Assembly: GCA_014860005.1 (NCBI GenBank)
Contig: JACZKP010000206.1
Location: 1 to 64,000, forward strand
Length of the DNA stretch: 64,000 nt
Reading direction: 5' to 3'
Source of the DNA: Verrucomicrobiota bacterium
Lineage (GTDB): Bacteria > Verrucomicrobiota > Verrucomicrobiae > Limisphaerales > UBA11358
In this document: piece by piece, positions 1 through 64,000 of the stretch
Numbering within the stretch: the first letter of the stretch is position 1
Layout of the letters: every line of letters begins with the position of its first letter
The notes under the pieces: generated by a model
Told to the model about the DNA's origin: nothing
Seen by the model: the letters and a program-made list of their open reading frames with translations, nothing else
Database searches by the model: none
Position numbers and translations under genes: made by a program

Positions 1-19
1 TTCTTTATTGAAATGGCAT

Positions 20-51
20 GGGCCGGGAACGTGAATGTTCCCGGCCCTTTT
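20..51 (+). terminator. Rho-independent terminator
   Basis: A perfect 11-bp GC-rich stem (20-30 paired with 37-47) closes a 6-nt loop and is followed by TTTT. It most likely ends a plus-strand transcript entering from outside the window. It also separates that transcript from the tRNA array that starts about 190 nt downstream. Confidence 0.8.
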
Positions 52-103
52 AATTTCTTCGTAGCAGCCGAGGTAACGAGGCTCTGAGCGTGTTGCCGGT
101 GAA

Positions 104-191
104 GGTGGGAAAGTGGGTGAGTGAGAAAGTGGGCAGACTCGCTCAACGTATTGACGTTCCCACTTTCCCCTTTTCCCACCTGCCCACTTTC
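104..191. repeat. Imperfect inverted repeat upstream of the tRNA array
   Basis: A purine-rich arm (GGTGGGAAAGTGGG at 104-117, with a second GAAAGTGGGCAG at about 124-135) is answered by a pyrimidine-rich arm at 159-191 (CCCACTTTCCC, then TTTTCCCACC and TGCCCACTTTC). The arms are direct duplicates of each other as well as inverted. It resembles the dispersed intergenic repeats seen elsewhere in the window. I see no gene between 52 and 241. Confidence 0.5.
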
Positions 192-241
192 AGCCTGATG
201 CGCCGGGAGATTTCCAGATGCCGCTGCCGCACGAACGCAAC

Positions 242-316
242 GCGGTTGTAATTTAACAGACAGAATACCTCTCCGCCACGGAGGAAGTCCGGGTGCGATT
301 CCCGGCGACCGCACCA
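242..316 (+). tRNA. Aberrant tRNA-Gly (anticodon GCC)
   Basis: A complete cloverleaf can be drawn: a 7-bp acceptor (GCGGTTG with CGACCGC, one G-U), a 4-bp D stem, a 5-bp anticodon stem with loop CCGCCAC (anticodon GCC at 275-277), a 5-bp T stem and an encoded CCA. The oddities are C instead of U33, a D-loop (AACAGACA) without the GG pair, and T-loop TGCGATT, which has G at position 55 where U is expected. It is the first member of the array. Confidence 0.7.
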
Positions 317-325
317 ATCTTCAAT

Positions 326-399
326 AGGCCGCGCGCCAGCTTGCGCAACAGAATCTCCAAAATTCCGTTGGCTCGGGGCAGCACCGAGGTGGCCTGCCA
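326..399 (+). tRNA. Aberrant tRNA-Trp (anticodon CCA)
   Basis: The acceptor is 7 bp (AGGCCGC with GTGGCCT), followed by G73 and an encoded CCA. The anticodon loop is CTCCAAA (anticodon CCA at 357-359) on a weak AT-rich stem. The T stem CTCGG/CCGAG is perfect but its loop is GGCAGCA, with no TTC motif. I could not draw a regular D arm; this stretch contains a TTGCGCAA palindrome. It lies 9 nt after the Gly member. Confidence 0.6.
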
Positions 400-408
400 A
401 TTTCGAAT

Positions 409-484
409 GGGGGCGAGGCAGAAAAGTGATGCACCTGCCCTGCAAGCAGGCTTAAACCGGAGCGTTACCAGTCGTCCTCCACCA
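409..484 (+). tRNA. Aberrant tRNA-Ala (anticodon TGC)
   Basis: The anticodon stem CCTGC/GCAGG is perfect and its loop CCTGCAA gives TGC at 441-443. A 3-bp D stem (GCA/TGC) closes loop GAAAAGTGA, which lacks GG. The T arm is ACCGG-AGCGTTA-CCAGT with one mismatch. The acceptor pairs best as GGGGGCG with CGTCCTC, leaving an extra base before ACCA; a conventional register (GTCCTCC-A-CCA) has two mismatches. The 3' end resembles ordinary bacterial tRNA-Ala. Confidence 0.6.
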
Positions 485-486
485 TT

Positions 487-910
487 TCAAGGATGCGCGG
501 CAATCGATCCTCTTCTCGTTTCGCGCTTCTCATTCGATTGCCACCAACCGCCGGTATCGACATCAAGGCAAGTCAACCAACCGCCGTTGACGGCGCCGGT
601 ATCGACGCACAGCGCGAAACCAAGATTCAGGATTTGACCGGATCGCTGAGGCGAGTGGCCGCAGATGATGCGCTTGCCCGATTTGTGAGGTTTGAGGCGA
701 TCCAAGGATTCCCAGTACAACAGCCAATCGGGTTGTTCATCCATGTCCGCTTCGCCGTCCAGACATGCGTGGACGAAAATGTGGTTCTCTGTTTCCAAGT
801 ATGGCGCTGTGCGCTCGAAAAACTTCCAATGAGAATCCGGAATGATTGTGGCCCAGTCCTGATTGTAGTTTGCTCCGTAGGAGATGAGGGCCTCGAAGCC
901 TCCGTAGCTC
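487..910 (-). pseudogene. Ser/Thr protein phosphatase (PPP-like), 5'-truncated remnant
   Basis: The minus-strand reading frame encodes the C-terminal two-thirds of a bacterial PPP-type metallophosphatase. Recognisable segments are YGGFEALISYG, IPDSHWKFF, HIFVHACLDGEA, the late-domain motif CGHSPQ, and a C-terminal GGWLTCLDVDTGGWWQ. The N-terminal metal-binding motifs (GDxHG, GDxVDRG, GNHE), normally in the first 80-90 residues, are absent. Homology fades at about 905-910, where the DNA becomes the 3' half of a tRNA. A TTG at 927 keeps the frame open, but those residues are antisense tRNA. The stop at 487-489 falls in the linker after the Ala member. I read it as a resident gene cut by tRNA-array rearrangement. 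Confidence 0.7.
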
Positions 911-945
911 TGCCTCCGTGGGCGCAACTCCCACCCCCGCTACCA
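911..945 (+). tRNA. tRNA 3'-half remnant (T arm, acceptor strand, CCA)
   Basis: A perfect T arm (GTGGG at 918-922, loop CGCAACT, CCCAC at 930-934) is followed by an acceptor-like CCCCGCT, A73 and CCA at 943-945. No matching 5' half (AGCGGGG or a wobble equivalent) occurs upstream, where the phosphatase remnant begins. Its T-loop also has G at position 55, so it belongs to the same aberrant family. Confidence 0.55.
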
Positions 946-950
946 ATTTC

Positions 951-1103
951 GGGAAGTGATCCGGCTGCCGGCCTGTAATCCGGTGTCTTCAAACAAGCCG
1001 GATGATGACGACTGGAGCGTTTTAACTCCCAGTTCCGCCACAAGTCAGTTTCCCCAAGTGTTGCTGGTCGCTGTCGCGAACCGTGGTCCAGCACTTCCCA
1101 CCA
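951..1103 (+). tRNA. Oversized class II tRNA-Tyr-like element (anticodon GTA)
   Basis: GGGAAGT (951-957) pairs perfectly with ACTTCCC (1093-1099), followed by A73 and CCA, giving a 153-nt element. Near its 5' end, stem GCCGG/CCGGT closes loop CCTGTAAT (anticodon GTA). The 9 nt before it are too few for a D arm. Between the anticodon arm and the acceptor are about 108 nt. They include a hairpin ACTGG/CCAGT whose 13-nt loop starts AGC, and a terminal stem GCTGG (1063-1067)/CCAGC (1088-1092) next to the acceptor. A competing hairpin (AAGTG/CACTT, 1056-1096) makes the fold uncertain. A73 and G1-C72 fit bacterial tRNA-Tyr. Confidence 0.4.
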
Positions 1104-1108
1104 TTTCC

Positions 1109-1184
1109 GGACCCGTAGCTCAATCAGCGGAGCAACCCGTTGTCTGCGGGAAGGCTGAGGGTGCAAGTCCCTTCGGGTCCGCCA
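1109..1184 (+). tRNA. Aberrant tRNA-Asp (anticodon GTC)
   Basis: This is one of the cleanest members. It has a perfect 7-bp acceptor (GGACCCG/CGGGTCC), G73 (the Asp identity base) and CCA, and a D stem GCTC/GAGC with loop AATCAGCG. The anticodon loop is TTGTCTG on a 4-bp stem. The T stem is GAGGG/CCCTT with loop TGCAAGT. G18 reads as A and U55 as G, while G19 and C56 are kept. Confidence 0.8.
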
Positions 1185-1190
1185 TTTTCT

Positions 1191-1266
1191 CGGAGCGTAG
1201 CTCAGTCTTTAGAGCGCCCGGCTTGGGACCGGGAGGCCGCAGGTGAGAATCCTGCTGTTCCGACCA
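1191..1266 (+). tRNA. Aberrant tRNA-Pro (anticodon TGG)
   Basis: A full cloverleaf can be drawn: acceptor CGGAGCG/TGTTCCG with wobbles, D stem GCTC/GAGC, a perfect anticodon stem CCCGG/CCGGG with loop CTTGGGA, and T stem GCAGG/CCTGC. A73 and CCA are present, and C1-G72 fits bacterial Pro. D-loop AGTCTTTA has T at 18 and 19, and T-loop TGAGAAT has G55 and A56. The 19-56 pair is therefore U-A instead of G-C. Confidence 0.8.
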
Positions 1267-1275
1267 TTTCAAAAT

Positions 1276-1351
1276 GCTGCCGTGGTCGAATACATCAGGC
1301 ATCCGACTTCTAAGCGGAACGATGCAGGTGGAAATCCTGCCGGCAGCGCCA
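1276..1351 (+). tRNA. Aberrant tRNA-Arg (anticodon TCT)
   Basis: The acceptor GCTGCCG/CGGCAGC is perfect, with G73 and CCA. Anticodon loop CTTCTAA sits on TCCGA/GCGGA (one mismatch). The T arm is GCAGG-TGGAAAT-CCTGC. The D stem is weak (GTC with GGC) and its loop AATACATC aligns with A at 18 and C at 19. Because position 56 is G, the 19-56 pair becomes C-G. Confidence 0.75.
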
Positions 1352-1352
1352 T

Positions 1353-1428
1353 TGCCAGGTGGTGTCAAAAGTAGCATGGCGGCCTGTTAAGCCGTTCGGT
1401 GTTGGTGCGAGTCCAACTCTGGCAGCCA
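1353..1428 (+). tRNA. Aberrant tRNA-Asn (anticodon GTT)
   Basis: It starts one base after the Arg member. Acceptor TGCCAGG/TCTGGCA pairs fully with one wobble and is followed by G73 and CCA. The D stem GTGT/GCAT closes loop CAAAAGTA. The anticodon stem GCGGC/GCCGT carries loop CTGTTAA (GTT). T arm GTTGG-TGCGAGT-CCAAC is perfect. A18 and G55 replace G18 and U55, while G19 and C56 are retained. Confidence 0.8.
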
Positions 1429-1433
1429 ATTCT

Positions 1434-1509
1434 CAGGGTGTAATGTCCGCAGCAGACGGCCTGGTTCGGAACCAGGAGGATGGGAGTGTGATTCTCTCCC
1501 CCCTGACCA
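1434..1509 (+). tRNA. Aberrant tRNA-Pro (anticodon CGG)
   Basis: The acceptor CAGGGTG/CCCCCTG has one mismatch; A73 and CCA follow. Anticodon stem CCTGG/CCAGG is perfect, with loop TTCGGAA. D stem TGTC/GACG is shifted by one base and closes CGCAGCA. T stem GGGAG/CTCTC closes TGTGATT. Position 55 is again G and the 19-56 pair would be a G-U wobble. It is the second proline isoacceptor in the array. Confidence 0.75.
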
Positions 1510-1513
1510 TTTC

Positions 1514-1661
1514 GGATGGTTGGCAGAGCAGTAATGCCCCGGTCCCGAAAACCGAGTGAGCCTCCGGGCTGCGTGGGTGCATTACGATTCGCGAAGCGAA
1601 CAGCGAAGTTTGGGCATCCATCTTGGAAGGCTTGGGAAGCCCATCCCTACACCATCCGCCA
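1514..1661 (+). tRNA. Oversized class II tRNA-Ser (anticodon CGA)
   Basis: GGATGGT (1514-1520) pairs perfectly with ACCATCC (1651-1657), followed by G73 (the Ser discriminator) and CCA, giving 148 nt instead of about 90. The 5' half is regular: D stem GCA/TGC with loop GAGCAGTAA, and an anticodon stem with loop CCCGAAA (CGA at 1546-1548). A T-arm-like hairpin (GGGA-AGCCCA-TCCC) lies just before the acceptor. The extra 60 nt or so lie in the variable region and contain a stable TTCGC-GAA-GCGAA hairpin. A shorter 3' end at about 1619 (GGCATCC) pairs less well and lacks CCA. Confidence 0.6.
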
Positions 1662-1691
1662 ATTTCCAAAACCTCAACGAAAGGAAATTCC

Positions 1692-1847
1692 ATGAAGCCT
1701 GACATCCGTTATCAGAGCCAATTGGTGTTGCGCCGGAACTACAAGCCCAATCGCGTCATGCGAATCCGTCCAGTCCGAAAGCTAAACCTGGTGTTCCGCC
1801 CCGTGAACCGATGCGGTGCGAAGCCGCAATTATCCATCGTCTCGTAG
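1692..1847 (+). CDS. Small basic protein encoded inside the tRNA array
   Basis: This 51-codon ORF starts at ATG 1692, 6 nt after a Shine-Dalgarno-like AAAGGAAA (1679-1686). The product is rich in Arg, Lys and Asn (for example VLRRNYKPNR, IRPVRKLNLVFRPV), has no acidic stretch and no membrane segment, and so could bind nucleic acid. Its TAG stop (1845-1847) lies inside the next gene, tRNA-Ile, which starts at 1838. Coding and tRNA sequence therefore overlap by 10 nt. I do not recognise a family. The good ribosome site and its position in the only long gap between adjacent tRNA genes in this part of the array argue that it is translated. Confidence 0.45.
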   Translation: MKPDIRYQSQLVLRRNYKPNRVMRIRPVRKLNLVFRPVNRCGAKPQLSIVS

Positions 1848-1911
1848 CTCAATAGCAGAGCGCCCGGCTGATAACCGTAAAACGCGGGAGCGTTACCTGC
1901 CGGGACGACCA
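1838..1911 (+). tRNA. Aberrant tRNA-Ile (anticodon GAT)
   Basis: Acceptor CGTCTCG/CGGGACG pairs fully with one wobble, with A73 and CCA. The D stem GCTC/GAGC closes AATAGCA. Anticodon loop CTGATAA gives GAT, but only 3 of 5 stem pairs form. The T arm is GCGGG-AGCGTTA-CCTGC. A18 and G55 recur, with G19 and C56 kept. It is the last recognisable array member. Confidence 0.7.
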
Positions 1912-1925
1912 ACCATCTTGATACC

Positions 1926-2135
1926 ATGAAAACAATCACGCTTGTCGCGGACGACAAATCAGCGCCGTGTTCCCGCGAGGCAACTCTGCCGGCATCGAAT
2001 GACCGCGAAAACGTCAACGTTGGGCACGGGCCTTTCACCGCTTCGCGGGCTTCAGCCGCAGCCGTGATGGCGCAGCCGACCGTGAAGACCAACTTTCTGG
2101 AAAGCTTCTACTATTGGGCCTTGTCCCGCTCGTAA
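1926..2135 (+). CDS. Hypothetical small protein downstream of the tRNA array
   Basis: A 69-codon ORF begins 14 nt after tRNA-Ile. It has no clear ribosome site. The product has no membrane segment and no motif I recognise; it ends in an aromatic stretch, FLESFYYWALSRS. It is co-directional with the array and followed by a hairpin at 2137-2160, so it may be the last gene of the same transcript. It may equally be non-coding. Confidence 0.3.
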   Translation: MKTITLVADDKSAPCSREATLPASNDRENVNVGHGPFTASRASAAAVMAQPTVKTNFLESFYYWALSRS

Positions 2136-2136
2136 G

Positions 2137-2172
2137 CCCTCTCCTCGTTCGAGGAGAAGGGGGAGAATTATT
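2137..2172 (+). terminator. Hairpin, possible terminator of the tRNA-array transcript
   Basis: CTCCTC (2141-2146) pairs with GAGGAG (2151-2156), extended by CCCT/AAGGG. The following tract (ATTATTTTG) is only moderately T-rich. The hairpin resembles the CCCTCTCC...GGAGAGGG cores of dispersed repeats, so its role as a terminator is uncertain. Confidence 0.45.
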
Positions 2173-2234
2173 TTGTGGGACGCTTATGCTGCTCACGAAA
2201 TGAAGCTCTCACGGAGGGCTGAATCTGCTCCGTT

Positions 2235-2642
2235 TCACTGCCCGGATATTTTCGCGCGTTGGTAGAGGAACAGAATGCCACTGCCCAGTAAGAGACACGC
2301 TGAGGTGTCGGCATAAAATGGAAACGGAGGCAGCGATAGGCGAATGCCGTGAACCAACAGGATCAAGCCTTCGACAACCATCAATCCACCAAACCATGGA
2401 ATCGCTGCCGCGAATCTGTTTGGCCATGCCGCCATCACCAAAAACCAACAGCCTATCATGGCAAATGCACCCGCAGCCATCCGGAGCCAGTAGTCGAGCA
2501 TCGGGTCATAACCGACTGGCATTGCACCGAAGCCTTGAAGCGCTTCCACAGCGGTTTGCCAGTTCATGAAAACACCCAAGACCGAAACACCCCACGTAAC
2601 GCCAGCAAATCCGAGGCAAACTCTCAGTAAGCGCAGAGGCAT
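2235..2642 (-). CDS. Small integral membrane protein of unknown function
   Basis: The 135-aa product has four hydrophobic segments, at about residues 5-27, 50-72, 78-98 and 105-127, separated by short loops; most of the protein is in the membrane. I recognise no catalytic motif. It starts 29 nt after the nagB stop on the same strand and is probably co-transcribed with it. This suggests, but does not show, a link to amino-sugar metabolism. Confidence 0.7.
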   Translation of the reverse strand: MPLRLLRVCLGFAGVTWGVSVLGVFMNWQTAVEALQGFGAMPVGYDPMLDYWLRMAAGAFAMIGCWFLVMAAWPNRFAAAIPWFGGLMVVEGLILLVHGIRLSLPPFPFYADTSACLLLGSGILFLYQRAKISGQ

Positions 2643-2671
2643 GACAACTTGAAGTTAGACGCTTTTCTGTT

Positions 2672-3457
2672 TTACCGATAACTCTCCCACTCCGGTTCGT
2701 TGTCGAAAATCCAGCGGTAGTATTCCTTCTCCTTCAATTTCGCGCCGGCTTCCTCGTCCACCACCACCGTGCAGCGCGCGTGCAATTGCAGCGCTGTCGC
2801 CGTGACCATGCTGGTGATCGGACCTTCCACCGCCTGCGCGATCACCTCCGCCTTGCTGTTGCCCGTGGCCAGCAGGATGCAACGGCGTGCTTCGATGATG
2901 GTGCCCACGCCCATAGTGATGGCGCGGCGCGGCATCTTGTCTTCGCCGCCAAAGAACGGGGCGTTTTGCTTGATCGTGGTCGGGGTGAGCGCCTTCACGC
3001 GGGTACGCGAGCGCAGGGCGGAGAGGGGTTCGTTGAAGCCGATATGTCCAGCCTTGCCAATGCCGAGTAGTTGCAGGTCAATGCCGCCGCAGCGCTGGAT
3101 CACGGATTCGTAACGCAAACATTCCTCGTCGAGATCGTTCGCCAGGCCGTTTGGCAGGTGCGTGTTCCGCGGATCAATGTTCACGTGGCGGAACAGGTGA
3201 TGGTTCATGTAGTGGCGGTACGAATTCTGATCGCTCGGAAACAGGCCGACGTATTCGTCGAGGTTGAACGTGCGACAGAGTGAAAAATCAAGCTTCTCCT
3301 CCCGGTGCAGCCGCACGAGATGACGGTAAACCTGTTCCATCGTCGAGCCGGTCGCCAGGCCCAGCACGAGAGGCGGATTGTTGCGCAACTCGCGGGCGAG
3401 AATGCGCGCCACCAGTGAAGCTGCGGCCTCTTTGTTCGATTGTATGATGACTTCCAC
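2672..3457 (-). CDS. nagB: Glucosamine-6-phosphate deaminase
   Basis: This enzyme converts glucosamine-6-phosphate to fructose-6-phosphate and ammonia, feeding amino sugars into glycolysis. The 261-aa length matches the family. LGLATGSTMEQVY near residue 34 is the phosphate-binding loop, FNLDEYVGL near 65 carries the catalytic Asp, and GKAGHIGFNEP near 134 carries the active-site His and Glu. The E. coli enzyme has NDGH at the last site; here it is KAGH, so the Asp paired with the His is Ala. I recall RTGHIGFNEP in a Bacteroidetes-like branch, so this is probably a clade feature and not a defect. The ATG at 3457 gives the normal N-terminus. Confidence 0.93.
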   Translation of the reverse strand: MEVIIQSNKEAAASLVARILARELRNNPPLVLGLATGSTMEQVYRHLVRLHREEKLDFSLCRTFNLDEYVGLFPSDQNSYRHYMNHHLFRHVNIDPRNTHLPNGLANDLDEECLRYESVIQRCGGIDLQLLGIGKAGHIGFNEPLSALRSRTRVKALTPTTIKQNAPFFGGEDKMPRRAITMGVGTIIEARRCILLATGNSKAEVIAQAVEGPITSMVTATALQLHARCTVVVDEEAGAKLKEKEYYRWIFDNEPEWESYR

Positions 3458-3557
3458 GGGAGGGATTAAATCAGGAAGTGGTGCGGATGGACACGAAAAA
3501 CGCGAACAGCGGAAGTGGCAACCCCATGGCGGCCGTGCGCTGTAACCGTCCGGCGGA

Positions 3558-3743
3558 TCAGGGGTTTGGTGTCGGGTCCGGGTCGGTCGTGGACGAAGTT
3601 CCTTTTCGCCGCTGCACGGCCTGGCGGAGCAGGTATTCGATCTGGCCGTTCACGCTGCGGAGTTCGGCGTGGGCCCAAGTCTCGAGTTCCTTCCACAACT
3701 CCGGATCCATGCGTAGCAGAAATGACTTCCGGCCCTCCATCAC
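3558..3743 (-). CDS. Ribbon-helix-helix (Arc-type) DNA-binding protein
   Basis: The 61-aa protein reads as one RHH fold: a beta strand (KSFLLRMD), helix 1 ([14 protein letters not shown]) and helix 2 after the [15 protein letters not shown] turn, followed by a polar tail. Such proteins bind DNA as dimers and often repress their own operons. Its ATG overlaps the stop of the upstream PH-like gene by 4 nt (ATGA), so translation is coupled. As far as I know, SPFH genes are commonly followed by a small Arc-like gene, which supports a real three-gene operon. Confidence 0.8.
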
Positions 3744-4270
3744 TCCACGCTCCTCTGCGCCTCTGGATTGAAGCCCAAGGCCCGCACAAACGCTCGCGGA
3801 TCATCCGGGCTGACCACCACTCTGCGTTTTGCAAATTCCAGCACCACCGAACGCGCGGGGTCGGTGATGAACGCGCGAAAGTTGCCCAGCTTCTTGTTGT
3901 AAAACCAGCCTGTGACGCCCATGAACCCGCCATTGCCACACGAGCGGATGCATTTGTGCATCGCCTTCGCGTCGGCGTAGGCGCGCCGCAGATCTTTCAA
4001 CGGCATGCGGGTCTGCCAGAACGAACGGTGAATCCACAACTCACGCTGCCGGACCGTGTAACCACGCACACAAAAGAGGGCGGTGATGCCTAGGATGAGC
4101 AGGACTGAGCCAGGTATAAGCACCGCCACCCAAAGGTCCTTACGCGGCACCGCTAGGGGCAGGATGATCGCCACACCCGAGATCAACACGATCACGCTCC
4201 AGGTGACGATCTTTATGCCCCGGCCCCACGGAGCGCCAAACTGGCTGCTTGACTGTCTTGAACGTCTCAT
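3740..4270 (-). CDS. Membrane protein with bacterial PH-like domain
   Basis: The 176-aa product has two transmembrane helices at about residues 20-40 and 50-72. A soluble, strand-rich C-terminal part follows ([26 protein letters not shown]... to ...[15 protein letters not shown]). This order is typical of bacterial PH-domain membrane proteins: two helices, then a domain with the ending VSPDDPxxFVxAL. It lies 30 nt after the SPFH gene and overlaps the RHH gene. It probably acts at the membrane with the SPFH protein. No enzymatic motif is visible. Confidence 0.7.
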
Positions 4271-4300
4271 GAACTCACCTCGTAAGGCTTCATCCGATGC

Positions 4301-5239
4301 CTACTGATACAAAGTGCCCGTGTTGACTACCGGCGTGACTTCCGCTTCGCCGCAAAGCACCACGAGCAGATTGCTCACCATCGCCGCGCGACGGTCGTCG
4401 TCGAGATGCACGACCTTTTTCGCCGCGAGATCATTCAGCGCCATCTCGACCATGCTCACGGCGCCTTGCACAATCTTCGTACGCGCGGCGATGACCGCTT
4501 CGGCTTGCTGACGACGCAGCATCGCCTGGGCGATTTCCGGCGCGTAGGCCAGATGTGTGATGCGCGCTTCCTCGACCACCACACCCGCCTTGGCCAGCCG
4601 CTGCTGCAATTCTTCTTTCAACGAACCCGCCACTTCATCGGCGTTGCTGCGCAGTGTGATTTCATCCTCCTCGCCCTGATCGTAAGCATAAGAGTTGGCC
4701 AGATGGCGCACGGCGGATTCGCTTTGCACGTCCACGTATTCCTCGTAATCCTCCACGTCGAAAGTCGCCTGGGCCGTGTTTTGCACCCGCCAAACCACCA
4801 CCGCCCCGATCTCAATGGGATTGCCGCGCTTGTCATTCACTTTCACCTTCTCGGTGCTGAAGTTGTGGGCGCGCAGCGAAATCTTCGTTCCCTTGGAATA
4901 GAATGGATTCGCCCAGTGAAAGCCGCTGCGCTTCACCGTGCCATGATACGCGCCGAACAGAATCAGGACGCGGGCTTGATTCGGTTGGAGCGTAAAGTGC
5001 CCCACCAGAAACACCACGCCCAGACCCTCCAACAGAATGCCGGCAACGAACTTCGCCACCGGAAACGCCCGCTGTAATTCAGAGACCTCGTAGATGCTGC
5101 GCACAAATAGAAAGAGGCCCACAGCCAGAATCGCCAGATTCACCACCAACATCAGCCAACCGTTAAGTGCCGACCCTTCGTGCTCGATGCTCGGCGACTT
5201 CGCGCTCTCAGACCGACCGGATTCAATTGCAGTTTTCAT
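4301..5239 (-). CDS. SPFH/Band 7 (flotillin-like) membrane protein
   Basis: The 312-aa protein has two hydrophobic segments (about residues 28-48 and 62-85), then an SPFH domain starting at QARVLILFGAYHGTVKRSGFHWANPF. It ends in an Ala/Glu-rich helix (IAQAMLRRQQAEAVIAARTKI). SPFH proteins oligomerise into membrane scaffolds that organise proteases or lipid domains. It heads the SPFH / PH-like / RHH operon. A promoter and dyad lie just upstream, on the minus strand. Confidence 0.9.
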   Translation of the reverse strand: MKTAIESGRSESAKSPSIEHEGSALNGWLMLVVNLAILAVGLFLFVRSIYEVSELQRAFPVAKFVAGILLEGLGVVFLVGHFTLQPNQARVLILFGAYHGTVKRSGFHWANPFYSKGTKISLRAHNFSTEKVKVNDKRGNPIEIGAVVVWRVQNTAQATFDVEDYEEYVDVQSESAVRHLANSYAYDQGEEDEITLRSNADEVAGSLKEELQQRLAKAGVVVEEARITHLAYAPEIAQAMLRRQQAEAVIAARTKIVQGAVSMVEMALNDLAAKKVVHLDDDRRAAMVSNLLVVLCGEAEVTPVVNTGTLYQ

Positions 5240-5250
5240 AGTAGTTCCTA

Positions 5251-5289
5251 TCTATATCTAAGTGATATCATAGTGAAATCAGATGTCAA
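5251..5289 (-). promoter_or_regulatory. Candidate promoter and dyad for the SPFH operon
   Basis: Read on the minus strand, TTGACA (5289-5284) is followed after 16 nt by TATCAC (5267-5262). The -10 region overlaps the inverted repeat TATC-N5-GATA (5255-5267), and a second GATATC lies close by. An AT-rich dyad over the -10 is a plausible operator for the RHH protein encoded at the end of this operon. The -10 itself is a weak match. Confidence 0.45.
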
Positions 5290-5380
5290 GAGCTACTTTG
5301 GCAATTCTTCCGCAGTTCCTTCTGCCCATCCGTCCGCCGCCTTGAACCTACAGGTCGGGGCTCTTCTTTGGCGCACCAAC

Positions 5381-5408
5381 AAAAAGGGCGCGCCTTTTCG
5401 GCGCGCCC
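5381..5408 (-). terminator. Rho-independent terminator of the PATR gene
   Basis: A perfect 9-bp GC stem (GGGCGCGCC at 5386-5394 with GGCGCGCCC at 5400-5408) has a 5-nt loop. On the minus strand it is followed by TTTTT (5385-5381). It lies 35 nt past the stop of the large surface protein gene. Confidence 0.85.
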
Positions 5409-5442
5409 GTGAAGTAGTTGAAACGGTTAGTTGCCTGCCGCA

Positions 5443-8400
5443 TCAGGGATAAACCAGGCGGAAGAAGACGGCGCCGTTCGCGGTATCAATGGTCATGAAG
5501 ACCTTGTTGGTGGCGGCCGAGTCAGGCACGGTTTCCCAGTTGGAACTGATGCCGACAGACAAGGAATTGGTTTGGGATTCCAATCTCCAGCCGATGTGGG
5601 TCTCCGGCCAGGAGAGTTCCATGTTTCCGCCACTGATCAGTACGCCGATGTCGGTCGGTTCGGTGGAGACGCCGGCTTTCACTTTGAGGGTGCCATCAAC
5701 AGTCAAGCTGCTGGTATCCCAAGCCAGCCCAGCGGCCGGAGTCGCCGGGATGATTTCGGCGAATTCACCGGAATAGGTGGCGGCCTCGAACAGCTTGAAG
5801 GAGTTGCCGGACGAAATCGCCGGACCGAGGTTCTGGACCACCAGAGTTCCGCCGTAGTTCACCGAGCCGGCGTTCACGAGATCGCTCGACGGCGTGGCAC
5901 TGCTATTGACCTCAACGACGTTCGTGCCCGCGAGCGTGAGCGCACCGGTAATGGTCATCGCTCCAATTGAAGTGCCTACGGAGAGCGTTGCTCCGGAGCC
6001 CACCGTCAGAGCACCCTCGATCGTGCCAGTACCAACGAGCGTCTGGCCAACAGCCAGGTTTAGACCGGCGGCATCCTTCGCGGAGGTGTCCAGGATGGCA
6101 CCGGTGGCAACCGTAATAAGCGGCGTGCTGGCGAGGGTGCCCGCCGCACCGAGGGCCAGTTTGCCGCCGCTGATCAAAGTCTCGCCCGTGTAGGTGTTGT
6201 TACCCATGAGGGTCAACGATCCGGAGTTCACGGTGAGCGACAGCTTGCGGGTGCCGTCCACGATGCGACCATTCAGTGTGCTGTTGTTGACGCCGCCTGC
6301 AAAGGTGAATATCGAGTCGGCTGTGGCACTGCCGTTGGTGATCCAATGATTCGCTCCGTTGACCGTGGTGATGGACGGGACAGTCTGGTTGAATCCATTC
6401 AGATCCAAAGTGCCGCTGCTGGTCCCGCTCTGGCCAAGCGATAGCGGCGCCGTGGCGCAAGCGGCATCGTTAGCACCGAGGACCACTTTCCCATAAGCGA
6501 TCGAGGTGGTTGCCCAGAGATTGTCGGGGTTGCTGAATTCCCAGGCCGTGTTGTCGGTGATCGCCATGGTGCCGGTCGGCAGTTGGAGTCTGCCGGAAAT
6601 CCGGCCGGAGAGGGTCGCCGCGCCGTGGGTGCCCCGGAAGAAGGCGGTGCCATTGAACCCGTTGGTGCCAATAAGGGGGCCGGTGATGTTGAACTCATTC
6701 GCAGCACCATCGCAATGAAACGCAACGATGGTTGAGCCTTGAAGGAGCAGGGGACCTGTCCAAGTGTTCGTGAGCGAGTCCGAGGTCATGGAGACGCGAT
6801 AGTCGCCGCCAGCAGAGGCTGCGTTGAAAATGCCCGTGACATCCGCCGGGGTAGTAATCCCGCCGCGCAGATAAAGGCGCACGCCCGAACCGCCCGAGAT
6901 AGCAGTGTTGTAATTGACGGAAACGGTCTTGGCGTTGCCCAAGGCCAAGCTGTTGGACAGCACAAGGTTTCCGTGGTTCTGGACGACATTTCCCGTGAAG
7001 TCGTTGGGCGCGACCAGATGCACGGAGCCGGCATCGCCCTTGACGATTCCGCCGGGCCCGCTGATTTGCCCCATGTAATAAATGATGACCCCACTGGCGG
7101 AGTTCAGAGTCGCCAGGCCCCCTGTCAGATTTACCGGACCGATGATCCGGTTGCCCGTTCCGGAACCAGCGCTGATCGAGCCGCCGCCGTGGATCACAAA
7201 GTTCTTGTTCAGTTCGTTCGTGACGGCCCACAACCGAAGATTCGCGTTGGAATGGAGCGTCAGCGTTCGCGAAGGATCGCCCATTGAAGTGGTGACGCTT
7301 TCCCAACCCAGATTGCCTTGCATCACAGTAATGTCGCCAAGGGCCGGATCAACCGTAGCGCCTACAATCGCGACATCATGCGGCCCAACTTTGGTGAGGC
7401 TGTACGGGTTGCCATCGGTGCTCAGAATTGCGTTCGGGGACGCCGCAACATCTGTTCGGAGATCCCAACGATTCCCGTGAGCGCCCAAAGTGGTATTGCC
7501 CGCGAGCGTGATGCTCCGCACCGCGTTTTGTTGTGCCGTACCGCTGCTGTTGATAATGGCGCCCAGTCCATTCGGGCCGGCACCAGTCACAATGATGTTT
7601 TCAAAACCGAGTTGCAGGCCGTTGACATCCAGGGCACCACCATCGTTGATGGTCGTGCCTGCGGCTACCGTCCCCAGCGACGTGGCAGTGCCGGGGCGAA
7701 GGGTGCCCCCGTTGATCGCGATGGGCCCTGTGAGCGCTGGCTGGGCCTGACTCAGGATCATCAGGCCCATGCCTTTTTTCTCAAGTTGACCGGCGCCGCT
7801 GATGACGTTGGCCACGGTGATGTTGTCGCTGCGGTTGAAGACCAGCGTGCCTTCGTTGGAGATTGGGGCGTTGTTCAGGTTGCCCGTAGCCCCGCCATTG
7901 CCCACTTCCAGAGTTCCAGCGGTGATGGTCGTGGCGCCGCTGTTGTCATTGATGCCAGTGTTGGCAATCGTCAGTTTGCCCGCGCCTGATTTGGCTATGC
8001 CACCAGTCCCAGTCAGCTTGCCCGGGCCGGTCCAGGCAAAGTCTTTGGTTTCGTTCTGCACCGTCACCGCGGCCGGAGCCAGCGCTCCATACAGGCCCAA
8101 CCCGGTGCCAATCGCAGTATCGTCAAACTTGACGCCGTCGCCCGGATAGAAAGTATCCGCCAAGGCCAGGCTGTTGGACCAATTGGCTGTGATGTTGATG
8201 TCCCACACCGTCTCGTTGCCAACCGCGTTGCCCTGCCAGGTGAGGCTTTCCGCGCCGATCCCAACCGGAGTGGCGCGAACGAGGATGGCCCCAGGGGTGG
8301 TCACTGGATCCACGGTGAACGTGTAGCGCGAATCCGACACCACATTGAGAACCGCCGTGGCGGCATCGAAGGTGCCGGTGTAGGTCGCAATCGTGTAGGG

Positions 8401-11088
8401 ATTGACCGTGTCCAAAGGAGCCATGGCGTTAATGCGCACCGTAATTGCGCCACTGAGGGTGAGATTCCCATTCACGGCAATAAGGTCGTTGATACCGCCT
8501 CCGACATCGGTCGTGCCGCCCAATTCAAAGATGGTCGAGGCGCCGTCGAGTTTCAGATCCCCAGTGATCGTCAGAGTGCCGGCGCTGGTACCGGGGAAAA
8601 TGCCGCTGCCGTTTCCGACTGACACATTTCCCAAGACCGTGCCGCTGCCCGACAAGGTCTGGGCCATGGCACCGTTCAGTTCAAACGCGCCCGAAGCGGA
8701 CGCCGCAGCCACCGCCGAGACATCAAGAGTAGTCCCACTGGCCAGCGCAATCGAAGGACTATTGCTGATGGAAGCAGTCGCGCCGAGGATCACGTTCCCG
8801 GCGGAGATAACCGTGGGTCCGGCATAAGTGTTGGCCCCGTTAAGGTTGAGTGGTTGCGCGCCGACCTTGGTCAAGCCACCCGCGCCGGTGATCCCGCTGG
8901 ACACGGTCAGGCTCGTGCCCGCGACGTTCCACACGCTGTTGGCCAGCAAAGTCACCGGGCCTTCAATCGTGCTGGTGCCGGAACCGTTATTGATATTCCA
9001 AGCGGTGCCGCCGCCCAACACGAGCGGCTTATAGAATGGATTGCTCAAGCTCCAAAGTATCAGAGTGGTGTTGGCACCCATGGTTAGAGTCTTCGACGGA
9101 TCACCCAGCGTGCTGGTGGTTTCGAAGCCGAAGCTGCCTTCCTGAACGTCAATGTCACCCAACGCCGGATCCACCTCCACGCCGACGAGTGAGAATTGAT
9201 TCGGACCCTTCTTGGTCAACTTGTAGGCATTGCCTCCGGTAGAGAGGGAAGCGTTGCCGCCAACGTTGCGGATATCAAAACGGCCCGTGCCACCGACCGT
9301 GGCGTCACCGGTTATCGTCACGACACGCAAGGCGTTGTTCTGTCCGCCGCCGTAATTGACGAGGGCGCCCGCGCCGTCGGCGCCGGCTCCTTCGATGGAA
9401 ATGGGTTCGAAGCCGAGGTCCAGGCCGTTTACATCCAGGGCTCCCCCACTGCGAACAATGGTCCCGCCGGCGATGGTGCCCAGGGCCCGCGCATAAGTGG
9501 GCCGCACCCTGCCACCTTCGATAATGATCGGGCCATCAAAATAGTTGGGCAGGTTGGCGCTGACCGACGCCAAAGTGAGAATACCCGTGCCCTGTTTGGT
9601 TAACGTCATCGGGCCGGCCAACCGACCGCCGCCCAAAGTGTAATCCTTGCTCGCATTGACGGTTACGGAGCCGGGAACGAGGCTGTTAACCAACAGTGGG
9701 CTGATGGCAAAGATCTGGACGAGATTGGCACCGTTATCATCGAACAACACATGGTCGCCATTGCGGAAGCTGTCCGGGTTGGCCCCATTTAGCCAGTTTG
9801 CCGAGGTAAGATTCCACAAGTTGAGCATGTTGTCCCCCTGCCAAACGAGATTGGCGGGCGGACCATCCGCAACAATGAGGTTCACCTGGCCGGCCGTGGA
9901 GGTGTCAAAGGTAAGGGTGTAGCGCGAGGGTGCGGCGACCAGATTCGCGGCGCTGCCCGTAAGCGCGCCGGTGTAATTGATCAAACGATACGTGCCCGTC
10001 GCGAGCGTGCCCGCCAGGGGAGTCACCGAAACCGTGGTGGTGCCACTGAGGTTGAGGTCGCCGTTGACCACCAGCAAATCATTGACGCCTGCCGTCGTGG
10101 CGGACAGATCAACGTGGAGCAGACATCCGTTTAGATTAACCGCGTTATTCACGGTCAACGTTCCGGCGGCAAACAACCCGCCGGCGCCCACGTTGCCATT
10201 GGCATTGACGGTGACCAGACCGTTGACCGTGCCGTTGCCGGAAAGTAAACCACCACTGGCCACCGTGACGGCGCTGGCGGCATCGAGTGAGCCGTTGACC
10301 TGCAACCAACCACTCACCGCGGTCGGGCCAGTGTAGGTGTTGACTCCGTTGAGTGAGATCAGGCCGGGTGTGGCGTCACTGTTGATCGTCAAACTTTCAG
10401 CGCCGGAGATGGGACCGTTGATGGTGAGTGACCTCGACCAGCCGGCCTGAAACCGGCCACCACCCGCGCCAAGCGTGATGCCCCGCGTCGCCGCCAGCAC
10501 CACGTCGGTTTCGTAATTCATCAGCACCGCGCCCCCGCGTAACGTAATCGCATCGGGGGTTTCCGCCCCCGGCACCTGCCCCAGCGAGCCGTCGGCCCGG
10601 ATGCGCGTGGTGCTGGCGGTTAATTCAACATTGCCGGAAAACGTATTGTTGTAGTTGTTTAGTTGCAACGTGCCACCACCGCTCCGGGTGAAGCCCTGGC
10701 TTCCTGCCAGCACGGGGTTCAACGTGGCGGTGCGATTCGCGATATCAATAACCGGTGTGTCGGAGTCAGCCTGTAGCGTGAGAACGGCGTTGTTTGCCAC
10801 GCCGAGCGTCCAGTCGTGGCTGGACGTGGTGGCGTCCTCGAACCGCAACCGGCCCACGGTGCGACTGCTATTAAGCGTAACGGTACGGGCGGCGGTGATG
10901 TTGAAGGAGATGTCCGCGACCGAGCCGACGCCATCGGCGATCTGGCTGTTCGTCCAGCGACTTGCGGTGCCCCAGTTGTCGGCGGCGTCCGCGTTCCATT
11001 TACCATCAACCGCAGCAGCACCAATTGCGGTGACCATGATTAATGTGGCTATTCCGAATCGAAACAGCCCGGGCAGTGTTTTTTTCAT
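5443..11088 (-). CDS. Giant secreted PATR (autotransporter-associated repeat) protein
   Basis: The best start is ATG 11088, giving 1,881 aa with a signal peptide (MKKTLPGLFRFGIATLIMV...AAA); the open frame reaches 11262 without a good start. The body is beta-helix-like and built of PATR repeats, such as LTKVGAQPLNLNGANTYAGP and GSGTVLGNVSVG. Larger modules begin with W-rich segments (GKWNADAADNW, LVWQGDNMLNLW, LTWQGNAVGNETVW). No 12-strand autotransporter barrel is visible. The end, with WRLESQTNS and VFFRLVYP, resembles the C-termini of other secreted proteins here, so surface display may use another route. Likely an adhesin or surface-layer component; substrate unknown. Confidence 0.85.
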   Translation of the reverse strand: MKKTLPGLFRFGIATLIMVTAIGAAAVDGKWNADAADNWGTASRWTNSQIADGVGSVADISFNITAARTVTLNSSRTVGRLRFEDATTSSHDWTLGVANNAVLTLQADSDTPVIDIANRTATLNPVLAGSQGFTRSGGGTLQLNNYNNTFSGNVELTASTTRIRADGSLGQVPGAETPDAITLRGGAVLMNYETDVVLAATRGITLGAGGGRFQAGWSRSLTINGPISGAESLTINSDATPGLISLNGVNTYTGPTAVSGWLQVNGSLDAASAVTVASGGLLSGNGTVNGLVTVNANGNVGAGGLFAAGTLTVNNAVNLNGCLLHVDLSATTAGVNDLLVVNGDLNLSGTTTVSVTPLAGTLATGTYRLINYTGALTGSAANLVAAPSRYTLTFDTSTAGQVNLIVADGPPANLVWQGDNMLNLWNLTSANWLNGANPDSFRNGDHVLFDDNGANLVQIFAISPLLVNSLVPGSVTVNASKDYTLGGGRLAGPMTLTKQGTGILTLASVSANLPNYFDGPIIIEGGRVRPTYARALGTIAGGTIVRSGGALDVNGLDLGFEPISIEGAGADGAGALVNYGGGQNNALRVVTITGDATVGGTGRFDIRNVGGNASLSTGGNAYKLTKKGPNQFSLVGVEVDPALGDIDVQEGSFGFETTSTLGDPSKTLTMGANTTLILWSLSNPFYKPLVLGGGTAWNINNGSGTSTIEGPVTLLANSVWNVAGTSLTVSSGITGAGGLTKVGAQPLNLNGANTYAGPTVISAGNVILGATASISNSPSIALASGTTLDVSAVAAASASGAFELNGAMAQTLSGSGTVLGNVSVGNGSGIFPGTSAGTLTITGDLKLDGASTIFELGGTTDVGGGINDLIAVNGNLTLSGAITVRINAMAPLDTVNPYTIATYTGTFDAATAVLNVVSDSRYTFTVDPVTTPGAILVRATPVGIGAESLTWQGNAVGNETVWDINITANWSNSLALADTFYPGDGVKFDDTAIGTGLGLYGALAPAAVTVQNETKDFAWTGPGKLTGTGGIAKSGAGKLTIANTGINDNSGATTITAGTLEVGNGGATGNLNNAPISNEGTLVFNRSDNITVANVISGAGQLEKKGMGLMILSQAQPALTGPIAINGGTLRPGTATSLGTVAAGTTINDGGALDVNGLQLGFENIIVTGAGPNGLGAIINSSGTAQQNAVRSITLAGNTTLGAHGNRWDLRTDVAASPNAILSTDGNPYSLTKVGPHDVAIVGATVDPALGDITVMQGNLGWESVTTSMGDPSRTLTLHSNANLRLWAVTNELNKNFVIHGGGSISAGSGTGNRIIGPVNLTGGLATLNSASGVIIYYMGQISGPGGIVKGDAGSVHLVAPNDFTGNVVQNHGNLVLSNSLALGNAKTVSVNYNTAISGGSGVRLYLRGGITTPADVTGIFNAASAGGDYRVSMTSDSLTNTWTGPLLLQGSTIVAFHCDGAANEFNITGPLIGTNGFNGTAFFRGTHGAATLSGRISGRLQLPTGTMAITDNTAWEFSNPDNLWATTSIAYGKVVLGANDAACATAPLSLGQSGTSSGTLDLNGFNQTVPSITTVNGANHWITNGSATADSIFTFAGGVNNSTLNGRIVDGTRKLSLTVNSGSLTLMGNNTYTGETLISGGKLALGAAGTLASTPLITVATGAILDTSAKDAAGLNLAVGQTLVGTGTIEGALTVGSGATLSVGTSIGAMTITGALTLAGTNVVEVNSSATPSSDLVNAGSVNYGGTLVVQNLGPAISSGNSFKLFEAATYSGEFAEIIPATPAAGLAWDTSSLTVDGTLKVKAGVSTEPTDIGVLISGGNMELSWPETHIGWRLESQTNSLSVGISSNWETVPDSAATNKVFMTIDTANGAVFFRLVYP

Positions 11089-11521
11089 ATTATACTTGGG
11101 TTTGTTGAGCGCGGGAGCAGGTTGACGGCAACTCGCGAGGCAGATCCTGAGTGCGAGTTCAGCCGAGCCGGTTTGAGTTGATGAGCAGGATTCTATGTTG
11201 GGATTGTTTCGAAAAGCAAAGCCGCACCGGGAGCCACTTGAAACACCCAACCAATCCGGCAATCACTCTTCACGGGTTATTAGATGACGCAGTTGATACG
11301 AAGTCAAGCTGCTAATCCGGCTAATGCAACAATGGCCCCTTGCACCGTGGAGAAAGCAGTGTGGACCAATCAAGTTACGAACGATTGCTCCAGCAAGCCC
11401 CAATGGAGTTCCTGGATGAGGGACTCTGGATTCCAAATTCCAACCGGACCCGGGCAAGTTTTTTAGCTTTGTGCCGGGCCGCAACTCGGTAGGCTTGATG
11501 GCGCACGGTTTGCATTCACCG
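11089..11521. other. Intergenic region between divergent secreted-protein genes
   Basis: About 430 nt separate the start of the PATR gene (minus) from the start of the 32-aa-repeat protein (plus). Both promoters should lie here. I see no convincing -35/-10 pair, RNA gene or repeat. Short open frames on either strand lack ribosome sites and recognisable content. Confidence 0.5.
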
Positions 11522-13846
11522 ATGAAAAGCAAGTCTGCCCTTCTTATCACCACGCTCGCACTGGCCACGTTTGGCGCCGGCCTGCTGACCGGACGTCACT
11601 GCAAGCCTGCGCCCAAGCCACCTATTGGCGGGGCAGAACAATTCACCCGACCGGCCGCGACCAACACGCTTCACGCAAACACGGCCAAGCCCGCAGCCTC
11701 CGGTGCGGCGGCGGAATCGGGCGGCGATTCCTCAAAGAAGTGGACGCTCCCCGAAATCGAAACCGCGTTCCATGAACTGGCCGCGACGAGCAGTTCCCAA
11801 CGCTGGACGAAAATCAACGAAACCATCCAGCACATTGACCCGGCGGACATCCCGGCCGCGATGGTGCTGGTGAAGCGAATGACTTCGGCGCAAATCAGGA
11901 GTCAGGCGCGTCATGCATTGCTGGCGCGCTGGGCGGAAACGGACGTGCGGGCCGCCATGGCTTACGCGGATGCAGTCACCGGTTTTCAGAATCGCAACCA
12001 AGCGGTTCTGGCAGTAATCCGTGGCTGGGCGAAGCATGATCCCGAAGCCGCGGCTGCCTGGGTGCAACAACTGCCGGCCGGCCAGCTACGGATGGAGGCC
12101 GCCAGCACTGTGATCAGTGCTTTGGCGCAGAAGGATCCCGCCGCGGCGTTTGCCCTGAGCGAAAGCTTCGGCAGTTCCAACCGGCGCTGGAATCCGGGGG
12201 GCGACATCTTCGAAAGTTGGGCTGCCACGGATCCGGTCACCGCCGCCGCCAAGGCAACGCAGATTCGCAACGTGCAACAACGCCGGCAGGCGCTGCAACA
12301 GGTCGCCCGCCGCTGGGCGGAAACCGACCCGCAAGCTGCGTTGGTCTGGGCGCGAACGTTGCCCGAGAGCGCCGATAAACCGTATGCCCTTTCCAGCATT
12401 GTATCCGTCTGGGCCAACACCGATCCGCATGGCGCCGCGCAAGTGGCCCTGTCCCTGCCCGCCAGTCAGACCCGCAACAGCGCCATCAATGCGTTGGTAT
12501 CGCAATGGGCCGTCAACGATCTCCCTGCTGCCCTTGCGTGGGTGCAACAATTGCCCGAGGGCATCGCGCGCCAACAAGCCCTGACCAGCGTCGGCCATCA
12601 GTGGGCGCAAACCGATCCGCAGGCCGCGCTCGCGTTTGCGCAGAGCCTCCCGGCGGGCCAGACCCGCAACCAATTGCTCGCAAATGTGGCTGGCCAGATG
12701 GCGCATCAGGACCCAAACGCCGCCCTGGCTTGGGCGCAATCTCTCCCCGCGGGTCCGGTGCGCAATTCGGCTCTGAACAACATCGTCTCCCAACTCGCCT
12801 GGCAGGACCCGCAGACTGCGGCGGCGTTTGCCCTGAGCCTGCCGGCGGGGCAGGCGCGCAACCAGGCCATTTCCCAGGTGGTCAGAGGCTGGACGAGCGC
12901 GGACCCGCAGACTGCGGCAGAGTGGATCAACGCCTTGCCCGAAGGCAGGTCCAAGCGCGACGGCTTGCGCAGTCTGGCCTACCAGCTCGCCCAATCCGAT
13001 CCCCAATCCGCGGCCGACTATGCGTTGTCGCAACCCGCCGGACAGAGCCGGAATCAACTCATCGGCCAGGTGGCTTCCTCGTGGGCCAACAATGATTTGA
13101 CCGAAGCGGTGGCGTGGGTGCAGCAGTTGCCCGAGGGACAGGGTAAACAAACCGCGCTCCTAAGCATTAGTCATCAATGGATTCAAAGCGATCCGCAGGC
13201 GGCGGCCGCTTTTGCGCAATCCCTTCCCGCCAGCCCCGAGCAAAATGAATTCATCGGCAACCTCGCGCGCCAGTGGGCCGGCAACGATCCGGCGTCCGCA
13301 GTTGCTTGGGCCAGCCGTCTGACCGAGGGTGAACCGCGCCAGCAGGCGCTGGACAACGTTGCATCTGGCTGGGCGCAGCACTCGCCGCAGGAAGCCGCGA
13401 ACTTCGTGGCCACACTACCCGCCGGGGAAGCGCAGAACCGCGCCGCCATGAATGTGATTTCCCAATGGACCTACGCCGACCCGGAGTCCGCCGCCGGCTG
13501 GGCCGCGCAGTTTCCCGACGGCGAACTGCGCCAGAACGCGCTGCAAACCGTGGTTTCGCAATGGGCCCACAGCGACCCAACGGGAGCGGCGTCCTTTCTG
13601 CAAGCCCTGCCGGCCGGCGCGTCGCGGGATTCCGCCTTCAACGCGTTTGTCGGCCAATTGTCCCACTCCGAGCCGGAATTGGCCGCGCAGTGGGTTGGGC
13701 AAATGCGCGACGAGCAGCAGCGGCTCAACCAGATCAACAACATTGCCAGCCGCTGGTTGCGCACCGATCGCGCGGCAGCGGAGGCGTGGATCAACGGCCT
13801 CAACCTGCCGGAGGAGAAGCGAGCCAGTCTGTTGAAGATGAAGTGA
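11522..13846 (+). CDS. Secreted protein of about 21 tandem 32-residue helical repeats
   Basis: I start the gene at ATG 11522 because it gives a signal peptide or membrane anchor (MKSKSALLITTLALATFGAG); the open frame begins at 11471. After a low-complexity linker, nearly the whole protein is a 32-residue repeat with the pattern DPxxAxxxAxxLPxGxxRxxAxxxVxxxWAxx. I count about 21 copies from residue 105 to the end. Two helices per unit suggest a TPR- or HEAT-like solenoid. Neighbouring units alternate between W-containing (AWVQQLPEG) and F-containing (AFAQSLPAG) forms, so the duplication unit was probably 64 residues. A protein-binding scaffold in the envelope is likely; the partner is unknown. 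Confidence 0.8.
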   Translation: MKSKSALLITTLALATFGAGLLTGRHCKPAPKPPIGGAEQFTRPAATNTLHANTAKPAASGAAAESGGDSSKKWTLPEIETAFHELAATSSSQRWTKINETIQHIDPADIPAAMVLVKRMTSAQIRSQARHALLARWAETDVRAAMAYADAVTGFQNRNQAVLAVIRGWAKHDPEAAAAWVQQLPAGQLRMEAASTVISALAQKDPAAAFALSESFGSSNRRWNPGGDIFESWAATDPVTAAAKATQIRNVQQRRQALQQVARRWAETDPQAALVWARTLPESADKPYALSSIVSVWANTDPHGAAQVALSLPASQTRNSAINALVSQWAVNDLPAALAWVQQLPEGIARQQALTSVGHQWAQTDPQAALAFAQSLPAGQTRNQLLANVAGQMAHQDPNAALAWAQSLPAGPVRNSALNNIVSQLAWQDPQTAAAFALSLPAGQARNQAISQVVRGWTSADPQTAAEWINALPEGRSKRDGLRSLAYQLAQSDPQSAADYALSQPAGQSRNQLIGQVASSWANNDLTEAVAWVQQLPEGQGKQTALLSISHQWIQSDPQAAAAFAQSLPASPEQNEFIGNLARQWAGNDPASAVAWASRLTEGEPRQQALDNVASGWAQHSPQEAANFVATLPAGEAQNRAAMNVISQWTYADPESAAGWAAQFPDGELRQNALQTVVSQWAHSDPTGAASFLQALPAGASRDSAFNAFVGQLSHSEPELAAQWVGQMRDEQQRLNQINNIASRWLRTDRAAAEAWINGLNLPEEKRASLLKMK

Positions 13847-13862
13847 TCGTGCGGTTCAAAGC

Positions 13863-16748
13863 TCACTTCCGCACCGCGTCCAGTTCATGGATGGCGTGTT
13901 TGAGACGGCGGGTGATGGTTTTCTGGCGGTCCAGCGAGAGAATCTTTCCGCCGCCGATTTCCTGCACGTACAGGCTGTCAATGGCCGCGCCTTTCTCCGT
14001 GCAAATCCGCGCCGCCGTGATGTCCAGTTGCAACTCCGCCAACGTCTGGGCAATGGTGTAAAGCAGTCCGATGCGGTCCTCGGTTTCGATCTCCAGGAAT
14101 GTGCGCGTGTCGGAAGCATCGTTGTCGAAGACGATGTGCGTGGGGATGCGGTCGCCGGTGTAGGCCTGGTAGAGCGGACGGGTGATCTGTTGCCGCGCAA
14201 TGATCGCGGGCAAATCCACGTCTTCGCCGGTCAGCACGCTGCCCAGCAGGTGCTCGAATTCGTCGCGTTGCGCAAAGGAAGCAGGATTGCCGGTAACGGC
14301 ATCGGTGACATTGAATGTGTCGAGCACGATGCCGTCGTTGCGGGAGAAAATCTGGGCGCTGAGGATGTTCAAGCCGGCGGCGCTGAGGGCCCCGGCGATT
14401 TTGCCGAACAGGCCCGCGCGATCCCAGGTGCAGACGCGGACAATGCTGCAACCGCGATCCGGTTCGTTTTGTACATTGACCACAGGCGCAAGGGCGCTTT
14501 GCTCGCCCAGAATCTGCAGCCGCATGAACCGGTGCGCGAGAATCAGGTCGTCGTGAATGCCGTGCGCGGTTTGAATCTGGAAATAGCGCGGCGGCAGGGT
14601 GGCGGCGTGCGCGGCCAGTTCCTCCTCGTCAAAATCCGTTGGCAGCAACGCGCGCACTTCCGCCATCAGCGACTCGCGCTGTTTCTCCTCCGCGCGGACG
14701 AATTCCGTGCCGCCGGTCAGCAGCGGCATGGTGCGGAGGTGCAGTTCCCAGAGCAGCGCATCCTTGAAGCCATTCCATAACTGGTCGCTCGTGGCCTGCG
14801 CATCCACGAAGGTATGGAGCGTCAGCAACGTCAGCGTTTCGGGAGTTTCCACCTGGCCGGCAAACTGCCGAATCACTGCCGGATCATCCATGTCGCGCCG
14901 TTGCGAGACGTTGGCCATGAGCAGGTGGTGTTTGATGAGCAAGCACAAGAGTCTGGTGGCCGGGCCGTCCAATCCCAATCGCCGCGCAGCCCGCCGCGCC
15001 TTCCGCGCGCCGATTTCGGAATGATCCCCACGGCCATTGGCCTTTCCGGTGTCGTGAAGCAGCAACGCCAGATACAGCAAGAACGGCCGGTCCAGACTTT
15101 GGAACAACGGCGCGTAGGCCTGGTAGGGCGGAGCCTTGGCTTCCCAGATGCGATCCAGTTGCTCCACGCACATCAACGTGTGTTCGTCGGCGGCGTATTG
15201 GTGATAGAACTCGTGCTGCACCAGACAGGTCAGCTTGCCGAATTCGGGCAGGTATTTGCCGAGAAAATCCACCTCGTGCATCGCGCGCAGAATGGGCGCC
15301 ACGTTGCCGCGCTGGTTCAGGATGGTGAGAAACGTCTCGCGGATGTGTTCGTCTTCCAGGAACTCACGATCCACCAGGGTGAGTTGGTTGCGGAGCAGTT
15401 GCGCGAGATCGGGATGAAGCCGCAGGCCGCGCTGCTGGGCATGCAGGAAGACGCGTATGAGGCGGCGCGGTTGATCGCGGAAGACGTGCTTCGACGCGGC
15501 GTGGATTTCGCCGTTCAGGAATTTGAATCCATCCACCGGCTCCGTCACCGGGACGCGGCCCTTGGGCAAAAACGACCGCAAGGAAAGCAGCTTGTGCCGT
15601 TGCGGCAACAGGGCAAGGCGCTGTTCCAGCGTGCGGGTGATGAGATAGATGTTGCGCGAGTGGACATAGACGTCGCGCATGAATTTCTCGATGCGCCGGC
15701 TGGGCGAACGCTCGGTGTAGCCAAGATTGTGGGCGATGGCGGGTTGCAGGTTCTTCGTGAGGGCGTCCACCTGGCGGTTGGTGTGGTAATGCAGTTCCGT
15801 GCGCACGCGCAGGAGAAAATCGTAGGCCGCCTCCAGTTCCTGGCGCTCCTTTTCGGAGGCGAGCTCATGCTGCCGCAGGTCCTGCAACGAGCGCGTCTGG
15901 TATTTGAAGAACGACATCCAGAGCAGGTTCTGGAAATCGCGCAAACCGCCGCAGCCGTTCTTGATGTTCGGTTCCTGCATGCAGGCGGAGTTGCCGAATT
16001 TCGCGCGCCGCGCCGCCTGATCCTCGACCCGTGCCCGGATGTATTTCTCCTCGTAACCCCGCACACAGCGGTCCAGCACACCTTTTTCAAACCGGCTGAA
16101 CAGTTTGTCATCACCGACGATCAAACGCGCCTCGATCAGGGAAGTCTTGGTTTCGACACTGCGCGCATCGGACTTGTCGTTGGCGGCGGCAATGCACTCG
16201 GCCACGGTGCGCACGGAATGACCGGGCTTGAGCCCGAGATCGAACAGCGGCAGCCAGACGCCGTCCATGATCTTCTCGAGTGACGGCAACGGTTTCGTGC
16301 GATGCGCCACCACCTGGCCTTCGTGCAGAAACATCAGATCAATGTCGCTGTGCGGATTGAGTTCGCTGCGGCCATAACCGCCCAGCGCAACGACAGCGAT
16401 GGGCGGAAATTCCTTGCGCGCCTGGGCAGACAGACCCGCCATCGCCGCCTCCCACAAATAGCGGATCACATGATCGAGGATGGCGGCGCGGGCCTGGCAG
16501 ATCATCACTCCGCCGGCGCCGTTGCGGTGCGCCAGTTTGAGCCGGTGGGTTTCCACCTTCAAAAACGTGCGAAAGCGCGACCGATCCTGGTCAGCCGCGC
16601 GGCCCGGCGGTAAGGTCAATCGTGCCGCAGCGTCTTTCGCAATCTTGTTGAGCAGTTCCTGCACGCGCGAGAGGTTGGTGTCAAAGGCGGGGGAACGCAA
16701 GTGCCTGACGGCTGAGAGGTGTAATTCAATCTGCGCCCCATCCAGCAC
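13863..16748 (-). CDS. glnD: [Protein-PII] uridylyltransferase/uridylyl-removing enzyme
   Basis: GlnD senses glutamine and adds or removes UMP on PII proteins to control nitrogen assimilation. The 961-aa product has the domains in order: a nucleotidyltransferase with GGYGRSELNPHSDIDLMF near residue 145; a helical linker; an HD phosphohydrolase with LLLHDTGK and GDHSEIGARKARR near 555-580; and two C-terminal ACT domains (from CTWDRAGLFGKIAGAL and from TEDRIGLLYTIAQTL). Length and order are normal. It is convergent with the upstream-lying repeat-protein gene and divergent from the sigma factor gene at 16972. Confidence 0.95.
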   Translation of the reverse strand: MLDGAQIELHLSAVRHLRSPAFDTNLSRVQELLNKIAKDAAARLTLPPGRAADQDRSRFRTFLKVETHRLKLAHRNGAGGVMICQARAAILDHVIRYLWEAAMAGLSAQARKEFPPIAVVALGGYGRSELNPHSDIDLMFLHEGQVVAHRTKPLPSLEKIMDGVWLPLFDLGLKPGHSVRTVAECIAAANDKSDARSVETKTSLIEARLIVGDDKLFSRFEKGVLDRCVRGYEEKYIRARVEDQAARRAKFGNSACMQEPNIKNGCGGLRDFQNLLWMSFFKYQTRSLQDLRQHELASEKERQELEAAYDFLLRVRTELHYHTNRQVDALTKNLQPAIAHNLGYTERSPSRRIEKFMRDVYVHSRNIYLITRTLEQRLALLPQRHKLLSLRSFLPKGRVPVTEPVDGFKFLNGEIHAASKHVFRDQPRRLIRVFLHAQQRGLRLHPDLAQLLRNQLTLVDREFLEDEHIRETFLTILNQRGNVAPILRAMHEVDFLGKYLPEFGKLTCLVQHEFYHQYAADEHTLMCVEQLDRIWEAKAPPYQAYAPLFQSLDRPFLLYLALLLHDTGKANGRGDHSEIGARKARRAARRLGLDGPATRLLCLLIKHHLLMANVSQRRDMDDPAVIRQFAGQVETPETLTLLTLHTFVDAQATSDQLWNGFKDALLWELHLRTMPLLTGGTEFVRAEEKQRESLMAEVRALLPTDFDEEELAAHAATLPPRYFQIQTAHGIHDDLILAHRFMRLQILGEQSALAPVVNVQNEPDRGCSIVRVCTWDRAGLFGKIAGALSAAGLNILSAQIFSRNDGIVLDTFNVTDAVTGNPASFAQRDEFEHLLGSVLTGEDVDLPAIIARQQITRPLYQAYTGDRIPTHIVFDNDASDTRTFLEIETEDRIGLLYTIAQTLAELQLDITAARICTEKGAAIDSLYVQEIGGGKILSLDRQKTITRRLKHAIHELDAVRK

Positions 16749-16971
16749 GACTCCAAACTTGTCAAAATGGAGTAGCTGTGTTGCGGAGCATCAGCCGCAG
16801 CACGGCTAACCACCTGTGGTCCTCGGCTGATCCAGCATTCCATGATTGCCAACCCGCTGCGGCTGGTCTGCGACACACCCGCGCTCCAGGGCAGTGCCCG
16901 CGCGCGGTTGTTCTTTGTTGCCGGACGAAACCTTGTAACGCTTCTGGTGTTTGCCTAAATTCAAAGCGGAC

Positions 16972-17580
16972 ATGCCCGCCAACCTTGATCCCGATGCTGC
17001 CCTGATGCTCCGCGTCAAGCGGGGTGATACCGCCGCATTTACGGAACTGGTGGACAAGTTCAAGCAACCCGTCATCAACCTGGCTTACCGCACTCTGCAC
17101 GATCTCACGGAAGCCGAGGACCTCGCGCAGAACGCCTTTGTGCAGGTTTTCAAGTCCGCCGCGCGTTACGAACCTTCGGCCAAATTCTCGACGTGGCTCT
17201 TTACCATCGCGCGGAATCTCTGCCTCAATGAAATCCGCCGGCGCGCGCGGCATCCGGCCGATTCGCTGGATCAGACAGCCGCCGAGACGGACGATCACCC
17301 GTTGCGCCAGGTGGAGGACAAGGGCGTGTCGTCGCCGCCGGAACAACTATTGCGCGGCGAACTGGAGGAGAAAGTGGAGCGCGCCCTGGCGGAATTGCCG
17401 GAGAACCAGCGCACGGCGCTGCTGCTCTGCCGCCAGGAGGAATTGAGCTATGAGGAAATCGCCGCAGTGCTGGGCTGTTCGCTGTCCGCCACCAAATCGC
17501 TCATCCATCGTGCGCGCGAAACGCTCAAAGCCCGGCTCAAGCCGTATCTCCAAACCGGTGCATGGCGGAAGAATAAATGA
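16972..17580 (+). CDS. ECF (RpoE-like) sigma factor
   Basis: I take the ATG at 16972 (MPANLDPDAAL) as start; the frame is open from 16951. The 202-aa product has sigma2 (AFTELVDKFKQPVINLAYRTL, then DLTEAEDLAQNAFVQVF and KFSTWLFTIARNLCLNEIRRR) and sigma4 (ALAELPENQRTALLLCRQEELSYEEIAAVLGCS with SATKSLIHRARETLKA). The usual acidic AEDLAQ motif is present. The next genes encode an anti-sigma-like membrane protein and a DUF3106 protein, a cassette that suggests envelope-linked control. Confidence 0.9.
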   Translation: MPANLDPDAALMLRVKRGDTAAFTELVDKFKQPVINLAYRTLHDLTEAEDLAQNAFVQVFKSAARYEPSAKFSTWLFTIARNLCLNEIRRRARHPADSLDQTAAETDDHPLRQVEDKGVSSPPEQLLRGELEEKVERALAELPENQRTALLLCRQEELSYEEIAAVLGCSLSATKSLIHRARETLKARLKPYLQTGAWRKNK

Positions 17581-17625
17581 GCGCAACTCCCGGAACTTTC
17601 CGGTTTTTAACCCTATGGTGAATTT

Positions 17626-18129
17626 ATGAAACCTGACCGGGCTGACAACCAATGGCGCGAGATTACGTGGCGCCGGCCGCTCAATGCCGGCGAGGAAGCC
17701 GAATTCCGCGCCTGGCTCGCCGCGCATCCCGAGGCCCAGGCGGAATGGGAAGCGGAGACACAACTAAGCGCCGCGCTGGCGCAACTGCCCAGCGCACCTG
17801 TCCCGTCGAATTTCACCGCCCGCGTGTTGCAGAGTGTCGAGTGCGAGAGCCGGCGGGAGTTGCAATCGCCCACCTCCCGACGGATGCGATGGTGGCGGGG
17901 GTTCCTGCCGCGCGTGGCAGTTGCGGTGGCCGTGCTGGGGTTGGGATTGTTCGCCTATCATCGCCATCAAACTGCGCGTCAGGTCGAACGAACATTGCAG
18001 CTCGTGGAAATTCTGCCGGACCCCAAGGCGTTGGAGGATTTTGAAGCCATCTCGCGACTGAGCTTCGCCACGGTGGCGGATGAGGAATTACTGGCATTGA
18101 ACGAGGAACTGCTGGCGTTGATGCAATGA
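17626..18129 (+). CDS. Anti-sigma-factor-like single-pass membrane protein
   Basis: The 167-aa protein has a cytoplasmic N-terminal helical region with RPLNAGEEAEFRAWLAAHPEAQAEWEAE, which resembles the start of anti-sigma domains. One transmembrane helix lies near residues 93-110 (VAVAVAVLGLGLFAY), followed by a short acidic periplasmic tail. It starts 45 nt after the sigma gene and overlaps the next gene by 4 nt. I infer that it holds the sigma factor at the membrane; the zinc-binding HxxxCxxC motif of ZAS-type anti-sigmas is absent. Confidence 0.75.
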   Translation: MKPDRADNQWREITWRRPLNAGEEAEFRAWLAAHPEAQAEWEAETQLSAALAQLPSAPVPSNFTARVLQSVECESRRELQSPTSRRMRWWRGFLPRVAVAVAVLGLGLFAYHRHQTARQVERTLQLVEILPDPKALEDFEAISRLSFATVADEELLALNEELLALMQ

Positions 18130-19076
18130 ACTGCGAACCATGTAAGGGAGGTTGGCTCGTGACCACGCTCGGCTTGAGCTGGCTGCTGGTTCTCCCTGCG
18201 TTCAGCCAGGCCGAAGGGAAGACAACCGTCCCAACCGTAACCTCCAATTCGCGGAACGATTCCGCCGCACCGCCCCTGCCGTTGACGCGTTCGCCCATTG
18301 AGTCTTTCCGCGAGCTGCTGGTCATGCCCGTGGAGGAACGCAACAAAGCTCTGGCCATTCGCCCGCCGGAAGCGCAACGGCGCATCCTGGCCAAGGTCCA
18401 CGAATACACCGCTCTCAATCCGGAGGAACGGGAGTTGCGATTGCTGGCCACGGAATTGCAATGGTATCTGCTCCTGTTGATGAACGCGCCGGCCACCAAC
18501 CGCGCCGCGCAACTGGAATTGATTCCCGCGCAGATGCGCGAACTGGTCAAAGACCGTCTGCAACGATGGGACTTGCTGCCGCCACCGTTGCGCCAGCAGA
18601 TGCGGGAAAGCGGGCACGCCGTCGCGTATTTCAGTCAGGTGAACGCAGGGGCGGGCCGGGAGCACGTCATCTCCGAAGACCAGCGCCGCAAGTTGACCGA
18701 GCGGTTCAATCGCTTCATCGAACTGACACCCCGGGAACGCGAAAAGGCACTGGGCACATTGTCCGATGCCGAACGCCGGCAGATGGAGAAAACACTCGAT
18801 GCCTTCAGCGCCTTGACGCCCCGGCAGCGGGACCAATGTCTGCGGTCGTTTGCCAGTTTTGCCGGACTGAGCCAGCCAGAACGCGAGCAATTTCTACAGA
18901 ACGCTGAACGTTGGGCGCAGATGTCACTCGCCGAACGTCACGCGTGGCGCGAACTGGTCAGCCGCGTGCCGAAAATGCCACCGCTGCCGCCCAGCCTGAT
19001 GCCGGCGTCGCTTCGCCCGCCCCCACTGCCCCCGGCGCCCGGCACCAGCGCAGCCGCGGCTACGAATCGAAATTGA
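18126..19076 (+). CDS. DUF3106-domain secreted protein
   Basis: The 316-aa protein has an N-terminal signal (GWLVTTLGLSWLLVLPAFSQAEG). It then carries repeated short motifs of the kind LTPREREKAL, LSDAERRQM, LTPRQRDQCL and LSQPEREQFL, and a Pro-rich tail. These (L/M)xPxERxxxL motifs are typical of DUF3106. The periplasmic location and translational coupling to the anti-sigma gene suggest a sensing or feedback role, which remains unproven. Confidence 0.8.
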   Translation: MNCEPCKGGWLVTTLGLSWLLVLPAFSQAEGKTTVPTVTSNSRNDSAAPPLPLTRSPIESFRELLVMPVEERNKALAIRPPEAQRRILAKVHEYTALNPEERELRLLATELQWYLLLLMNAPATNRAAQLELIPAQMRELVKDRLQRWDLLPPPLRQQMRESGHAVAYFSQVNAGAGREHVISEDQRRKLTERFNRFIELTPREREKALGTLSDAERRQMEKTLDAFSALTPRQRDQCLRSFASFAGLSQPEREQFLQNAERWAQMSLAERHAWRELVSRVPKMPPLPPSLMPASLRPPPLPPAPGTSAAAATNRN

Positions 19077-19113
19077 TGGTCGGGATTGGACTCGACCAGC
19101 GACGAAATTGAAT

Positions 19114-19142
19114 TTTCCAATTCGCGGCTTCCCCACTAGCCT
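19114..19142 (+). promoter_or_regulatory. Candidate leaderless promoter of lgt
   Basis: TTTCCA (19114-19119) and TAGCCT (19137-19142) are 17 nt apart. The -10 ends 7 nt before GTG 19150, so the mRNA would begin at or next to the start codon. The same arrangement recurs at several genes in the window. Confidence 0.4.
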
Positions 19143-19149
19143 GCTGTGC

Positions 19150-19929
19150 GTGCATCCGACGGCATTTAATCTCGGTCCTTTGCCCATCCACTGGTACGGT
19201 GTGATGGTCGCGCTGGCGTTTCTCGTCGGCTTGTGGACGGCGGCGCGCCGGGCGCCGCAAGCCGGCATCCACGGCGAACGCATCATGGACCTCGGCCCCT
19301 GGCTGATTCTCGGCGCCATTGTGGGCGCGCGGATTCTCTACGTCGTTTCCTACTGGCAAGAGTCGTTCGCCGGAGAACCATTTTGGGAAATTTTCATGGT
19401 GCAGCGCGGCGGGCTCGTTTACTACGGCGGCCTCATTGGCGCTTCGCTGGCTTTCATCCTTTATGCCCGGATGCGCAGACTCGAAATGTGGAAACTGGCG
19501 GACGTCCTCGCGCCGAGCATTGCGCTGGGATACGTGTTCGGTCGCATCGGCTGTCTGCTAAATGGCTGTTGCTTCGGGCGCGCGTGCGAATTGCCGTGGG
19601 CCATCAAATTCCCCGTGGGACACGAGACTGCCGGTGTGGCGGTGCATCCGACGCAGATCTACGATTCGCTGCTCAATCTTGCACTGTATGCCGGACTGGC
19701 GTGGCTACATCGCCGCAAGAAGTTCGATGGCCAGGTCTTCGCGCTTTACCTTGTCGGCTACGCCATCACGCGCTCCACGGTGGAATTGTTCCGCGGTGAT
19801 TACTCCCCCGAACACTTGCGAGGCGGCCTCACGCCGGCGCATTGGGTGAGCATCGGCATTTTTTTAACAGGCGTGATCTTCTATCTCGTTTTGCGGCAGC
19901 CAAGTGAAGCGACCAATTCGAAGAAATGA
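19150..19929 (+). CDS. lgt: Prolipoprotein diacylglyceryl transferase
   Basis: Lgt attaches diacylglycerol to the lipobox Cys of prolipoproteins in the inner membrane. I prefer GTG 19150, which gives the usual N-terminus (V/M)HPTAFNLGPLPIHWYG and fits a leaderless promoter; a TTG at 19108 would add 14 atypical residues. The 259-aa protein has seven membrane segments, the signature FGRIGCLLNGCCFG near residue 137 with the essential Arg, and HPTQIYDSLLNL near 168. Confidence 0.93.
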   Translation: MHPTAFNLGPLPIHWYGVMVALAFLVGLWTAARRAPQAGIHGERIMDLGPWLILGAIVGARILYVVSYWQESFAGEPFWEIFMVQRGGLVYYGGLIGASLAFILYARMRRLEMWKLADVLAPSIALGYVFGRIGCLLNGCCFGRACELPWAIKFPVGHETAGVAVHPTQIYDSLLNLALYAGLAWLHRRKKFDGQVFALYLVGYAITRSTVELFRGDYSPEHLRGGLTPAHWVSIGIFLTGVIFYLVLRQPSEATNSKK

Positions 19930-19947
19930 AACTGCTGTCAGCAGACT

Positions 19948-20178
19948 CACCCTCACCCCGCCCCTCTTGGGCGCGCGGCGATATGCGTAGGACAGGCGTC
20001 GCGCCTGTCTCCATCTCCGAGAAACCCTCCTCACCAAACCGTTCTCGTTGTTTTCCAGTACCAATCCACGCCTCAAGGCGGAATCTTGAAGTCAGCGACA
20101 GGCGCGACGCCTGTCCTGCTGAATCGTGCCGACCAAGCTGTCCCCTCTCCTGGGGGAGAGGGTCAGGGTGAGGGCGCA
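19948..20178. repeat. Nested inverted-repeat element (MITE/REP-like)
   Basis: The outer arms are CTCACCCTCACCCC (about 19948-19961) and GGGTCAGGGTGAGGG (about 20160-20174). Inside lie two self-complementary GACAGGCGTCGCGCCTGTC-type 19-mers (about 19991-20009 and 20097-20115). Near the right end, CCCTCTCCTGGGGGAGAGGG forms a strong hairpin. There is no coding potential. The structure fits a non-autonomous mobile or REP-like repeat inserted between lgt and miaA. Confidence 0.6.
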
Positions 20179-20195
20179 TCTTTTGCACTTCTCTC

Positions 20196-21128
20196 GTGGG
20201 CACGCAGAAACACAACAAAGCCATCTTCCTCGCCGGCCCGACGGCCGTCGGGAAATCCGCTGTTGCACTCGAACTCGCCGTGCGCATCGGCGGTGAAATC
20301 ATCTCCGTGGACTCAATGCAGGTCTATCGCGGCCTGGACATCGGCACGGCGAAGCCCACTGCCGCCGAGCGCGCCCGCGTGCCGCATCACTTGATTGACG
20401 TGATGGAACTAACCGAGCCGTTCGACGCGGCGAAGTTTGTCGTGCTGGCAAATCAAGCCGTTGCGGACATTCAGTCGCGCGGGTGTGTGCCCATTTTCTG
20501 CGGCGGCACGGGACTTTATTTCAAGGCGTTACTGGATGGATTGGGCAAAGCGCCGCCAGCGGATACCGGCCTACGCACTGAATTGGAAGCCACGCCCCTG
20601 GAAGGTCTGTTGCGCGAGTTGGAGCAGCGCGATCCGGCCACGTTCGAAAAAATTGACCGAAGAAACCCACGCCGCGTGGTTCGAGCGATTGAAGTCATCC
20701 GCCTGACGGGCAAACCGTTTTCCACCCAACGCGCCGAGTGGTCTCACGCATCACGCCTCACGGATCACGGATCACGCATTCTCTGTCTGACCCGTTCGGC
20801 CGCCGACCTGCAGACTCGCATTAACCTCCGCGTCGAGGACATGTTTGCGCGCGGACTTGTGGAAGAAACCAAGTGCTTGCTGGATCACGGACTCGAACAA
20901 AACCAAACTGCCATGCAAGCAATCGGTTATCGGCAGGTCGTGGAACACTTGCGCAGCCAACGTTCGTTGGCGGAAACCATCGAACTGGTGAAAATCAAAA
21001 CGCGTCAGTTCGTCAAGCGACAGATGACGTGGTTTCGCCGACAATTGCCAGTCGAGTGGATCGAGTTGAAGCCCGACGACACGAGCGCAGCCACGGTCGC
21101 GCTTGTGCGGGCGCGGTGCGTGGCGTAG
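20196..21128 (+). CDS. miaA: tRNA dimethylallyltransferase
   Basis: MiaA adds the isopentenyl group to A37 of tRNAs that read codons starting with U. The protein has 310 aa from GTG 20196. It shows the P-loop GPTAVGKS near residue 14, DSMQVYRGLDIGTAKP near 38, a GGTGLYFKALLDG substrate loop near 101 and the C-terminal QAIGYRQVVEHL. A short low-complexity insertion (WSHASRLTDHGSR) comes from tandem ATCACG-like DNA at about 20743-20783. Confidence 0.94.
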   Translation: MGTQKHNKAIFLAGPTAVGKSAVALELAVRIGGEIISVDSMQVYRGLDIGTAKPTAAERARVPHHLIDVMELTEPFDAAKFVVLANQAVADIQSRGCVPIFCGGTGLYFKALLDGLGKAPPADTGLRTELEATPLEGLLRELEQRDPATFEKIDRRNPRRVVRAIEVIRLTGKPFSTQRAEWSHASRLTDHGSRILCLTRSAADLQTRINLRVEDMFARGLVEETKCLLDHGLEQNQTAMQAIGYRQVVEHLRSQRSLAETIELVKIKTRQFVKRQMTWFRRQLPVEWIELKPDDTSAATVALVRARCVA

Positions 21129-21131
21129 TTT
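21103..21131 (+). promoter_or_regulatory. Promoter ahead of the ECF43-like sigma gene
   Basis: TTGTGC (21103-21108) and TAGTTT (21126-21131) are 17 nt apart and lie inside the 3' end of miaA. Six nt later an ATG opens a 24-codon leader ORF. A 35-nt stretch here is 31/35 identical to the promoter of the gene at 33642, including the spacer. Confidence 0.5.
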
Positions 21132-21137
21132 GTCCAC

Positions 21138-21212
21138 ATGCCCCAGCTTCGGACCGGCCTTTGTTCCATGCCCATGGCGGTGACGCCTTCCGGGTTTCGC
21201 GGAAATGAGTGA
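21138..21212 (+). CDS. 24-codon leader ORF overlapping the sigma gene start
   Basis: ATG 21138 lies 6 nt after a -10-like TAGTTT. The reading frame of 24 codons ends at TGA 21210-21212, overlapping the sigma ATG (21205). The product (MPQLRTGLCSMPMAV...) has no recognisable features. Translation could couple ribosomes onto the sigma start. Evidence is positional only. Confidence 0.25.
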   Translation: MPQLRTGLCSMPMAVTPSGFRGNE

Positions 21213-21759
21213 GGTGACGCACATTCTGAACTCGCTGGAAGCAGGCGATCCCCACGCGGCGGATCAGCTTCTGCCATTGGTTTATGAGGAATTGCGACGG
21301 CTCGCCGCGTCCAAAATGTCCGGCGAAGCCGCGGGGCAGACTTTGCAACCCACCGCGCTGGTACATGAAGCCTGGCTGCGGCTCGTGGGCGAAAATCATT
21401 CCTGGGAGAACCGCCGGCACTTCTTCAGCGCGGCGGCCGAGGCGATGCGGCGCATTCTGATCGAACGCGCCCGGAAGAAACAGCGGCTCAAGCATGGCGG
21501 CGATTTACACCAGACCACGCTGCACGAACTGGATCTCGCCATCACGTCCCACGACGACACGTTGCTGCTGGTCAACGAGGCCCTGGACAAACTGGCGCAA
21601 CAGGACGCCATCAGCGCTGAGTTGATCAAGCTGCGATTCTTCGCCGGCCTATCCAACGTGGAAGCCGCCCGGATTCTGGGTCTGGCAGAACGCACAGCCA
21701 AACGGACTTGGGCCTACGCCCGTGCCTGGCTCTACGAGGAAATCAGGAGCCAACTCTGA
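21205..21759 (+). CDS. ECF43-like (TIGR02999) RNA polymerase sigma factor
   Basis: The 184-aa protein has the sigma2 region YEELRRLAASKM...LQPTALVHEAWLRLVG and ENRRHFFSAAAEAMRRILIERARKK, and sigma4 at LIKLRFFAGLSNVEAARILGLAERTAKRTWAYARAWL. The acidic DAED-type motif of normal ECFs in region 2.2 is replaced by QPTA, with Thr50 in place of an acidic residue. In the ECF43 factor EcfP of Vibrio parahaemolyticus, phosphorylation of an equivalent Thr by a Ser/Thr kinase activates the factor. Kinase genes of the matching type lie 7-9 kb downstream, which supports the same logic here. Confidence 0.88.
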   Translation: MSEVTHILNSLEAGDPHAADQLLPLVYEELRRLAASKMSGEAAGQTLQPTALVHEAWLRLVGENHSWENRRHFFSAAAEAMRRILIERARKKQRLKHGGDLHQTTLHELDLAITSHDDTLLLVNEALDKLAQQDAISAELIKLRFFAGLSNVEAARILGLAERTAKRTWAYARAWLYEEIRSQL

Positions 21760-21963
21760 TTCAGTCTCCCTCGCTTCCCGCGCGAAGCACCAGGCACGGC
21801 AACTTGGCTTCTGTTCTTCCAAAATGACGGGAAACCGCTGATCTGCGCTGATCTGCGCTCATCCAACCGTTCAGCGCATTCTCTCAAGACCCAACCGACC
21901 AGCGCGGATTTGCGCGAATTAGCAGTCAAGATGTTCTTCGCGAGTCAAAGATTTTTCACTCTG

Positions 21964-22004
21964 TTGGCCCAAACCGTCCGGAAACGTCGCGTGGAGAGGG
22001 TGAA
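21964..22004 (+). promoter_or_regulatory. Candidate ECF43 promoter, copy A (beta-lactamase gene)
   Basis: The core is GGAAA (21980-21984), N3, CGCGTG (21988-21993), N6, then GTGA (22000-22003). Upstream, TTGGCCCAAACCGTCC (21964-21979) is identical to copy B. It ends 17 nt before ATG 22021. Confidence 0.55.
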
Positions 22005-22020
22005 CAACAATGACACTTGC

Positions 22021-23916
22021 ATGAAAACTACTGAAAACGGACACGCGTTCGCTACCATGAGGAACTCAGGCGGTACGCCTCGGCGCACCTGCCAACGGCT
22101 GGATCAAATCAAGGCACTTTACCCCGCGTTGCGCTGCCTCCTGCTTTTGCTCGCCGCCGTTTGGAGCGGCCTCTCAACTCCCGCCAATGCCGACGCGCCG
22201 CCGCCCCAAGCCTTCCAGCCACTCGTCCAGCAACTGCTGGATTCTTACATTGAAGACAACAACATCGCGGGAGTGGCCGCTGGCGTCGCGTATCATGGAC
22301 ACTACTACCCGTTTACCGCCGGGGTGAGGGACCGCGACACGCTGGCCCCCATGACGGAGGAGACGATGTTCCCGGTCGGCTCCGTCACCAAAATCTTCAC
22401 CGGCATCATGCTGGCCTATCTGGTTAATGAGGGCACCGCGACACTGGAAGATCATGTTGTGGATTATCTGCCGGACGAGGTCGGCCAAATGGGCGGTGCC
22501 ATCAAGCAAGTCACCTTGCTGGAACTGGCAACGCACACTTCGGGGATCACCACCCCCTCACCCGGCAATCCCGCCGAGCAGGCTTATTTCGATCTGCCGC
22601 CGCTGCAAAACCTGATTGACGATTGGATTCAATGGACTCCCACGCCGCCTGAGCCGGGGGATCCCTACCTCTACAATTACGCGAACAAAGGTTTCTTGAC
22701 CCTGGCGTTCGCCGTAGCCGAGGCGGGGCAGCGCGGCGGCTTTAATCCCCTGTTCCAGGAGGTTTTTCGCGATCCGCTCCAACTACGTTATCTCCAGACG
22801 CTCGGCACAATGACCCCGGAGTTCCTTGCCTTGATGACGAAGGCGTACGCAGATGATGAAGACCCGACCGACAAAGTCGGCAACGGCGTCAACGCCAACC
22901 TCATTGACATGGCGCCGTTTCTCAAAGCCTGCCTGCTGAACGTGGGCACGCCGCAACGGCTCAAGGACGCCATCGAGTTTTCCCAGCGGCCATTCAGGTC
23001 GAAACTGGCAAACAATCCCGATCGTTGGATGGGATTGGGCTGGGATTTGCAGCTCGATCAGCCTTACACCGTCTTGAAAGGCGGCGCTACTGCCGGCGCG
23101 TTCTCCTTTCTCAGACTCCGCCCCCAGGACGATATCGGCGTCATCGTCATGGCCAACGGCAAGCCCGCCACCGGGAGTGATATTGGCCGCGTGAGCCGCG
23201 ACATCCTCGATTTTGTTGAAATGAATGGCGACCGGGAATTGGCCAAGGACCGTCCCACCAGCCATTCGAATGGGAAAGGCAGAAACCGGCCGAACGATGG
23301 AGACAAGACCCCCGCGCACTTCTGGGAAGCCGATGGCCCGGATGAGTGGTGGCAGGTGGATTTGGAGGCAGTTCAAAGCGTCGGCTACTTTCACGTCATC
23401 CCGCTTTGGGATGGAACGAATTCCTATCCCTACACCGTGTGGACTTCGCTGGATGGCGTCAACTGGAAGCTGGCCGTGGATGCCAGTCACCCCGCCGGAC
23501 CGGCCACGCTGGCGGGCGACGGTTACGTCATCCCACCGCGATTCGCCCGATACGTGCGGGTGCAAAGCGCCGGAAAACCCCTGAAGCTGGCGGAGGTGGA
23601 GGTGTTCGAGCACCAGAACCGCGCGCAAACCGCCATGAATCTCGCGCACCCGACGCTCCAGATCGCGCCCAGCAGCGACCCGGAGGTTCGGCAACTCCAC
23701 TATTCGTACCGGCGACTGACCGGGGAAACCAACCTCGCGTACTCGGTTTCCATCGCATCGGAATTGATAGGCTGGGAACCCATCGCAATGGAGTGGGGCC
23801 TTCCCAACATCGAATCCGAGCCATCCGGTTTGAGCGAAGTGGTTTCCTGGCAGCAAAACGTGGAGAACTCGCAAGCTGCGGCGCAGTTCATTCGCCTCGT
23901 GATCTCATCACCATGA
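22021..23916 (+). CDS. Secreted serine beta-lactamase-fold protein with F5/8 type C domain
   Basis: I choose ATG 22021, which follows promoter motif A; the frame is open from 21910. The 631-aa product has a signal anchor near residues 37-56 and a class C beta-lactamase/DD-peptidase fold, with SVTK (Ser121, Lys124), YAN (Tyr220) and KGGATAG near 357 in the KTG position. A discoidin-like F5/8 type C module follows at about residues 410-540 (NDGDKTPAHFWEADGPDEWW and SLDGVNWKLAVD). The C-terminal 80 residues are another beta-rich module. It is probably a secreted hydrolase targeted to a carbohydrate or peptidoglycan-like surface; true lactamase activity is uncertain. Confidence 0.85.
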   Translation: MKTTENGHAFATMRNSGGTPRRTCQRLDQIKALYPALRCLLLLLAAVWSGLSTPANADAPPPQAFQPLVQQLLDSYIEDNNIAGVAAGVAYHGHYYPFTAGVRDRDTLAPMTEETMFPVGSVTKIFTGIMLAYLVNEGTATLEDHVVDYLPDEVGQMGGAIKQVTLLELATHTSGITTPSPGNPAEQAYFDLPPLQNLIDDWIQWTPTPPEPGDPYLYNYANKGFLTLAFAVAEAGQRGGFNPLFQEVFRDPLQLRYLQTLGTMTPEFLALMTKAYADDEDPTDKVGNGVNANLIDMAPFLKACLLNVGTPQRLKDAIEFSQRPFRSKLANNPDRWMGLGWDLQLDQPYTVLKGGATAGAFSFLRLRPQDDIGVIVMANGKPATGSDIGRVSRDILDFVEMNGDRELAKDRPTSHSNGKGRNRPNDGDKTPAHFWEADGPDEWWQVDLEAVQSVGYFHVIPLWDGTNSYPYTVWTSLDGVNWKLAVDASHPAGPATLAGDGYVIPPRFARYVRVQSAGKPLKLAEVEVFEHQNRAQTAMNLAHPTLQIAPSSDPEVRQLHYSYRRLTGETNLAYSVSIASELIGWEPIAMEWGLPNIESEPSGLSEVVSWQQNVENSQAAAQFIRLVISSP

Positions 23917-24242
23917 ATCAGCGCTTGGCGGCTTCGAGCCGGGGCGCGGCTTGGCGCGTTCCGTCGAAATTTTCACACTGCCTTCATTTTTTGGCCCAAA
24001 CCGTCCGGAAAAGTCGCGTGTATGGGGTGAGACCGATCAACGAATTGAGCATACACCAATGAAAACAAACCAATCACTCACTGGAGACCAAACCTCCGGC
24101 CGCGTAGTGAGACCATGTGGAATCACCTTCAACCCTGCGATGGCATGCCGCTGGAAGTGGCGGCATGTCGCGAGCGTGGGACCGCTCCCGCTCCAAAAAT
24201 CAAATCGGAACCATAACTCTTAACTACAAACTCTGAACAACC
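23917..24242 (+). other. Intergenic region with promoter copy B, short ORF and hairpin
   Basis: After the beta-lactamase stop, this stretch holds motif B (23991-24030). A 54-codon ORF from ATG 24059 to 24223 follows (MKTNQSLTGDQTSG...), with no recognisable content. A hairpin, CATGCCGC-tggaagt-GGCGGCATG, lies at about 24144-24168 and belongs to a repeat-like segment. The short ORF may be a leader or the decayed start of an older gene. Confidence 0.4.
23991..24030 (+). promoter_or_regulatory. Candidate ECF43 promoter, copy B (RCC1-repeat gene)
   Basis: TTGGCCCAAACCGTCC is followed by GGAAA (24007-24011), N3, CGCGTG (24015-24020), N6 and GTGA (24027-24030). It matches copy A over about 30 positions. 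It lies 28 nt before the short ORF at 24059 and about 210 nt before the RCC1 gene. Confidence 0.55.
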
Positions 24243-27200
24243 ATGAAAACCAGACTCCATTCTTCATTCTCCATGCTTCACTCGTCCTTTGTCATGCTGG
24301 CGGCTCTGGTCTTGGTCCTCATCGCCCTGCCGTCGCGCGCGCAGGACAACAAAGTAACCGTCAGCGCCGCCGATTTTCAACGCATGGTATATTCCGCCCA
24401 CCTGTATACCCAACTGGCCTTGAAGCCCGAGCTGGGGGCCTGCCTCCAGACCCTGCTCGAAATGCAGCGGCGGAACCCCAACGCCGACCCGATGGCCCTG
24501 GCCGATGTGTCCCGTCAGGCTCTCCAGTTCTACCGCACCAACGAACCGGTTTACATCCGCACCAATGGCTATGCCGATGAAATCCTGGCGGCGTATCTGG
24601 ACGCCCTGCGCCATATCCCCGCGCACACCAACTTCGTTCCGGCCAACCTGACCCTGCTCAATTACTTCATGCTTGGCCCGGCTGATTACGATCCGAACGT
24701 CCCGCCGGCGACGCTCATCACCTCGCTGGTGAATTCGGGCAACCAACGCCTCTACGCCTCCGAAAACGGGGCGCTCAAGCGCCAGAAGCTGGCGGACGAC
24801 TGCGTGGCGCGCACCCAGGGCAATGCCGCCTTCGCCAGTGCCATGGACAGCGTGCTATACCCGGAAACCGGCGCCAGGCTGGGAGAAACCCCGGCGGAAA
24901 TCATCGGCAACACCAACTCTCCCTTGCATGACAACCTCACCATGACGAATCTGCTGGCGTTGAGCCAGGCCAGCGGTAATGGCAGCCTGACGGTCTCCAG
25001 CAACTATTTGACAACCCTTTTCACGAGCGAGATGCAAACCATTCAGAGCACCATCAACACCAATCTGGCGGTGCTGGCGCAGATCAACCAAAGCCAGCCG
25101 GACTACCTTGCCTACCTGACCAACCAGGCCGCCATTGACGCCAATGTTCAGCTCATAATTGCGGTGCAAAAGGGTCAGCCGGCCAGGCTGGCTTCGGCCA
25201 CCGCTGCTGTCCTGTTCCAGTCTCGGCTCCTGCCTGCTGACGGAGAGTCGGCCAAAAAGAGGGCCCAAATCCAAAGTGGCATAAGCGCCGGGGCTCAAAT
25301 AGGCCTCGGGACTGCAGCGCTGTGTGCTGGTAACCCGCAGGGTATTAAGTCGGTGTTGTCCGGTGGTTTTGATCTCTTCAACATGTTTAGCGGCGGTCAA
25401 TCTGCTGAAGACGTGATGGCGAATCAACTCGAGAACATCCAGACCTCGATAAACGATTTAAGCCAAAACGTGGACTATCGCTTCGACCGGGTGGACCGGT
25501 CGCTCACCACCATTTATGACACGCTGAACACCGAGTTCGACAAAATCGAGATTTCCTTCGATAACCAAGGACGCCAAATTGCCAACCTCCACGGCAACGT
25601 GGACGCGATCCGCAGCACTCTGGTGCATGTCCAGAGCAGCCTCAATCGCATCGAACAAGGCGTCTTTTTCGGCTTTTCAACGTCTGAACGCGACGAATAC
25701 CTGCTTGGACCGGCAAACGCCGCCCTCTTTTACGAAGTACAAAATCCAGGGAAGACCATGACTTGGACCGCATACGCCAGCAGTCCCAATTACGAGAACT
25801 CCTTCTACACTTACGCCGCCACCCTCGCGCACAATGACATTTTCTCGCCTCACACATCCTTGAATTTGAGCTACTCCCACCTGCAGCAACAACTCGCCAA
25901 CCTGCCTTTGGGCGCGAACCTTAACTACCTCGCGCAATTCCTAAACACCACTCTCGGTGTATCCACGGTGGGAACCGCGACCTTGCCCAATCCCCAGGAA
26001 TGGTTCATGGGTGCCTACGCTTACATGCAACTGGCCACGGAGAACCCGATGCTGTTCCGTGAAAAAGCATTGCGGCTTGGCGCCATCATCAGTCAGGGAC
26101 AAAACCTCGCCAATTTCTGCAGCAGCCTCGCCTTCAGCGGCACCAACGTCAACTGGACCCTTTGGAACGCTTTGGAGAACGATTACATCGCCAACCTGAT
26201 TAATTTTAACAGCCAGGTTTCAGCCATCGAGACGGAGTATGCCAACGCCAATAATTTCAACGTGGGCTCCTGGCGCCAATGGCAGGTCGCCGCCCCGCGT
26301 GTCACCGCCACCGCCACGGCTGTGCTTGGCCCACTGGACGATCCGTCCTCCGTCACCCAAATTGCGGCGGGTCGTGGCTTTAGTCTGGCACTCAAGGCCA
26401 ACGGCACGGTCGTCCGCTGGGGAAATAACGCCACCATTCCCACCGGTTTAACCAACGTCGTGGCGATTGCGGCGGGCGACGACTACAGTCTGGCGCTCAA
26501 GGCCGACGGCACGGTCGTCGGCTGGGGAAATAACTCCTCCGGCCAGACCACCATTCCCGCCGGTTTAACCAACGTGGTGGCGATTGCGGCGGGCAAGGAC
26601 CACAGTCTGGCGCTCAAGACCGACGGCACGGTTGTCGGCTGGGGAGTTAACCTCTTCGGCCAGACCACCATTCCCCCCGGTTTGACCAACGTGGTGGCGA
26701 TTGCGGCGGGCATCTATCATAATCTTGCGCTCAAGGCCGACGGCACGGTCGTCGGCTGGGGATATAACGACTTCGGCCAGATCACCATTCCCGCCGGTTT
26801 GACCAACGTCGTGGCGATTGCGGCGGGCTACGCCCACAGTCTGGCGCTCAAGGCCGACGGCACGGTCGTCGGCTGGGGCTCCGGCCTGCACACCATTCCG
26901 GCCGGCTTGACCAACGTGGTGGCGATTGCGGCGGCCTACGAGCACAGTCTGGCGTTCAAGGCCGATGGCACGGTCGTCGGCTGGGGAATTAACACCGCCG
27001 GCCAGACCACCATTCCTGCCGGCTTGACCAACGTCGTGGCGATTGCCGCAGGCCGATTTCACAGTCTGGCGCTCGAGGCCGACGGCACGGTCGTCGGCTG
27101 GGGAAATAACGCCCCCGACCTGAACACCATTCCGGCCGACTTGACCAACGTGATGGCGATTGCGGCGGGCTCCCCTTACAGTCTGGCGCTCAAGGCCGAC

Positions 27201-28652
27201 GGCACGGTCGTCGGCTGGGGACTCAACTATTACGGCGGGATCACCATTCCCGTCGGTTTGACCAACGTGGTGGCGATTGCGGCGGGCGTCTACCACAGTC
27301 TGGCACTCAAGACCGACGGCACGGTCGTCGGCTGGGGGGCTGGCCTGACGAATAACCCCAGCGATTCTTATGACTCTGGGCAGTCAATCATTCCCGTTGG
27401 TTTGACCAACGTGGTGGCGATTGCGGCGGGTGGAAACCATAGTCTTGCGCTCAAGGCCGACGGCACCGTCGTCGGCTGGGGATATAACTATTTCGGCCAG
27501 ACCACCATTCCCGCCGGTTTGACCAACGTGGTGGGGATTGCGGCGGGTGGAAACCATAGTCTTGCGCTCAAGGCCGACGGCACGGTCGTCGGCTGGGGAC
27601 GTAACCTCTACGGCGCGATCACCATTCCCGCCGGTTTGACCAATGTCGTGGCGATTGCGGCGGGCGACTACCACAGTCTGGCACTCAAGACCGACGGCAC
27701 GGTCGTCGGCTGGGGATATAACTCCTCCGGCCAGACCACCATTCCCGCCGGTTTGACCAACGTGGTGGCGATTGCCGCAGGCAGCGCCCGCAGTCTTGCG
27801 CTCAAGGCCGACGGCACGGTCGTCGGCTGGGGAATTAACGCCGCCGGGCTGACCACCATTCCTGCCGGTTTGACCAACGTGGTGGCGATTGCAGTGGGTG
27901 GATACCAAAATCTTTTTCTGACAGCCACCGATACCGGTGGCTCCACCGCGAGCGGGAGTTTATCATTTATCCGGGCGGAGCTTCCTGACCGGGTGGGACC
28001 TTTGATCCAGAGTTGCAACCAGAACACCCTGGTTAAACTGGCCATCACTGGCAGTGATTTGGAAAACGCTGGCAGACAACTCTCGGGCGCCAAGGCGCTG
28101 CTGTCGGCGGTGCTGGAACTGGGAATGCCCTACACCCTGGCGCACGACGGCGTCCTGCGCGGTTTCCTCTACGGCAGCGAACCGTTGGTGGATACCGGCA
28201 CTGCCACCACCTTCCTCCAGAACCAGAATGCGCAACTTCAAGCCTCGCCCAAGACGGCGCCCCAGCCGCTCACGGTCGAGGGTGCGCTCCGTTACGTGCG
28301 CTTTCAAGACCGGCTGAATCAGTGCTTGACCAACTTGCAAACGACGGGCCAGCCGGAAATCCCGCGCCTGGTGGGCCACACCCTGCGCCTGCTCGATCTG
28401 TTGAGCGACTCGTGGACAACGCCAGCCAATTCGCCGCCCCCGGTGTTGAAGCTGTCCAGCCAAGGCAACACGCCAAGCCTGCTCCTCTACGGCGAACCTT
28501 ACATGAACTACACCCTGCAATATCAGGACAGCCTGGGCGCGCCCGGTTGGACCACCACCACCCTCACGAACCTGCAGGACGAGCAAACCATCATCCCGCC
28601 GTTCTCCGGCGGCCCGCAACGCTTCTACCGGCTGATGCTGCCAACGCCGTGA
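24243..28652 (+). CDS. Secreted RCC1-repeat protein
   Basis: The 1,469-aa product starts with a signal peptide (...MLAALVLVLIALPSRAQD). Residues about 40-690 are a helical region with long coiled-coil-like stretches (near 400-480). About 13 full RCC1-type repeats of roughly 39 aa follow, at residues 705-1225, with the consensus NVVAIAAGxxHSLALKADGTVVGWGxNxxGQTTIPAGLT. The C-terminal part ends in FSGGPQRFYRLMLP, similar to other secreted proteins here. RCC1 blades usually form a seven-bladed propeller, so thirteen could form two. The repeats are near-identical at DNA level (about 117 bp). The ligand is unknown. Confidence 0.85.
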   Translation: MKTRLHSSFSMLHSSFVMLAALVLVLIALPSRAQDNKVTVSAADFQRMVYSAHLYTQLALKPELGACLQTLLEMQRRNPNADPMALADVSRQALQFYRTNEPVYIRTNGYADEILAAYLDALRHIPAHTNFVPANLTLLNYFMLGPADYDPNVPPATLITSLVNSGNQRLYASENGALKRQKLADDCVARTQGNAAFASAMDSVLYPETGARLGETPAEIIGNTNSPLHDNLTMTNLLALSQASGNGSLTVSSNYLTTLFTSEMQTIQSTINTNLAVLAQINQSQPDYLAYLTNQAAIDANVQLIIAVQKGQPARLASATAAVLFQSRLLPADGESAKKRAQIQSGISAGAQIGLGTAALCAGNPQGIKSVLSGGFDLFNMFSGGQSAEDVMANQLENIQTSINDLSQNVDYRFDRVDRSLTTIYDTLNTEFDKIEISFDNQGRQIANLHGNVDAIRSTLVHVQSSLNRIEQGVFFGFSTSERDEYLLGPANAALFYEVQNPGKTMTWTAYASSPNYENSFYTYAATLAHNDIFSPHTSLNLSYSHLQQQLANLPLGANLNYLAQFLNTTLGVSTVGTATLPNPQEWFMGAYAYMQLATENPMLFREKALRLGAIISQGQNLANFCSSLAFSGTNVNWTLWNALENDYIANLINFNSQVSAIETEYANANNFNVGSWRQWQVAAPRVTATATAVLGPLDDPSSVTQIAAGRGFSLALKANGTVVRWGNNATIPTGLTNVVAIAAGDDYSLALKADGTVVGWGNNSSGQTTIPAGLTNVVAIAAGKDHSLALKTDGTVVGWGVNLFGQTTIPPGLTNVVAIAAGIYHNLALKADGTVVGWGYNDFGQITIPAGLTNVVAIAAGYAHSLALKADGTVVGWGSGLHTIPAGLTNVVAIAAAYEHSLAFKADGTVVGWGINTAGQTTIPAGLTNVVAIAAGRFHSLALEADGTVVGWGNNAPDLNTIPADLTNVMAIAAGSPYSLALKADGTVVGWGLNYYGGITIPVGLTNVVAIAAGVYHSLALKTDGTVVGWGAGLTNNPSDSYDSGQSIIPVGLTNVVAIAAGGNHSLALKADGTVVGWGYNYFGQTTIPAGLTNVVGIAAGGNHSLALKADGTVVGWGRNLYGAITIPAGLTNVVAIAAGDYHSLALKTDGTVVGWGYNSSGQTTIPAGLTNVVAIAAGSARSLALKADGTVVGWGINAAGLTTIPAGLTNVVAIAVGGYQNLFLTATDTGGSTASGSLSFIRAELPDRVGPLIQSCNQNTLVKLAITGSDLENAGRQLSGAKALLSAVLELGMPYTLAHDGVLRGFLYGSEPLVDTGTATTFLQNQNAQLQASPKTAPQPLTVEGALRYVRFQDRLNQCLTNLQTTGQPEIPRLVGHTLRLLDLLSDSWTTPANSPPPVLKLSSQGNTPSLLLYGEPYMNYTLQYQDSLGAPGWTTTTLTNLQDEQTIIPPFSGGPQRFYRLMLPTP
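26341..27930 (+). repeat. Tandem 117-bp repeats encoding RCC1 blades
   Basis: About 13 copies carry the near-invariant segment GACGGCACGGTCGTCGGCTG, followed by a variable stretch and then GGTTTGACCAACGTGGTGGC. Synonymous positions are conserved as well as coding ones, which indicates recent duplication or gene conversion. Copy 5 is shortened and copy 9 is expanded. The repeats also create long open frames on the opposite strand. Confidence 0.85.
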
Positions 28653-28653
28653 G

Positions 28654-28737
28654 CGGTGGCGCGGCTATCTGGACGATGTTCGCAACCACAATCGCGCTCT
28701 GACCGCCGGTGAAATCACGGCCTTGGCCACGGAGTGA
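28654..28737 (+). pseudogene. Remnant of a LamG-domain protein (C-terminal end)
   Basis: A frame with no start reads RGYLDDVRNHNRALTAGEI, then TALATE and TGA (28735-28737). The pattern G(Y/F)LDDVRxxNRALTxxEI is the typical last strand and helix of LamG/concanavalin-type domains. Nothing upstream in this frame continues it, because the RCC1 gene ends at 28652. It is probably the tail of a gene lost by deletion. Confidence 0.6.
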
Positions 28738-28806
28738 ACATTGGCCGGCTGACTATCCGGACCAATCGAACGAATCGAAATTGAAACTCCGCGAGTGCGG
28801 AGATCG

Positions 28807-28850
28807 GGTCCCGGCAGGCTTGAACCCAACCGTGTGCGCCTGCCGGGACC
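28807..28850 (+). terminator. Perfect 13-bp hairpin between RCC1 gene and truncated kinase
   Basis: GGTCCCGGCAGGC (28807-28819) pairs with GCCTGCCGGGACC (28838-28850) around an 18-nt loop. The tail is AGATTGATTTTG, with a modest T-run. It may end the RCC1 transcript just before promoter copy C. Confidence 0.5.
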
Positions 28851-28867
28851 AGATTGATTTTGGGTGC

Positions 28868-28904
28868 CAGGCCACCCTCGGAAAAAGCGCGTGAATTGAA
28901 TGAG
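28868..28904 (+). promoter_or_regulatory. Candidate ECF43 promoter, copy C (truncated kinase)
   Basis: GGAAA (28880-28884), N3, CGCGTG (28888-28893), N6 and ATGA (28900-28903) have the same spacing as copies A and B, although the flanks have diverged (GGCCACCCTC upstream). It lies 27 nt before ATG 28931. Confidence 0.5.
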
Positions 28905-28930
28905 GCCAATGTTAACATGGCCCTTGACCC

Positions 28931-29887
28931 ATGCCGGAAATGAATCGCGAAAAAGAAATCTTCGAGCAGGCGCTCGACCTTGAGTCGCCGGAGGCAAGAG
29001 GAGCCTTCATCCGCCAGGCGTGCGGTGGCGACGAAGCTTTGCTTCAACGCATCCATGCCCTGCTCAAGGCCAGCGACACGGCGCCCGATTTTCTGCCCGA
29101 AGGAACGATTCGCGTTGATCCCGACCAGCCGGGCGGCGGCTTGACCGAAGGTCCCGGCACGGTGATCGGACGCTACAAACTGCTCGAACAGATCGGCGAG
29201 GGCGGCTTCGGTTTCGTCTTCATGGCTGAACAACTTGAACCGATCAAACGGCGCGTCGCGCTCAAGATCATCAAGCCGGGGATGGACAGCAAACAGGTGA
29301 TTGGCCGGTTCGAGGCCGAACGCCAGGCACTGGCGCTGATGGATCATCCGAACATCGCGAAGGTTTTTGATGCGGGAGCGACTGAGGCAGGGCGGCCGTA
29401 TTTCGTCATGGAACTGGTCAAAGGCATTCCCATCACGACGTATTGCGACGACCACAACCTTTCCACCACCGACCGGGTGATGCTGTTCATCAAGGTGTGT
29501 TCGGCGGTCCAGCACGCGCACCAAAAGGGGATCATTCACCGGGACATCAAACCATCCAATATTCTGGTCACGCTGCACCTTATTCGGCCCATCCAACAAC
29601 GAAACCAGGGAGATCCTGTTGCTTGTGGACTTTCCCGCCAACTGCTTCCGGATGATCGGCCGGGTTGTCGAGATAAGTCGGACGCGGTGGATTGCGGCAT
29701 CCCATGCCGGGGTCGGCAGCCATCTGACAGCTCGTTCTTGGGATCAATCCGGCAGCGATTCAACGCAGCTCTGGCTCTCTCGGTCTGTTTGGTCCTTCCG
29801 GCCGCCCTCCTGGCGGACGCGGCCACAAACATCGTCTGCAATACCAACGCGGCCCCCATGCATTTCTACCGTATTGTGGGTCCGTAA
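28931..29887 (+). pseudogene. Truncated Ser/Thr protein kinase fused to unrelated sequence
   Basis: The first 218 residues closely match the intact kinase at 30850. They comprise an N-terminal helical domain, the Gly-rich loop IGEGGFGFVFMAEQ, the catalytic Lys in VALKIIKPGM, and the loop HRDIKPSNILVTLH. Homology stops there, before the DFG motif, activation segment and C-lobe. The remaining 100 residues are unlike a kinase. They end in ALALSVCLVLPAALLADA and NAAPMHFYRIVGP, which resemble the tail of a secreted protein. I read it as a deletion joining two genes. It cannot be an active kinase, though promoter copy C lies upstream. Confidence 0.75.
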
Positions 29888-29907
29888 ATTGAAAGGAGAA
29901 CCCACTT

Positions 29908-30825
29908 ATGACCTGGAAGAAATTTGAAAGGGGATTGAACGTTTGGTTTATGCGACTCGTGATTCTTGGCTTCGGTGGGGTTAGTCTCGCGGCCGGGGTC
30001 GCCGTAATATATTTGACCTTCGGCAAGACGGCGGAGTTTTTTCTGCTCGGCAGTCTATCTGGCCTGCCCTTTGTGGTGGTGGGGGTATTCTTGCTGATCT
30101 TGGGGATTCTCGGAAAGATATCCAGTGCGGAGTCAAACAGTGAAGGTACTTCCGGCACTACTCCGGACGCAGGTGCCGCCGAAGGCCCGGTGAAGGACCT
30201 GCCACCGGACGGCAAAGCGGAAGGCCTTGGCCATCTCTTCGGGTATGGCTGGCTGGGGATTTGTGGTCTGTTTTTGCTGAAGGGTCTAATAGGATTGACG
30301 TCCGCCGACATGCCAGCGGCGCCGCTTTGGTTCTGGGGCGTGCCGCTCTCCGGTATTCCGGTGATAATGTGGGCGGTTCGCCGCTGGCGATTCTACAAAC
30401 GGTGGGGACGCTGCCAACTCATGTTGCTGTCTCCGGCTCGGGTGGGAAAGCCCTTTACCGGCGCGGTCGAAGCCGGCGCCCGACTGGTGCCCACCCAGGA
30501 TTTTCACTTCCATTTGGTTTGTAGCATTTACCGGTCTGATGATTTTCCCTGTCAAATCTGGGAGACGAAGCAGGTTGTGCCCAAGGAAAAAATGGACGAC
30601 ACCCAGGCCACCAGTTGGATTCCCTTTTACTTTGAGATTCCCTTGTCGCTGCGGCGCCCTGCCAAGAGTCGCACTTCCAACAGCCTGCTTTGGTGCCTGA
30701 CTTTACAGACCGAACTGGAGGGTAAATCCTATTCGGAAAGTTTTTCGGGAAATCTGTCCAATGCGGAGCCTCAACTGGATAATGTTGAAGTGGCAGAAAA
30801 CAAAGTTGCCGGATACTCTAACTAA
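29908..30825 (+). CDS. Hypothetical membrane protein (DUF3592-like)
   Basis: The 305-aa product has about four hydrophobic segments (near residues 16-38, 48-70, 115-135 and 140-160). A soluble beta-rich C-terminal domain starts near 175 (RCQLMLLSPARVGKPFTGAVEAG). The layout resembles DUF3592-type membrane proteins. It is preceded by AAAGGAGAA at a good distance and lies between the truncated and intact kinase genes on the same strand. No catalytic motif is visible. Confidence 0.65.
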   Translation: MTWKKFERGLNVWFMRLVILGFGGVSLAAGVAVIYLTFGKTAEFFLLGSLSGLPFVVVGVFLLILGILGKISSAESNSEGTSGTTPDAGAAEGPVKDLPPDGKAEGLGHLFGYGWLGICGLFLLKGLIGLTSADMPAAPLWFWGVPLSGIPVIMWAVRRWRFYKRWGRCQLMLLSPARVGKPFTGAVEAGARLVPTQDFHFHLVCSIYRSDDFPCQIWETKQVVPKEKMDDTQATSWIPFYFEIPLSLRRPAKSRTSNSLLWCLTLQTELEGKSYSESFSGNLSNAEPQLDNVEVAENKVAGYSN

Positions 30826-30849
30826 CGAGCAGCCTGGATCACGCCGATC

Positions 30850-33396
30850 ATGCCAGAATCCAATCGCGAAAAGGAAATCTTCGAGGCGGCGATGGACATT
30901 GCCTCGCCAGAGGAGCGTAGTGCGTACGTCGAACAGGCCTGCGCGGGTGATGAGGTGTTGGCGCGGCGGGTTCATGCACTTCTCAAGGCCAGCGAATCGG
31001 CCAGCCAATTCCTGCCCGGCACGCCTGATCAGACCGCCCTGATCTCGCCAGGCGTTCCACTGGCGGAAGGCCCGGGCACGGTGATCGGACGTTACAAACT
31101 GCTGGAACAAATCGGCGAGGGCGGATTCGGCATTGTTTATATGGCCGAGCAATTGGAGCCGGTCAAACGGCGCGTCGCCCTCAAGATCATCAAGCCGGGC
31201 ATGGACAGCAAACAGGTGATTGGGCGGTTCGAGGCCGAACGCCAGGCGCTGGCGCTGATGGATCATCCCAACATTGCCAAAATCTTTGATGCGGGGACGA
31301 CGGAACGTAGCGCCGGTTTCCAACCGGCTGTATCGCCGACTTCCAGTCGGCTGCCGCCGCGAAACGAGAAAGATGTTCAAAGCTTCAACGCGCCCTACAA
31401 TCCGCAGGCTGGAAGCGCTGCGATACAGCAGACTGGCAGTCTGCGCTACGAGGATCACGTTTCCGCTGGCCGGCCCTACTTCGTGATGGAACTGGTCAAG
31501 GGTATTCCCATCACGAAGTTCTGCGACGAGCAACAACTCGACCTCGAAGCGCGGCTCAATTTGTTCATCGAAGTCTGTTCTGCGGTGCAGCACGCGCATC
31601 AAAAAGGCATCATCCACCGTGACCTCAAACCGACGAACATCCTGGTGACGCTTCATGGCGAACGACCGGTGCCGAAGGTGATTGATTTTGGAGTTGCGAA
31701 GGCAACGCAACAACCTCTGACGGATAAAACGGTGTTCACGCATTTCCAGCAGTTCATCGGCACCCCGGCCTACATGAGCCCGGAGCAGGCAACGTTGAGC
31801 GCACTCGACGTGGATACGCGCAGCGACATCTACAGCCTGGGCGTGCTGCTTTACGAATTGCTGACCGGCAGCCCGCCCTTTGAGTCGAAGGATTTGTTGA
31901 GTTCAGGATTTGACGAGATGCGTCGTATTATCCGCGAAAAGGAGCCGCTGCGCCCGAGCACACGGCTGCGCCAGACGCTGGAGGCCGCGAACGCAAGTCC
32001 GCGCGGCAAACAGCCAACGGGAGAGGAAGTCGGAACCTTCTCACATCGGCGGCTACAGGGTTTGAGGAGCGATCTGGACTGGATCGTCCTGAAAGCGCTG
32101 GCAAAGGATCCGGCCCGACGCTACGCCACGGTGAATGGCCTCGCCGCCGACCTGAAGCGCCATTTGAATCATGAGCCGGTGACCGCCGTCGCGCCCACGC
32201 TGCTCTATCAGTTGACCAAGTTTTATCAACGCCACCGGCGGTTCGCGCGTCTGGCGGGGGTGTTCGGCGTCTTACTGTTGCTGGCCACGGTGTTCAGCAC
32301 CTGGCAATCCGTGCGCGCCCGTCGCGCGGAGGCGAATGCGAAGGTCGAGGCGCAAACGGCGGGAAGTGTTTCCGAGTTTCTCTGGAAAGGATTGATCAAA
32401 CAACTCTCGCCGTGGGCGCAAACCAATCGGGAAATCAGTCTGCGCGAAGCTTTGGACGTGGCGGCGGCACAAATCGAGGATCGCCTCGCTGATCAACCAA
32501 TGGCCGAGGCTTCCGTGCGGCTCGCCTTCGGCAGAGCCTACCTGTCACTCTCCGAATTGAGCCGCGCGGAAACCAATTTGCTGCGCGCCGTCACTTTGCG
32601 CCGCGCGGAGTTGGGAGCGTCGGATGTCCGGACGGCGGAGGCCCTGTTTGGACTGGCGACGCTGCGCAAGTTCCAAGGTCACGACGCGGAGACGGAACTT
32701 CTTTATGATCAGGTTGCGCGCATTCGCTCGAATGCCCTGGGAGCAGACCATGAGGACACCTTGACCGCGGCGGCCAACGCCTTGTTCACCCGCTGCGGTA
32801 CGCTGCCGCCGCTGGAAGCCAGGGTGCAATTGGAGCAATTGCTTGACCGATTGACCCGGCACCATGGCCCGGCCAGTGACATCGCCCGACAGGCCATGAA
32901 CCAGTTGGGCATAACTTGTCTTCAACTCGGAGAATTTGACCGTGCGCTGGAATTGTTTAACGAGACCCAGCGAATGGCGGTGAAAACAGACGGCGAGGAA
33001 AGCGCCAGCGCCCTGTGGAGCCGGAGCCTGGCAGCAGCCGCGCGGGCACGGCTGGGCCGATTTGCCGAAGCAGAGACGGCTTTCCGCGAGGTTCTCGCCA
33101 TTCAGGACCGGGTGAACGGACCGGAACATGTGCTCACGCGCGATACCCGCCTGACCTTTCTCCAAACCGTGCTGCTGCCGCAGCGGCAATTTGAGCCAGC
33201 CTCGGAGTTATTCCTCGGCGTGGCGAAACTGGATCAATCCCGTTTGGGCTACCTTCGTCCCTACACCCGGCAAGCTTTGCAGCAAGTGGCAACGCAATGG
33301 CGGGCCCACGAAATCAGCCCGAGTTTCGAGGCGTTTGTCAGTCGAGTGCAGGCTTTCCAGGCCGAGTCCGGCCAGCCTTCGGCAACCCTGGAGTGA
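30850..33396 (+). CDS. Ser/Thr protein kinase with C-terminal TPR region
   Basis: The 848-aa protein has a short N-terminal helical domain (NREKEIFEAAMD...HALLKASE). A full kinase domain runs from about residue 85 to 430: GEGGFGIVYMAEQ, VALKIIKPGM, HRDLKPTN, DFGVAKA, TPAYMSPEQ. One transmembrane helix lies near 475-490 (FGVLLLLATVFSTWQ), followed by an extracytoplasmic TPR-like region. This architecture typically accompanies ECF43 sigma factors and would allow Thr phosphorylation of the sigma encoded at 21205. Unlike the truncated paralogue, it carries a 53-residue insertion before the hinge (31306-31464). Confidence 0.92.
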   Translation: MPESNREKEIFEAAMDIASPEERSAYVEQACAGDEVLARRVHALLKASESASQFLPGTPDQTALISPGVPLAEGPGTVIGRYKLLEQIGEGGFGIVYMAEQLEPVKRRVALKIIKPGMDSKQVIGRFEAERQALALMDHPNIAKIFDAGTTERSAGFQPAVSPTSSRLPPRNEKDVQSFNAPYNPQAGSAAIQQTGSLRYEDHVSAGRPYFVMELVKGIPITKFCDEQQLDLEARLNLFIEVCSAVQHAHQKGIIHRDLKPTNILVTLHGERPVPKVIDFGVAKATQQPLTDKTVFTHFQQFIGTPAYMSPEQATLSALDVDTRSDIYSLGVLLYELLTGSPPFESKDLLSSGFDEMRRIIREKEPLRPSTRLRQTLEAANASPRGKQPTGEEVGTFSHRRLQGLRSDLDWIVLKALAKDPARRYATVNGLAADLKRHLNHEPVTAVAPTLLYQLTKFYQRHRRFARLAGVFGVLLLLATVFSTWQSVRARRAEANAKVEAQTAGSVSEFLWKGLIKQLSPWAQTNREISLREALDVAAAQIEDRLADQPMAEASVRLAFGRAYLSLSELSRAETNLLRAVTLRRAELGASDVRTAEALFGLATLRKFQGHDAETELLYDQVARIRSNALGADHEDTLTAAANALFTRCGTLPPLEARVQLEQLLDRLTRHHGPASDIARQAMNQLGITCLQLGEFDRALELFNETQRMAVKTDGEESASALWSRSLAAAARARLGRFAEAETAFREVLAIQDRVNGPEHVLTRDTRLTFLQTVLLPQRQFEPASELFLGVAKLDQSRLGYLRPYTRQALQQVATQWRAHEISPSFEAFVSRVQAFQAESGQPSATLE
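31306..31464 (+). repeat. Palindromic element inserted in frame in the kinase gene
   Basis: The element starts CGTAGCGC (31306-31313) and has a matching GCGCTACG (31443-31450). An inner inverted pair, GCTGTATCGC and GCGATACAGC, and smaller palindromes (CCGGTTTCCAACCGG) fill it. Compared with the truncated kinase paralogue, exactly 159 bp (53 codons) are added between a conserved Glu and the AGRPYFVMELVKG segment. The insertion keeps the frame and places a Ser/Pro/Gln-rich loop between strands beta4 and beta5. Confidence 0.75.
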
Positions 33397-33641
33397 GGAT
33401 GATCCCTTGGTGCGTTCCTTGGAAGTTCTGTCCGCAACCGTTCAATCATATTCGACGTCAGAAGATGCGTCGCGTGAGGTCCCGCGGCCTGCAAGGCCCT
33501 GTAGGTTGGCTGCCTTCAGTCGGCGGTTCGGACTTATGACGTTGTGTACAACGGGTTGTGTGGATTGGGTTGCCGGCCTACGTATCTCTTGGTGTCGCGG
33601 TCGCGCTTGTGCGGGAGCGGTGCGCGGTTTAGCCTACCGCC
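33397..33641 (+). other. Intergenic region with palindromes and a shared promoter
   Basis: The first 190 nt contain short palindromes (for example GGCCTGCAAGGCC) and GGCTGCCTTCAGTCGGC, which resembles part of the element inside the kinase gene. I see no gene here. The last 45 nt hold the promoter described at 33607. Confidence 0.4.
33607..33635 (+). promoter_or_regulatory. Candidate leaderless promoter, twin of the sigma gene promoter
   Basis: TTGTGC (33607-33612) and TAGCCT (33630-33635) are 17 nt apart, with ATG 33642 six nt later. The 35-nt segment 33598-33632 matches 21094-21128 at 31 of 35 positions, including the spacer. In both places an ATG follows at the same distance. Confidence 0.5.
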
Positions 33642-35180
33642 ATGTCCAAACGCCGGCTCAGACTTCTGGGCAAACTCATGCTTGCACTCGTCGTTTTGTG
33701 TTGTGCCTTCCTCCTGTTCGAGCGAATTCGGGGGCAGATTGCACTCGCGAGCTTCAAGCGCGAACTGGCGGCCAAGGGCGAGAAACTCACACCGCAAGAG
33801 TTGAGCGCGTTTGTACCGGAGGTGGACAACGGTGCTCCGGCTTTCCATGAGGCGGTCGGACAAATCCAGGAGGGTGTGGCGCTGCCGAACCGTCCTCCGC
33901 CCACGATGAGCATACTTCCTTCTGGACGTGCGATTGTCGGTTATCGAGAGGAGGAATGGGTTGAGGACGAGACCACCAATCGTTGGGAGCAGGTGGAATT
34001 GGATTTGCAGACCAATGCCGTCGCGCTGGTGAACGTTCGCGCAGCCTTGGAGAAGCTGACCTTTGACAACGACCTCGACTACGAACAGGGGGCGGACCTG
34101 CTGCTGCCGCATCTGGCCACGGGCAAACCTGTGTGTGTTTGGCTGGGAGCCGAAACTCAGTTGGCGATTAGGCAAGGCAGAAGCCCGGACGTCCGGTCAA
34201 ATCTCGTGGCCCAGGCACATCTGCCACGCACACTGGCTGAGGATCGCCTGCTCATTAGCGAACTCGTGCGGATTGCTATTGCCACCATCGCGAGGAGTTC
34301 ACTGTGGGAAGCATTGCAGTCGGACGCGCTAACCGAGGAAGACCTCCAGGAGATTCAAGGTGCATGGGCAACGCAATCATTTGCCGACAACATGGCGCGT
34401 GGCTTGGAGGGAGATCGAATTTACAGTGATGTCACTTACGACCTGTTGCGTCGGTCAAATGAGAAAACCGTTCAAGTATTCTATGGCCTGGAGGAATGGC
34501 TTCCCGTTGAAGAAGACGACCGTCCATGGTGGGAAAAGAATCTGCGAGCGTTTCCTTTTGGAGAAGGACTGGCAGAATTCATCAAGAGACAAGTCTATTG
34601 CCGAATATGGCGCTTAGCCTGGTCGCATCAAGCCCAGCGCCAAAGTGCGGAGAACTTCCATAGGCTGGCGGAAATAACCCAAGCGGCTGTGACCAACCAG
34701 TCACTGTTGAGCGTGCGGTCAAGAATAGAAGAAATGGAGGAGGAAGTCCTTTCCGGAAACTTTTACTCCAAACTGCGTTTCCCGAGTCCGAATTCCTTCT
34801 TTACGCTCACCAAGTGTGTTTCGAAAGCCATGCAGGCCGAAACCGAGCGTTCCTTCGTGCTCTGCGCCATCGCCCTCAAGCGTCACTTCCTCCGCCACAG
34901 CGAGCATCCCGAAACTCTTGACGCGCTGATGCCGGAGTTTCTGTCTGCCGTGCCGATTGACTACATGGACGGCCAGCCGATGAAGTACCGGCGCAACACC
35001 GATGGAAGCTTCACTCTGTATTCCGTCGGCGAAGATGGCGTGGACGACGGCGGCGACGCGTCGTTGCAACCCGACCGCGAGAGTTTTCGCAACCTGTGGC
35101 ATCGCAAGGACTTCGTCTGGCCGCAGCCCGCATTGCCCGAAGAGGTGGATGCGTGGAGAAAGGAAGCGGGCGATCGGTGA
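33642..35180 (+). CDS. Hypothetical membrane-anchored protein with GspG-like C-terminus
   Basis: The 512-aa product has one N-terminal membrane helix (residues 8-27) and a long, mostly helical middle. The C-terminal segment HPETLDALMPEFLSAVPIDY, then MDGQPMKYRR and FTLYSVGEDGVDDGGD, resembles the calcium-binding end of type II pseudopilins (GspG). The same ending occurs in many uncharacterised Verrucomicrobia and Planctomycetes proteins. Function unknown. Confidence 0.75.
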   Translation: MSKRRLRLLGKLMLALVVLCCAFLLFERIRGQIALASFKRELAAKGEKLTPQELSAFVPEVDNGAPAFHEAVGQIQEGVALPNRPPPTMSILPSGRAIVGYREEEWVEDETTNRWEQVELDLQTNAVALVNVRAALEKLTFDNDLDYEQGADLLLPHLATGKPVCVWLGAETQLAIRQGRSPDVRSNLVAQAHLPRTLAEDRLLISELVRIAIATIARSSLWEALQSDALTEEDLQEIQGAWATQSFADNMARGLEGDRIYSDVTYDLLRRSNEKTVQVFYGLEEWLPVEEDDRPWWEKNLRAFPFGEGLAEFIKRQVYCRIWRLAWSHQAQRQSAENFHRLAEITQAAVTNQSLLSVRSRIEEMEEEVLSGNFYSKLRFPSPNSFFTLTKCVSKAMQAETERSFVLCAIALKRHFLRHSEHPETLDALMPEFLSAVPIDYMDGQPMKYRRNTDGSFTLYSVGEDGVDDGGDASLQPDRESFRNLWHRKDFVWPQPALPEEVDAWRKEAGDR

Positions 35181-35268
35181 TGCCCGGTTCGCAGGTTGGG
35201 CATCCGTCAAAGGCCCGTCTTGTGTTAAGAGGACCACCTGTTACGCTGTCGGGACGAGTTAAACTGAG

Positions 35269-36549
35269 TTGAAAGCATTAGTCCAAACCAGAGACACACG
35301 AACCGAGCGGGTCTTCCTCGTCGGCGTGGAATTGAAGAACGGCAGCGCCGCCAATTTGCGTGAATCCCTTGATGAACTGGGTGAACTGGCCACCACGGCG
35401 GGCGGCCTGGTTATCGGGGAAGGTGCGCAGAAGCTTGAAACTCCCAACGCGGCCACTTACATCGGCAAGGGCAAGGCCGAGGAGTTCTCCCGGTTTTGCA
35501 CCGAGCATACCGTGGACACGGTTATCTTCGATGACGAACTTTCGCCCGCGCAAACGCGCAATCTGGAAAAGATCTTCAATGCCAAGATTCTTGATCGCAC
35601 CGCGCTCATCCTCGACATCTTTTCGCAACGCGCCCGCACCCGGGAAGGCAAACTCCAGATCGAGCTGGCGCAGCTCCAGCATCTGTTGCCGCGGCTGACG
35701 CGATTCTGGGGACATTTGTCGCGGCAATCCGGCGGCATCGGGATGCGCGGCGGCGAAGGTGAATCGCAGCTCGAAGTGGATCGCCGCAAGGTTTCCGAAC
35801 GCATAGACAAAATCACCAGGGACCTGGACGCGGTGCGGCGGCAGCGTGAGACACAACGCGCGGGCCGTCAACGCAGCCAGTGGCCGCTCGCCTCCATCGT
35901 GGGTTATACGAATGCGGGCAAGTCCACGTTGCTCAACCAGCTCACTGGCGCGGAGGTGCTGGCGAAGGATATTTTGTTCGCCACCCTTGATCCGACCACG
36001 CGCCGGCTGCGGCTGCCGACGAACCAGAACATTTTGCTTACTGACACGGTGGGTTTCATCCGCAAGCTGCCGCACGGACTGGTCGAGGCCTTCAAGGCCA
36101 CACTGGAAGAAGTGGTGCAGGCGGATTTGCTGCTGCATGTCGTGGACGTGAGCCATCCGCAGGCGGACGAGCAAATTGCGGCGGTGAACGCAGTGCTGAA
36201 CGAAATCGGCGCAGGAAACAAACCGACGATGATGGTCTTGAACAAGGTGGACCAGTTGAACGGCGAAAATACCGTGACGCGGCTGCATGAGCTTTATCCA
36301 AACTCCGTGGCCATCTCGGCGAAGACGGGCCACGGCGTGGAAGAATTGCTCGCTGAAATCAGCACGCAAATCCGGCCCGAGCGCGAACTGTTGCAACTAA
36401 AGATTCCCCACGAACAATCGGCGGTCATTGCGCGGTTGCACAAGGTGGGTCAGGTGTTGGAGCGGCGTTATCTGGCGAAGACGACGAAGTTCAAGGCCCG
36501 CATCCCGCCGCATCATCATGCGGAGTTTGCAAATTTTATTGTGGATTGA
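35269..36549 (+). CDS. hflX: GTPase HflX
   Basis: HflX binds the large ribosomal subunit and splits stalled or heat-damaged ribosomes. The 426-aa product has the HflX N-terminal domain, the linker GGIGMRGGEGESQLEVDRR near residue 160, and a GTPase domain with GYTNAGKST (G1), DPTTRR (G2 region), DTVGFI (G3) and NKVD (G4). The start is TTG at 35269, because no ATG or GTG gives the full N-terminus. Confidence 0.94.
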   Translation: MKALVQTRDTRTERVFLVGVELKNGSAANLRESLDELGELATTAGGLVIGEGAQKLETPNAATYIGKGKAEEFSRFCTEHTVDTVIFDDELSPAQTRNLEKIFNAKILDRTALILDIFSQRARTREGKLQIELAQLQHLLPRLTRFWGHLSRQSGGIGMRGGEGESQLEVDRRKVSERIDKITRDLDAVRRQRETQRAGRQRSQWPLASIVGYTNAGKSTLLNQLTGAEVLAKDILFATLDPTTRRLRLPTNQNILLTDTVGFIRKLPHGLVEAFKATLEEVVQADLLLHVVDVSHPQADEQIAAVNAVLNEIGAGNKPTMMVLNKVDQLNGENTVTRLHELYPNSVAISAKTGHGVEELLAEISTQIRPERELLQLKIPHEQSAVIARLHKVGQVLERRYLAKTTKFKARIPPHHHAEFANFIVD

Positions 36550-36597
36550 CGCGCGGCGGCCGGGTGGGTCTCTCCGCAACCGGCCAGATTCAGTACT

Positions 36598-37767
36598 TCA
36601 GTAAAGCTGCGTGGATTCGTCTTCGGTGATGGGCTTCTCGAACTGGTCGCTCTGGAGTTCCACTTTGAAGCGGGCGTCATCAGCGTGAAGCGCCTTCACG
36701 ATCACCCGCCAGGTAGCCACCGCTTTTGCTGCCAGCGAGGGCAGGGTCTCCATTGTGACCTGACGATCCGTAACGCTCGCGGACGTGGCGCCTGCACTGG
36801 AAACGAATTCCTGACTGGCCGGCAGAGTGCAGACGAGGCGGATGTTGGTGCCGGTCACACTGCCCTGATTGGTGACTTTGATGACATAGGTCACTTCCTT
36901 CCCCACTTCGATGGGATCGGCAAGGTCCACGGTTTCCAGCAGGATTGCGGCCACGCCAAAAACCTCCGTGGCACATGCGCTCTGAGTGGATGTGGCACGA
37001 CTGCCGCCGGCGGTGGACGCAAAAGCCATTGTGCCCGGCGTGGCCGGATTCAGGGTCGCACACACTTGTTTCCCTTGGTTGGGGAGCAGTCCGGGAATCT
37101 CCCAAGTCAAACGGTCTTCAGATATCGCCGCGCCATCAGTCTTGCTGAGGACGGTTGTTCCCGCGGGAATCATCAAGGTCAGGCTGGTCAGCGGCTCGCT
37201 GGCGTTGCCCGCGTTGATTACGGTGAGACAAACCTCGACGGGGCGGCCCATCGGCACTTTTTCAGGAACGTTGCATTTCAACACGAGCGCGGGTTTGGGT
37301 TCCGGGCCAAGGTCCTCCAGAAAGAAATTGCTGCACGCCTTGGGCGTGACGCAGCGATAGCGTTGACCGTTCGAGGTGAAGTTGAAGGCGTAAGCCGGGG
37401 CCGGCGCCTTGCCCGCCCACAGAACGTTGCGCAGACAGATGGCTTTCCCCTTCTCGCGCGACGACATGAAGGGCATGGTCGAACCGACGGGAATGGCCGT
37501 TTCGGTGATCTCGCTGGTTTCAGCCGCGTGGAAAAGATCGTCGAGTTTGCCAGTCCAGCCCCACTGTTCCAATACTGCTGCGAAATCCGGCTTTAACTTG
37601 GGATCGCGAAAGCGCGACCTCAGTTCCTCGGAGGTTTTCACCGGCGGAGCGAACCGGGTGGCTGGATTTCCCAGCCGCGTGGCACGGTGTTGCTCAGCGG
37701 GCGCCGGCGCACTGGATAACAGAATGAGACTGGCCACGATAGCCGGCATAACACAAAGCAGCTTCAT
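36598..37767 (-). CDS. Secreted protein with DUF11-type repeats
   Basis: The product starts at ATG 37767, ten nt after GGAG; a TTG nine nt further upstream is less likely. It has 389 aa with a signal peptide (MKLLCVMPAIVASLILLSSAPAPA). Two DUF11-like Ig modules follow, near residues 165-270 (VEVCLTVINAGNASEPLTSL) and 275-370 (EVTYVIKVTNQGSVTGTNIR). It is likely an envelope protein; some DUF11 proteins in Chlamydiae and Verrucomicrobia are Cys-rich outer membrane proteins (OmcB-like), and this one has several Cys residues. Confidence 0.75.
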   Translation of the reverse strand: MKLLCVMPAIVASLILLSSAPAPAEQHRATRLGNPATRFAPPVKTSEELRSRFRDPKLKPDFAAVLEQWGWTGKLDDLFHAAETSEITETAIPVGSTMPFMSSREKGKAICLRNVLWAGKAPAPAYAFNFTSNGQRYRCVTPKACSNFFLEDLGPEPKPALVLKCNVPEKVPMGRPVEVCLTVINAGNASEPLTSLTLMIPAGTTVLSKTDGAAISEDRLTWEIPGLLPNQGKQVCATLNPATPGTMAFASTAGGSRATSTQSACATEVFGVAAILLETVDLADPIEVGKEVTYVIKVTNQGSVTGTNIRLVCTLPASQEFVSSAGATSASVTDRQVTMETLPSLAAKAVATWRVIVKALHADDARFKVELQSDQFEKPITEDESTQLY

Positions 37768-37873
37768 GGAAACCAAACTCCAAAAAAAGCCGGCGCAAGG
37801 CGAGAGAATAAGCGGCTTGAGGTGGCGTCCGTTTTTTCGTGTGTTTTGAAGCTTTCGGGATTAGACAATCCGC

Positions 37874-38584
37874 ATGCCCTCCGCGCTCAAGATCAAAGAC
37901 CAGCCGGCCAGCGAACGGCCGCGCGAACGGCTCGCCGCCAAAGGCCCGGGTGCGCTGACGGATGCGGAGTTAATCGCCATCCTGTTGCGCACCGGACTGC
38001 GCGGCGCAAACGCCGTTGAGATTGGCGCGCAGTTGCTGAGACAATTTGGTTCGTTGCAGGCGTTGGCGCGGGCGTCGGTGGATGATCTGCGCAAGGTCAA
38101 GGGCATTGGGCGCGACAAGGCGGTCACGTTGCTGGCCGCGTTCACGCTGGCCCGCAAGATGGCGGAAGAGTTGCAGCGCGAATCTCCTGTGCTCGATAAT
38201 CCCGAAGCCATCGTGGCGCTCTTGAAAGGGCAGAATCTCGTCAAGGACGTCGAGACGCTCCAAGTGTTGCTGCTCAACACACGTCGCCGGCTGATCCGCG
38301 TGGAGGAGGTCCTGGACGGGACGATTGACCAGTTGCTGGTGCATCCGCGCGAGGTCTTCAAGCGCGCCATCGCCGCAAACGCGGCGGCCATCGTGCTGGC
38401 TCACAATCATCCGAGCGGGGATCCCACACCGAGCGAGGCGGACATCAAGGTGACGCGCGACCTCATCCGCGCCGGGCAACTGCTCAAGATTGAGGTGCTC
38501 GACCACATCATCTTTGGGCGGGCGACGCCGGAACGGGCGAAGGATTATTCGTCCTTACGGGAATTAGGCTATTTTTACTCGTGA
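37874..38584 (+). CDS. radC: RadC-family JAB metalloprotein
   Basis: The 236-aa protein has a helix-hairpin-helix N-terminus (LTDAELIAILLRTGLRG and KVKGIGRDKA) and a JAB/MPN domain with the metal site HNHPSGDPTPSEAD near residue 180. The family is common and was once linked to DNA repair, but its true role is unresolved. The ATG lies 6 nt after TAGACA, similar to the leaderless pattern seen elsewhere. Confidence 0.92.
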   Translation: MPSALKIKDQPASERPRERLAAKGPGALTDAELIAILLRTGLRGANAVEIGAQLLRQFGSLQALARASVDDLRKVKGIGRDKAVTLLAAFTLARKMAEELQRESPVLDNPEAIVALLKGQNLVKDVETLQVLLLNTRRRLIRVEEVLDGTIDQLLVHPREVFKRAIAANAAAIVLAHNHPSGDPTPSEADIKVTRDLIRAGQLLKIEVLDHIIFGRATPERAKDYSSLRELGYFYS

Positions 38585-38608
38585 GGGGAGACTGAAGGGC
38601 TCAAATAC

Positions 38609-38683
38609 CCAATTACCCAAAATACCCAGATACCCATATCGCCAACGTTCAAGCTTTGGGTATTTGGGTGTCTGGGTGATTGG
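38609..38683. repeat. Imperfect inverted repeat between radC and the LpxA-type gene
   Basis: CCAATTACCC...GATACCCA (38609-38636) is mirrored by TGGGTATTTGG...GATTGG (38657-38683), and each arm is itself made of ACCCA-type units. It would form a long hairpin between radC and the downstream promoter. There is no T-tract, so terminator function is unclear. Confidence 0.5.
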
Positions 38684-38687
38684 AAAC

Positions 38688-38716
38688 TTGGATTCCCTCA
38701 CCCGGACCTTTAGAGT
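38688..38716 (+). promoter_or_regulatory. Candidate promoter of the LpxA-type gene
   Basis: TTGGAT (38688-38693) and TAGAGT (38711-38716) are 17 nt apart, 11 nt before ATG 38728. The spacing is ideal and the -10 has the TAGNNT form seen at other genes here. Confidence 0.4.
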
Positions 38717-38727
38717 TCGCGCCGCAC

Positions 38728-39528
38728 ATGATTCATCCGACTGCTGTTGTTCATCCGCAGGCAAAACTGGACCCGACCGTCCGCGTCGGCCCTTACGCCG
38801 TGATTGACGAAGGCGTGGAGTTGGGCGCGGAGTGCGTGGTCGGTCCGTATGTTTACCTGACTGGCCAGACCGTGATCGGCGCGCACAACTGCTTCCACGC
38901 CGGATGTGTCATCGGTGACGCGCCGCAGGATGTGAAATACGACGGCCAGCCGACCCGGCTGCGCATTGGTGATCACAACCGGTTTCGCGAACACGTCACG
39001 GTGCATCGCTCCAACAAGGTGGAGGACGAGACGATCATAGGCTCGCACAATTTCCTCATGGCCAACTGTCATGTGGGGCACAACTGCCGCTTAAGCGATC
39101 ACATCATCATCGCCAACGGGGCGTTGCTGGGCGGGCATGTGCTTGTGCAGGAACGCGCGTTTATTTCGGGCAACTGTCTGGTGCATCAGTTCACGCGCGT
39201 GGGCACGCTGGCGATCATGCAAGGCGGGGCCGGCGTCAGCAAAGACGTGCCGCCGTTCACCGTGGCCATGCGGGTTAATGAGATCTGCGGATTAAACACC
39301 GTGGGTTTGCGGCGGGCGGGTTTCACCGCGGCGGATCGGCTGGCGTTGAAGCAGGTCTATCACGCGCTGTTTCGGAGTGGTCAAAATCTGCGGCAGGCGC
39401 TCGTCAAAGCACAGGAAACCTTCACCAGTACCGCGGCGAAAACGCTGATGGGTTTCGTAGCGGAAGCCAAGCGGGGTGTCTGCCCCGATGTCAGCCGGCA
39501 GATTGATGCGGAGGAATCCACCGACTAA
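38728..39528 (+). CDS. lpxA: Acyl-[ACP]-UDP-N-acetylglucosamine O-acyltransferase
   Basis: LpxA catalyses the first step of lipid A synthesis. From ATG 38728 the product has 266 aa and starts in the usual way (MIHPTAVVHPQAKL). It consists of left-handed beta-helix hexapeptide repeats, with MANCHVGHNC near residue 112 carrying the catalytic His position. A helical C-terminal domain follows. The upstream in-frame ATG at 38680 adds atypical residues and overlaps the inverted repeat. Its presence implies a Gram-negative outer membrane with LPS. Confidence 0.93.
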   Translation: MIHPTAVVHPQAKLDPTVRVGPYAVIDEGVELGAECVVGPYVYLTGQTVIGAHNCFHAGCVIGDAPQDVKYDGQPTRLRIGDHNRFREHVTVHRSNKVEDETIIGSHNFLMANCHVGHNCRLSDHIIIANGALLGGHVLVQERAFISGNCLVHQFTRVGTLAIMQGGAGVSKDVPPFTVAMRVNEICGLNTVGLRRAGFTAADRLALKQVYHALFRSGQNLRQALVKAQETFTSTAAKTLMGFVAEAKRGVCPDVSRQIDAEESTD

Positions 39529-39596
39529 ACCGGGGGCTCGGTCGTAGCGCGTTGGTCTCCCTCCGGCTGGCGTGGGAAATCTTCCTGAAAGAGGCT

Positions 39597-39625
39597 TTGA
39601 CGGCGCCGCGCGATTGCGCTACGCT
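39597..39625 (+). promoter_or_regulatory. Candidate sigma70-type promoter
   Basis: TTGACG (39597-39602) and TACGCT (39620-39625) are 17 nt apart, 12 nt before ATG 39638. It is the best -35 match on the plus strand in this part of the window. Confidence 0.45.
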
Positions 39626-39637
39626 GTTTGACCGAAG

Positions 39638-40744
39638 ATGAGTGTTCGCTGTATGCAATTTGCCCCTCTACTCGCGGCTGTGACGCTGGGGGTTTGCCTG
39701 TCGGCTCAGGGCCAGCAATCGCTGCCCGCGCGCGGCCAGAAAATCATCTTTTCCGATCCCAAGGGCGACCCGGTTAGTTCCAACCTCAATGCACTCGCCA
39801 CCCAGAAACTGAATCTCAAGAGCTTGGAGGATGAATTCAAGAAGCCATACAGTCTTTCCGGCCCGGGGGTGGCCGGCAGCGCAGCCCCGCTGCCATTGCC
39901 CCACCTGCCGCAACCCAACCTGAGCCGGCAACAACTCCGCGAATTATTTGAGAAGGAGCGGGATTGGATATTCCAGGCCCCGGAAGATTTCGAGTCCACG
40001 CTGACGGCAGAAAAGATTTTCAAAGTTCCGGAGTATGACGAGGACGGTCAGGAAAAGCAGAAGCCGGGCGCGGTCGAGCGTTTTTACCAACGTTTGGACG
40101 AGGAGCGTAAAGAAATCACCCGCCCGCGGGAGGAAGCTGAAGCTTCCCCGATGTTCAGCAACCAGGAATCCTTTGGGTTTGCCTCCAGTCGCGACTTGTT
40201 GGATTTCCAGCGGCTCAAGCCGGGAAGCAATATCGGGAGCCGGACGGAAGGCAGCTCCGGGCTGGATGGTCCGAACCTTTCCCCCGAAGAGATTATGCGG
40301 CGGCTCGCCGGTGGGAATAGTGGATCTCGTTTTCAAGGCGCTCTCATGTCGGCGGAGATCTCCGGCTTTCTCGACGCTGGCAAAATCGAACTCCTGCCGC
40401 AGTCGGTCGCGCAACAGGCGCGCATGGAGGAGTTCAAACGATTGCTGGAGCCGCGCGTGGGAGCATCCTCCCTGGGTGGTGAAGCAAACTTGAACTTGCT
40501 GAACAACGCTCCTTCAACCAGCCCCAGCCTTGCCACTTCAAGCGGACTGGGCCTGCTGCCCGAGGTGTCCGGGCTTAATCCATCCAGTCCGATGGCCTCA
40601 GGGATGGGCGCGCCGCAAAGCCCACGAACATTGATCACGGCCCCGCCGGCACGGCCTGGTTTTTCACCAGCAGAGTCAACTCTTGAGCCAGCCCGAACGG
40701 CGACCCCAACCCCCGCATTCAACCTGCCCAAACGGGTATTTTGA
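39638..40744 (+). CDS. Hypothetical secreted Pro/Ser-rich protein
   Basis: The 368-aa product has a signal peptide (FAPLLAAVTLGVCLSAQGQQ), a charged helical middle (LRELFEKERDWIF and ERFYQRLDEERKEI) and a low-complexity Ser/Pro/Ala C-terminal third. I recognise no domain. It is probably periplasmic. It is convergent with moeA, only 15 nt away. Confidence 0.7.
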   Translation: MSVRCMQFAPLLAAVTLGVCLSAQGQQSLPARGQKIIFSDPKGDPVSSNLNALATQKLNLKSLEDEFKKPYSLSGPGVAGSAAPLPLPHLPQPNLSRQQLRELFEKERDWIFQAPEDFESTLTAEKIFKVPEYDEDGQEKQKPGAVERFYQRLDEERKEITRPREEAEASPMFSNQESFGFASSRDLLDFQRLKPGSNIGSRTEGSSGLDGPNLSPEEIMRRLAGGNSGSRFQGALMSAEISGFLDAGKIELLPQSVAQQARMEEFKRLLEPRVGASSLGGEANLNLLNNAPSTSPSLATSSGLGLLPEVSGLNPSSPMASGMGAPQSPRTLITAPPARPGFSPAESTLEPARTATPTPAFNLPKRVF

Positions 40745-40759
40745 ACGGTCACCCGCGGT

Positions 40760-41965
40760 TTAACTCCAGCACAAGACCTTCACCGCAGATCCTTTGGCCA
40801 AAGTGCTTCGCGGTGCCAAGTCCACCAAACCGTTGCCGACCGCGAGCGAGGCCAGCGCATGGGAAGCCTGCAAGCCGGCGGAGCGGACCTCTCCCGACGA
40901 ATTGACCGTCACGCGCACAAAATGCCGGCGCTCGCCGGGGTTGGCCAGCGGCTCGGTCAAGACACCCGGAACCGCAGGCAGAGCGAGGTCCGTGGCGCCC
41001 TGCCAGCGCAAGAGTGCGGGCCGCACCAGGAGCAGGAAGGTCACAAACGCAGAAACGGGATTGCCGGGTAAGCCAAACAAATAGCTGTCGCGCCAGCGGC
41101 CAAAGACAAAAGGCTTGCCCGGCCGCATGGCCACTTTCCAGAACTCGAGGGTGCCGCCCAGTTGCTCCCAGGCGGTTTTCACAAAATCCATTTCCCCGAC
41201 GGACACGCCGCCGGAGGTCACCACCATGTCACATTCATCCACGGCTCGCTGCAGCGCATGCCGGGTGGCGGCAAGGTCGTCGGGCACCAGTGGATAAACT
41301 TCCGGGAGGCCGCCGGCTCGCCGAATCAATTCCGCGAGCGCGACCCGGTTGCTTTCGTAAATCTGCCCGGAAGCGAGCGGGCTGCCGGCTTCGCAAAGTT
41401 CCGAGCCCGTGGCGAGCAGGCCAACGCGAGGTTGTTGCCCCACCCGCACATCGGCAACGCCAGTGGCGGCGAGCAGACTGAGTTTGCCCGGGTCCAACAC
41501 GCTGCCGGCCGCCGCCAAAACCGCCAGCCGTTTCACATCCGAGCCGCGCAGACGGACATTCTCCCCGGGCCTCACCGGATCGCAAACCAACACTTCCCCC
41601 GCTTGATCGGCCACCACGCGGGTGTCCTCTTGCATGACTACGGCGTCTGCTCCACCGGGAAGCGGTGAGCCGGTGAATAGCCTTACACATTCGCCGGTGC
41701 CCAGTTCGCCGCGGAAGACTTCGCCCGCCGCGATTCGCCCGCGCAATTGCAATTTGACGGGCTCCGCCTCGGCGGCTGATGACACGTCCGCCGCGCGCAA
41801 GGCGTAGCCGTCCATGGCGGAGTTGTCGAAAGGCGGCAGATCAACGCCTGAGTGAACCGTCCCGGCGAGGATGCGGCCAGCGGCCTCAGTCAGCCGGACA
41901 GTTTCGGTCGGCGGCGCGGGCAGCGCGGCGAGAATTTGTTGGAGCGCCTCATCGAGTTCGATCAC
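40760..41965 (-). CDS. moeA: Molybdopterin molybdotransferase MoeA
   Basis: MoeA inserts molybdate into adenylylated molybdopterin. The 401-aa product has the N-terminal PPFDNSAMDGYALRAADV, the central VVTSGGVSVGEMDFVK near residue 240 and LFGLPGNPVSAFVTF near 300. A C-terminal beta domain completes a normal-length protein. No other molybdenum cofactor gene is in the window. Confidence 0.94.
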   Translation of the reverse strand: MIELDEALQQILAALPAPPTETVRLTEAAGRILAGTVHSGVDLPPFDNSAMDGYALRAADVSSAAEAEPVKLQLRGRIAAGEVFRGELGTGECVRLFTGSPLPGGADAVVMQEDTRVVADQAGEVLVCDPVRPGENVRLRGSDVKRLAVLAAAGSVLDPGKLSLLAATGVADVRVGQQPRVGLLATGSELCEAGSPLASGQIYESNRVALAELIRRAGGLPEVYPLVPDDLAATRHALQRAVDECDMVVTSGGVSVGEMDFVKTAWEQLGGTLEFWKVAMRPGKPFVFGRWRDSYLFGLPGNPVSAFVTFLLLVRPALLRWQGATDLALPAVPGVLTEPLANPGERRHFVRVTVNSSGEVRSAGLQASHALASLAVGNGLVDLAPRSTLAKGSAVKVLCWS

Positions 41966-42057
41966 GCGCTGAATAATTCTCGAACCGGGGCAGTTTGAAA
42001 AGTCAGATTGGCGCGTCGTGGAATGAATCCGCGCAACTGGCCCACTTACCGGACGCG

Positions 42058-43797
42058 TCAGTGCGCGGACGTCAACAGCAGCACCTGCTCCAGCGTGGAC
42101 ACACCTTCCCGTGCGCGGTCCAGCGCCACCATGCGCAACGTGCGCATCCCCTGACCGATGGCGACCTTGCCCATTTCACGCGTATTAGCGCGGGCGATGA
42201 CGAGTTTGCGGATTTCGTCCGTGATGGTCATGGCTTCGATGACCGCAAGGCGTCCGGCATAACCGGAGTTCTTGCAGCGATCACATCCGCGGCCGCGGTA
42301 AAGCGTGATGCCGTCGAAAATGTTCGGGTCAATATTCAGGTCCTGGAACATCTTAACCGGGTAGGTGACCGGCTCTTTGCAGTGCGAGCAGATGCGCCGC
42401 ATCAGGCGTTGCGCACATGACAAAATGACGGACGAGGAAATCAAGAACGGCGCAATCCCCATGTCGTCCAGACGCGCAATGGCGCCTGGTGCGTCATTAC
42501 AGTGCATTGTGCTCAACACTTGATGGCCCGTAAGCGCGGCTTCGATGGCGATTTCCGCCGTCTCGGTGTCGCGGATTTCACCGATCATGATGATGTCCGG
42601 ATCCTGGCGCAGGATTGAGCGGAGAGCATTGGCAAAGGACAGGCCGATCTCCTTTTTAACGGGCACCTGATTGATGCCAGGAATCTGAAACTCAACCGGA
42701 TCCTCAACGGTAATGATGTTGTAGATGGGGTTGTTGAGTTCGTTAAGGGCGGAGTAGAGAGTGGTGGTTTTGCCCGAGCCGGTGGGGCCGGTGACGAGGA
42801 TCAAACCGTGCGGGGCGTCCACCGCGCTCTTGAACTGCTGGAAGGTGTCACCGTCCAGGCCAAGCTTGTCAATGCTGGCAGAGAGGTTCGATTTATCGAG
42901 CACGCGCAGTACGATTTTCTCGCCATGCACAGTGGGCATGATGGACACGCGCAAGTCGTAGTCCTTGCCTCCCACGCGCACGCGCATGCGGCCGTCTTGC
43001 GGCAGCCGGCGTTCGGCGATGTCCAGGCTGCTCATGATCTTGAAACGCGAGGCCAGCCCCAACTGCATCTGCTTGGGCGGCGGGGTTGCATCTATCAGCA
43101 CTCCGTCCACACGATAGCGCAAGCGCAACACCTTCTCGAACGGCTCAACATGCACGTCGCTGGCGCGGTCTTTAATGGCTTGAACGAGGATGAGATTGGC
43201 GAGCTTGATGACCGGCGCCTCCTCGCTTGACGCGGCCAACTGGTCAAGGTTGACCTCTTCGACGTTCTCTTTGACGGTTTCGACGCTCTCATCATCCGTA
43301 TCAACGTCACCTTTCTTTTGCGCGTCGAGGATGATATCCTCCATGCTGCCGCCCTTGGCCGCGTCGAGGTTGTTGAGCTTGTCCAGGATGGATTTCTCGG
43401 AGGCGATCATCGGCGCGACCTCGAGCCGGGTGATGCGCTTGACATCGTCAATGGCCAGCACGTTCAGCGGGTCGGCCATCGCGAGGAAGATTTTGTTTTC
43501 CAGACGCGAGATCGGCACGACCTTGTGGTTGTGGGCGATTTCGCGCGGCAGCAGGTCTGCGACCTCGGGAAGGATGGTGATGCGGCCCAAATTAATGGGC
43601 GGAACGTTGAGCACCCGGCCCATCGAAACAGTCATGTCCTGCTCACTGACGTAGGCTTTTTCCAGGACGAGCTTCATGAAGCGCGTCCCTTCCTTCTTCT
43701 GGCGCTCCATTAGTTCCTCGACCTGCTTGATGCTCAACAGGCCGTCTTCGATCAGGGCGTCGGCGATGCGTTCGCCGTATGATTTCACCGGAGGCAT
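42058..43797 (-). CDS. GspE/PilB-family secretion or pilus ATPase
   Basis: This 579-aa cytoplasmic ATPase powers type II secretion or type IV pilus assembly. An N-terminal MshEN/GspEII domain covers residues 10-150. The ATPase core has GPTGSGKTTT (Walker A, near 338), an Asp box (ITVEDPVEFQ), Walker B (DPDIIMIGEIRDTETA) and a His box (HQVLSTMHCNDA). A tetracysteine zinc site (CSHC...CDRC) follows. No other secretion gene is nearby except the TPR/MshEN protein just upstream in the operon, 3 nt away. Confidence 0.92.
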   Translation of the reverse strand: MPPVKSYGERIADALIEDGLLSIKQVEELMERQKKEGTRFMKLVLEKAYVSEQDMTVSMGRVLNVPPINLGRITILPEVADLLPREIAHNHKVVPISRLENKIFLAMADPLNVLAIDDVKRITRLEVAPMIASEKSILDKLNNLDAAKGGSMEDIILDAQKKGDVDTDDESVETVKENVEEVNLDQLAASSEEAPVIKLANLILVQAIKDRASDVHVEPFEKVLRLRYRVDGVLIDATPPPKQMQLGLASRFKIMSSLDIAERRLPQDGRMRVRVGGKDYDLRVSIMPTVHGEKIVLRVLDKSNLSASIDKLGLDGDTFQQFKSAVDAPHGLILVTGPTGSGKTTTLYSALNELNNPIYNIITVEDPVEFQIPGINQVPVKKEIGLSFANALRSILRQDPDIIMIGEIRDTETAEIAIEAALTGHQVLSTMHCNDAPGAIARLDDMGIAPFLISSSVILSCAQRLMRRICSHCKEPVTYPVKMFQDLNIDPNIFDGITLYRGRGCDRCKNSGYAGRLAVIEAMTITDEIRKLVIARANTREMGKVAIGQGMRTLRMVALDRAREGVSTLEQVLLLTSAH

Positions 43798-43800
43798 GGT

Positions 43801-44655
43801 TTAGCGAAATACTTTACGAAGGTTTTTGACGAGATCCACGGGAGGCACGAGATACCAGAGCAAACGGTTCGAAGTTGCTTCGGCGAGTTCCTTGGCCGCC
43901 TGCTGATTGAAGGGATTGGCCGTGGCAACGAGGACCGACTTGCTCATGCGGTCGAACGGCAGCACGCACCAGCGCCGGCAGGTATCCGCCGGAAACGTGC
44001 GCGCCAGGTCGATGTCCAGATCATACTTGTCCAGTGGCAAATAGGCGACCCGGGTGCGGTCGGTGAGCAACTTGAGCGCGGTATCCGTTGCCAGCACGCC
44101 TTTGTCGGCCAGCACCTGAATGAATGGTTCATTGATGCCGTGCGGCGGGGCGGACAAATCGGGAGTGCTCCAACAGAGGTCAAAATCGCCGGCGGTGATG
44201 ACTTTGCTTTCCACGAAAATCTTGTGCATGGACTTGCGCCCATCGTCAATATCCGTGGGCACCGGTTTGCCCATCAGCCGCTTGCCGCCCTTGCTGCCGG
44301 CATCCGACGACCTGCCGATGGCCGCCGGTTCGTTGAGCACCGGCTGCGAGCCGATGTTGTTGGCTTTGCTTTCGATCTCCATCAGCGCCTGCTGGACGTC
44401 CGGGTCTTCAGGCGACCGTTGGAGGATCGTTTCATACTCAAGAATCGCCGAGGAGAACTGGCCCATCTGCACGTAAGCCTCGGCAATCCGTTTGGAGGTG
44501 TTGATAAGATCGGTTTCCCGCCCCAGTTTGCTGTAAGCTTCCTTGAGGATCTCCAACGACTGATAATCGTGCGGTTGCGATTGAGTGATGACCTCAAACA
44601 TCTCAATCGTCTGCGCCAACTGGGCTTCCTCGCCCGGATTCAATGTGCTTGTCAT
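43801..44655 (-). CDS. TPR protein with C-terminal GspE N-domain (MshEN-like)
   Basis: The 284-aa protein has TPR-like helices at residues 10-95 (YQSLEILKEAYSKLGRETDL and GQFSSAILEYETILQRSP), a charged linker, and an MshEN/GspE-N domain at about 160-280 (YLPLDKYDLDIDLARTFPAD and VLPFDRMSKSVLVATANPF). It lacks an ATPase domain. It precedes the GspE gene by 3 nt in the same operon. It is a good candidate for an accessory factor that competes with or bridges the ATPase N-domain; this role is inferred. Confidence 0.8.
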   Translation of the reverse strand: MTSTLNPGEEAQLAQTIEMFEVITQSQPHDYQSLEILKEAYSKLGRETDLINTSKRIAEAYVQMGQFSSAILEYETILQRSPEDPDVQQALMEIESKANNIGSQPVLNEPAAIGRSSDAGSKGGKRLMGKPVPTDIDDGRKSMHKIFVESKVITAGDFDLCWSTPDLSAPPHGINEPFIQVLADKGVLATDTALKLLTDRTRVAYLPLDKYDLDIDLARTFPADTCRRWCVLPFDRMSKSVLVATANPFNQQAAKELAEATSNRLLWYLVPPVDLVKNLRKVFR

Positions 44656-44895
44656 GTTGGATTACCGGCACCCGAACACCGGCCTGAATCTACAGAGGGT
44701 GCATCGGGGCGGCTTTCAGTCAGCAATCTGCCGGCCAATCTAGGCGTGCGCAACCGGGAAGGCAACCCCGCTTTCGCTGCGGTTTTCGCTGTGGAGTGGC
44801 GGCACCCAAATCCTCGTTCAAAGACACAACTGTCCAATTCTTGCGCGCCACGCCCAATGTGGGCAACCTGCGGTCGCATCGTGCCGCCGCCACCA

Positions 44896-45627
44896 ATGCC
44901 TGCAAAATCCACCGCCACCGAATTGATCAATGCCGCGAGGGATCTCTGCGTGGCCGTTGAGCGCCTGAAATTCACCGCCCCGGTCGCGTACGTTTACAAT
45001 CCACTCGATTACGCGTGGACAGCACATGAAGCTTACCTGCGCGGCTTTGGCCGTCGCCCCAAGCGCGTTTTGTTTCTCGGCATGAATCCAGGTCCGTTCG
45101 GCATGGCGCAGACAGGCGTGCCCTTTGGCGAGGTAACCGCCGTGCGCGACTGGTTGGGCATAAACACCGCCATCAGTCAGCCGCCGTGCGAACATCCCAA
45201 GCGGCCCATTGAAGGTTTTGCGTGTCGGCGCTCGGAGATCAGCGGGCAGCGGCTCTGGGGGCTGTTTGCCCGGCGCTTTGGGAAGGCGGAACATTTTTTC
45301 CACGAGCACTTCGTCGTCAATTACTGCCCCTTGGTGTTTATGGGAAAGTCTGGGCGCAATCTCACGCCAGACAAACTGCCGGCGCGCCAGACCGCGCCGC
45401 TTTATGCTGCGTGTGATCATCATCTACGCCGGGTGGTGGGAATTTTGAAACCCGAATGGCTTATCGGGATCGGTGATTTCGCCGAAAAACGCGCCCGGCT
45501 GCTCTTCGGTTTTTCCGGGCTGAACATTGCTCGGATACTGCACCCCAGTCCTGCCAGTCCGGCGGCCAACCGTGATTGGGCGGGGACAGTCAGTCGGCAA
45601 CTGGCTGAGGTGGGGGTGTGGAAGTGA
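44896..45627 (+). CDS. SMUG1-type single-strand-selective uracil-DNA glycosylase
   Basis: The 243-aa product (ATG 44896) carries the hallmark [17 protein letters not shown] near residue 56 and the late motif HPSPASP near 218. Both are almost identical to animal SMUG1. The enzyme removes uracil and 5-hydroxymethyluracil from DNA in base excision repair. The longer open frame from 44140 is antisense to the TPR gene and is not used. Confidence 0.9.
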
Positions 45628-45733
45628 GAACATCGCCATCGTTTGCAGGCAACAATGGCATCAACGCAGGCGCTGGCTGAAACTGGTTGGAATCACGCTT
45701 TCCTCCGACACACGCATCGTGTTAACTGCGCGC

Positions 45734-46621
45734 GTGAAACAGAGCACACTTTTCATGTGGATGGCCGTGGCCGGTTTCATTTTGCTGGCCACGCAGGCAC
45801 AGGCGGCGGACAAGCCGCAAGGCAAGACCGGTCTTGGCAGGAGCTTCAAAGGTCCCATTGGCTTGCAGCTTTACAGCCTGCGTGACCAGTTCGCGAAGGA
45901 CGTGCCGGGCACGCTGGCGCGGACGCGTGACTTTGGATTCCGTTACGTGGAACTGGCGGGTACCTCCGGTCATCCGCCGGAAGAGTTCAAGAAGATGCTG
46001 GCCGCGCACGGTTTGAAACCGGTGGCGGGGCATTTTCCGTATGAGAAATTCCGCGATGATGTGGAGAGCATTGCGCGCGAGGCAAAGATTCTGGGTCTGA
46101 AATACGTCGGTTGCGCCTGGATTCCCCACCAAGGTGCGTTTGATGAAAAGCAATGTCGCGACGCCATTGCGGTGTTCAATCAGGCGGGCGCCGCACTGGC
46201 CAAGCACGGGTTGAAGTTTTTCTACCATATTCACGGCTATGAATTTCATCCCTACGGCAACGGCACGTTGTTTGATCTGATGATGGCGGAGACGAATCCC
46301 AAGCACGTGAGTTACGAAATGGACGTGGTGTGGGCCGTGTTTCCCGGACAGGATCCCGTCGCCTTGCTGAACAAGTACGGCAAGCGTTGGACGCTCATGC
46401 ATCTCAAGGACCTGAAGCAAGGTGTGAAGACTGGCGCACTCACGGGTCACACGGACGTGGCCAACAATGTGCCACTTGGCGCGGGGCAGGTGGACTGGCC
46501 GTCGCTGCTACGCGCCGCGAAGAAGGCGGGCGTGAAGTATTACTTCATCGAGGATGAAGCGCCGTCGGTGCTGGAGCAGATCCCGCAAAGTCTGCGCTAC
46601 CTGGAACAGGTTAAATTCTGA
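45734..46621 (+). CDS. Secreted sugar phosphate isomerase/epimerase-like TIM barrel
   Basis: From GTG 45734 the 295-aa protein has a signal peptide ([23 protein letters not shown]) and an AP endonuclease family 2/xylose isomerase-like barrel: [59 protein letters not shown] and MHLKDLK, with Glu/His/Asp metal ligands. Export to the periplasm is common for these proteins in Verrucomicrobia and Planctomycetes. The substrate is unknown. It lies 7 nt before the YebC-family gene. Confidence 0.85.
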
Positions 46622-46628
46622 TTCAGCC

Positions 46629-47372
46629 ATGGCCGGCCACAGCAAATGGGCGAAGGTCAAACACTTCAAAGGTGCGATTGACGCGAAGCGGGGGAAGATT
46701 TTTTCCAAGTTGAGCCGCGAGATTACCATTGCGGTCAAACTGGCGGGTGGCGACCCCGCGATGAATCCGCGTCTGCGCATGGTACTGCTCAAATGCCGCG
46801 GGGCGAACATGCCCAACGACAACATCGAGCGCGCCATCAAGAAGGGTCTCGGCGGCGGCGAAGGCGCGAGCTTCGAGGATTTGACTTACGAGATTTACGA
46901 TCCGAACGGTGTGGCGCTGCTTGTGGAAGTCAGCACGGACAATCGCAATCGCACCGCGGCGGAGATCCGCAGCATCGCGACGAAGAGCGGCGGCTCGATT
47001 GCCACGCCGGGTTCGGTCAGCCGTTTGTTTCAACGCAAAGGACAAATCATCGTGCCGCGCGAAGCAGCGGAGGAGGATGCGCTGATGGAACTGGCGCTGG
47101 AAGCCGGCGCAGAGGATTTTAAGGCGGAGACGCAGGGCTATGAAATTCTCACCGAACCGGCGCAATTCGAGGCGGTTCACAAACAACTCGAAGTGAAAGG
47201 CATCAAGTGCGATGCGGCGGCAGTCACGTCCCTGTCCACGGTGACAGTGCCATTGACCGGGGAATCCAACATGGCGGCAGTGAACCGCCTGATCGAGGCG
47301 TTGGAGGAACACGACGACGTGAAGGAAGTGTATTCCAACGCGGAGTTTGCCGACGCAGGAGTGAACGCTTGA
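46629..47372 (+). CDS. yebC: YebC/PmpR-family transcriptional or translational regulator
   Basis: The 247-aa product starts MAGHSKWAKVKHFKGAIDAKRGK, the family signature, and has the expected length. Conserved internal motifs include NMPNDNIERAIKKG and EIYDPNGVALLVEVSTDNRNRT. Members bind DNA as regulators, and some have recently been linked to translation of proline-rich stretches. It starts 7 nt after the isomerase gene. Confidence 0.93.
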   Translation: MAGHSKWAKVKHFKGAIDAKRGKIFSKLSREITIAVKLAGGDPAMNPRLRMVLLKCRGANMPNDNIERAIKKGLGGGEGASFEDLTYEIYDPNGVALLVEVSTDNRNRTAAEIRSIATKSGGSIATPGSVSRLFQRKGQIIVPREAAEEDALMELALEAGAEDFKAETQGYEILTEPAQFEAVHKQLEVKGIKCDAAAVTSLSTVTVPLTGESNMAAVNRLIEALEEHDDVKEVYSNAEFADAGVNA

Positions 47373-47444
47373 GAACCGGGCGATTCTGATGAAGTGCTGG
47401 CTTTTATCATTTGACGGAGCGGCAACCAGGCCGGTGCGTCGAAC

Positions 47445-50192
47445 ATGAAGACGCTGGACGCTGATTCTCTGCTGCCACGCTTGCTCGCCCGTCTGGCGCG
47501 AGCCGTTTACCGGTATCCGCGCTGGTTCTTCTATCCACAGGCGGTGTTGTTCGTGGTGTGCGTGTTTTACGCCTTGCCCAAGCCGCTTGGTTATCTGGAG
47601 TTCGACACGGATCGGAACAATCTGGTTGGCCCGAACCAGAAGTACCACCAGAACTTTCTTCGCTTCAAAGATGAATTCCCGGCTCAGGACGATCTGGTCG
47701 TCGTCGTCGAGAGTGAAGATCCGGAGAAGAACCGACAGTTTGTCGAGCGGCTGGGCGCCAAACTGGAGGCCGAAACCAATCTCTTTCGCGACGTGTTCTA
47801 CAAGGGCGACCTGAGAATGATGGGTCGCAAGGCGCTGCTGTTTGTCCCGGAAAACGACCTGGCTGTTTTGCAGCAGACTCTGCGGGACTCCCGGCCATTC
47901 ATCGAGCAGTTTACCCACGCGACCAATCTGACTTCGCTCTTTGATCTGGTGAATACACAGTTTCGCGCCGCCCGGCGCGAGGGACCGGTCGAAACTGAAT
48001 CATTGATCAAGGCGCTGCTCGCGCTGGAGCGCATCGTGCATCAGGCCGCCTTAGGCCTGGCCCGGCCCGGCGTGCCGCCATCGCCGGGCGTGACGGCCCT
48101 GTTCGATGCCGGCCAGGAGTCGGCGCAGAAGGAGTACATCACCTTCAACGATGGGCAAATGTATCTCGTCTCGGCGCACGCGCCGCGCGCAGAATTGAAC
48201 ACCGCCGCGGTGGAGCGTATGCGGGAATTGCTGGAGCAGACCCGGGGCGAAGTGCCCGGCCTCAACGTCGGCTTGACGGGCGAACCGGTGCTGGAACATG
48301 ACGAAATGCTTCAATCCCAGCAGGACACGACGCTGGCAAGCATCGTGGCGCTCGGACTCTGCGCCCTGATTTTCATTTATGGCTATCAGGAAAGTGGTCG
48401 TCCGATCAAGGCGACCATCTGCCTGATTGTCGGCCTGGCCTACACGCTGGCATTTGCCACCGCCACGGTCGGGCATTTGAACATTCTGACCATCACCTTT
48501 GTGCCGATGCTCATCGGGTTGTGCATTGATTTCGGAGTGCATCTGGTGACGCGTTACGAGGAGGAATTGCGTCACGGTCGCAGTGAAGAGGAAGCGCTGA
48601 CCACGGCGATGGTGTTTACGGGTCAGGGCATCTTCACGGGGGCGTTCACCACGGCGGGGGCGTTTCTGGCCATGACGCTTACCAATTTCCGGGGCATCCA
48701 GGAGATGGGCGTGATCTGCGGCGGGGGCCTGTTGATTTGTCTGCTGCCGATGATGACCCTGCTGCCGGTGCTCTTGCTGCGAGGACGGCAGAATGTCATT
48801 GACCATCAAATCGGGGACCAACCCAACGTCCGCGCCCGCATTGAGCGGCTTTGGCTGCGCCGGCCGGGGTTCGTCACAGTGCTGTGCCTGATTTCTTGCG
48901 GGCTGGCGTTGACGCAGTTCCCCAAAGTGCGGTTCGATTACAACCTGCTCAACATGCAGAGCGCCGGCTTGCCGGCGGTGGAGTTTGAAATGAAGCTCAT
49001 CCACGCAACCAGTGCCACGCCGCGCTCGGTATTGTTCGGTGCGGTGGTGGCGGATTCACTGGCGGAAGCGGTGGCGCTGGAGGAGAAACTCAAAACCCTG
49101 CCGGCGGTGGCTGGCGTGGACTCCATCAGCCTGGTGTTGATAGAAGATCCAAGCAGCAAACTCGCATTGATCGGTGAAATCAAAAACGAGCTCGCCGATT
49201 TAAGTTTCCCTCAGCCGGATGTCCGTCCCGTCAACGTGCCAGAATTAAGCCTTTCGCTCTATTCGTTGGGGGGTTATTTGGGTGCGGCGCTCGCCGCCGT
49301 GCCGGAGGAGGAAACCACGCCTATCGTGCAACTCCAATCCTTGCGCGAGGCAGTCGAAAGTCTTCGGAAAGACATGCTGCAACTGCCGGACAGTGCGACC
49401 AAGCTGGCAGCTTTTCAGCGCGCCTTGTTCAGCGACGTGAGGGCCACATTTGAGGCTTTGCGCAATCAGGACAATAGTGAGCGACTTCGGGTGGAGGATC
49501 TTCCACCCGCGCTCCGCAACCGGTTCATAGGGACCACCGGAAAGTTTCTGCTGCAGGTCTATCCACAGAACGACATCTGGCAGCGAGAGAATCAGCGGGA
49601 GTTTATTCGTGAACTGCGGGAGGCGCTGGACCCGCACGGGACGAACCATCCCATGATCACCGGAACACCCGTCCAACTTTACGAATACACTTCATTGTTG
49701 AAGAGCAGCTACGAGCAGGCAGCCCTGTATGCCTTGCTGGCGATCATGCTTTTGGTGTTCATTCATTTTCGCAGCGTGGCTTCGGTGCTTCTGGCGTTGG
49801 TGCCGGTGGCGGTTGGCGCGATCTGGCTTGGCGGGCTGATGGGGCTCGGAAACATCCCGCTAAATCCAGCCAACATCATGACGCTGCCCCTGGCCATTGG
49901 CATCGGGGTTACGAACGGGATTCACATCCTTAATCGGTTTGCTGAGGAGCAGCAACCCGGCATTCTGGCCAAGAGTACCGGCAAGGCGGTGTTGGTGTCG
50001 GGGTTGACGACCATCGCCGGTTTCGGGAGTCTGGTTCTCGCCGAACATCAGGGGATCCAAAGTCTCGGTTATGTAATGGCCATGGCGGTGGCGACGTGCA
50101 TGATTGCCGGGTTGACGTTTCTTCCTGCCTTGCTGAATCTGATGTCGCGGCGTGGACTCCCGACAAAACAACCCAGTGCCGACAATGCATGA
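47445..50192 (+). CDS. MMPL/RND-family exporter (HpnN-like)
   Basis: The 915-aa protein has two halves, each with one N-terminal helix, a large periplasmic loop (about residues 55-295 and 475-760) and a block of five or six helices. Sequences such as FVPMLIGLCIDFGVHLVTRYEEE and MTLPLAIGIGVTNGIHILNRFAEEQ match the MMPL/HpnN pattern. HpnN relatives move hopanoids or other lipids to the outer membrane. No hopanoid genes are in the window, so the cargo is open. Confidence 0.88.
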   Translation: MKTLDADSLLPRLLARLARAVYRYPRWFFYPQAVLFVVCVFYALPKPLGYLEFDTDRNNLVGPNQKYHQNFLRFKDEFPAQDDLVVVVESEDPEKNRQFVERLGAKLEAETNLFRDVFYKGDLRMMGRKALLFVPENDLAVLQQTLRDSRPFIEQFTHATNLTSLFDLVNTQFRAARREGPVETESLIKALLALERIVHQAALGLARPGVPPSPGVTALFDAGQESAQKEYITFNDGQMYLVSAHAPRAELNTAAVERMRELLEQTRGEVPGLNVGLTGEPVLEHDEMLQSQQDTTLASIVALGLCALIFIYGYQESGRPIKATICLIVGLAYTLAFATATVGHLNILTITFVPMLIGLCIDFGVHLVTRYEEELRHGRSEEEALTTAMVFTGQGIFTGAFTTAGAFLAMTLTNFRGIQEMGVICGGGLLICLLPMMTLLPVLLLRGRQNVIDHQIGDQPNVRARIERLWLRRPGFVTVLCLISCGLALTQFPKVRFDYNLLNMQSAGLPAVEFEMKLIHATSATPRSVLFGAVVADSLAEAVALEEKLKTLPAVAGVDSISLVLIEDPSSKLALIGEIKNELADLSFPQPDVRPVNVPELSLSLYSLGGYLGAALAAVPEEETTPIVQLQSLREAVESLRKDMLQLPDSATKLAAFQRALFSDVRATFEALRNQDNSERLRVEDLPPALRNRFIGTTGKFLLQVYPQNDIWQRENQREFIRELREALDPHGTNHPMITGTPVQLYEYTSLLKSSYEQAALYALLAIMLLVFIHFRSVASVLLALVPVAVGAIWLGGLMGLGNIPLNPANIMTLPLAIGIGVTNGIHILNRFAEEQQPGILAKSTGKAVLVSGLTTIAGFGSLVLAEHQGIQSLGYVMAMAVATCMIAGLTFLPALLNLMSRRGLPTKQPSADNA

Positions 50193-50269
50193 TCGACACT
50201 GGGTCGGGAGGAACCGAGGTGAAAACCTCAAGTACGAGAGGAATGTAATTGAACCTTTATCAAAGTCAA

Positions 50270-50285
50270 ACCCTATGTTTAGGGT
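50270..50285. repeat. Short perfect inverted repeat upstream of the Mla operon
   Basis: ACCCTA-TGTT-TAGGGT lies 58 nt before the first gene of the operon. Six perfect pairs and an intergenic position suggest an operator or small hairpin. There is no T-run. Confidence 0.3.
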
Positions 50286-50343
50286 GTCCCACAGTCGTTC
50301 ATTTGCCTTCGATAACGTTACCGCGCCAAAGGATTAGCCCCTC

Positions 50344-51927
50344 GTGATCTCACTTCGACATGGTTCCTATCCCGATGATTTGAGGCCGGAATTCCTGCTG
50401 GTTTCAATCCGCTGGTTGCTGTTCGCTGCGGCACTGTTGGCCTGTAGCTCTGAGGTCAGGGTTTCTGGCAATGAACTCTGGAACGCCGGATTCTTGTACG
50501 ATCATTTTCCCCTGACAAAGGAAGCCGGTTGGCGCACCGAAGCAATCGGCCCGCTGTTCTACCATCAAATGCGTGAGGCGGATCGGATGGTGGCTCTGCC
50601 GCCATTGTTTTCTGATACGCGCGGGGTGGAAACTGATTTTCACGAGTTTGACCTTCTCTACCCGTTGATGACGTACGACCGTTTCGGCAGCGAGTATCGC
50701 TGGCAGTTATTCCAGGTCCTGAGTATTGCAGGTGGCCAGACGCAGGACGAGATTGCCAAATCCCGGTTCACGGTGTTCCCCATCTACTTCCAGCAACGTT
50801 CACCCGATCCGGCGCTGAATTACACGGCGCTGCTGCCGGTCTATGGGCATCTCAAGAACCGACTGTTTCGCAGCGAAATTGATTTCGTGCTCTGGCCGCT
50901 CTATGTGAAGTCGGTCCGGCGCACGGCGGCCAGTCCGCTCCCGGACGCAATGGCCGCCGCACTTTCCGGCCAATTCCTGAACCCCCAACCGGGAGACGTC
51001 ACTACTTACAACTACTTATATCCCATTTTTCACCTGCGCTATGGCGACGGATTGAAAGGGTGGCAGTTCTGGCCGCTGGTGGGCCATGAGCACAAGGAGG
51101 TGACCACTTTTACGAACACATGGGGCGACGAACAAATGATTCCAGGCCACGACAAGTGGCTGGCGCTCTGGCCGCTGTTCGCGCATCAAGAGCGCGGAAT
51201 TGGCACGGATAACCCGGAGCGGCAGCAGTTCTTGCTGCCCTTCTACAATTACCTCCGTTCTCCGCGCCGCGATTTCACCTCCTACCTCTGGCCGTTTGGC
51301 CTGACCATCACTGAGGACCGGGAGAAAAAATACCGCGAAGTCGGTGCGCCGTGGCCATTCATCGTGTTCGCCCGCGGCGAAGGGAAGACCGTTTCGCGAG
51401 TCTGGCCCTTCTTCAGCCAGGCGCAGACCGACTCGCTGCAAAGCGATTTCTTCCTGTGGCCATTGTACAAATACAACCGCCGGCACGTCGGCGCATGGGA
51501 TCGCGACCGCACCCGCATTTTGTTCATCCTTTTCTCCGACGTAAACGAGCAAAACTTTGAAACGGGCAGAACGCGCCAGCGCACCGACCTGTGGCCGCTC
51601 TTCATCTGGCAGCAGGAATTTGACGGCAGCCGCCGCCTGCAAATTCTCGCCCCCCTCGAACCCGTTCTGCCCAACCGCAAGAGCATTGAACGCAATTGGT
51701 CGCCGCTTTGGTCGCTGTGGCGCGCGGAGCAGAATCCGCAAGCCGGTACCGCCAGCCAGTCGCTGCTGTGGAATCTCTACCGTCGCGAATCCACTCCCGC
51801 GACCAGAAAGTGCTCGCTCCTTTTCGGGCTTTTCCAGTATGAATCCAACGTAGCAACCCGGCGCTGGCGCGTGTTCTATGTTCCTTTCGGCAGCCAGAAG
51901 CAAGCACCGCTGGCCGGCGCGGATTAA
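50344..51927 (+). CDS. Conserved hypothetical protein leading the Mla operon
   Basis: The 527-aa product has an N-terminal hydrophobic segment (RWLLFAAALLACSS), consistent with export. It contains many short aromatic repeats such as FVLWPLYVKS, LALWPLFAHQ, SYLWPFGLT, FFLWPLYKYN and TDLWPLFIWQ, spaced about 45-60 residues apart. This alternating aromatic pattern suggests transmembrane beta strands, so an outer-membrane barrel or beta-rich lipid carrier is possible. It precedes mlaE by 18 nt, which suggests a part in phospholipid transport. I do not recognise the family. Confidence 0.75.
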   Translation: MISLRHGSYPDDLRPEFLLVSIRWLLFAAALLACSSEVRVSGNELWNAGFLYDHFPLTKEAGWRTEAIGPLFYHQMREADRMVALPPLFSDTRGVETDFHEFDLLYPLMTYDRFGSEYRWQLFQVLSIAGGQTQDEIAKSRFTVFPIYFQQRSPDPALNYTALLPVYGHLKNRLFRSEIDFVLWPLYVKSVRRTAASPLPDAMAAALSGQFLNPQPGDVTTYNYLYPIFHLRYGDGLKGWQFWPLVGHEHKEVTTFTNTWGDEQMIPGHDKWLALWPLFAHQERGIGTDNPERQQFLLPFYNYLRSPRRDFTSYLWPFGLTITEDREKKYREVGAPWPFIVFARGEGKTVSRVWPFFSQAQTDSLQSDFFLWPLYKYNRRHVGAWDRDRTRILFILFSDVNEQNFETGRTRQRTDLWPLFIWQQEFDGSRRLQILAPLEPVLPNRKSIERNWSPLWSLWRAEQNPQAGTASQSLLWNLYRRESTPATRKCSLLFGLFQYESNVATRRWRVFYVPFGSQKQAPLAGAD

Positions 51928-51945
51928 AGTTGGCTGCAAGGCGAT

Positions 51946-52683
51946 ATGTTTCAAAACATCGGAGAAATGGTTTTGCTCTTCTGGCGCACGTTGCTGGCGT
52001 TGCCGCTGACGTGGCGCCAGCGGCAGAAGGTGTTTGACCAGTTTTTCGAGATTGGCAACGCCAGCTTGCTCATGGTGTGCGTGCTTTCGTTCTTCATCGG
52101 TGGTGTGCTGGCGCTGCAAACCGGTCCTGTGCTCGTCGAACGCGGTCTGGCCGGGGCCGTGGGCGGCCTGGTCGGGATTTCCATGGCCAAGGAATTGGCC
52201 CCGGTGATGATGGCCATCCTCATCGCCGGCCGCATCGGGTCCGCCATGGCGGCGGAAATCGGTTCCATGCGCGTGTATCAGGAGATTGACGCGCTGCGGA
52301 CCATGAACATCAACCCGGTCCACTATCTCGTGCTACCGCGCGTTGTAGCCATCGCCTTCGCGTTGCCCATGCTCGTGGTGTTCGCCATCCTGGTGGGCTG
52401 GCTGGGCGGCGCGCTGGTGGCGTTTGCCAACGAGCGCATCGTGGTTTCGTTTGGCGCGTTTTTTGGCAACTTGAGCGAAGTCGTGGATGCCGCGGATGTG
52501 GCCAACGGCGTGTTCAAGGCGTTCTGTTTCGCGCTCATCGTAGGCGTGGTTTCGTGTCATCAGGGCCTGGTGACTATCGGCGGACCGCGCGGAATTGGCC
52601 GCTCCGTCACCAAGGCAGTCGTCAATTCCATCGTCCTGATCGTGATTTTTGACTACGTCTTGACCAGCATTTTACTGAGGTAA
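51946..52683 (+). CDS. mlaE: MlaE-type ABC permease
   Basis: The 245-aa protein has about five membrane helices and family motifs: FFIGGVLALQTGPVLVE, KELAPVMMAILIAGRIGSAM and AAEIGSMRVYQEIDALRTMN. MlaE forms the inner-membrane core of the Mla/MCE phospholipid transporter. Its stop overlaps the mlaF start (TAATG). Confidence 0.93.
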   Translation: MFQNIGEMVLLFWRTLLALPLTWRQRQKVFDQFFEIGNASLLMVCVLSFFIGGVLALQTGPVLVERGLAGAVGGLVGISMAKELAPVMMAILIAGRIGSAMAAEIGSMRVYQEIDALRTMNINPVHYLVLPRVVAIAFALPMLVVFAILVGWLGGALVAFANERIVVSFGAFFGNLSEVVDAADVANGVFKAFCFALIVGVVSCHQGLVTIGGPRGIGRSVTKAVVNSIVLIVIFDYVLTSILLR

Positions 52684-53453
52684 TGAACGCGCCGCAAAAC
52701 CCACTCCAGGGCGTCGGCCTGCAAGTGCGCGGCTTGCGCAAGCGGTTCGGCGCGCAAGAAGTGCTCCGGGGTGTGGATTTCGAGATCAATCCCGGCGAAG
52801 TCTTTGTCCTCATGGGGCCGAGCGGCAGCGGCAAGAGCGTTCTGCTCCGTCACCTCATCGGCCTCGAGAAACCCGACGAAGGCGAAATCTTCATCAACAA
52901 CGAACCCCTGAATGCCGACGGCATCATGAGCCGCTACCGCATGGCCATGGTGTTTCAATCCGGCGCCTTGCTCAACTCGCTCACCGTTGGAGAGAACATC
53001 GGCCTCTACCTCAGCGAACACCGGCTCAAGCCACCGGAAGAAATTGCGCGCATTGTGACGGAAAAGCTCGAAGTTGTCGGCCTCGAGGGCATCGAACGTA
53101 AAATGCCCAACGAACTTTCCGGGGGCATGAAAAAGCGCGCCGCCATCGCTCGCGCCCTGGTTATTGATCCACAATTGATCCTCTACGACGAGCCCACGAG
53201 TGAACTCGACCCGCTTTCCGCCGTCGTCATTGGCGAGGAAATTCTCAGACTCAAAGAGCGCATCCACGTCACGTCGCTGGTGGTTTCGCACGACCGCGAT
53301 CTCGCCTTTGGAGTGGCCGACCGCATGGCGGTCATCAATGAGGGTCGGATTATCGCCATCGGCACGCCCGAGGAGATCAAAGCCCGGCCTGATCCGGTGA
53401 TCCAAAGGTTTTTGCAGGCAGACTTCAAACCGAATCATCGCAACTCCCCATGA
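52683..53453 (+). CDS. mlaF: MlaF-type ABC ATPase
   Basis: The 256-aa ATPase has Walker A GPSGSGKS near residue 44, a Q-loop (MVFQSGALLNSLTV), the signature LSGGMKKRAAIARAL near 144, Walker B LILYDEPTSELDP and an H-loop (VVSHD). It energises MlaE. The stop overlaps the mlaD start by 4 nt. Confidence 0.94.
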   Translation: MNAPQNPLQGVGLQVRGLRKRFGAQEVLRGVDFEINPGEVFVLMGPSGSGKSVLLRHLIGLEKPDEGEIFINNEPLNADGIMSRYRMAMVFQSGALLNSLTVGENIGLYLSEHRLKPPEEIARIVTEKLEVVGLEGIERKMPNELSGGMKKRAAIARALVIDPQLILYDEPTSELDPLSAVVIGEEILRLKERIHVTSLVVSHDRDLAFGVADRMAVINEGRIIAIGTPEEIKARPDPVIQRFLQADFKPNHRNSP

Positions 53454-54421
53454 AAAACACACTTGAAACCCGCCTGGGACTGTTCGTGGCTCTGGCCGCC
53501 TTCGCCGCCTTCGTCATCATCAACACCGTCGGTGGTTTCGACCGCTTCCGGAAGGGCCATCAAGTCCAGGCGCTCTTCGACAGCGTCCAGGAACTCAAAG
53601 TCGGCGATCGCGTGAAAATGGCTGGCGTCGAAATTGGCCGGGTCGAAGGCATCACGCTGATAACCAACAAGGTGAAAGTCACCATGAAGCTCAATACCGA
53701 TGCGGTGGTAAAGACCGACAGCACCGCCATCATCAAGTTCGCCGGGTTGATGGGTCAGAATTTTGTCTCGATTGACTTCGGGTCGTCCGACGCGCCGGTC
53801 GCCACCGGTGACACCCTGCTTCAGAGCATCGAGCAGCCGGACTTCAGCGCCATCATGCAGAAGCTCGACAGCGTTGCGACCGGCGTCGAGAACCTTACCA
53901 AAAGTTTTTCCGGCGACAGCATTGGCAATCTCCTCGGGCCGTTCACCGACTTCCTGAAGCAAAACTCCGAACCGCTCTCTGAAACCATCGCGAATATACG
54001 CGATGCTTCGGCCCAGATTGCCGCGGGGCAGGGGACCGTGGGCAAGCTGATCTACGACGACGCCCTCCATAACACCGCGCTCAACACCGTCTCAAACCTT
54101 CAAGTCACCAGCGACGAAATAAAACTGGCCATTGCCGAGGCGCGCAAGGTTGTGGACGGCGTCAATGCCGGTGAAGGTTCGCTTGGCAAGCTGGTGAAGG
54201 ACGAGAAGCTTTACGCCGAAACCACTACTTCGATGACGAACCTCCGGGAAATCCTGGAGAAGATCAACCAGGGCCAGGGAACAGTAGGCAAACTCGTCAA
54301 CGAACCCGAATTCTACAAGAACGCCAAGCTGACCTTGCAAAAACTCGACAAGGCCACCGAAGGTCTCGAAGACCAGGGGCCGCTCAGCGTGATCGGCATT
54401 CTCGCCAATGGATTGTTTTAG
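53450..54421 (+). CDS. mlaD: MlaD/MCE-domain substrate-binding protein
   Basis: The 323-aa protein has one N-terminal helix (LGLFVALAAFAAFVIINTV) and an MCE domain (GHQVQALFDSVQELKVGDRVKMAGVEIGRV) over residues 35-115. A long helical tail contains repeated GxGxxGKL motifs (AAGQGTVGKLI, AGEGSLGKLV and QGQGTVGKLV). MCE proteins form hexameric lipid-binding rings in the periplasm. No mlaB or mlaC is found next to it. Confidence 0.93.
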   Translation: MKNTLETRLGLFVALAAFAAFVIINTVGGFDRFRKGHQVQALFDSVQELKVGDRVKMAGVEIGRVEGITLITNKVKVTMKLNTDAVVKTDSTAIIKFAGLMGQNFVSIDFGSSDAPVATGDTLLQSIEQPDFSAIMQKLDSVATGVENLTKSFSGDSIGNLLGPFTDFLKQNSEPLSETIANIRDASAQIAAGQGTVGKLIYDDALHNTALNTVSNLQVTSDEIKLAIAEARKVVDGVNAGEGSLGKLVKDEKLYAETTTSMTNLREILEKINQGQGTVGKLVNEPEFYKNAKLTLQKLDKATEGLEDQGPLSVIGILANGLF

Positions 54422-54542
54422 TTTTCAATTTTTGGAGCGCGGCTGTGCGCGAAGCGTCCGCCGTAGCACGCCGTCTTTACGAGTTTCAGCCTCTTCACGG
54501 TACGTTGTGGCTGTGTGCAAAACGGAGTTTTGACAACCACTT

Positions 54543-54800
54543 CTAACCAGCTTTGGAGGACGCAAGCTGGCGGGCCTGCGCGATGATTTTTTCAAGATTA
54601 ACGCCCAATGCCCCAGTAATTCGGAGTAACGTTTCCAGCGTGGGATTCCGTAATTCTTGTTCAACAAAAGTAATGGTTTGGCGGGACAATCCGGCCTTTT
54701 GAGCCGCGGAATTCAGGGAGGCGCCCTGCCGCTCGCGTTCCTCTTTCAAAAGCCGGGCGACTTCTGAGCAGATGAGATCGTAATCTTTTTTGACCGCCAC
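54543..54800 (-). CDS. XRE-family HTH regulator
   Basis: The 85-aa protein is a single Cro/C1-type helix-turn-helix: EVARLLKEERERQG, then SLNSAAQKAGLSRQTITFVE and RNPTLETLLRITGALGVNLEKI. The start is GTG 54800. It is divergent from the large secreted protein gene, with an excellent operator-like palindrome between them. It probably represses that gene and may autoregulate. Confidence 0.85.
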   Translation of the reverse strand: MAVKKDYDLICSEVARLLKEERERQGASLNSAAQKAGLSRQTITFVEQELRNPTLETLLRITGALGVNLEKIIAQARQLASSKAG

Positions 54801-54825
54801 TCCGCAGGCTTACAGCAAAAAAACG

Positions 54826-54855
54826 TTGACAAGTGATGCTACACTTGTAGCATCA
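54826..54855 (+). promoter_or_regulatory. Promoter with embedded perfect operator palindrome
   Basis: TTGACA (54826-54831) and TAGCAT (54848-54853) are 16 nt apart. A perfect inverted repeat, TGATGCTAC (54834-54842) N4 GTAGCATCA (54847-54855), fills the spacer and covers the -10. Binding here would block RNA polymerase. The adjacent XRE gene is the obvious candidate for the binding protein. Confidence 0.7.
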
Positions 54856-54940
54856 GGTCCCGTCTGGAGGGTATTGGTAGTCGAGGCGTGCCGAATCAGG
54901 GTTGTAATAGGGAAAACTCACTCTGCCGCAGGATCAAACA

Positions 54941-57900
54941 ATGAAAACGATCAGAATTTTCTGGCTGGCGTTTGGTGTCATCGCAGCCTTCTCATTTCTT
55001 CAGTCTTCGCTGGCTGCACCGCGGCATCCTGTGCCGCCGTGGCCGCAGGCCAGTCTTACCACCTTCAGTTGGGACCGCCCGTTCTGGCATGCTCCGATGC
55101 GCTCCGTGGCCGTCGGCGAAGAGGCCGCGTTCTTTGCCGAGAGTTGGAGCGGTTATGCACTGGTGCGGGACAGTCTGACCACGGTTTCTCCGGTGGTCAT
55201 TCCCGTGGGCGGAGGCGAGCGGCCCAATTTGGCGTTGTCACACGGCGCGATTCGTTTCTGGCTGTCGCCGACGTGGACGGGCGCCACGGAGAAGGGCGGC
55301 CAAGGTCCGGGTCATCATGCGCGCCTGCTCGAACTGGTGAACTGGAGCGGCAAAGCGCCGGAGACTCGTTGGTCGCTGTATCTCTCGCCCGATGGCAGCA
55401 CGCTTTATTTCAGCGGACAAGGTCCGTTCGGGGTGACGGATTTCCTGAAGTCGCCGGTGGACTTTCAACCCGGCGAGTGGTGGGCGATCACGGTTTGTTA
55501 CAGTCCGACGAAATCCGCGTTGTGGTTGAACGATCAGTTGGTGGCGGAGGGCGCGGGTGTGGCCGTGCCGCCGACGTGGGAACAGGAGTCACTGGGGCTG
55601 GTGGTGGGGAGCGATGCGTTGGCGCAGGCTGTGGCGGGCGCGCAATTCGAGGAACTGACGACGTTCAATTACTGGCCCGACGCCGCGCAACAGGCGTTCT
55701 ACTATCGGGCGGCGAGCCGACGGGCGTTGCTGGGACCTATCGGCACGGCCGAAGAGGAGGCAGCCAAAGAGTCGTTCCTGGCCGCGTTGCGTGATTCCGG
55801 TGGCCCGCCGATGCCGGGGGAGGGCGAAGGCGCGGGCGAGGACGGCGGCGGCATGGAGCCGATGGGTTATGATTATCCCAGCAACGCGTTGTGGTTGGAG
55901 ATCACGGTGGTGACGAACGGTCTGGCCCAGCTCATCGTGCATGGCACGGTGGAGGACACAGCCTACGAGGTGTTGAGCCGGGAAAAGTTGACGAACACGG
56001 CCTGGGCTTCGGAAGGGATCGTGATTGGCGCGGCCGGACAAGACTGGACGCCGACGGCGGTCGCCGTGTTGGCGCGGACGAACGCGTTGTTTCTATGGGC
56101 GCGATCATGGGCGGATACGGACGGCGACGGATTGCCGGATTGGTGGGAAATGGAACATGGCTTGGACCCGCACAATCCGGACACCGGCGACACAGGGGTA
56201 AGCGATGGTTACAAAGACGGTGACAACGACGGGTGGACCAATTTGCAGGAGTATCAGAACGGCACGAGCCCGAATTCATTTGATACGCCGCCGGCGCCGC
56301 AAGCATTGACCGTGACGCTGATTGCGGGCGGAGCGCACGCAAACTTGCACTGGCCACCCGCCGCGGGACCGGTGACGGGTTACACGATTGAGCGATCGTT
56401 TACCAATGTCACCGCGCAGGTTTCCGGTTCGACCACGTACTTTGCCGACACTGGATACACACTCCCAACGGGGCTGTATTTCACCGTCCCGCGCTACCGA
56501 CTCCAAGCCCATTATGCGGGCGGGAATTCCCAATGGGGACCATGGACCAGTTCGGCCCAATCGCTGGCACCAGCAGCAGCCATCCTCTCAGGCGGCAGCA
56601 GCCAAGTGCTGGTGGTTGCGGCGATGCCCACAGCACCGGAGGCGAGTGCCCTCCGCGCCGGGCAATGGTACACCAGCTACCCCGTGTACTCGATAACCAA
56701 CGTGAATCTGCCGGTGACCGCCTTCACAAATGGAGTCACTGCCATGCCCGAACCGTTCGCCGCACTCACAAGCACGGGCGCCTGGTATCTACAGTGGGTG
56801 TACACAAACGGAGTAGTCGGGGCCGCCATCTCAGTTGGTTCGAACCCCACGATCCCGTTCTGGGATGGACGCGAGCAACTCAAACAAAACCTCGTTTTCC
56901 TGCTGCGGGCGGCGACCGTCAATGACAGCTTCGGCTACACCTATGACGACGGCTTCTTTGCCCCATACTTTATCGGCAGCCCGACGGCGTATGCGTACGC
57001 CAGCTTCTACGAAGTGGAAAATTATTTCGGGACGCCGGATGCGTATCTGGCGGAGTTCTGGCCTTACGAGGAAAACCACCGCTACCGCAACTTTGCGTTC
57101 AGCACAACGAATCTCATTGGCAACGGCCACCTGGCCACCGGGGTGTATTGGGACAGCAGCTACGGCCCCACGTTGGACTATGCGCCGGCGTACCAATTCA
57201 ATCCGCCCGGCAGCGTGGGCGCGATTGCCTCGCTGTTGGGGGAATCCGAAACGCGCTGGCTGTATTGGACGGAGTTTCCACCGCTCAGTGCCGGTGTATC
57301 CTCAGGCTGGTGGAATGGCGTTGGGGTTTCCTATCAGGAACCTGATTTCTTGATGTCGATTGGCGCGCGAAATCTCTTCGGCCTGCCGTACCAATCCGTA
57401 AAGCTGGCCTGGGGAGACAGCGGGGCGGACACAGCCACACTCAACGCCGGCGGAAGCACGACCGCTTATGACGGGTTGCTCTACCCCGAAACCGCGCCAC
57501 CGGTGTTTCAAACCGTGGACTATTATTTTGGGCGGCCGTGGATTGACTGGCTACCGGGACATGACGGCTTTTCGCCGGCCAACCCCAGCCCGCTACTTGT
57601 GACCTCCGTGGGAGACGCTTGGTTTCAAGTGGCCGGTTACGCCAAGCTGGCCCTCACCAACGGCTACACCAACAAATTCGGATATCTGGGCCAATACTTC
57701 GACACGGCGCTCAAAATGACCAATGGCGTGGCCACCACGAACCAGACCGGCATCCTCTCGCCTTATGGCGAGTTCTTCCCCACCGAACCCGGCCCTGCTG
57801 CCTTGGTGACCATGCCCGATCTGGACACGGGCGAACGCGGCACTGGCGTGGTCCATGTCATCAAGCTACAGTTGGACGTAAACCACGATGGTGTCATGGA

Positions 57901-59419
57901 CTTGACCTTTGGCGGACCGGATAACACCTCCGCCGCCAGACCCTTTGTTTTCTGGGTCAACAACGATCACGACACCTGGAACGGAAAGGATTTGGATGTG
58001 CCGCAAAAACCGAACTATGCTAACAACGTCATTGACGGCGTGCGCGACTTGGAAGACTTCGCGCGGTTGTGGCTTGTGGGGCTGCCGCCGCTTCCGGGGG
58101 CCAGCGGCTACGAAGTGCGCTTGAGTTGGCGCAACACGACCGGCACACCTGCCATCAAAATCTACCAGCATTGCGAAGCGGACGGCGGCCTTGGTTACTT
58201 GACCGACACCCAAGCGGCGGCCTTGCAGGCGGACTATGTGGTAGGCGGTGGATCGAGCAATGGATGCGGGATTGCGTTGGGAACGGTCGGCGCCACACCG
58301 TTTACGTTTGCCCAATGGGAAATGCCTTTGAGTCCCAACCACTACCTCCTGTTTGAGGGCGCGGGCATGGGCAAAGGCGAACTGGTGCTGACGATTGCGC
58401 GTGATTCCGAAACGCTGGCCGAAACCTCGGCGTGGTTTGATTTGAGGAATGTAGATGACTTGTTCGAGCACGCACACATTAAAGACGTAATTACAGCATT
58501 CCCTGCCATGCGTACCAACAGTACCAGCACGAGCACCTTCAAAATTGATAACCAACCGAACACGACAATGGGTGACGCAAAGCAGCACATCGTGCTGGTT
58601 CACGGCTGGAATAACAGCCAGTGGCAGTCCGAGAGCTACGCGCAGACGATGTTTAAGCGGCTCTACTGGCAAGGATACCAAGGACGCTTCGCCGCCTTGC
58701 GCTGGCCGACACTGACGGGACTACTCACGTACAATCGCAGCGAATACATTGCATTCCGCTCGGCTGCGGGAGCTTCGGCGTACTTCAATTCACTGCGCAC
58801 TCGTTTCCCGGATTACTCCATCAACGCTGCCGCTCACAGCATGGGCAACATCGTGATGATGGAGGCTTTGAAGTTGCAGGCGGCATTGGGGTCAAACGCG
58901 CTGAACAATTACGTGCTGATGGAGGCCGCTGTGCCGGCGCATTGCTACGATACAAACGCGCCGCTTAACCTCGGCCTTTACATTGCCGAATTGGAGAATC
59001 CGACGCCCAACACGTATCTCGGCTATCCGGGGGCGGTCACGAACGCCTTGCGCGGAAAGATGTTTAACTTTTTCAACACGAACGATCTGGCGCTTGTGGC
59101 TTGGGTAGCTAACCAAAACCTTAACAAGCCGACAGGCAGTTTGGGTTATTACATCGTGCCAGACGTTCAGCCCTATTTGTTGCCGAGCACACTGATAACG
59201 GACCCGAGAGAAATCATGGCGTTCTGCGCCAGACCGCGCTCTTACGCTATTGGGGCGCAACCGGGAGTCCAAGGAATGATTTTGGGCGATGAAGTTGATT
59301 TGCATGTTCAGTTCGGATTCGGTACAGGCGCACCAGACCACAGCGGGCAGTACACCCGAAGTATTCAACAAGTGGGTGATTTTTACTTCATTTTGCGCCA
59401 AAAATTTGATGAACAATGA
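54941..59419 (+). CDS. Large secreted LamG / Ca-binding / alpha-beta hydrolase protein
   Basis: The 1,492-aa product starts 10 nt after AGGA and has a signal peptide (MKTIRIFWLAFGVIAAFSFL). A LamG-like domain covers about residues 75-265 (WWAITVCYSPTKSALWLNDQ). Thrombospondin type 3-like Ca-binding loops lie near 390-440 (DTDGDGLPDWWEMEHGLDP and DGDNDGWTNLQEYQNGTSP). A fibronectin-like module and a long unassigned region follow. An alpha/beta hydrolase domain starts near 1215 (HIVLVHGWNNSQWQ) with the nucleophile AHSMGN near 1300. A secreted lipase or esterase is likely. It overlaps the next gene by 4 nt. Confidence 0.82.
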   Translation: MKTIRIFWLAFGVIAAFSFLQSSLAAPRHPVPPWPQASLTTFSWDRPFWHAPMRSVAVGEEAAFFAESWSGYALVRDSLTTVSPVVIPVGGGERPNLALSHGAIRFWLSPTWTGATEKGGQGPGHHARLLELVNWSGKAPETRWSLYLSPDGSTLYFSGQGPFGVTDFLKSPVDFQPGEWWAITVCYSPTKSALWLNDQLVAEGAGVAVPPTWEQESLGLVVGSDALAQAVAGAQFEELTTFNYWPDAAQQAFYYRAASRRALLGPIGTAEEEAAKESFLAALRDSGGPPMPGEGEGAGEDGGGMEPMGYDYPSNALWLEITVVTNGLAQLIVHGTVEDTAYEVLSREKLTNTAWASEGIVIGAAGQDWTPTAVAVLARTNALFLWARSWADTDGDGLPDWWEMEHGLDPHNPDTGDTGVSDGYKDGDNDGWTNLQEYQNGTSPNSFDTPPAPQALTVTLIAGGAHANLHWPPAAGPVTGYTIERSFTNVTAQVSGSTTYFADTGYTLPTGLYFTVPRYRLQAHYAGGNSQWGPWTSSAQSLAPAAAILSGGSSQVLVVAAMPTAPEASALRAGQWYTSYPVYSITNVNLPVTAFTNGVTAMPEPFAALTSTGAWYLQWVYTNGVVGAAISVGSNPTIPFWDGREQLKQNLVFLLRAATVNDSFGYTYDDGFFAPYFIGSPTAYAYASFYEVENYFGTPDAYLAEFWPYEENHRYRNFAFSTTNLIGNGHLATGVYWDSSYGPTLDYAPAYQFNPPGSVGAIASLLGESETRWLYWTEFPPLSAGVSSGWWNGVGVSYQEPDFLMSIGARNLFGLPYQSVKLAWGDSGADTATLNAGGSTTAYDGLLYPETAPPVFQTVDYYFGRPWIDWLPGHDGFSPANPSPLLVTSVGDAWFQVAGYAKLALTNGYTNKFGYLGQYFDTALKMTNGVATTNQTGILSPYGEFFPTEPGPAALVTMPDLDTGERGTGVVHVIKLQLDVNHDGVMDLTFGGPDNTSAARPFVFWVNNDHDTWNGKDLDVPQKPNYANNVIDGVRDLEDFARLWLVGLPPLPGASGYEVRLSWRNTTGTPAIKIYQHCEADGGLGYLTDTQAAALQADYVVGGGSSNGCGIALGTVGATPFTFAQWEMPLSPNHYLLFEGAGMGKGELVLTIARDSETLAETSAWFDLRNVDDLFEHAHIKDVITAFPAMRTNSTSTSTFKIDNQPNTTMGDAKQHIVLVHGWNNSQWQSESYAQTMFKRLYWQGYQGRFAALRWPTLTGLLTYNRSEYIAFRSAAGASAYFNSLRTRFPDYSINAAAHSMGNIVMMEALKLQAALGSNALNNYVLMEAAVPAHCYDTNAPLNLGLYIAELENPTPNTYLGYPGAVTNALRGKMFNFFNTNDLALVAWVANQNLNKPTGSLGYYIVPDVQPYLLPSTLITDPREIMAFCARPRSYAIGAQPGVQGMILGDEVDLHVQFGFGTGAPDHSGQYTRSIQQVGDFYFILRQKFDEQ

Positions 59420-60540
59420 AAAAGAAATATCTCTTCTTAGTTGGAATTGTTCTGGCTGGCGCGTGTGTTTGGTGGTGGCTTTCGTGGAACAAAGCAACGC
59501 CTCCAATTGAACTGGCTGACAACGCACCCGTTGAAGCTGGACACGAAGCGCAACCGCCACAGCCAGCGAGGCCAGCGGCAATCCAGACTCAACAGATCCA
59601 AAGGCCGACAAATCCGCAAGGTCAGCCAATGTCGGAAGCGGAGTTGGAAGCGTACGGGCGAAGGGCCATTGCTGAACAGAAGGCTCGGAACACAGAAATT
59701 GAGCGAATCTGGAAAGCCCAGTTGTCAGCGCCGATCAATTTTTTCGGCAAGGTGGTTGATGAAAATAGTCAGGCAATTGCTGGAGCTATCGTGGAACTCA
59801 GTTGGAACGATTTGCCGCCAGAGGAGGAAACACGGGAATACACCGGTGAGAATTTCACTCCCTTCGCCTACATGCACAGTTCCAAAAGCCAGACAACCAG
59901 CGATGCACAAGGGCTGTTTTCGCTTGTGGATAAAAAAGGCAAACGGTTATCCGTAAGAGTTAGCAAGGCGGGATATTATTCAACTGCTGATGCGCGGTTA
60001 CAAACCTTTGAGTATGGCGATCCATTGGTCGGTATTTTTACTCCTGATCCGGCTAATCCAGTGGTTTTTCACCTGAGGAAGAAGGGGGCGGGGGTTGATT
60101 TGGTCACTTCGCAATATGGAGTGTCACCTTTACTGGAAGTCAAAGCGCCACGTGACGGAACACCTGTTCAAGTGGACATGTTTGAGCGTAAGAGCGGACA
60201 GGGGCCGCTGACGATCAGTCAGACCAAACCGCCGTACGAAAGTTGGAAGCAAGCGACGAATTGGATATTTCGAATGGAAATACCCGGTGGCGGATTTGTG
60301 GAACATAACGACGAATTTCCTTTTGAAGCACCTGAGGGCGGCTATCAGGCCATTCTGGAATTCAGTTTTCAAAAGGACACACCTGATTGGAAGATCAATT
60401 TGCGGAAAGACTTCTACATTAAATCTGGCAACCCACCGCGTTACGGGCGATTGCACCTTGAAACTTCGATCATGATGAGCGGCGCACGCCTCACGTACGC
60501 CATCAATCCCGACGGCTCGCGCAACCTTGAACCCAAGTAG
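59416..60540 (+). CDS. Membrane-anchored protein with carboxypeptidase-like regulatory domain
   Basis: The 374-aa protein has one N-terminal helix (YLFLVGIVLAGACVWWWL), a Pro/Gln-rich linker and, near residues 108-190, a CarboxypepD_reg-like beta fold (INFFGKVVDENSQAIAGAIVEL and TTSDAQGLFSLVDKKGKRLSVRVSKAGY). The rest is beta-rich. It is translationally coupled to the hydrolase gene (ATGA overlap) and probably works with it at the cell surface. Confidence 0.75.
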   Translation: MKKKYLFLVGIVLAGACVWWWLSWNKATPPIELADNAPVEAGHEAQPPQPARPAAIQTQQIQRPTNPQGQPMSEAELEAYGRRAIAEQKARNTEIERIWKAQLSAPINFFGKVVDENSQAIAGAIVELSWNDLPPEEETREYTGENFTPFAYMHSSKSQTTSDAQGLFSLVDKKGKRLSVRVSKAGYYSTADARLQTFEYGDPLVGIFTPDPANPVVFHLRKKGAGVDLVTSQYGVSPLLEVKAPRDGTPVQVDMFERKSGQGPLTISQTKPPYESWKQATNWIFRMEIPGGGFVEHNDEFPFEAPEGGYQAILEFSFQKDTPDWKINLRKDFYIKSGNPPRYGRLHLETSIMMSGARLTYAINPDGSRNLEPK

Positions 60541-60543
60541 CGG

Positions 60544-60777
60544 ATGGACGAGCCGGAGCACTCCAAGCCAAAACGCGAGCCGCTTTACAAACGTCTTGGC
60601 GCGTTGCTATGGCGTGAACGGCGCACCTGTCTTTGGTCTGCAATCGTCGGAACATTGTTAGGCATCGTGGCGGTGATTTGGTTCCGTCATAAACTTCTGA
60701 CCCTCGCGATTGCGTTGCTTGCTGGCTTGAGTCGTGGCTGTCAGGCGATGCTGGACGATCTGAAAGAGTTGCACTGA
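60544..60777 (+). CDS. Small single-pass membrane protein
   Basis: The 77-aa product starts 3 nt after the previous stop. It has a basic N-terminus, one or two short hydrophobic stretches (CLWSAIVGTLLGIVAVIWF and LLTLAIALLAGLS) and an acidic end. I recognise no family. Tight spacing places it as the last gene of the operon from 54941. Confidence 0.55.
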   Translation: MDEPEHSKPKREPLYKRLGALLWRERRTCLWSAIVGTLLGIVAVIWFRHKLLTLAIALLAGLSRGCQAMLDDLKELH

Positions 60778-61273
60778 CGTTGTGCGGTTCGCTGGCGCTC
60801 AGAGTGAAAGTCAGTTCGCGCGTTGTTCGCAACTCACTGTGCGTTCAGGCGAATTGGATGCGCGCTTCCCATCGAATGGTTTTCTTTGTTGGCGGTGGTT
60901 GGGCGCGCACGCGGAGCCGGACGCTCGTGCTGCGGTGCTAACGCACCTTGCACCGGGCCGCCTTCCTGGGTTGTCGGAAGTCACTCTCGGCGGCCCTCTC
61001 GCTACAGCGCGCGCGCATCGGGCGTCGCACCACGCTCGAACGTCGCGGCGCAAGCGGGCCTCCCTTTGGTTGGAATCCCCGGCTTGTCCGAACGCGTTAA
61101 ACGGCTGGAATTGCTGGCTGCCGAGTCTTCGGCCCGGCCCTCCCGGATTACGACTATCTTTAGCTTGCTCGCATTGACCGTGCTTGTTTCTGGATTTGCT
61201 GTATGGGCGCTGAAACGCAGGGCAACGAGCCGGCGTGATGGCAACCTGCCGGCACCAAGGGGGCGACCATAAA
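60778..61273 (+). other. Gene-poor stretch, possible decayed coding DNA
   Basis: No gene can be called with confidence. One plus-strand frame (60823-61272) is open; its last 60 residues look like a coil plus a membrane helix (ERVKRLELLAAESSARPSRI, then FSLLALTVLVSGFAVWALKRR). The first part is compositionally unlike protein. It may be a small membrane protein starting near 61080, or a decayed gene. I see no RNA or repeat. Confidence 0.35.
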
Positions 61274-62554
61274 TCACTCAAAGCGCAAGTAGATCGCTTT
61301 CAAATACTCCGCCTCCTTGAACGTGGCGGGATGATCCGGTGCGTGACGGGTGGTACGCAGTTCCTGAAATTTCTGACCCGATGTTACCGCCGCCTGACGC
61401 ACGACGCGGAAGAATTCATCTGCCGTGACCTGTGCCGAACACGAGCACGCCACCAGGATACCGTCGGCGGCCAAATGCGACATCCCTGATCGCGCCAGTT
61501 TGGTGTATGCCCGGATTGCGCCCGCCCGCTCTGTCGCGCGCTTCGCCAGGGAAGGCGGATCGAGCACGATGAGATCGAACTTCCGCCCCGTATTTCCGGC
61601 CAACCAGTCAAATGCGTCGGCCTGCACGAGTTCATGCCGGCAGTTGGCGACGGCGGGTATGTTGTTATTGAGGCTGAAATTCCTTTTCGCGGCGGCGAGT
61701 GCGTGGGCGCTGATATCCAGGTCGGTGACCGACGTTGCCCCGCCGCGCGCCGCGTAGAGCGAAAAGCCGCCGGAGAAACTGAAGGCGTTCAACACAGTGC
61801 GCCCGCGCGCGAGTGTTTCCACAATTCGCCGGTTCTCTCGTTGATCCAAAAAGAAACCCGTCTTCTGACCGCGCCGGACCTCGGCCTCGAAGCGCAGCCC
61901 GCTTTCAAGAAACACCTGGCCGGCCTCCGGCTTGTTGCTAGGCACGACCATTCCGTCTTCCAGTTTTGCTCGCGCCGCCTCGGGACCGATGTTCCGACTC
62001 AACCGCAACACGAGCCGCTCCGGATTCAAGCGCGCCTGGATGAGTTCACGTGTCGCTTCCCACCGCGCCAGCCAGGCCGCCGTATAAACCTTCAACACCA
62101 ACGTCGTGTCGTAGCGATCCATTACCAGGCCCGGCCAGCCGTCGCTCTCGCCATTGATGAGCCGATAGCCCGTCGTCAGCGCGTCGAACAAACCGTCCCG
62201 CCGCCGCACTGCGGCTGCCAATCGCTCCTCCCAGAACGCCGTGTCAATGGGGCGCGGTTTACCCGTATGCACTACGCGCACGCGAATGGGCGAACGCGGA
62301 TCAAACAGACCGACGGCCAGAAACTTGTTTTTGCGATCGTAGATCACCGCGAGTTCTCCCGCCAGGCCGTCCCGGTTCTGCGTGCGCACACTGTCGGCAA
62401 ACACCCACGGATGGCCCCCGCGGATGTGACTCTCCGCCGCCGCTGTGAGGCGCAGACGCAACGCGGTAGCTTTGCAGCTCGCTGCACACCGTGATTTCAC
62501 GGTTGAGGTGTGTTGCATTTCAGCCTTTACCGTTTCTTTCGCGATTGCACCCAT
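61274..62554 (-). CDS. RlmI/RlmK-like 23S rRNA (cytosine/guanine) methyltransferase
   Basis: The 426-aa protein has an N-terminal PUA domain ([18 protein letters not shown]), a linker fold and a SAM-dependent methyltransferase: [34 protein letters not shown] (motif I), [29 protein letters not shown] (motif IV) and [13 protein letters not shown]. This is the COG1092/RlmI pattern, acting on 23S rRNA cytosine C5. An internal ATG at 62518 is an alternative start. Confidence 0.9.
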
Positions 62555-62739
62555 CGTTCACGCACGTTCGGTTTAGCAGGTCTGGTGTTCCCGCGCGATC
62601 ACACGCGTATCGGCAGGGCCAGTTTGCTGCCGCTGGCGCACACCCTGACCTGCTTTGAGCGAAATGGAGAGCAGATTCGATAATCCTCCAAGCGCGGAAT
62701 TGCGGAACAGTTTGGGGGGTTAAAGAGTGCGGAAATGTT

Positions 62740-62768
62740 TTCCACGACACACGGTACATGCGTAGAGT
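62740..62768 (+). promoter_or_regulatory. Candidate leaderless promoter
   Basis: TTTCCA (62740-62745) and TAGAGT (62763-62768) are 17 nt apart, with ATG 62775 six nt later. The layout matches those upstream of lgt and the gene at 33642. Confidence 0.4.
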
Positions 62769-62774
62769 GGCGTC

Positions 62775-63416
62775 ATGCTCAAAATTGTGGCGGCGGCGTT
62801 CGTGTTTCTTGGCGGATTCGCGATCATGGTGCTGGAGATTGCCGGAGCGCGGTATCTGGCCAAAGATTTCGGCGGGTCCTTTTACATCTGGATCAGCCAG
62901 ATTGGCGTGATCTTGATCGCGCTGGCACTGGGCTATGCCATTGGCGGCGCGCTGGCGGATCGCTTCAAGCGGGCGGCATTTCTCGCGCCGCCCCTGGCGG
63001 TTGCCGGGTTGTTCACTCTGCTCATCCCAAACTTCACCCCGCCACTGCTCAAAGCCATCGTGATGCGACATCCGCTGGACCGGGAGATTCCGGCCTTCTG
63101 GCAAAAACTGGATCCGGCGCTGGGCAGCACGTTGGTGTTCTTCCTGCCGTGCTTCGTGCTGGCGATTCTCTCGCCGTACATGATCCGTCTGGCCGCGCGG
63201 CAACTCGAACAAGTGGGAACCATCAGCGGATTGATTTATGCGTGCAGCACCGTCGGCAGCATCTTCGGCGTCTTCGTGTCGGGCTACGTGCTGATTGATT
63301 TGCTGGGCCTGTCAGCCATCTTTCGGGCGACCGGTGGACTGATTCTACTGCTCGCGGCGGTGAGCTTGCTGATGGACCGCTGGATGGGCAAAGCCCTCGA
63401 ACCGCCAAAAAGTTGA
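62775..63416 (+). CDS. Membrane half of a spermidine-synthase-like protein
   Basis: The 213-aa product is almost entirely membrane-embedded (six or seven helices). It starts like the N-terminal domain of fused membrane spermidine-synthase-like proteins (FLGGFAIMVLEIAGARYLAKDFG and GLIYACSTVGSIFGVFVSGYVL). It ends before the methyltransferase-like domain, which is encoded separately 47 nt downstream. The split suggests a two-component version of this family. The substrate is unknown. Confidence 0.8.
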   Translation: MLKIVAAAFVFLGGFAIMVLEIAGARYLAKDFGGSFYIWISQIGVILIALALGYAIGGALADRFKRAAFLAPPLAVAGLFTLLIPNFTPPLLKAIVMRHPLDREIPAFWQKLDPALGSTLVFFLPCFVLAILSPYMIRLAARQLEQVGTISGLIYACSTVGSIFGVFVSGYVLIDLLGLSAIFRATGGLILLLAAVSLLMDRWMGKALEPPKS

Positions 63417-63463
63417 AACCTGGCATGGCCAGCCGCCGCCGAAACGTTACCCTGCCCCCTGTC

Positions 63464-64000
63464 ATGAAGAAATTCTGTCTGAAGATCGCCCTGTTTCTGG
63501 CGGCGTTTTCGGTTTGTGCCGGACCCCTCCCAGCCGCAGTGGTTTTTGAAGCTCATTCGCCCTATCACCACGTCCAGGTGCTCGATGAGCGCGGCACCCG
63601 CACGTTGAGTTTTAACGGGACGCAGGAAACGCGCATGTCGCTGACCGATCCGTTGCAGGGCCATTTCGAGTACACCGAATTCTTCCATGTTCCGTGGGTG
63701 TGGAATCGGGATATCAAGCGAGTGCTGGCGCTGGGACTTGGCGGTGGGAGCATTCAGCGGGCATACCAGCACTACTACACCAACGTAATGCTCGAGTCCG
63801 TGGAAATGGACCCGGTGGTCATCCAAGTGGCGAAGGAATATTTTCACGTGAAGGAGTCCCCCACCCACAAGATTCACCATCATGACGGCCGGACGTTTCT
63901 CCAACGTGGCAGGGAGGCGTATGACGTCATTCTCGTGGATGCGTACACCAGTTCGCGCTACGGGTCGTCCATTCCGCCGCATCTGGTCACGCGGGAGTTT
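63464..64000 (+). CDS. Secreted spermidine-synthase-like protein (runs off window)
   Basis: I read this frame directly to the window edge: at least 179 aa from ATG 63464, with an upstream in-frame ATG at 63425. It starts with a signal peptide (MKKFCLKIALFLAAFSVCAG). The Rossmann fold of spermidine synthases follows, with the SAM-type loop ALGLGGGSIQRAY, an acidic pair in ESVEMDPVV, HHHDGRTFLQ and DVILVDAY. The domain is normally fused to the membrane part encoded just upstream. The signal peptide places this half outside the cytoplasm, which is odd for an enzyme using decarboxylated SAM. Confidence 0.75.
   Translation, partial: MKKFCLKIALFLAAFSVCAGPLPAAVVFEAHSPYHHVQVLDERGTRTLSFNGTQETRMSLTDPLQGHFEYTEFFHVPWVWNRDIKRVLALGLGGGSIQRAYQHYYTNVMLESVEMDPVVIQVAKEYFHVKESPTHKIHHHDGRTFLQRGREAYDVILVDAYTSSRYGSSIPPHLVTREF

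Follow-up and report, generated by a model that had tools for sequence, protein, structure and literature searches.

Arrays of putative spare tRNA genes with a covarying A18-G55 elbow in Verrucomicrobiota

Anabaena PCC 7120 possesses a silent trn operon whose long spare tRNA array lies beside the full host set and is co-regulated with rtcB; the part of the description considered here reports repression of both by TrcR, derepression by translational stress, and an HNH gene that is also up in the trcR mutant (PMC10272220). The Verrucomicrobiota arrays described below resemble this operon in adding many isoacceptors to a full host set. A Nostoc plasmid array, which was reached via its HNH gene, contains 24 tRNAs by ARAGORN, one of them with A18-G55; the other 23 are not G55, whereas in several Verrucomicrobiota arrays most or all members carry G55. 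Bxz1-type mycobacteriophage arrays are similar in having many tRNA genes and a Ro60 relative (47% identity), but G55 occurs in none of the 27 ARAGORN tRNAs of the Bxz1-type phage LinStu. Psi55 is termed universally conserved in the consulted part of a review (PMC4810234). Deviations from G18-Psi55 have been described for tRNA-Pyl and for mitochondrial tRNAs without G18G19/TPsiC, which, in the portion of the source used, have small D-loops or lost contacts (PMC7609411), whereas in the G55 class the cloverleaf and G19-C56 are retained and D-loops are of ordinary size. The A18 that appears in the excerpt of PMC6337575 belongs to tRNA-Pyl and is unpaired with G55. No description of A18-G55 tRNAs was found in the literature searched. 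The combinatorial suppressor-tRNA work of the Steinberg group may contain an A18-G55 pair. The original prediction also pointed to staphylococcal non-translational tRNA-Gly, which reportedly has altered D- and T-loops and serves a single amino acid. This likeness extends to the deviation from canonical loops and no further, as the staphylococcal case concerns Gly only, whereas G55 arrays cover nearly all amino acids (at least nine in the window array, seventeen in the array of genome G100).

The window, a stretch of 64,000 nt from a Verrucomicrobiota bacterium, contains an array of plus-strand tRNA genes at 242-1911. Genes for tRNA-Gly(GCC) (242-316; T-loop UGCGAUU, A18-G19, 67.7 bits), tRNA-Asp(GUC) (1109-1184; UGCAAGU), tRNA-Pro(UGG) (1191-1266; UGAGAAU) and tRNA-Asn(GUU) (1353-1428; UGCGAGU) were supported by ARAGORN/Rfam checks and a dedicated covariance model, and those for tRNA-Arg(UCU) (1276-1351; UGGAAAU), tRNA-Pro(CGG) (1434-1509; UGUGAUU, 45.5 bits) and tRNA-Ile(GAU) (1838-1911; AGCGUUA, 60.5 bits) by Rfam and the model. 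A weak tRNA-Trp(CCA)-like stretch (326-399; GGCAGCA) has a homologous stretch in another locus (L067). Judged from its sequence, the window array is the shortened and partly broken start of a longer array of this kind. Damage is seen in tRNA-Ala(UGC) (409-484; AGCGUUA, 30.4 bits), in which, by eye, the 3' acceptor strand is longer by one base and the T-stem contains a single mismatch, and in a CAU (initiator-like) tRNA that has been halved and is whole in a relative. Its 3' part remains (897-945; CGCAACU, model match 871-945 with 20 bits), while the expected place of its 5' half is occupied by a minus-strand 146-aa ORF (487-927) that has no Pfam match and that, judged by eye from its motifs, we take to be phosphoesterase-like. 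Two further genes are interrupted: tRNA-Tyr(GUA) with a long variable arm (951-1103) contains a 66-nt T-loop insert (1022-1087) compared with the relative, and tRNA-Ser(CGA)-like (1514-1661) contains a T-arm insert related to the insert in the relative's Gly gene (homologous stretch 1575-1647). Position 33 reads C rather than the usual U in Gly and Ser, judged by eye. Direct reading also revealed a basic 51-aa ORF (1692-1847, plus strand) between Ser and Ile that overlaps Ile.

Window T-loops (positions 54-60) were read from the sequence, and seven genes were also aligned by Rfam. G55, which had been claimed for every readable T-loop, was present in ten out of ten (Gly, Asp, Pro-UGG, Arg, Asn, Pro-CGG, Ile, Ala, Trp and the 3' remnant of the CAU tRNA). 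The Tyr gene had been overlooked, and Ser, counted as G55 with less certainty, has a position 55 that is unreadable owing to the T-arm insert. A18 was found as predicted in Gly, Asp, Asn and Ile, with Ala and Pro-CGG added by eye; Pro-UGG indeed has U18, and the best reading of Arg is A18-C19. The 19-56 pair is retained, as G-C in Gly, Ala, Asp, Asn and Ile, and the proposed replacements by U-A in Pro-UGG, C-G in Arg (by eye) and G-U in Pro-CGG were recovered. The G55 pattern of the window goes beyond chance because its relatives show the same.

Across the wider class, positions 18 and 55 change in a coordinated manner. Among 1239 unique tRNAs, from which those with T-loops other than 7 nt had been left out, positions 18-19 were AG in 218 of 244 G55 tRNAs (GG in 6) and GG in 932 of 975 U55 tRNAs (AG in 6); many of the loci had been picked via the G55 pattern, blind to the D-loop. 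In the 280 tRNAs of fixed layout, with 7-nt D-loops, the combinations were G18-U55 (209), A18-G55 (63), G18-C55 (5), U18-G55 (2) and G18-G55 (1), and A18-U55 did not occur. The Fisher value of 1e-61 overstates independence because the sequences are related. Of 56 anticodon labels (one of them unreadable), 41 showed both elbow states, and the two states stood side by side in 51 loci, some of which overlap. The 19-56 pair was G-C in 273 of the 280 tRNAs, the other seven comprising three Watson-Crick pairs, one G-U and three unpaired cases; by eye, U-A and C-G replacements accompany both elbows and A-U accompanies U55. Positions 54-58 were U-A in 191 of 206 G55 tRNAs. The class lacks the G18 and U55 (Psi55) of ordinary tRNA and retains a cloverleaf with paired stems: in the best 150 of 211 model matches, 96.4% of stem cells were paired compared with 56.3% after shuffling, in an alignment that was itself fitted to the model. 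U55 was present in 17 of these best 150 matches, so the arrays are not pure. Since 18 and 55 nearly always change jointly, the elbow looks like a working alternative design rather than damage, and the predicted alternative elbow lacking Psi55 gains support from this covariation and from the near-constant pairing of 19-56.

We consider it probable (roughly 0.6) that the array genes are genuine tRNA genes forming a class with an alternative elbow, and that they serve as working spares, with a modification-independent elbow, when RNA is damaged or translation is stressed. A18-G55 would take the place of G18-Psi55, with 19-56 remaining paired and U54-A58 mostly kept. The T-loop thereby has the form U-GNR-A, so that G55 could make the turn normally made by Psi55, with A18 occupying the slot of G18. 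T-loops of FMN and AdoCbl riboswitches combine a U-A closing pair with a GNR triloop, as far as the source was available (PMC2258182); the likeness noted concerns the closing pair and triloop, and the riboswitch motif is not a tRNA elbow. Because U-GNR-A is known from riboswitch T-loops, an elbow without Psi55 is plausible by analogy. Array tRNAs may accordingly fold to the L shape, be charged and serve translation, with an elbow that would be independent of Psi55 and Gm18 and would escape TruB and other enzymes reading U55 or G18. Like the Anabaena operon, the arrays might then be spare sets that are switched on by stress on translation or by damaged RNA. A natural class in which both partners are exchanged across many isoacceptors together would imply that the elbow can be rebuilt, and would offer a clean test of the purpose of Psi55, Gm18 and TruB. 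More tentatively, A18-G55 could represent a second self-contained elbow code of phages and repair-linked spare arrays, yielding a tRNA set that is accepted by the ribosome and invisible to enzymes or toxins reading G18-Psi55.

The class recurs beyond the window, and the locus is conserved. Of the genomes sampled, 9 of 288 from Verrucomicrobiota and 5 of 199 from Planctomycetota had clusters of G55 T-arms, and none of 198 from a third phylum had a cluster of three or more. Planctomycetota loci are mostly U55 (G55 in 24 of 135 tRNAs), and the G354 cluster has G55 in one of five ARAGORN genes. The compact G100 array has G55 in all 25 ARAGORN genes, covers 17 amino acids and mostly encodes CCA; it holds 20 of the 64 tRNA matches in that genome and thus adds many isoacceptors to a full host set, as does the array of the relative (G001). 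Host tRNAs, in line with the comparison proposed originally, had U55 in 61 of 61 examined, and TruB was present in 9 of 9 hosts; in named comparison records, 177 of 178 tRNAs had U55. The relative's 15-kb array is homologous to that of the window, follows the same order and includes RtcB, Ro60 and Y-RNA-like stretches. In the closest genome, no array is present at the site beside nagB, and the homologue lies about 48 kb off on the same contig. Among the nine Verrucomicrobiota cluster loci, a homologous HNH gene lies downstream in eight, a LysR gene upstream in six and a sigma factor downstream in five. RNA-repair genes (RtcB, Ro60/TROVE, RlaP) are located in or beside the array in four of the nine, with TROVE inside the G182 and G081 arrays and RlaP adjoining the G235 array; in the other five, no RtcB, TROVE or close RlaP was found among the ORFs scanned. 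At some loci, the class thus points to spare tRNA sets adjoining RNA-repair genes. As array markers, two of the neighbouring genes failed: the Ro60 query from G001 matched one of 288 genomes and did not recover the TROVE proteins in G182 and G081, and HNH matched 89 of 288 genomes, yet G55 tRNAs were present at 5 of 18 loci examined. At the other 13, ARAGORN gave no array, and among the five, one is mostly U55 (G55 in 1 of 9).

RNA-repair genes in or beside some arrays would also suit immune spares, whose swapped pair would protect them from a tRNA-targeting nuclease or toxin recognising the canonical elbow. Among viral contigs selected through Ro60, 25 of 256 unique tRNAs had G55 (19 of them with AG). 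All isoacceptors found in the G100 array are altered, which would be predicted for an agent that recognises a general feature. Still, this explanation seems unlikely to us, as most members of mixed arrays are unchanged, no elbow-reading nuclease was identified and the effectors discussed in the consulted part of PMC13191261 cleave anticodon loops.

Quite improbable for the class is plain decay of a phage-derived array, whose unselected genes would share changes from one ancestor, although tRNAs, Ro-like proteins and RtcB co-occur in some large phages according to the part of PMC7824862 considered. In similarity searches with the window array, 11 named phage and 5 plasmid records each gave one short match (3-6% of the query), and the surroundings of four of these 16 matches contained no G55. 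Decay would not yield coordinated 18-55 changes in so many anticodon labels, nor an array as uniformly G55 as that of G100, nor T-stems that by eye differ between window and relative on both strands, which is the case for Ile and, apart from one mismatch, for Ala. At 18, 19, 55 and 56, the random changes without pairing that had been proposed as the sign of decay were not what the relatives showed; substitutions regardless of pairing are seen to some extent in the window's Ala, Ser and CAU remnant. The covariation opposes decay of the whole class, whereas the shortened window copy, with its damaged members, may be decaying.

Non-ribosomal or regulatory tRNA-like RNAs (for peptidoglycan or peptide synthesis, or bound by Ro60), as also envisaged originally, are very improbable: low standard tRNA scores, C33 in two window members and Ro60 with Y-RNA-like stretches in the G001 array would fit, but the decoding sets are broad, CCA is mostly encoded, the relative's Ala retains G3-U70 (by eye), and this elbow is also seen in initiator-type CAU tRNAs of viral contigs. 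By eye, the Y-RNA-like stretches in G001 have T-loops with the canonical UUC, so the swap is no mark of Ro ligands. Rfam RF02553 (YrlA/Y RNA) had two matches between the tRNAs of G001, neither of which reached the gathering score, and none in positions 1-6000 of the window.

G55 tRNA genes tend to be under-scored or overlooked by standard finders. In the window, ARAGORN found four of them and Rfam placed six above and one below the gathering score, whereas the covariance model, built from 62 G55 tRNAs including five from the window, recovered nine array members with scores from 70 down to 20 bits. The scores of Ser (11.1 bits) and Trp (10.6 bits) were at the level of two stray matches elsewhere (11.5 and 11.1). 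A speculative idea is that RtcB might splice out the inserts. Folding of the interrupted window genes with their inserts was unremarkable (z -0.41 to -1.26), and the Gly insert of G001 folded better (z -2.50).

At the start of the window, CCA-ended tRNA genes form a run on the + strand throughout (242–1911). Guanine was present at position 55, where nearly all tRNAs carry U (Psi), in 10/10 readable T-loops of this array, which bears out the original prediction of G55 in every member with a readable T-loop. A covariance model trained on 62 G55 tRNAs, five of which are window members, recovered nine members of the array, and Trp and Ser scored at noise level. Beyond the genes first listed, the array contains a Tyr gene with a T-loop interrupted by an insert, and the 3'-half remnant is the remainder of a CAU tRNA. 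A phosphoesterase-like ORF fragment (487–927, identified by eye) lies at the expected place of the 5' half of this tRNA; in pMPPla107, an annotated metallophosphoesterase is found some kb from the tRNAs. A GC-rich hairpin followed by T-rich sequence precedes the window array (10–57), and a 69-aa ORF (1926–2135) lies immediately 3' of the Ile tRNA.

Judged from their sequences, G55 tRNAs form a class. Among 1239 unique ARAGORN tRNAs with 7-nt T-loops from all fetched loci (other T-loop lengths were left out), bases 18-19 were AG in 218, GG in 6 and other in 20 of the G55 tRNAs, and GG in 932, AG in 6 and other in 37 of the U55 tRNAs; C55 occurred 19 times and A55 once. Covariation at 18-55 and 19-56, the check suggested with the original prediction, was also read from fixed-layout 7-nt D-loops alone (n=280), so that the alignment was not chosen by identity. 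This yielded G18-U55 in 209, A18-G55 in 63, G18-C55 in 5, U18-G55 in 2, G18-G55 in 1 and A18-U55 in 0 cases, and the covariation at 18-55 was thus borne out, with a Fisher value of 1e-61 that is only indicative because the tRNAs are related. Without the viral loci chosen by pattern (n=156), the counts were 121, 27, 5, 2, 1 and 0, respectively. Positions 19-56 were G-C in 273/280 tRNAs, and the other seven comprised three Watson-Crick pairs, one G-U and three unpaired combinations. Both elbow states occurred in 41/56 anticodon labels and in 51 loci, some of which overlap.

Host tRNAs had U55 in 31/31 cases in the relative's genome (G001) and in 30/30 in G100, a Verrucomicrobiota genome with a G55 cluster (30 best-scoring loci of each), and all 25 ARAGORN genes of the G100 array had G55. 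Among the 150 best covariance-model matches, from the window and 15 bacterial loci, 133 were G55 and 17 U55. Clusters, defined as at least three matches of the G55 T-arm pattern within a few kb, occurred in 9/288 Verrucomicrobiota genomes (any match in 44; at most 4 matches per genome with the reversed pattern), in 5/199 genomes of Planctomycetota, the phylum of a Phycisphaerae MAG (any match in 51), and in 0/198 genomes of the phylum of a Rhodothermales MAG (any match in 26). In viral contigs, a narrower G55 pattern matched at least 120 stretches, and G55 was found in 25/256 unique tRNAs of viral contigs picked via Ro60 irrespective of their T-loops. In named phage and plasmid records, G55 occurred in 1/178 unique tRNAs, an A18-carrying Glu-CUC tRNA of a Nostoc plasmid. 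The CAU anticodon was present in 28 viral G55 tRNAs, and a by-eye count gave 18 listed sequences (17 of them distinct) with initiator-like C1 and A72. Phage initiator-type CAU tRNAs combine the A18-G55 elbow with the C1-A72 mismatch, e.g. in the viral loci L203, L205, L274 and L283.

In an A18-G55 tRNA, Psi55 (TruB) is impossible and G18 is lacking for Gm18 (TrmH). TruB was found in 9/9 array genomes. The swap might be beneficial by making modification unnecessary or by allowing escape from an elbow-reading enzyme. In the standard elbow, as described in PMC4810234, residue 18 pairs with Psi55, the second T-loop position, and intercalates between the fourth and fifth residues of the T-loop. The T-loop form U54-G55-N-R-A58 corresponds to the U-A plus GNR form of riboswitch T-loops described in PMC2258182, so that G55 would be able to make the T-loop turn and A18 would occupy the slot of residue 18, with exact hydrogen bonds that we infer. 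We read the arrays as putative spare tRNA sets, based on their layout, repair neighbours at some arrays and an analogue in Anabaena (PMC10272220).

RNA-repair genes in or beside arrays were RtcB and Ro60 in G001, TROVE in the Verrucomicrobiota genomes G182 and G081, and RlaP in G235; weak RlaP-like matches lay approximately 7–8 kb away from the G272 and G100 arrays, and RtcB relatives with 29–30% identity occurred at three more loci found via HNH (G216, G191, G200). Among the nine Verrucomicrobiota cluster loci, homologous HNH and sigma factor genes lay 3' of the array in eight and five, respectively, and a homologous LysR gene 5' of it in six. A single HNH endonuclease family is encoded next to or inside the tRNA arrays of Verrucomicrobiota, Planctomycetota, a Nostoc plasmid, a Mycobacterium plasmid and a cyanophage (L068 10269–10922 in the relative's array locus; further loci L294–L300, L387, L388 and L390–L393).

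Those genes 3' of the array that were examined have a chromosomal look (GlnD, HflX-type GTPase, MoeA and type II secretion ATPase; Pfam). The top match of nagB (96%) was JAHCLO010000007.1, a Verrucomicrobiia MAG, in which the array is absent beside nagB, the place corresponding to the window; a 15-kb array lies approximately 48 kb away on the same contig. A hairpin similar to that of the window precedes it (contig position 166200). By eye, its order is that of the window (Gly, Trp, Ala, CAU, Tyr, Asp, Pro, Arg, Asn, Pro-CGG, Ser, Ile), with a damaged Pro-CGG, and beyond Ile follow Phe, RtcB, Y-RNA-like stretches scoring below the Rfam cut-off, and Ro60, with about 20 more covariance-model matches in all. 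The Y-RNA-like stretches (L068 4557–5274) lie among the tRNAs and have themselves retained canonical UUC T-loops, whereas G55 is present in most of the surrounding tRNAs (both by eye). Blocks common to the window and the relative are 78 to 93% identical, and by-eye comparison shows both strands of the Ile and Ala T-stems altered between the two, with a single mismatched position in the Ala gene of the window. Because relatives of RtcB, Ro60, HNH and LysR were absent from the window at E 1e-3, its array is a shortened copy, and this copy may be dying.

Inserts of approximately 65–75 nt interrupt the T-loops of Tyr and Ser in the window and of Gly in the relative (insert-related sites: window 1022–1087 and 1575–1647; L067 11342–11416 and L068 9211–9268 in the relative's array locus) and may represent a small mobile element or an intron. 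Those of Ser and Gly are related to each other (77.6%), and motifs from them turn up again where the G001 array ends.
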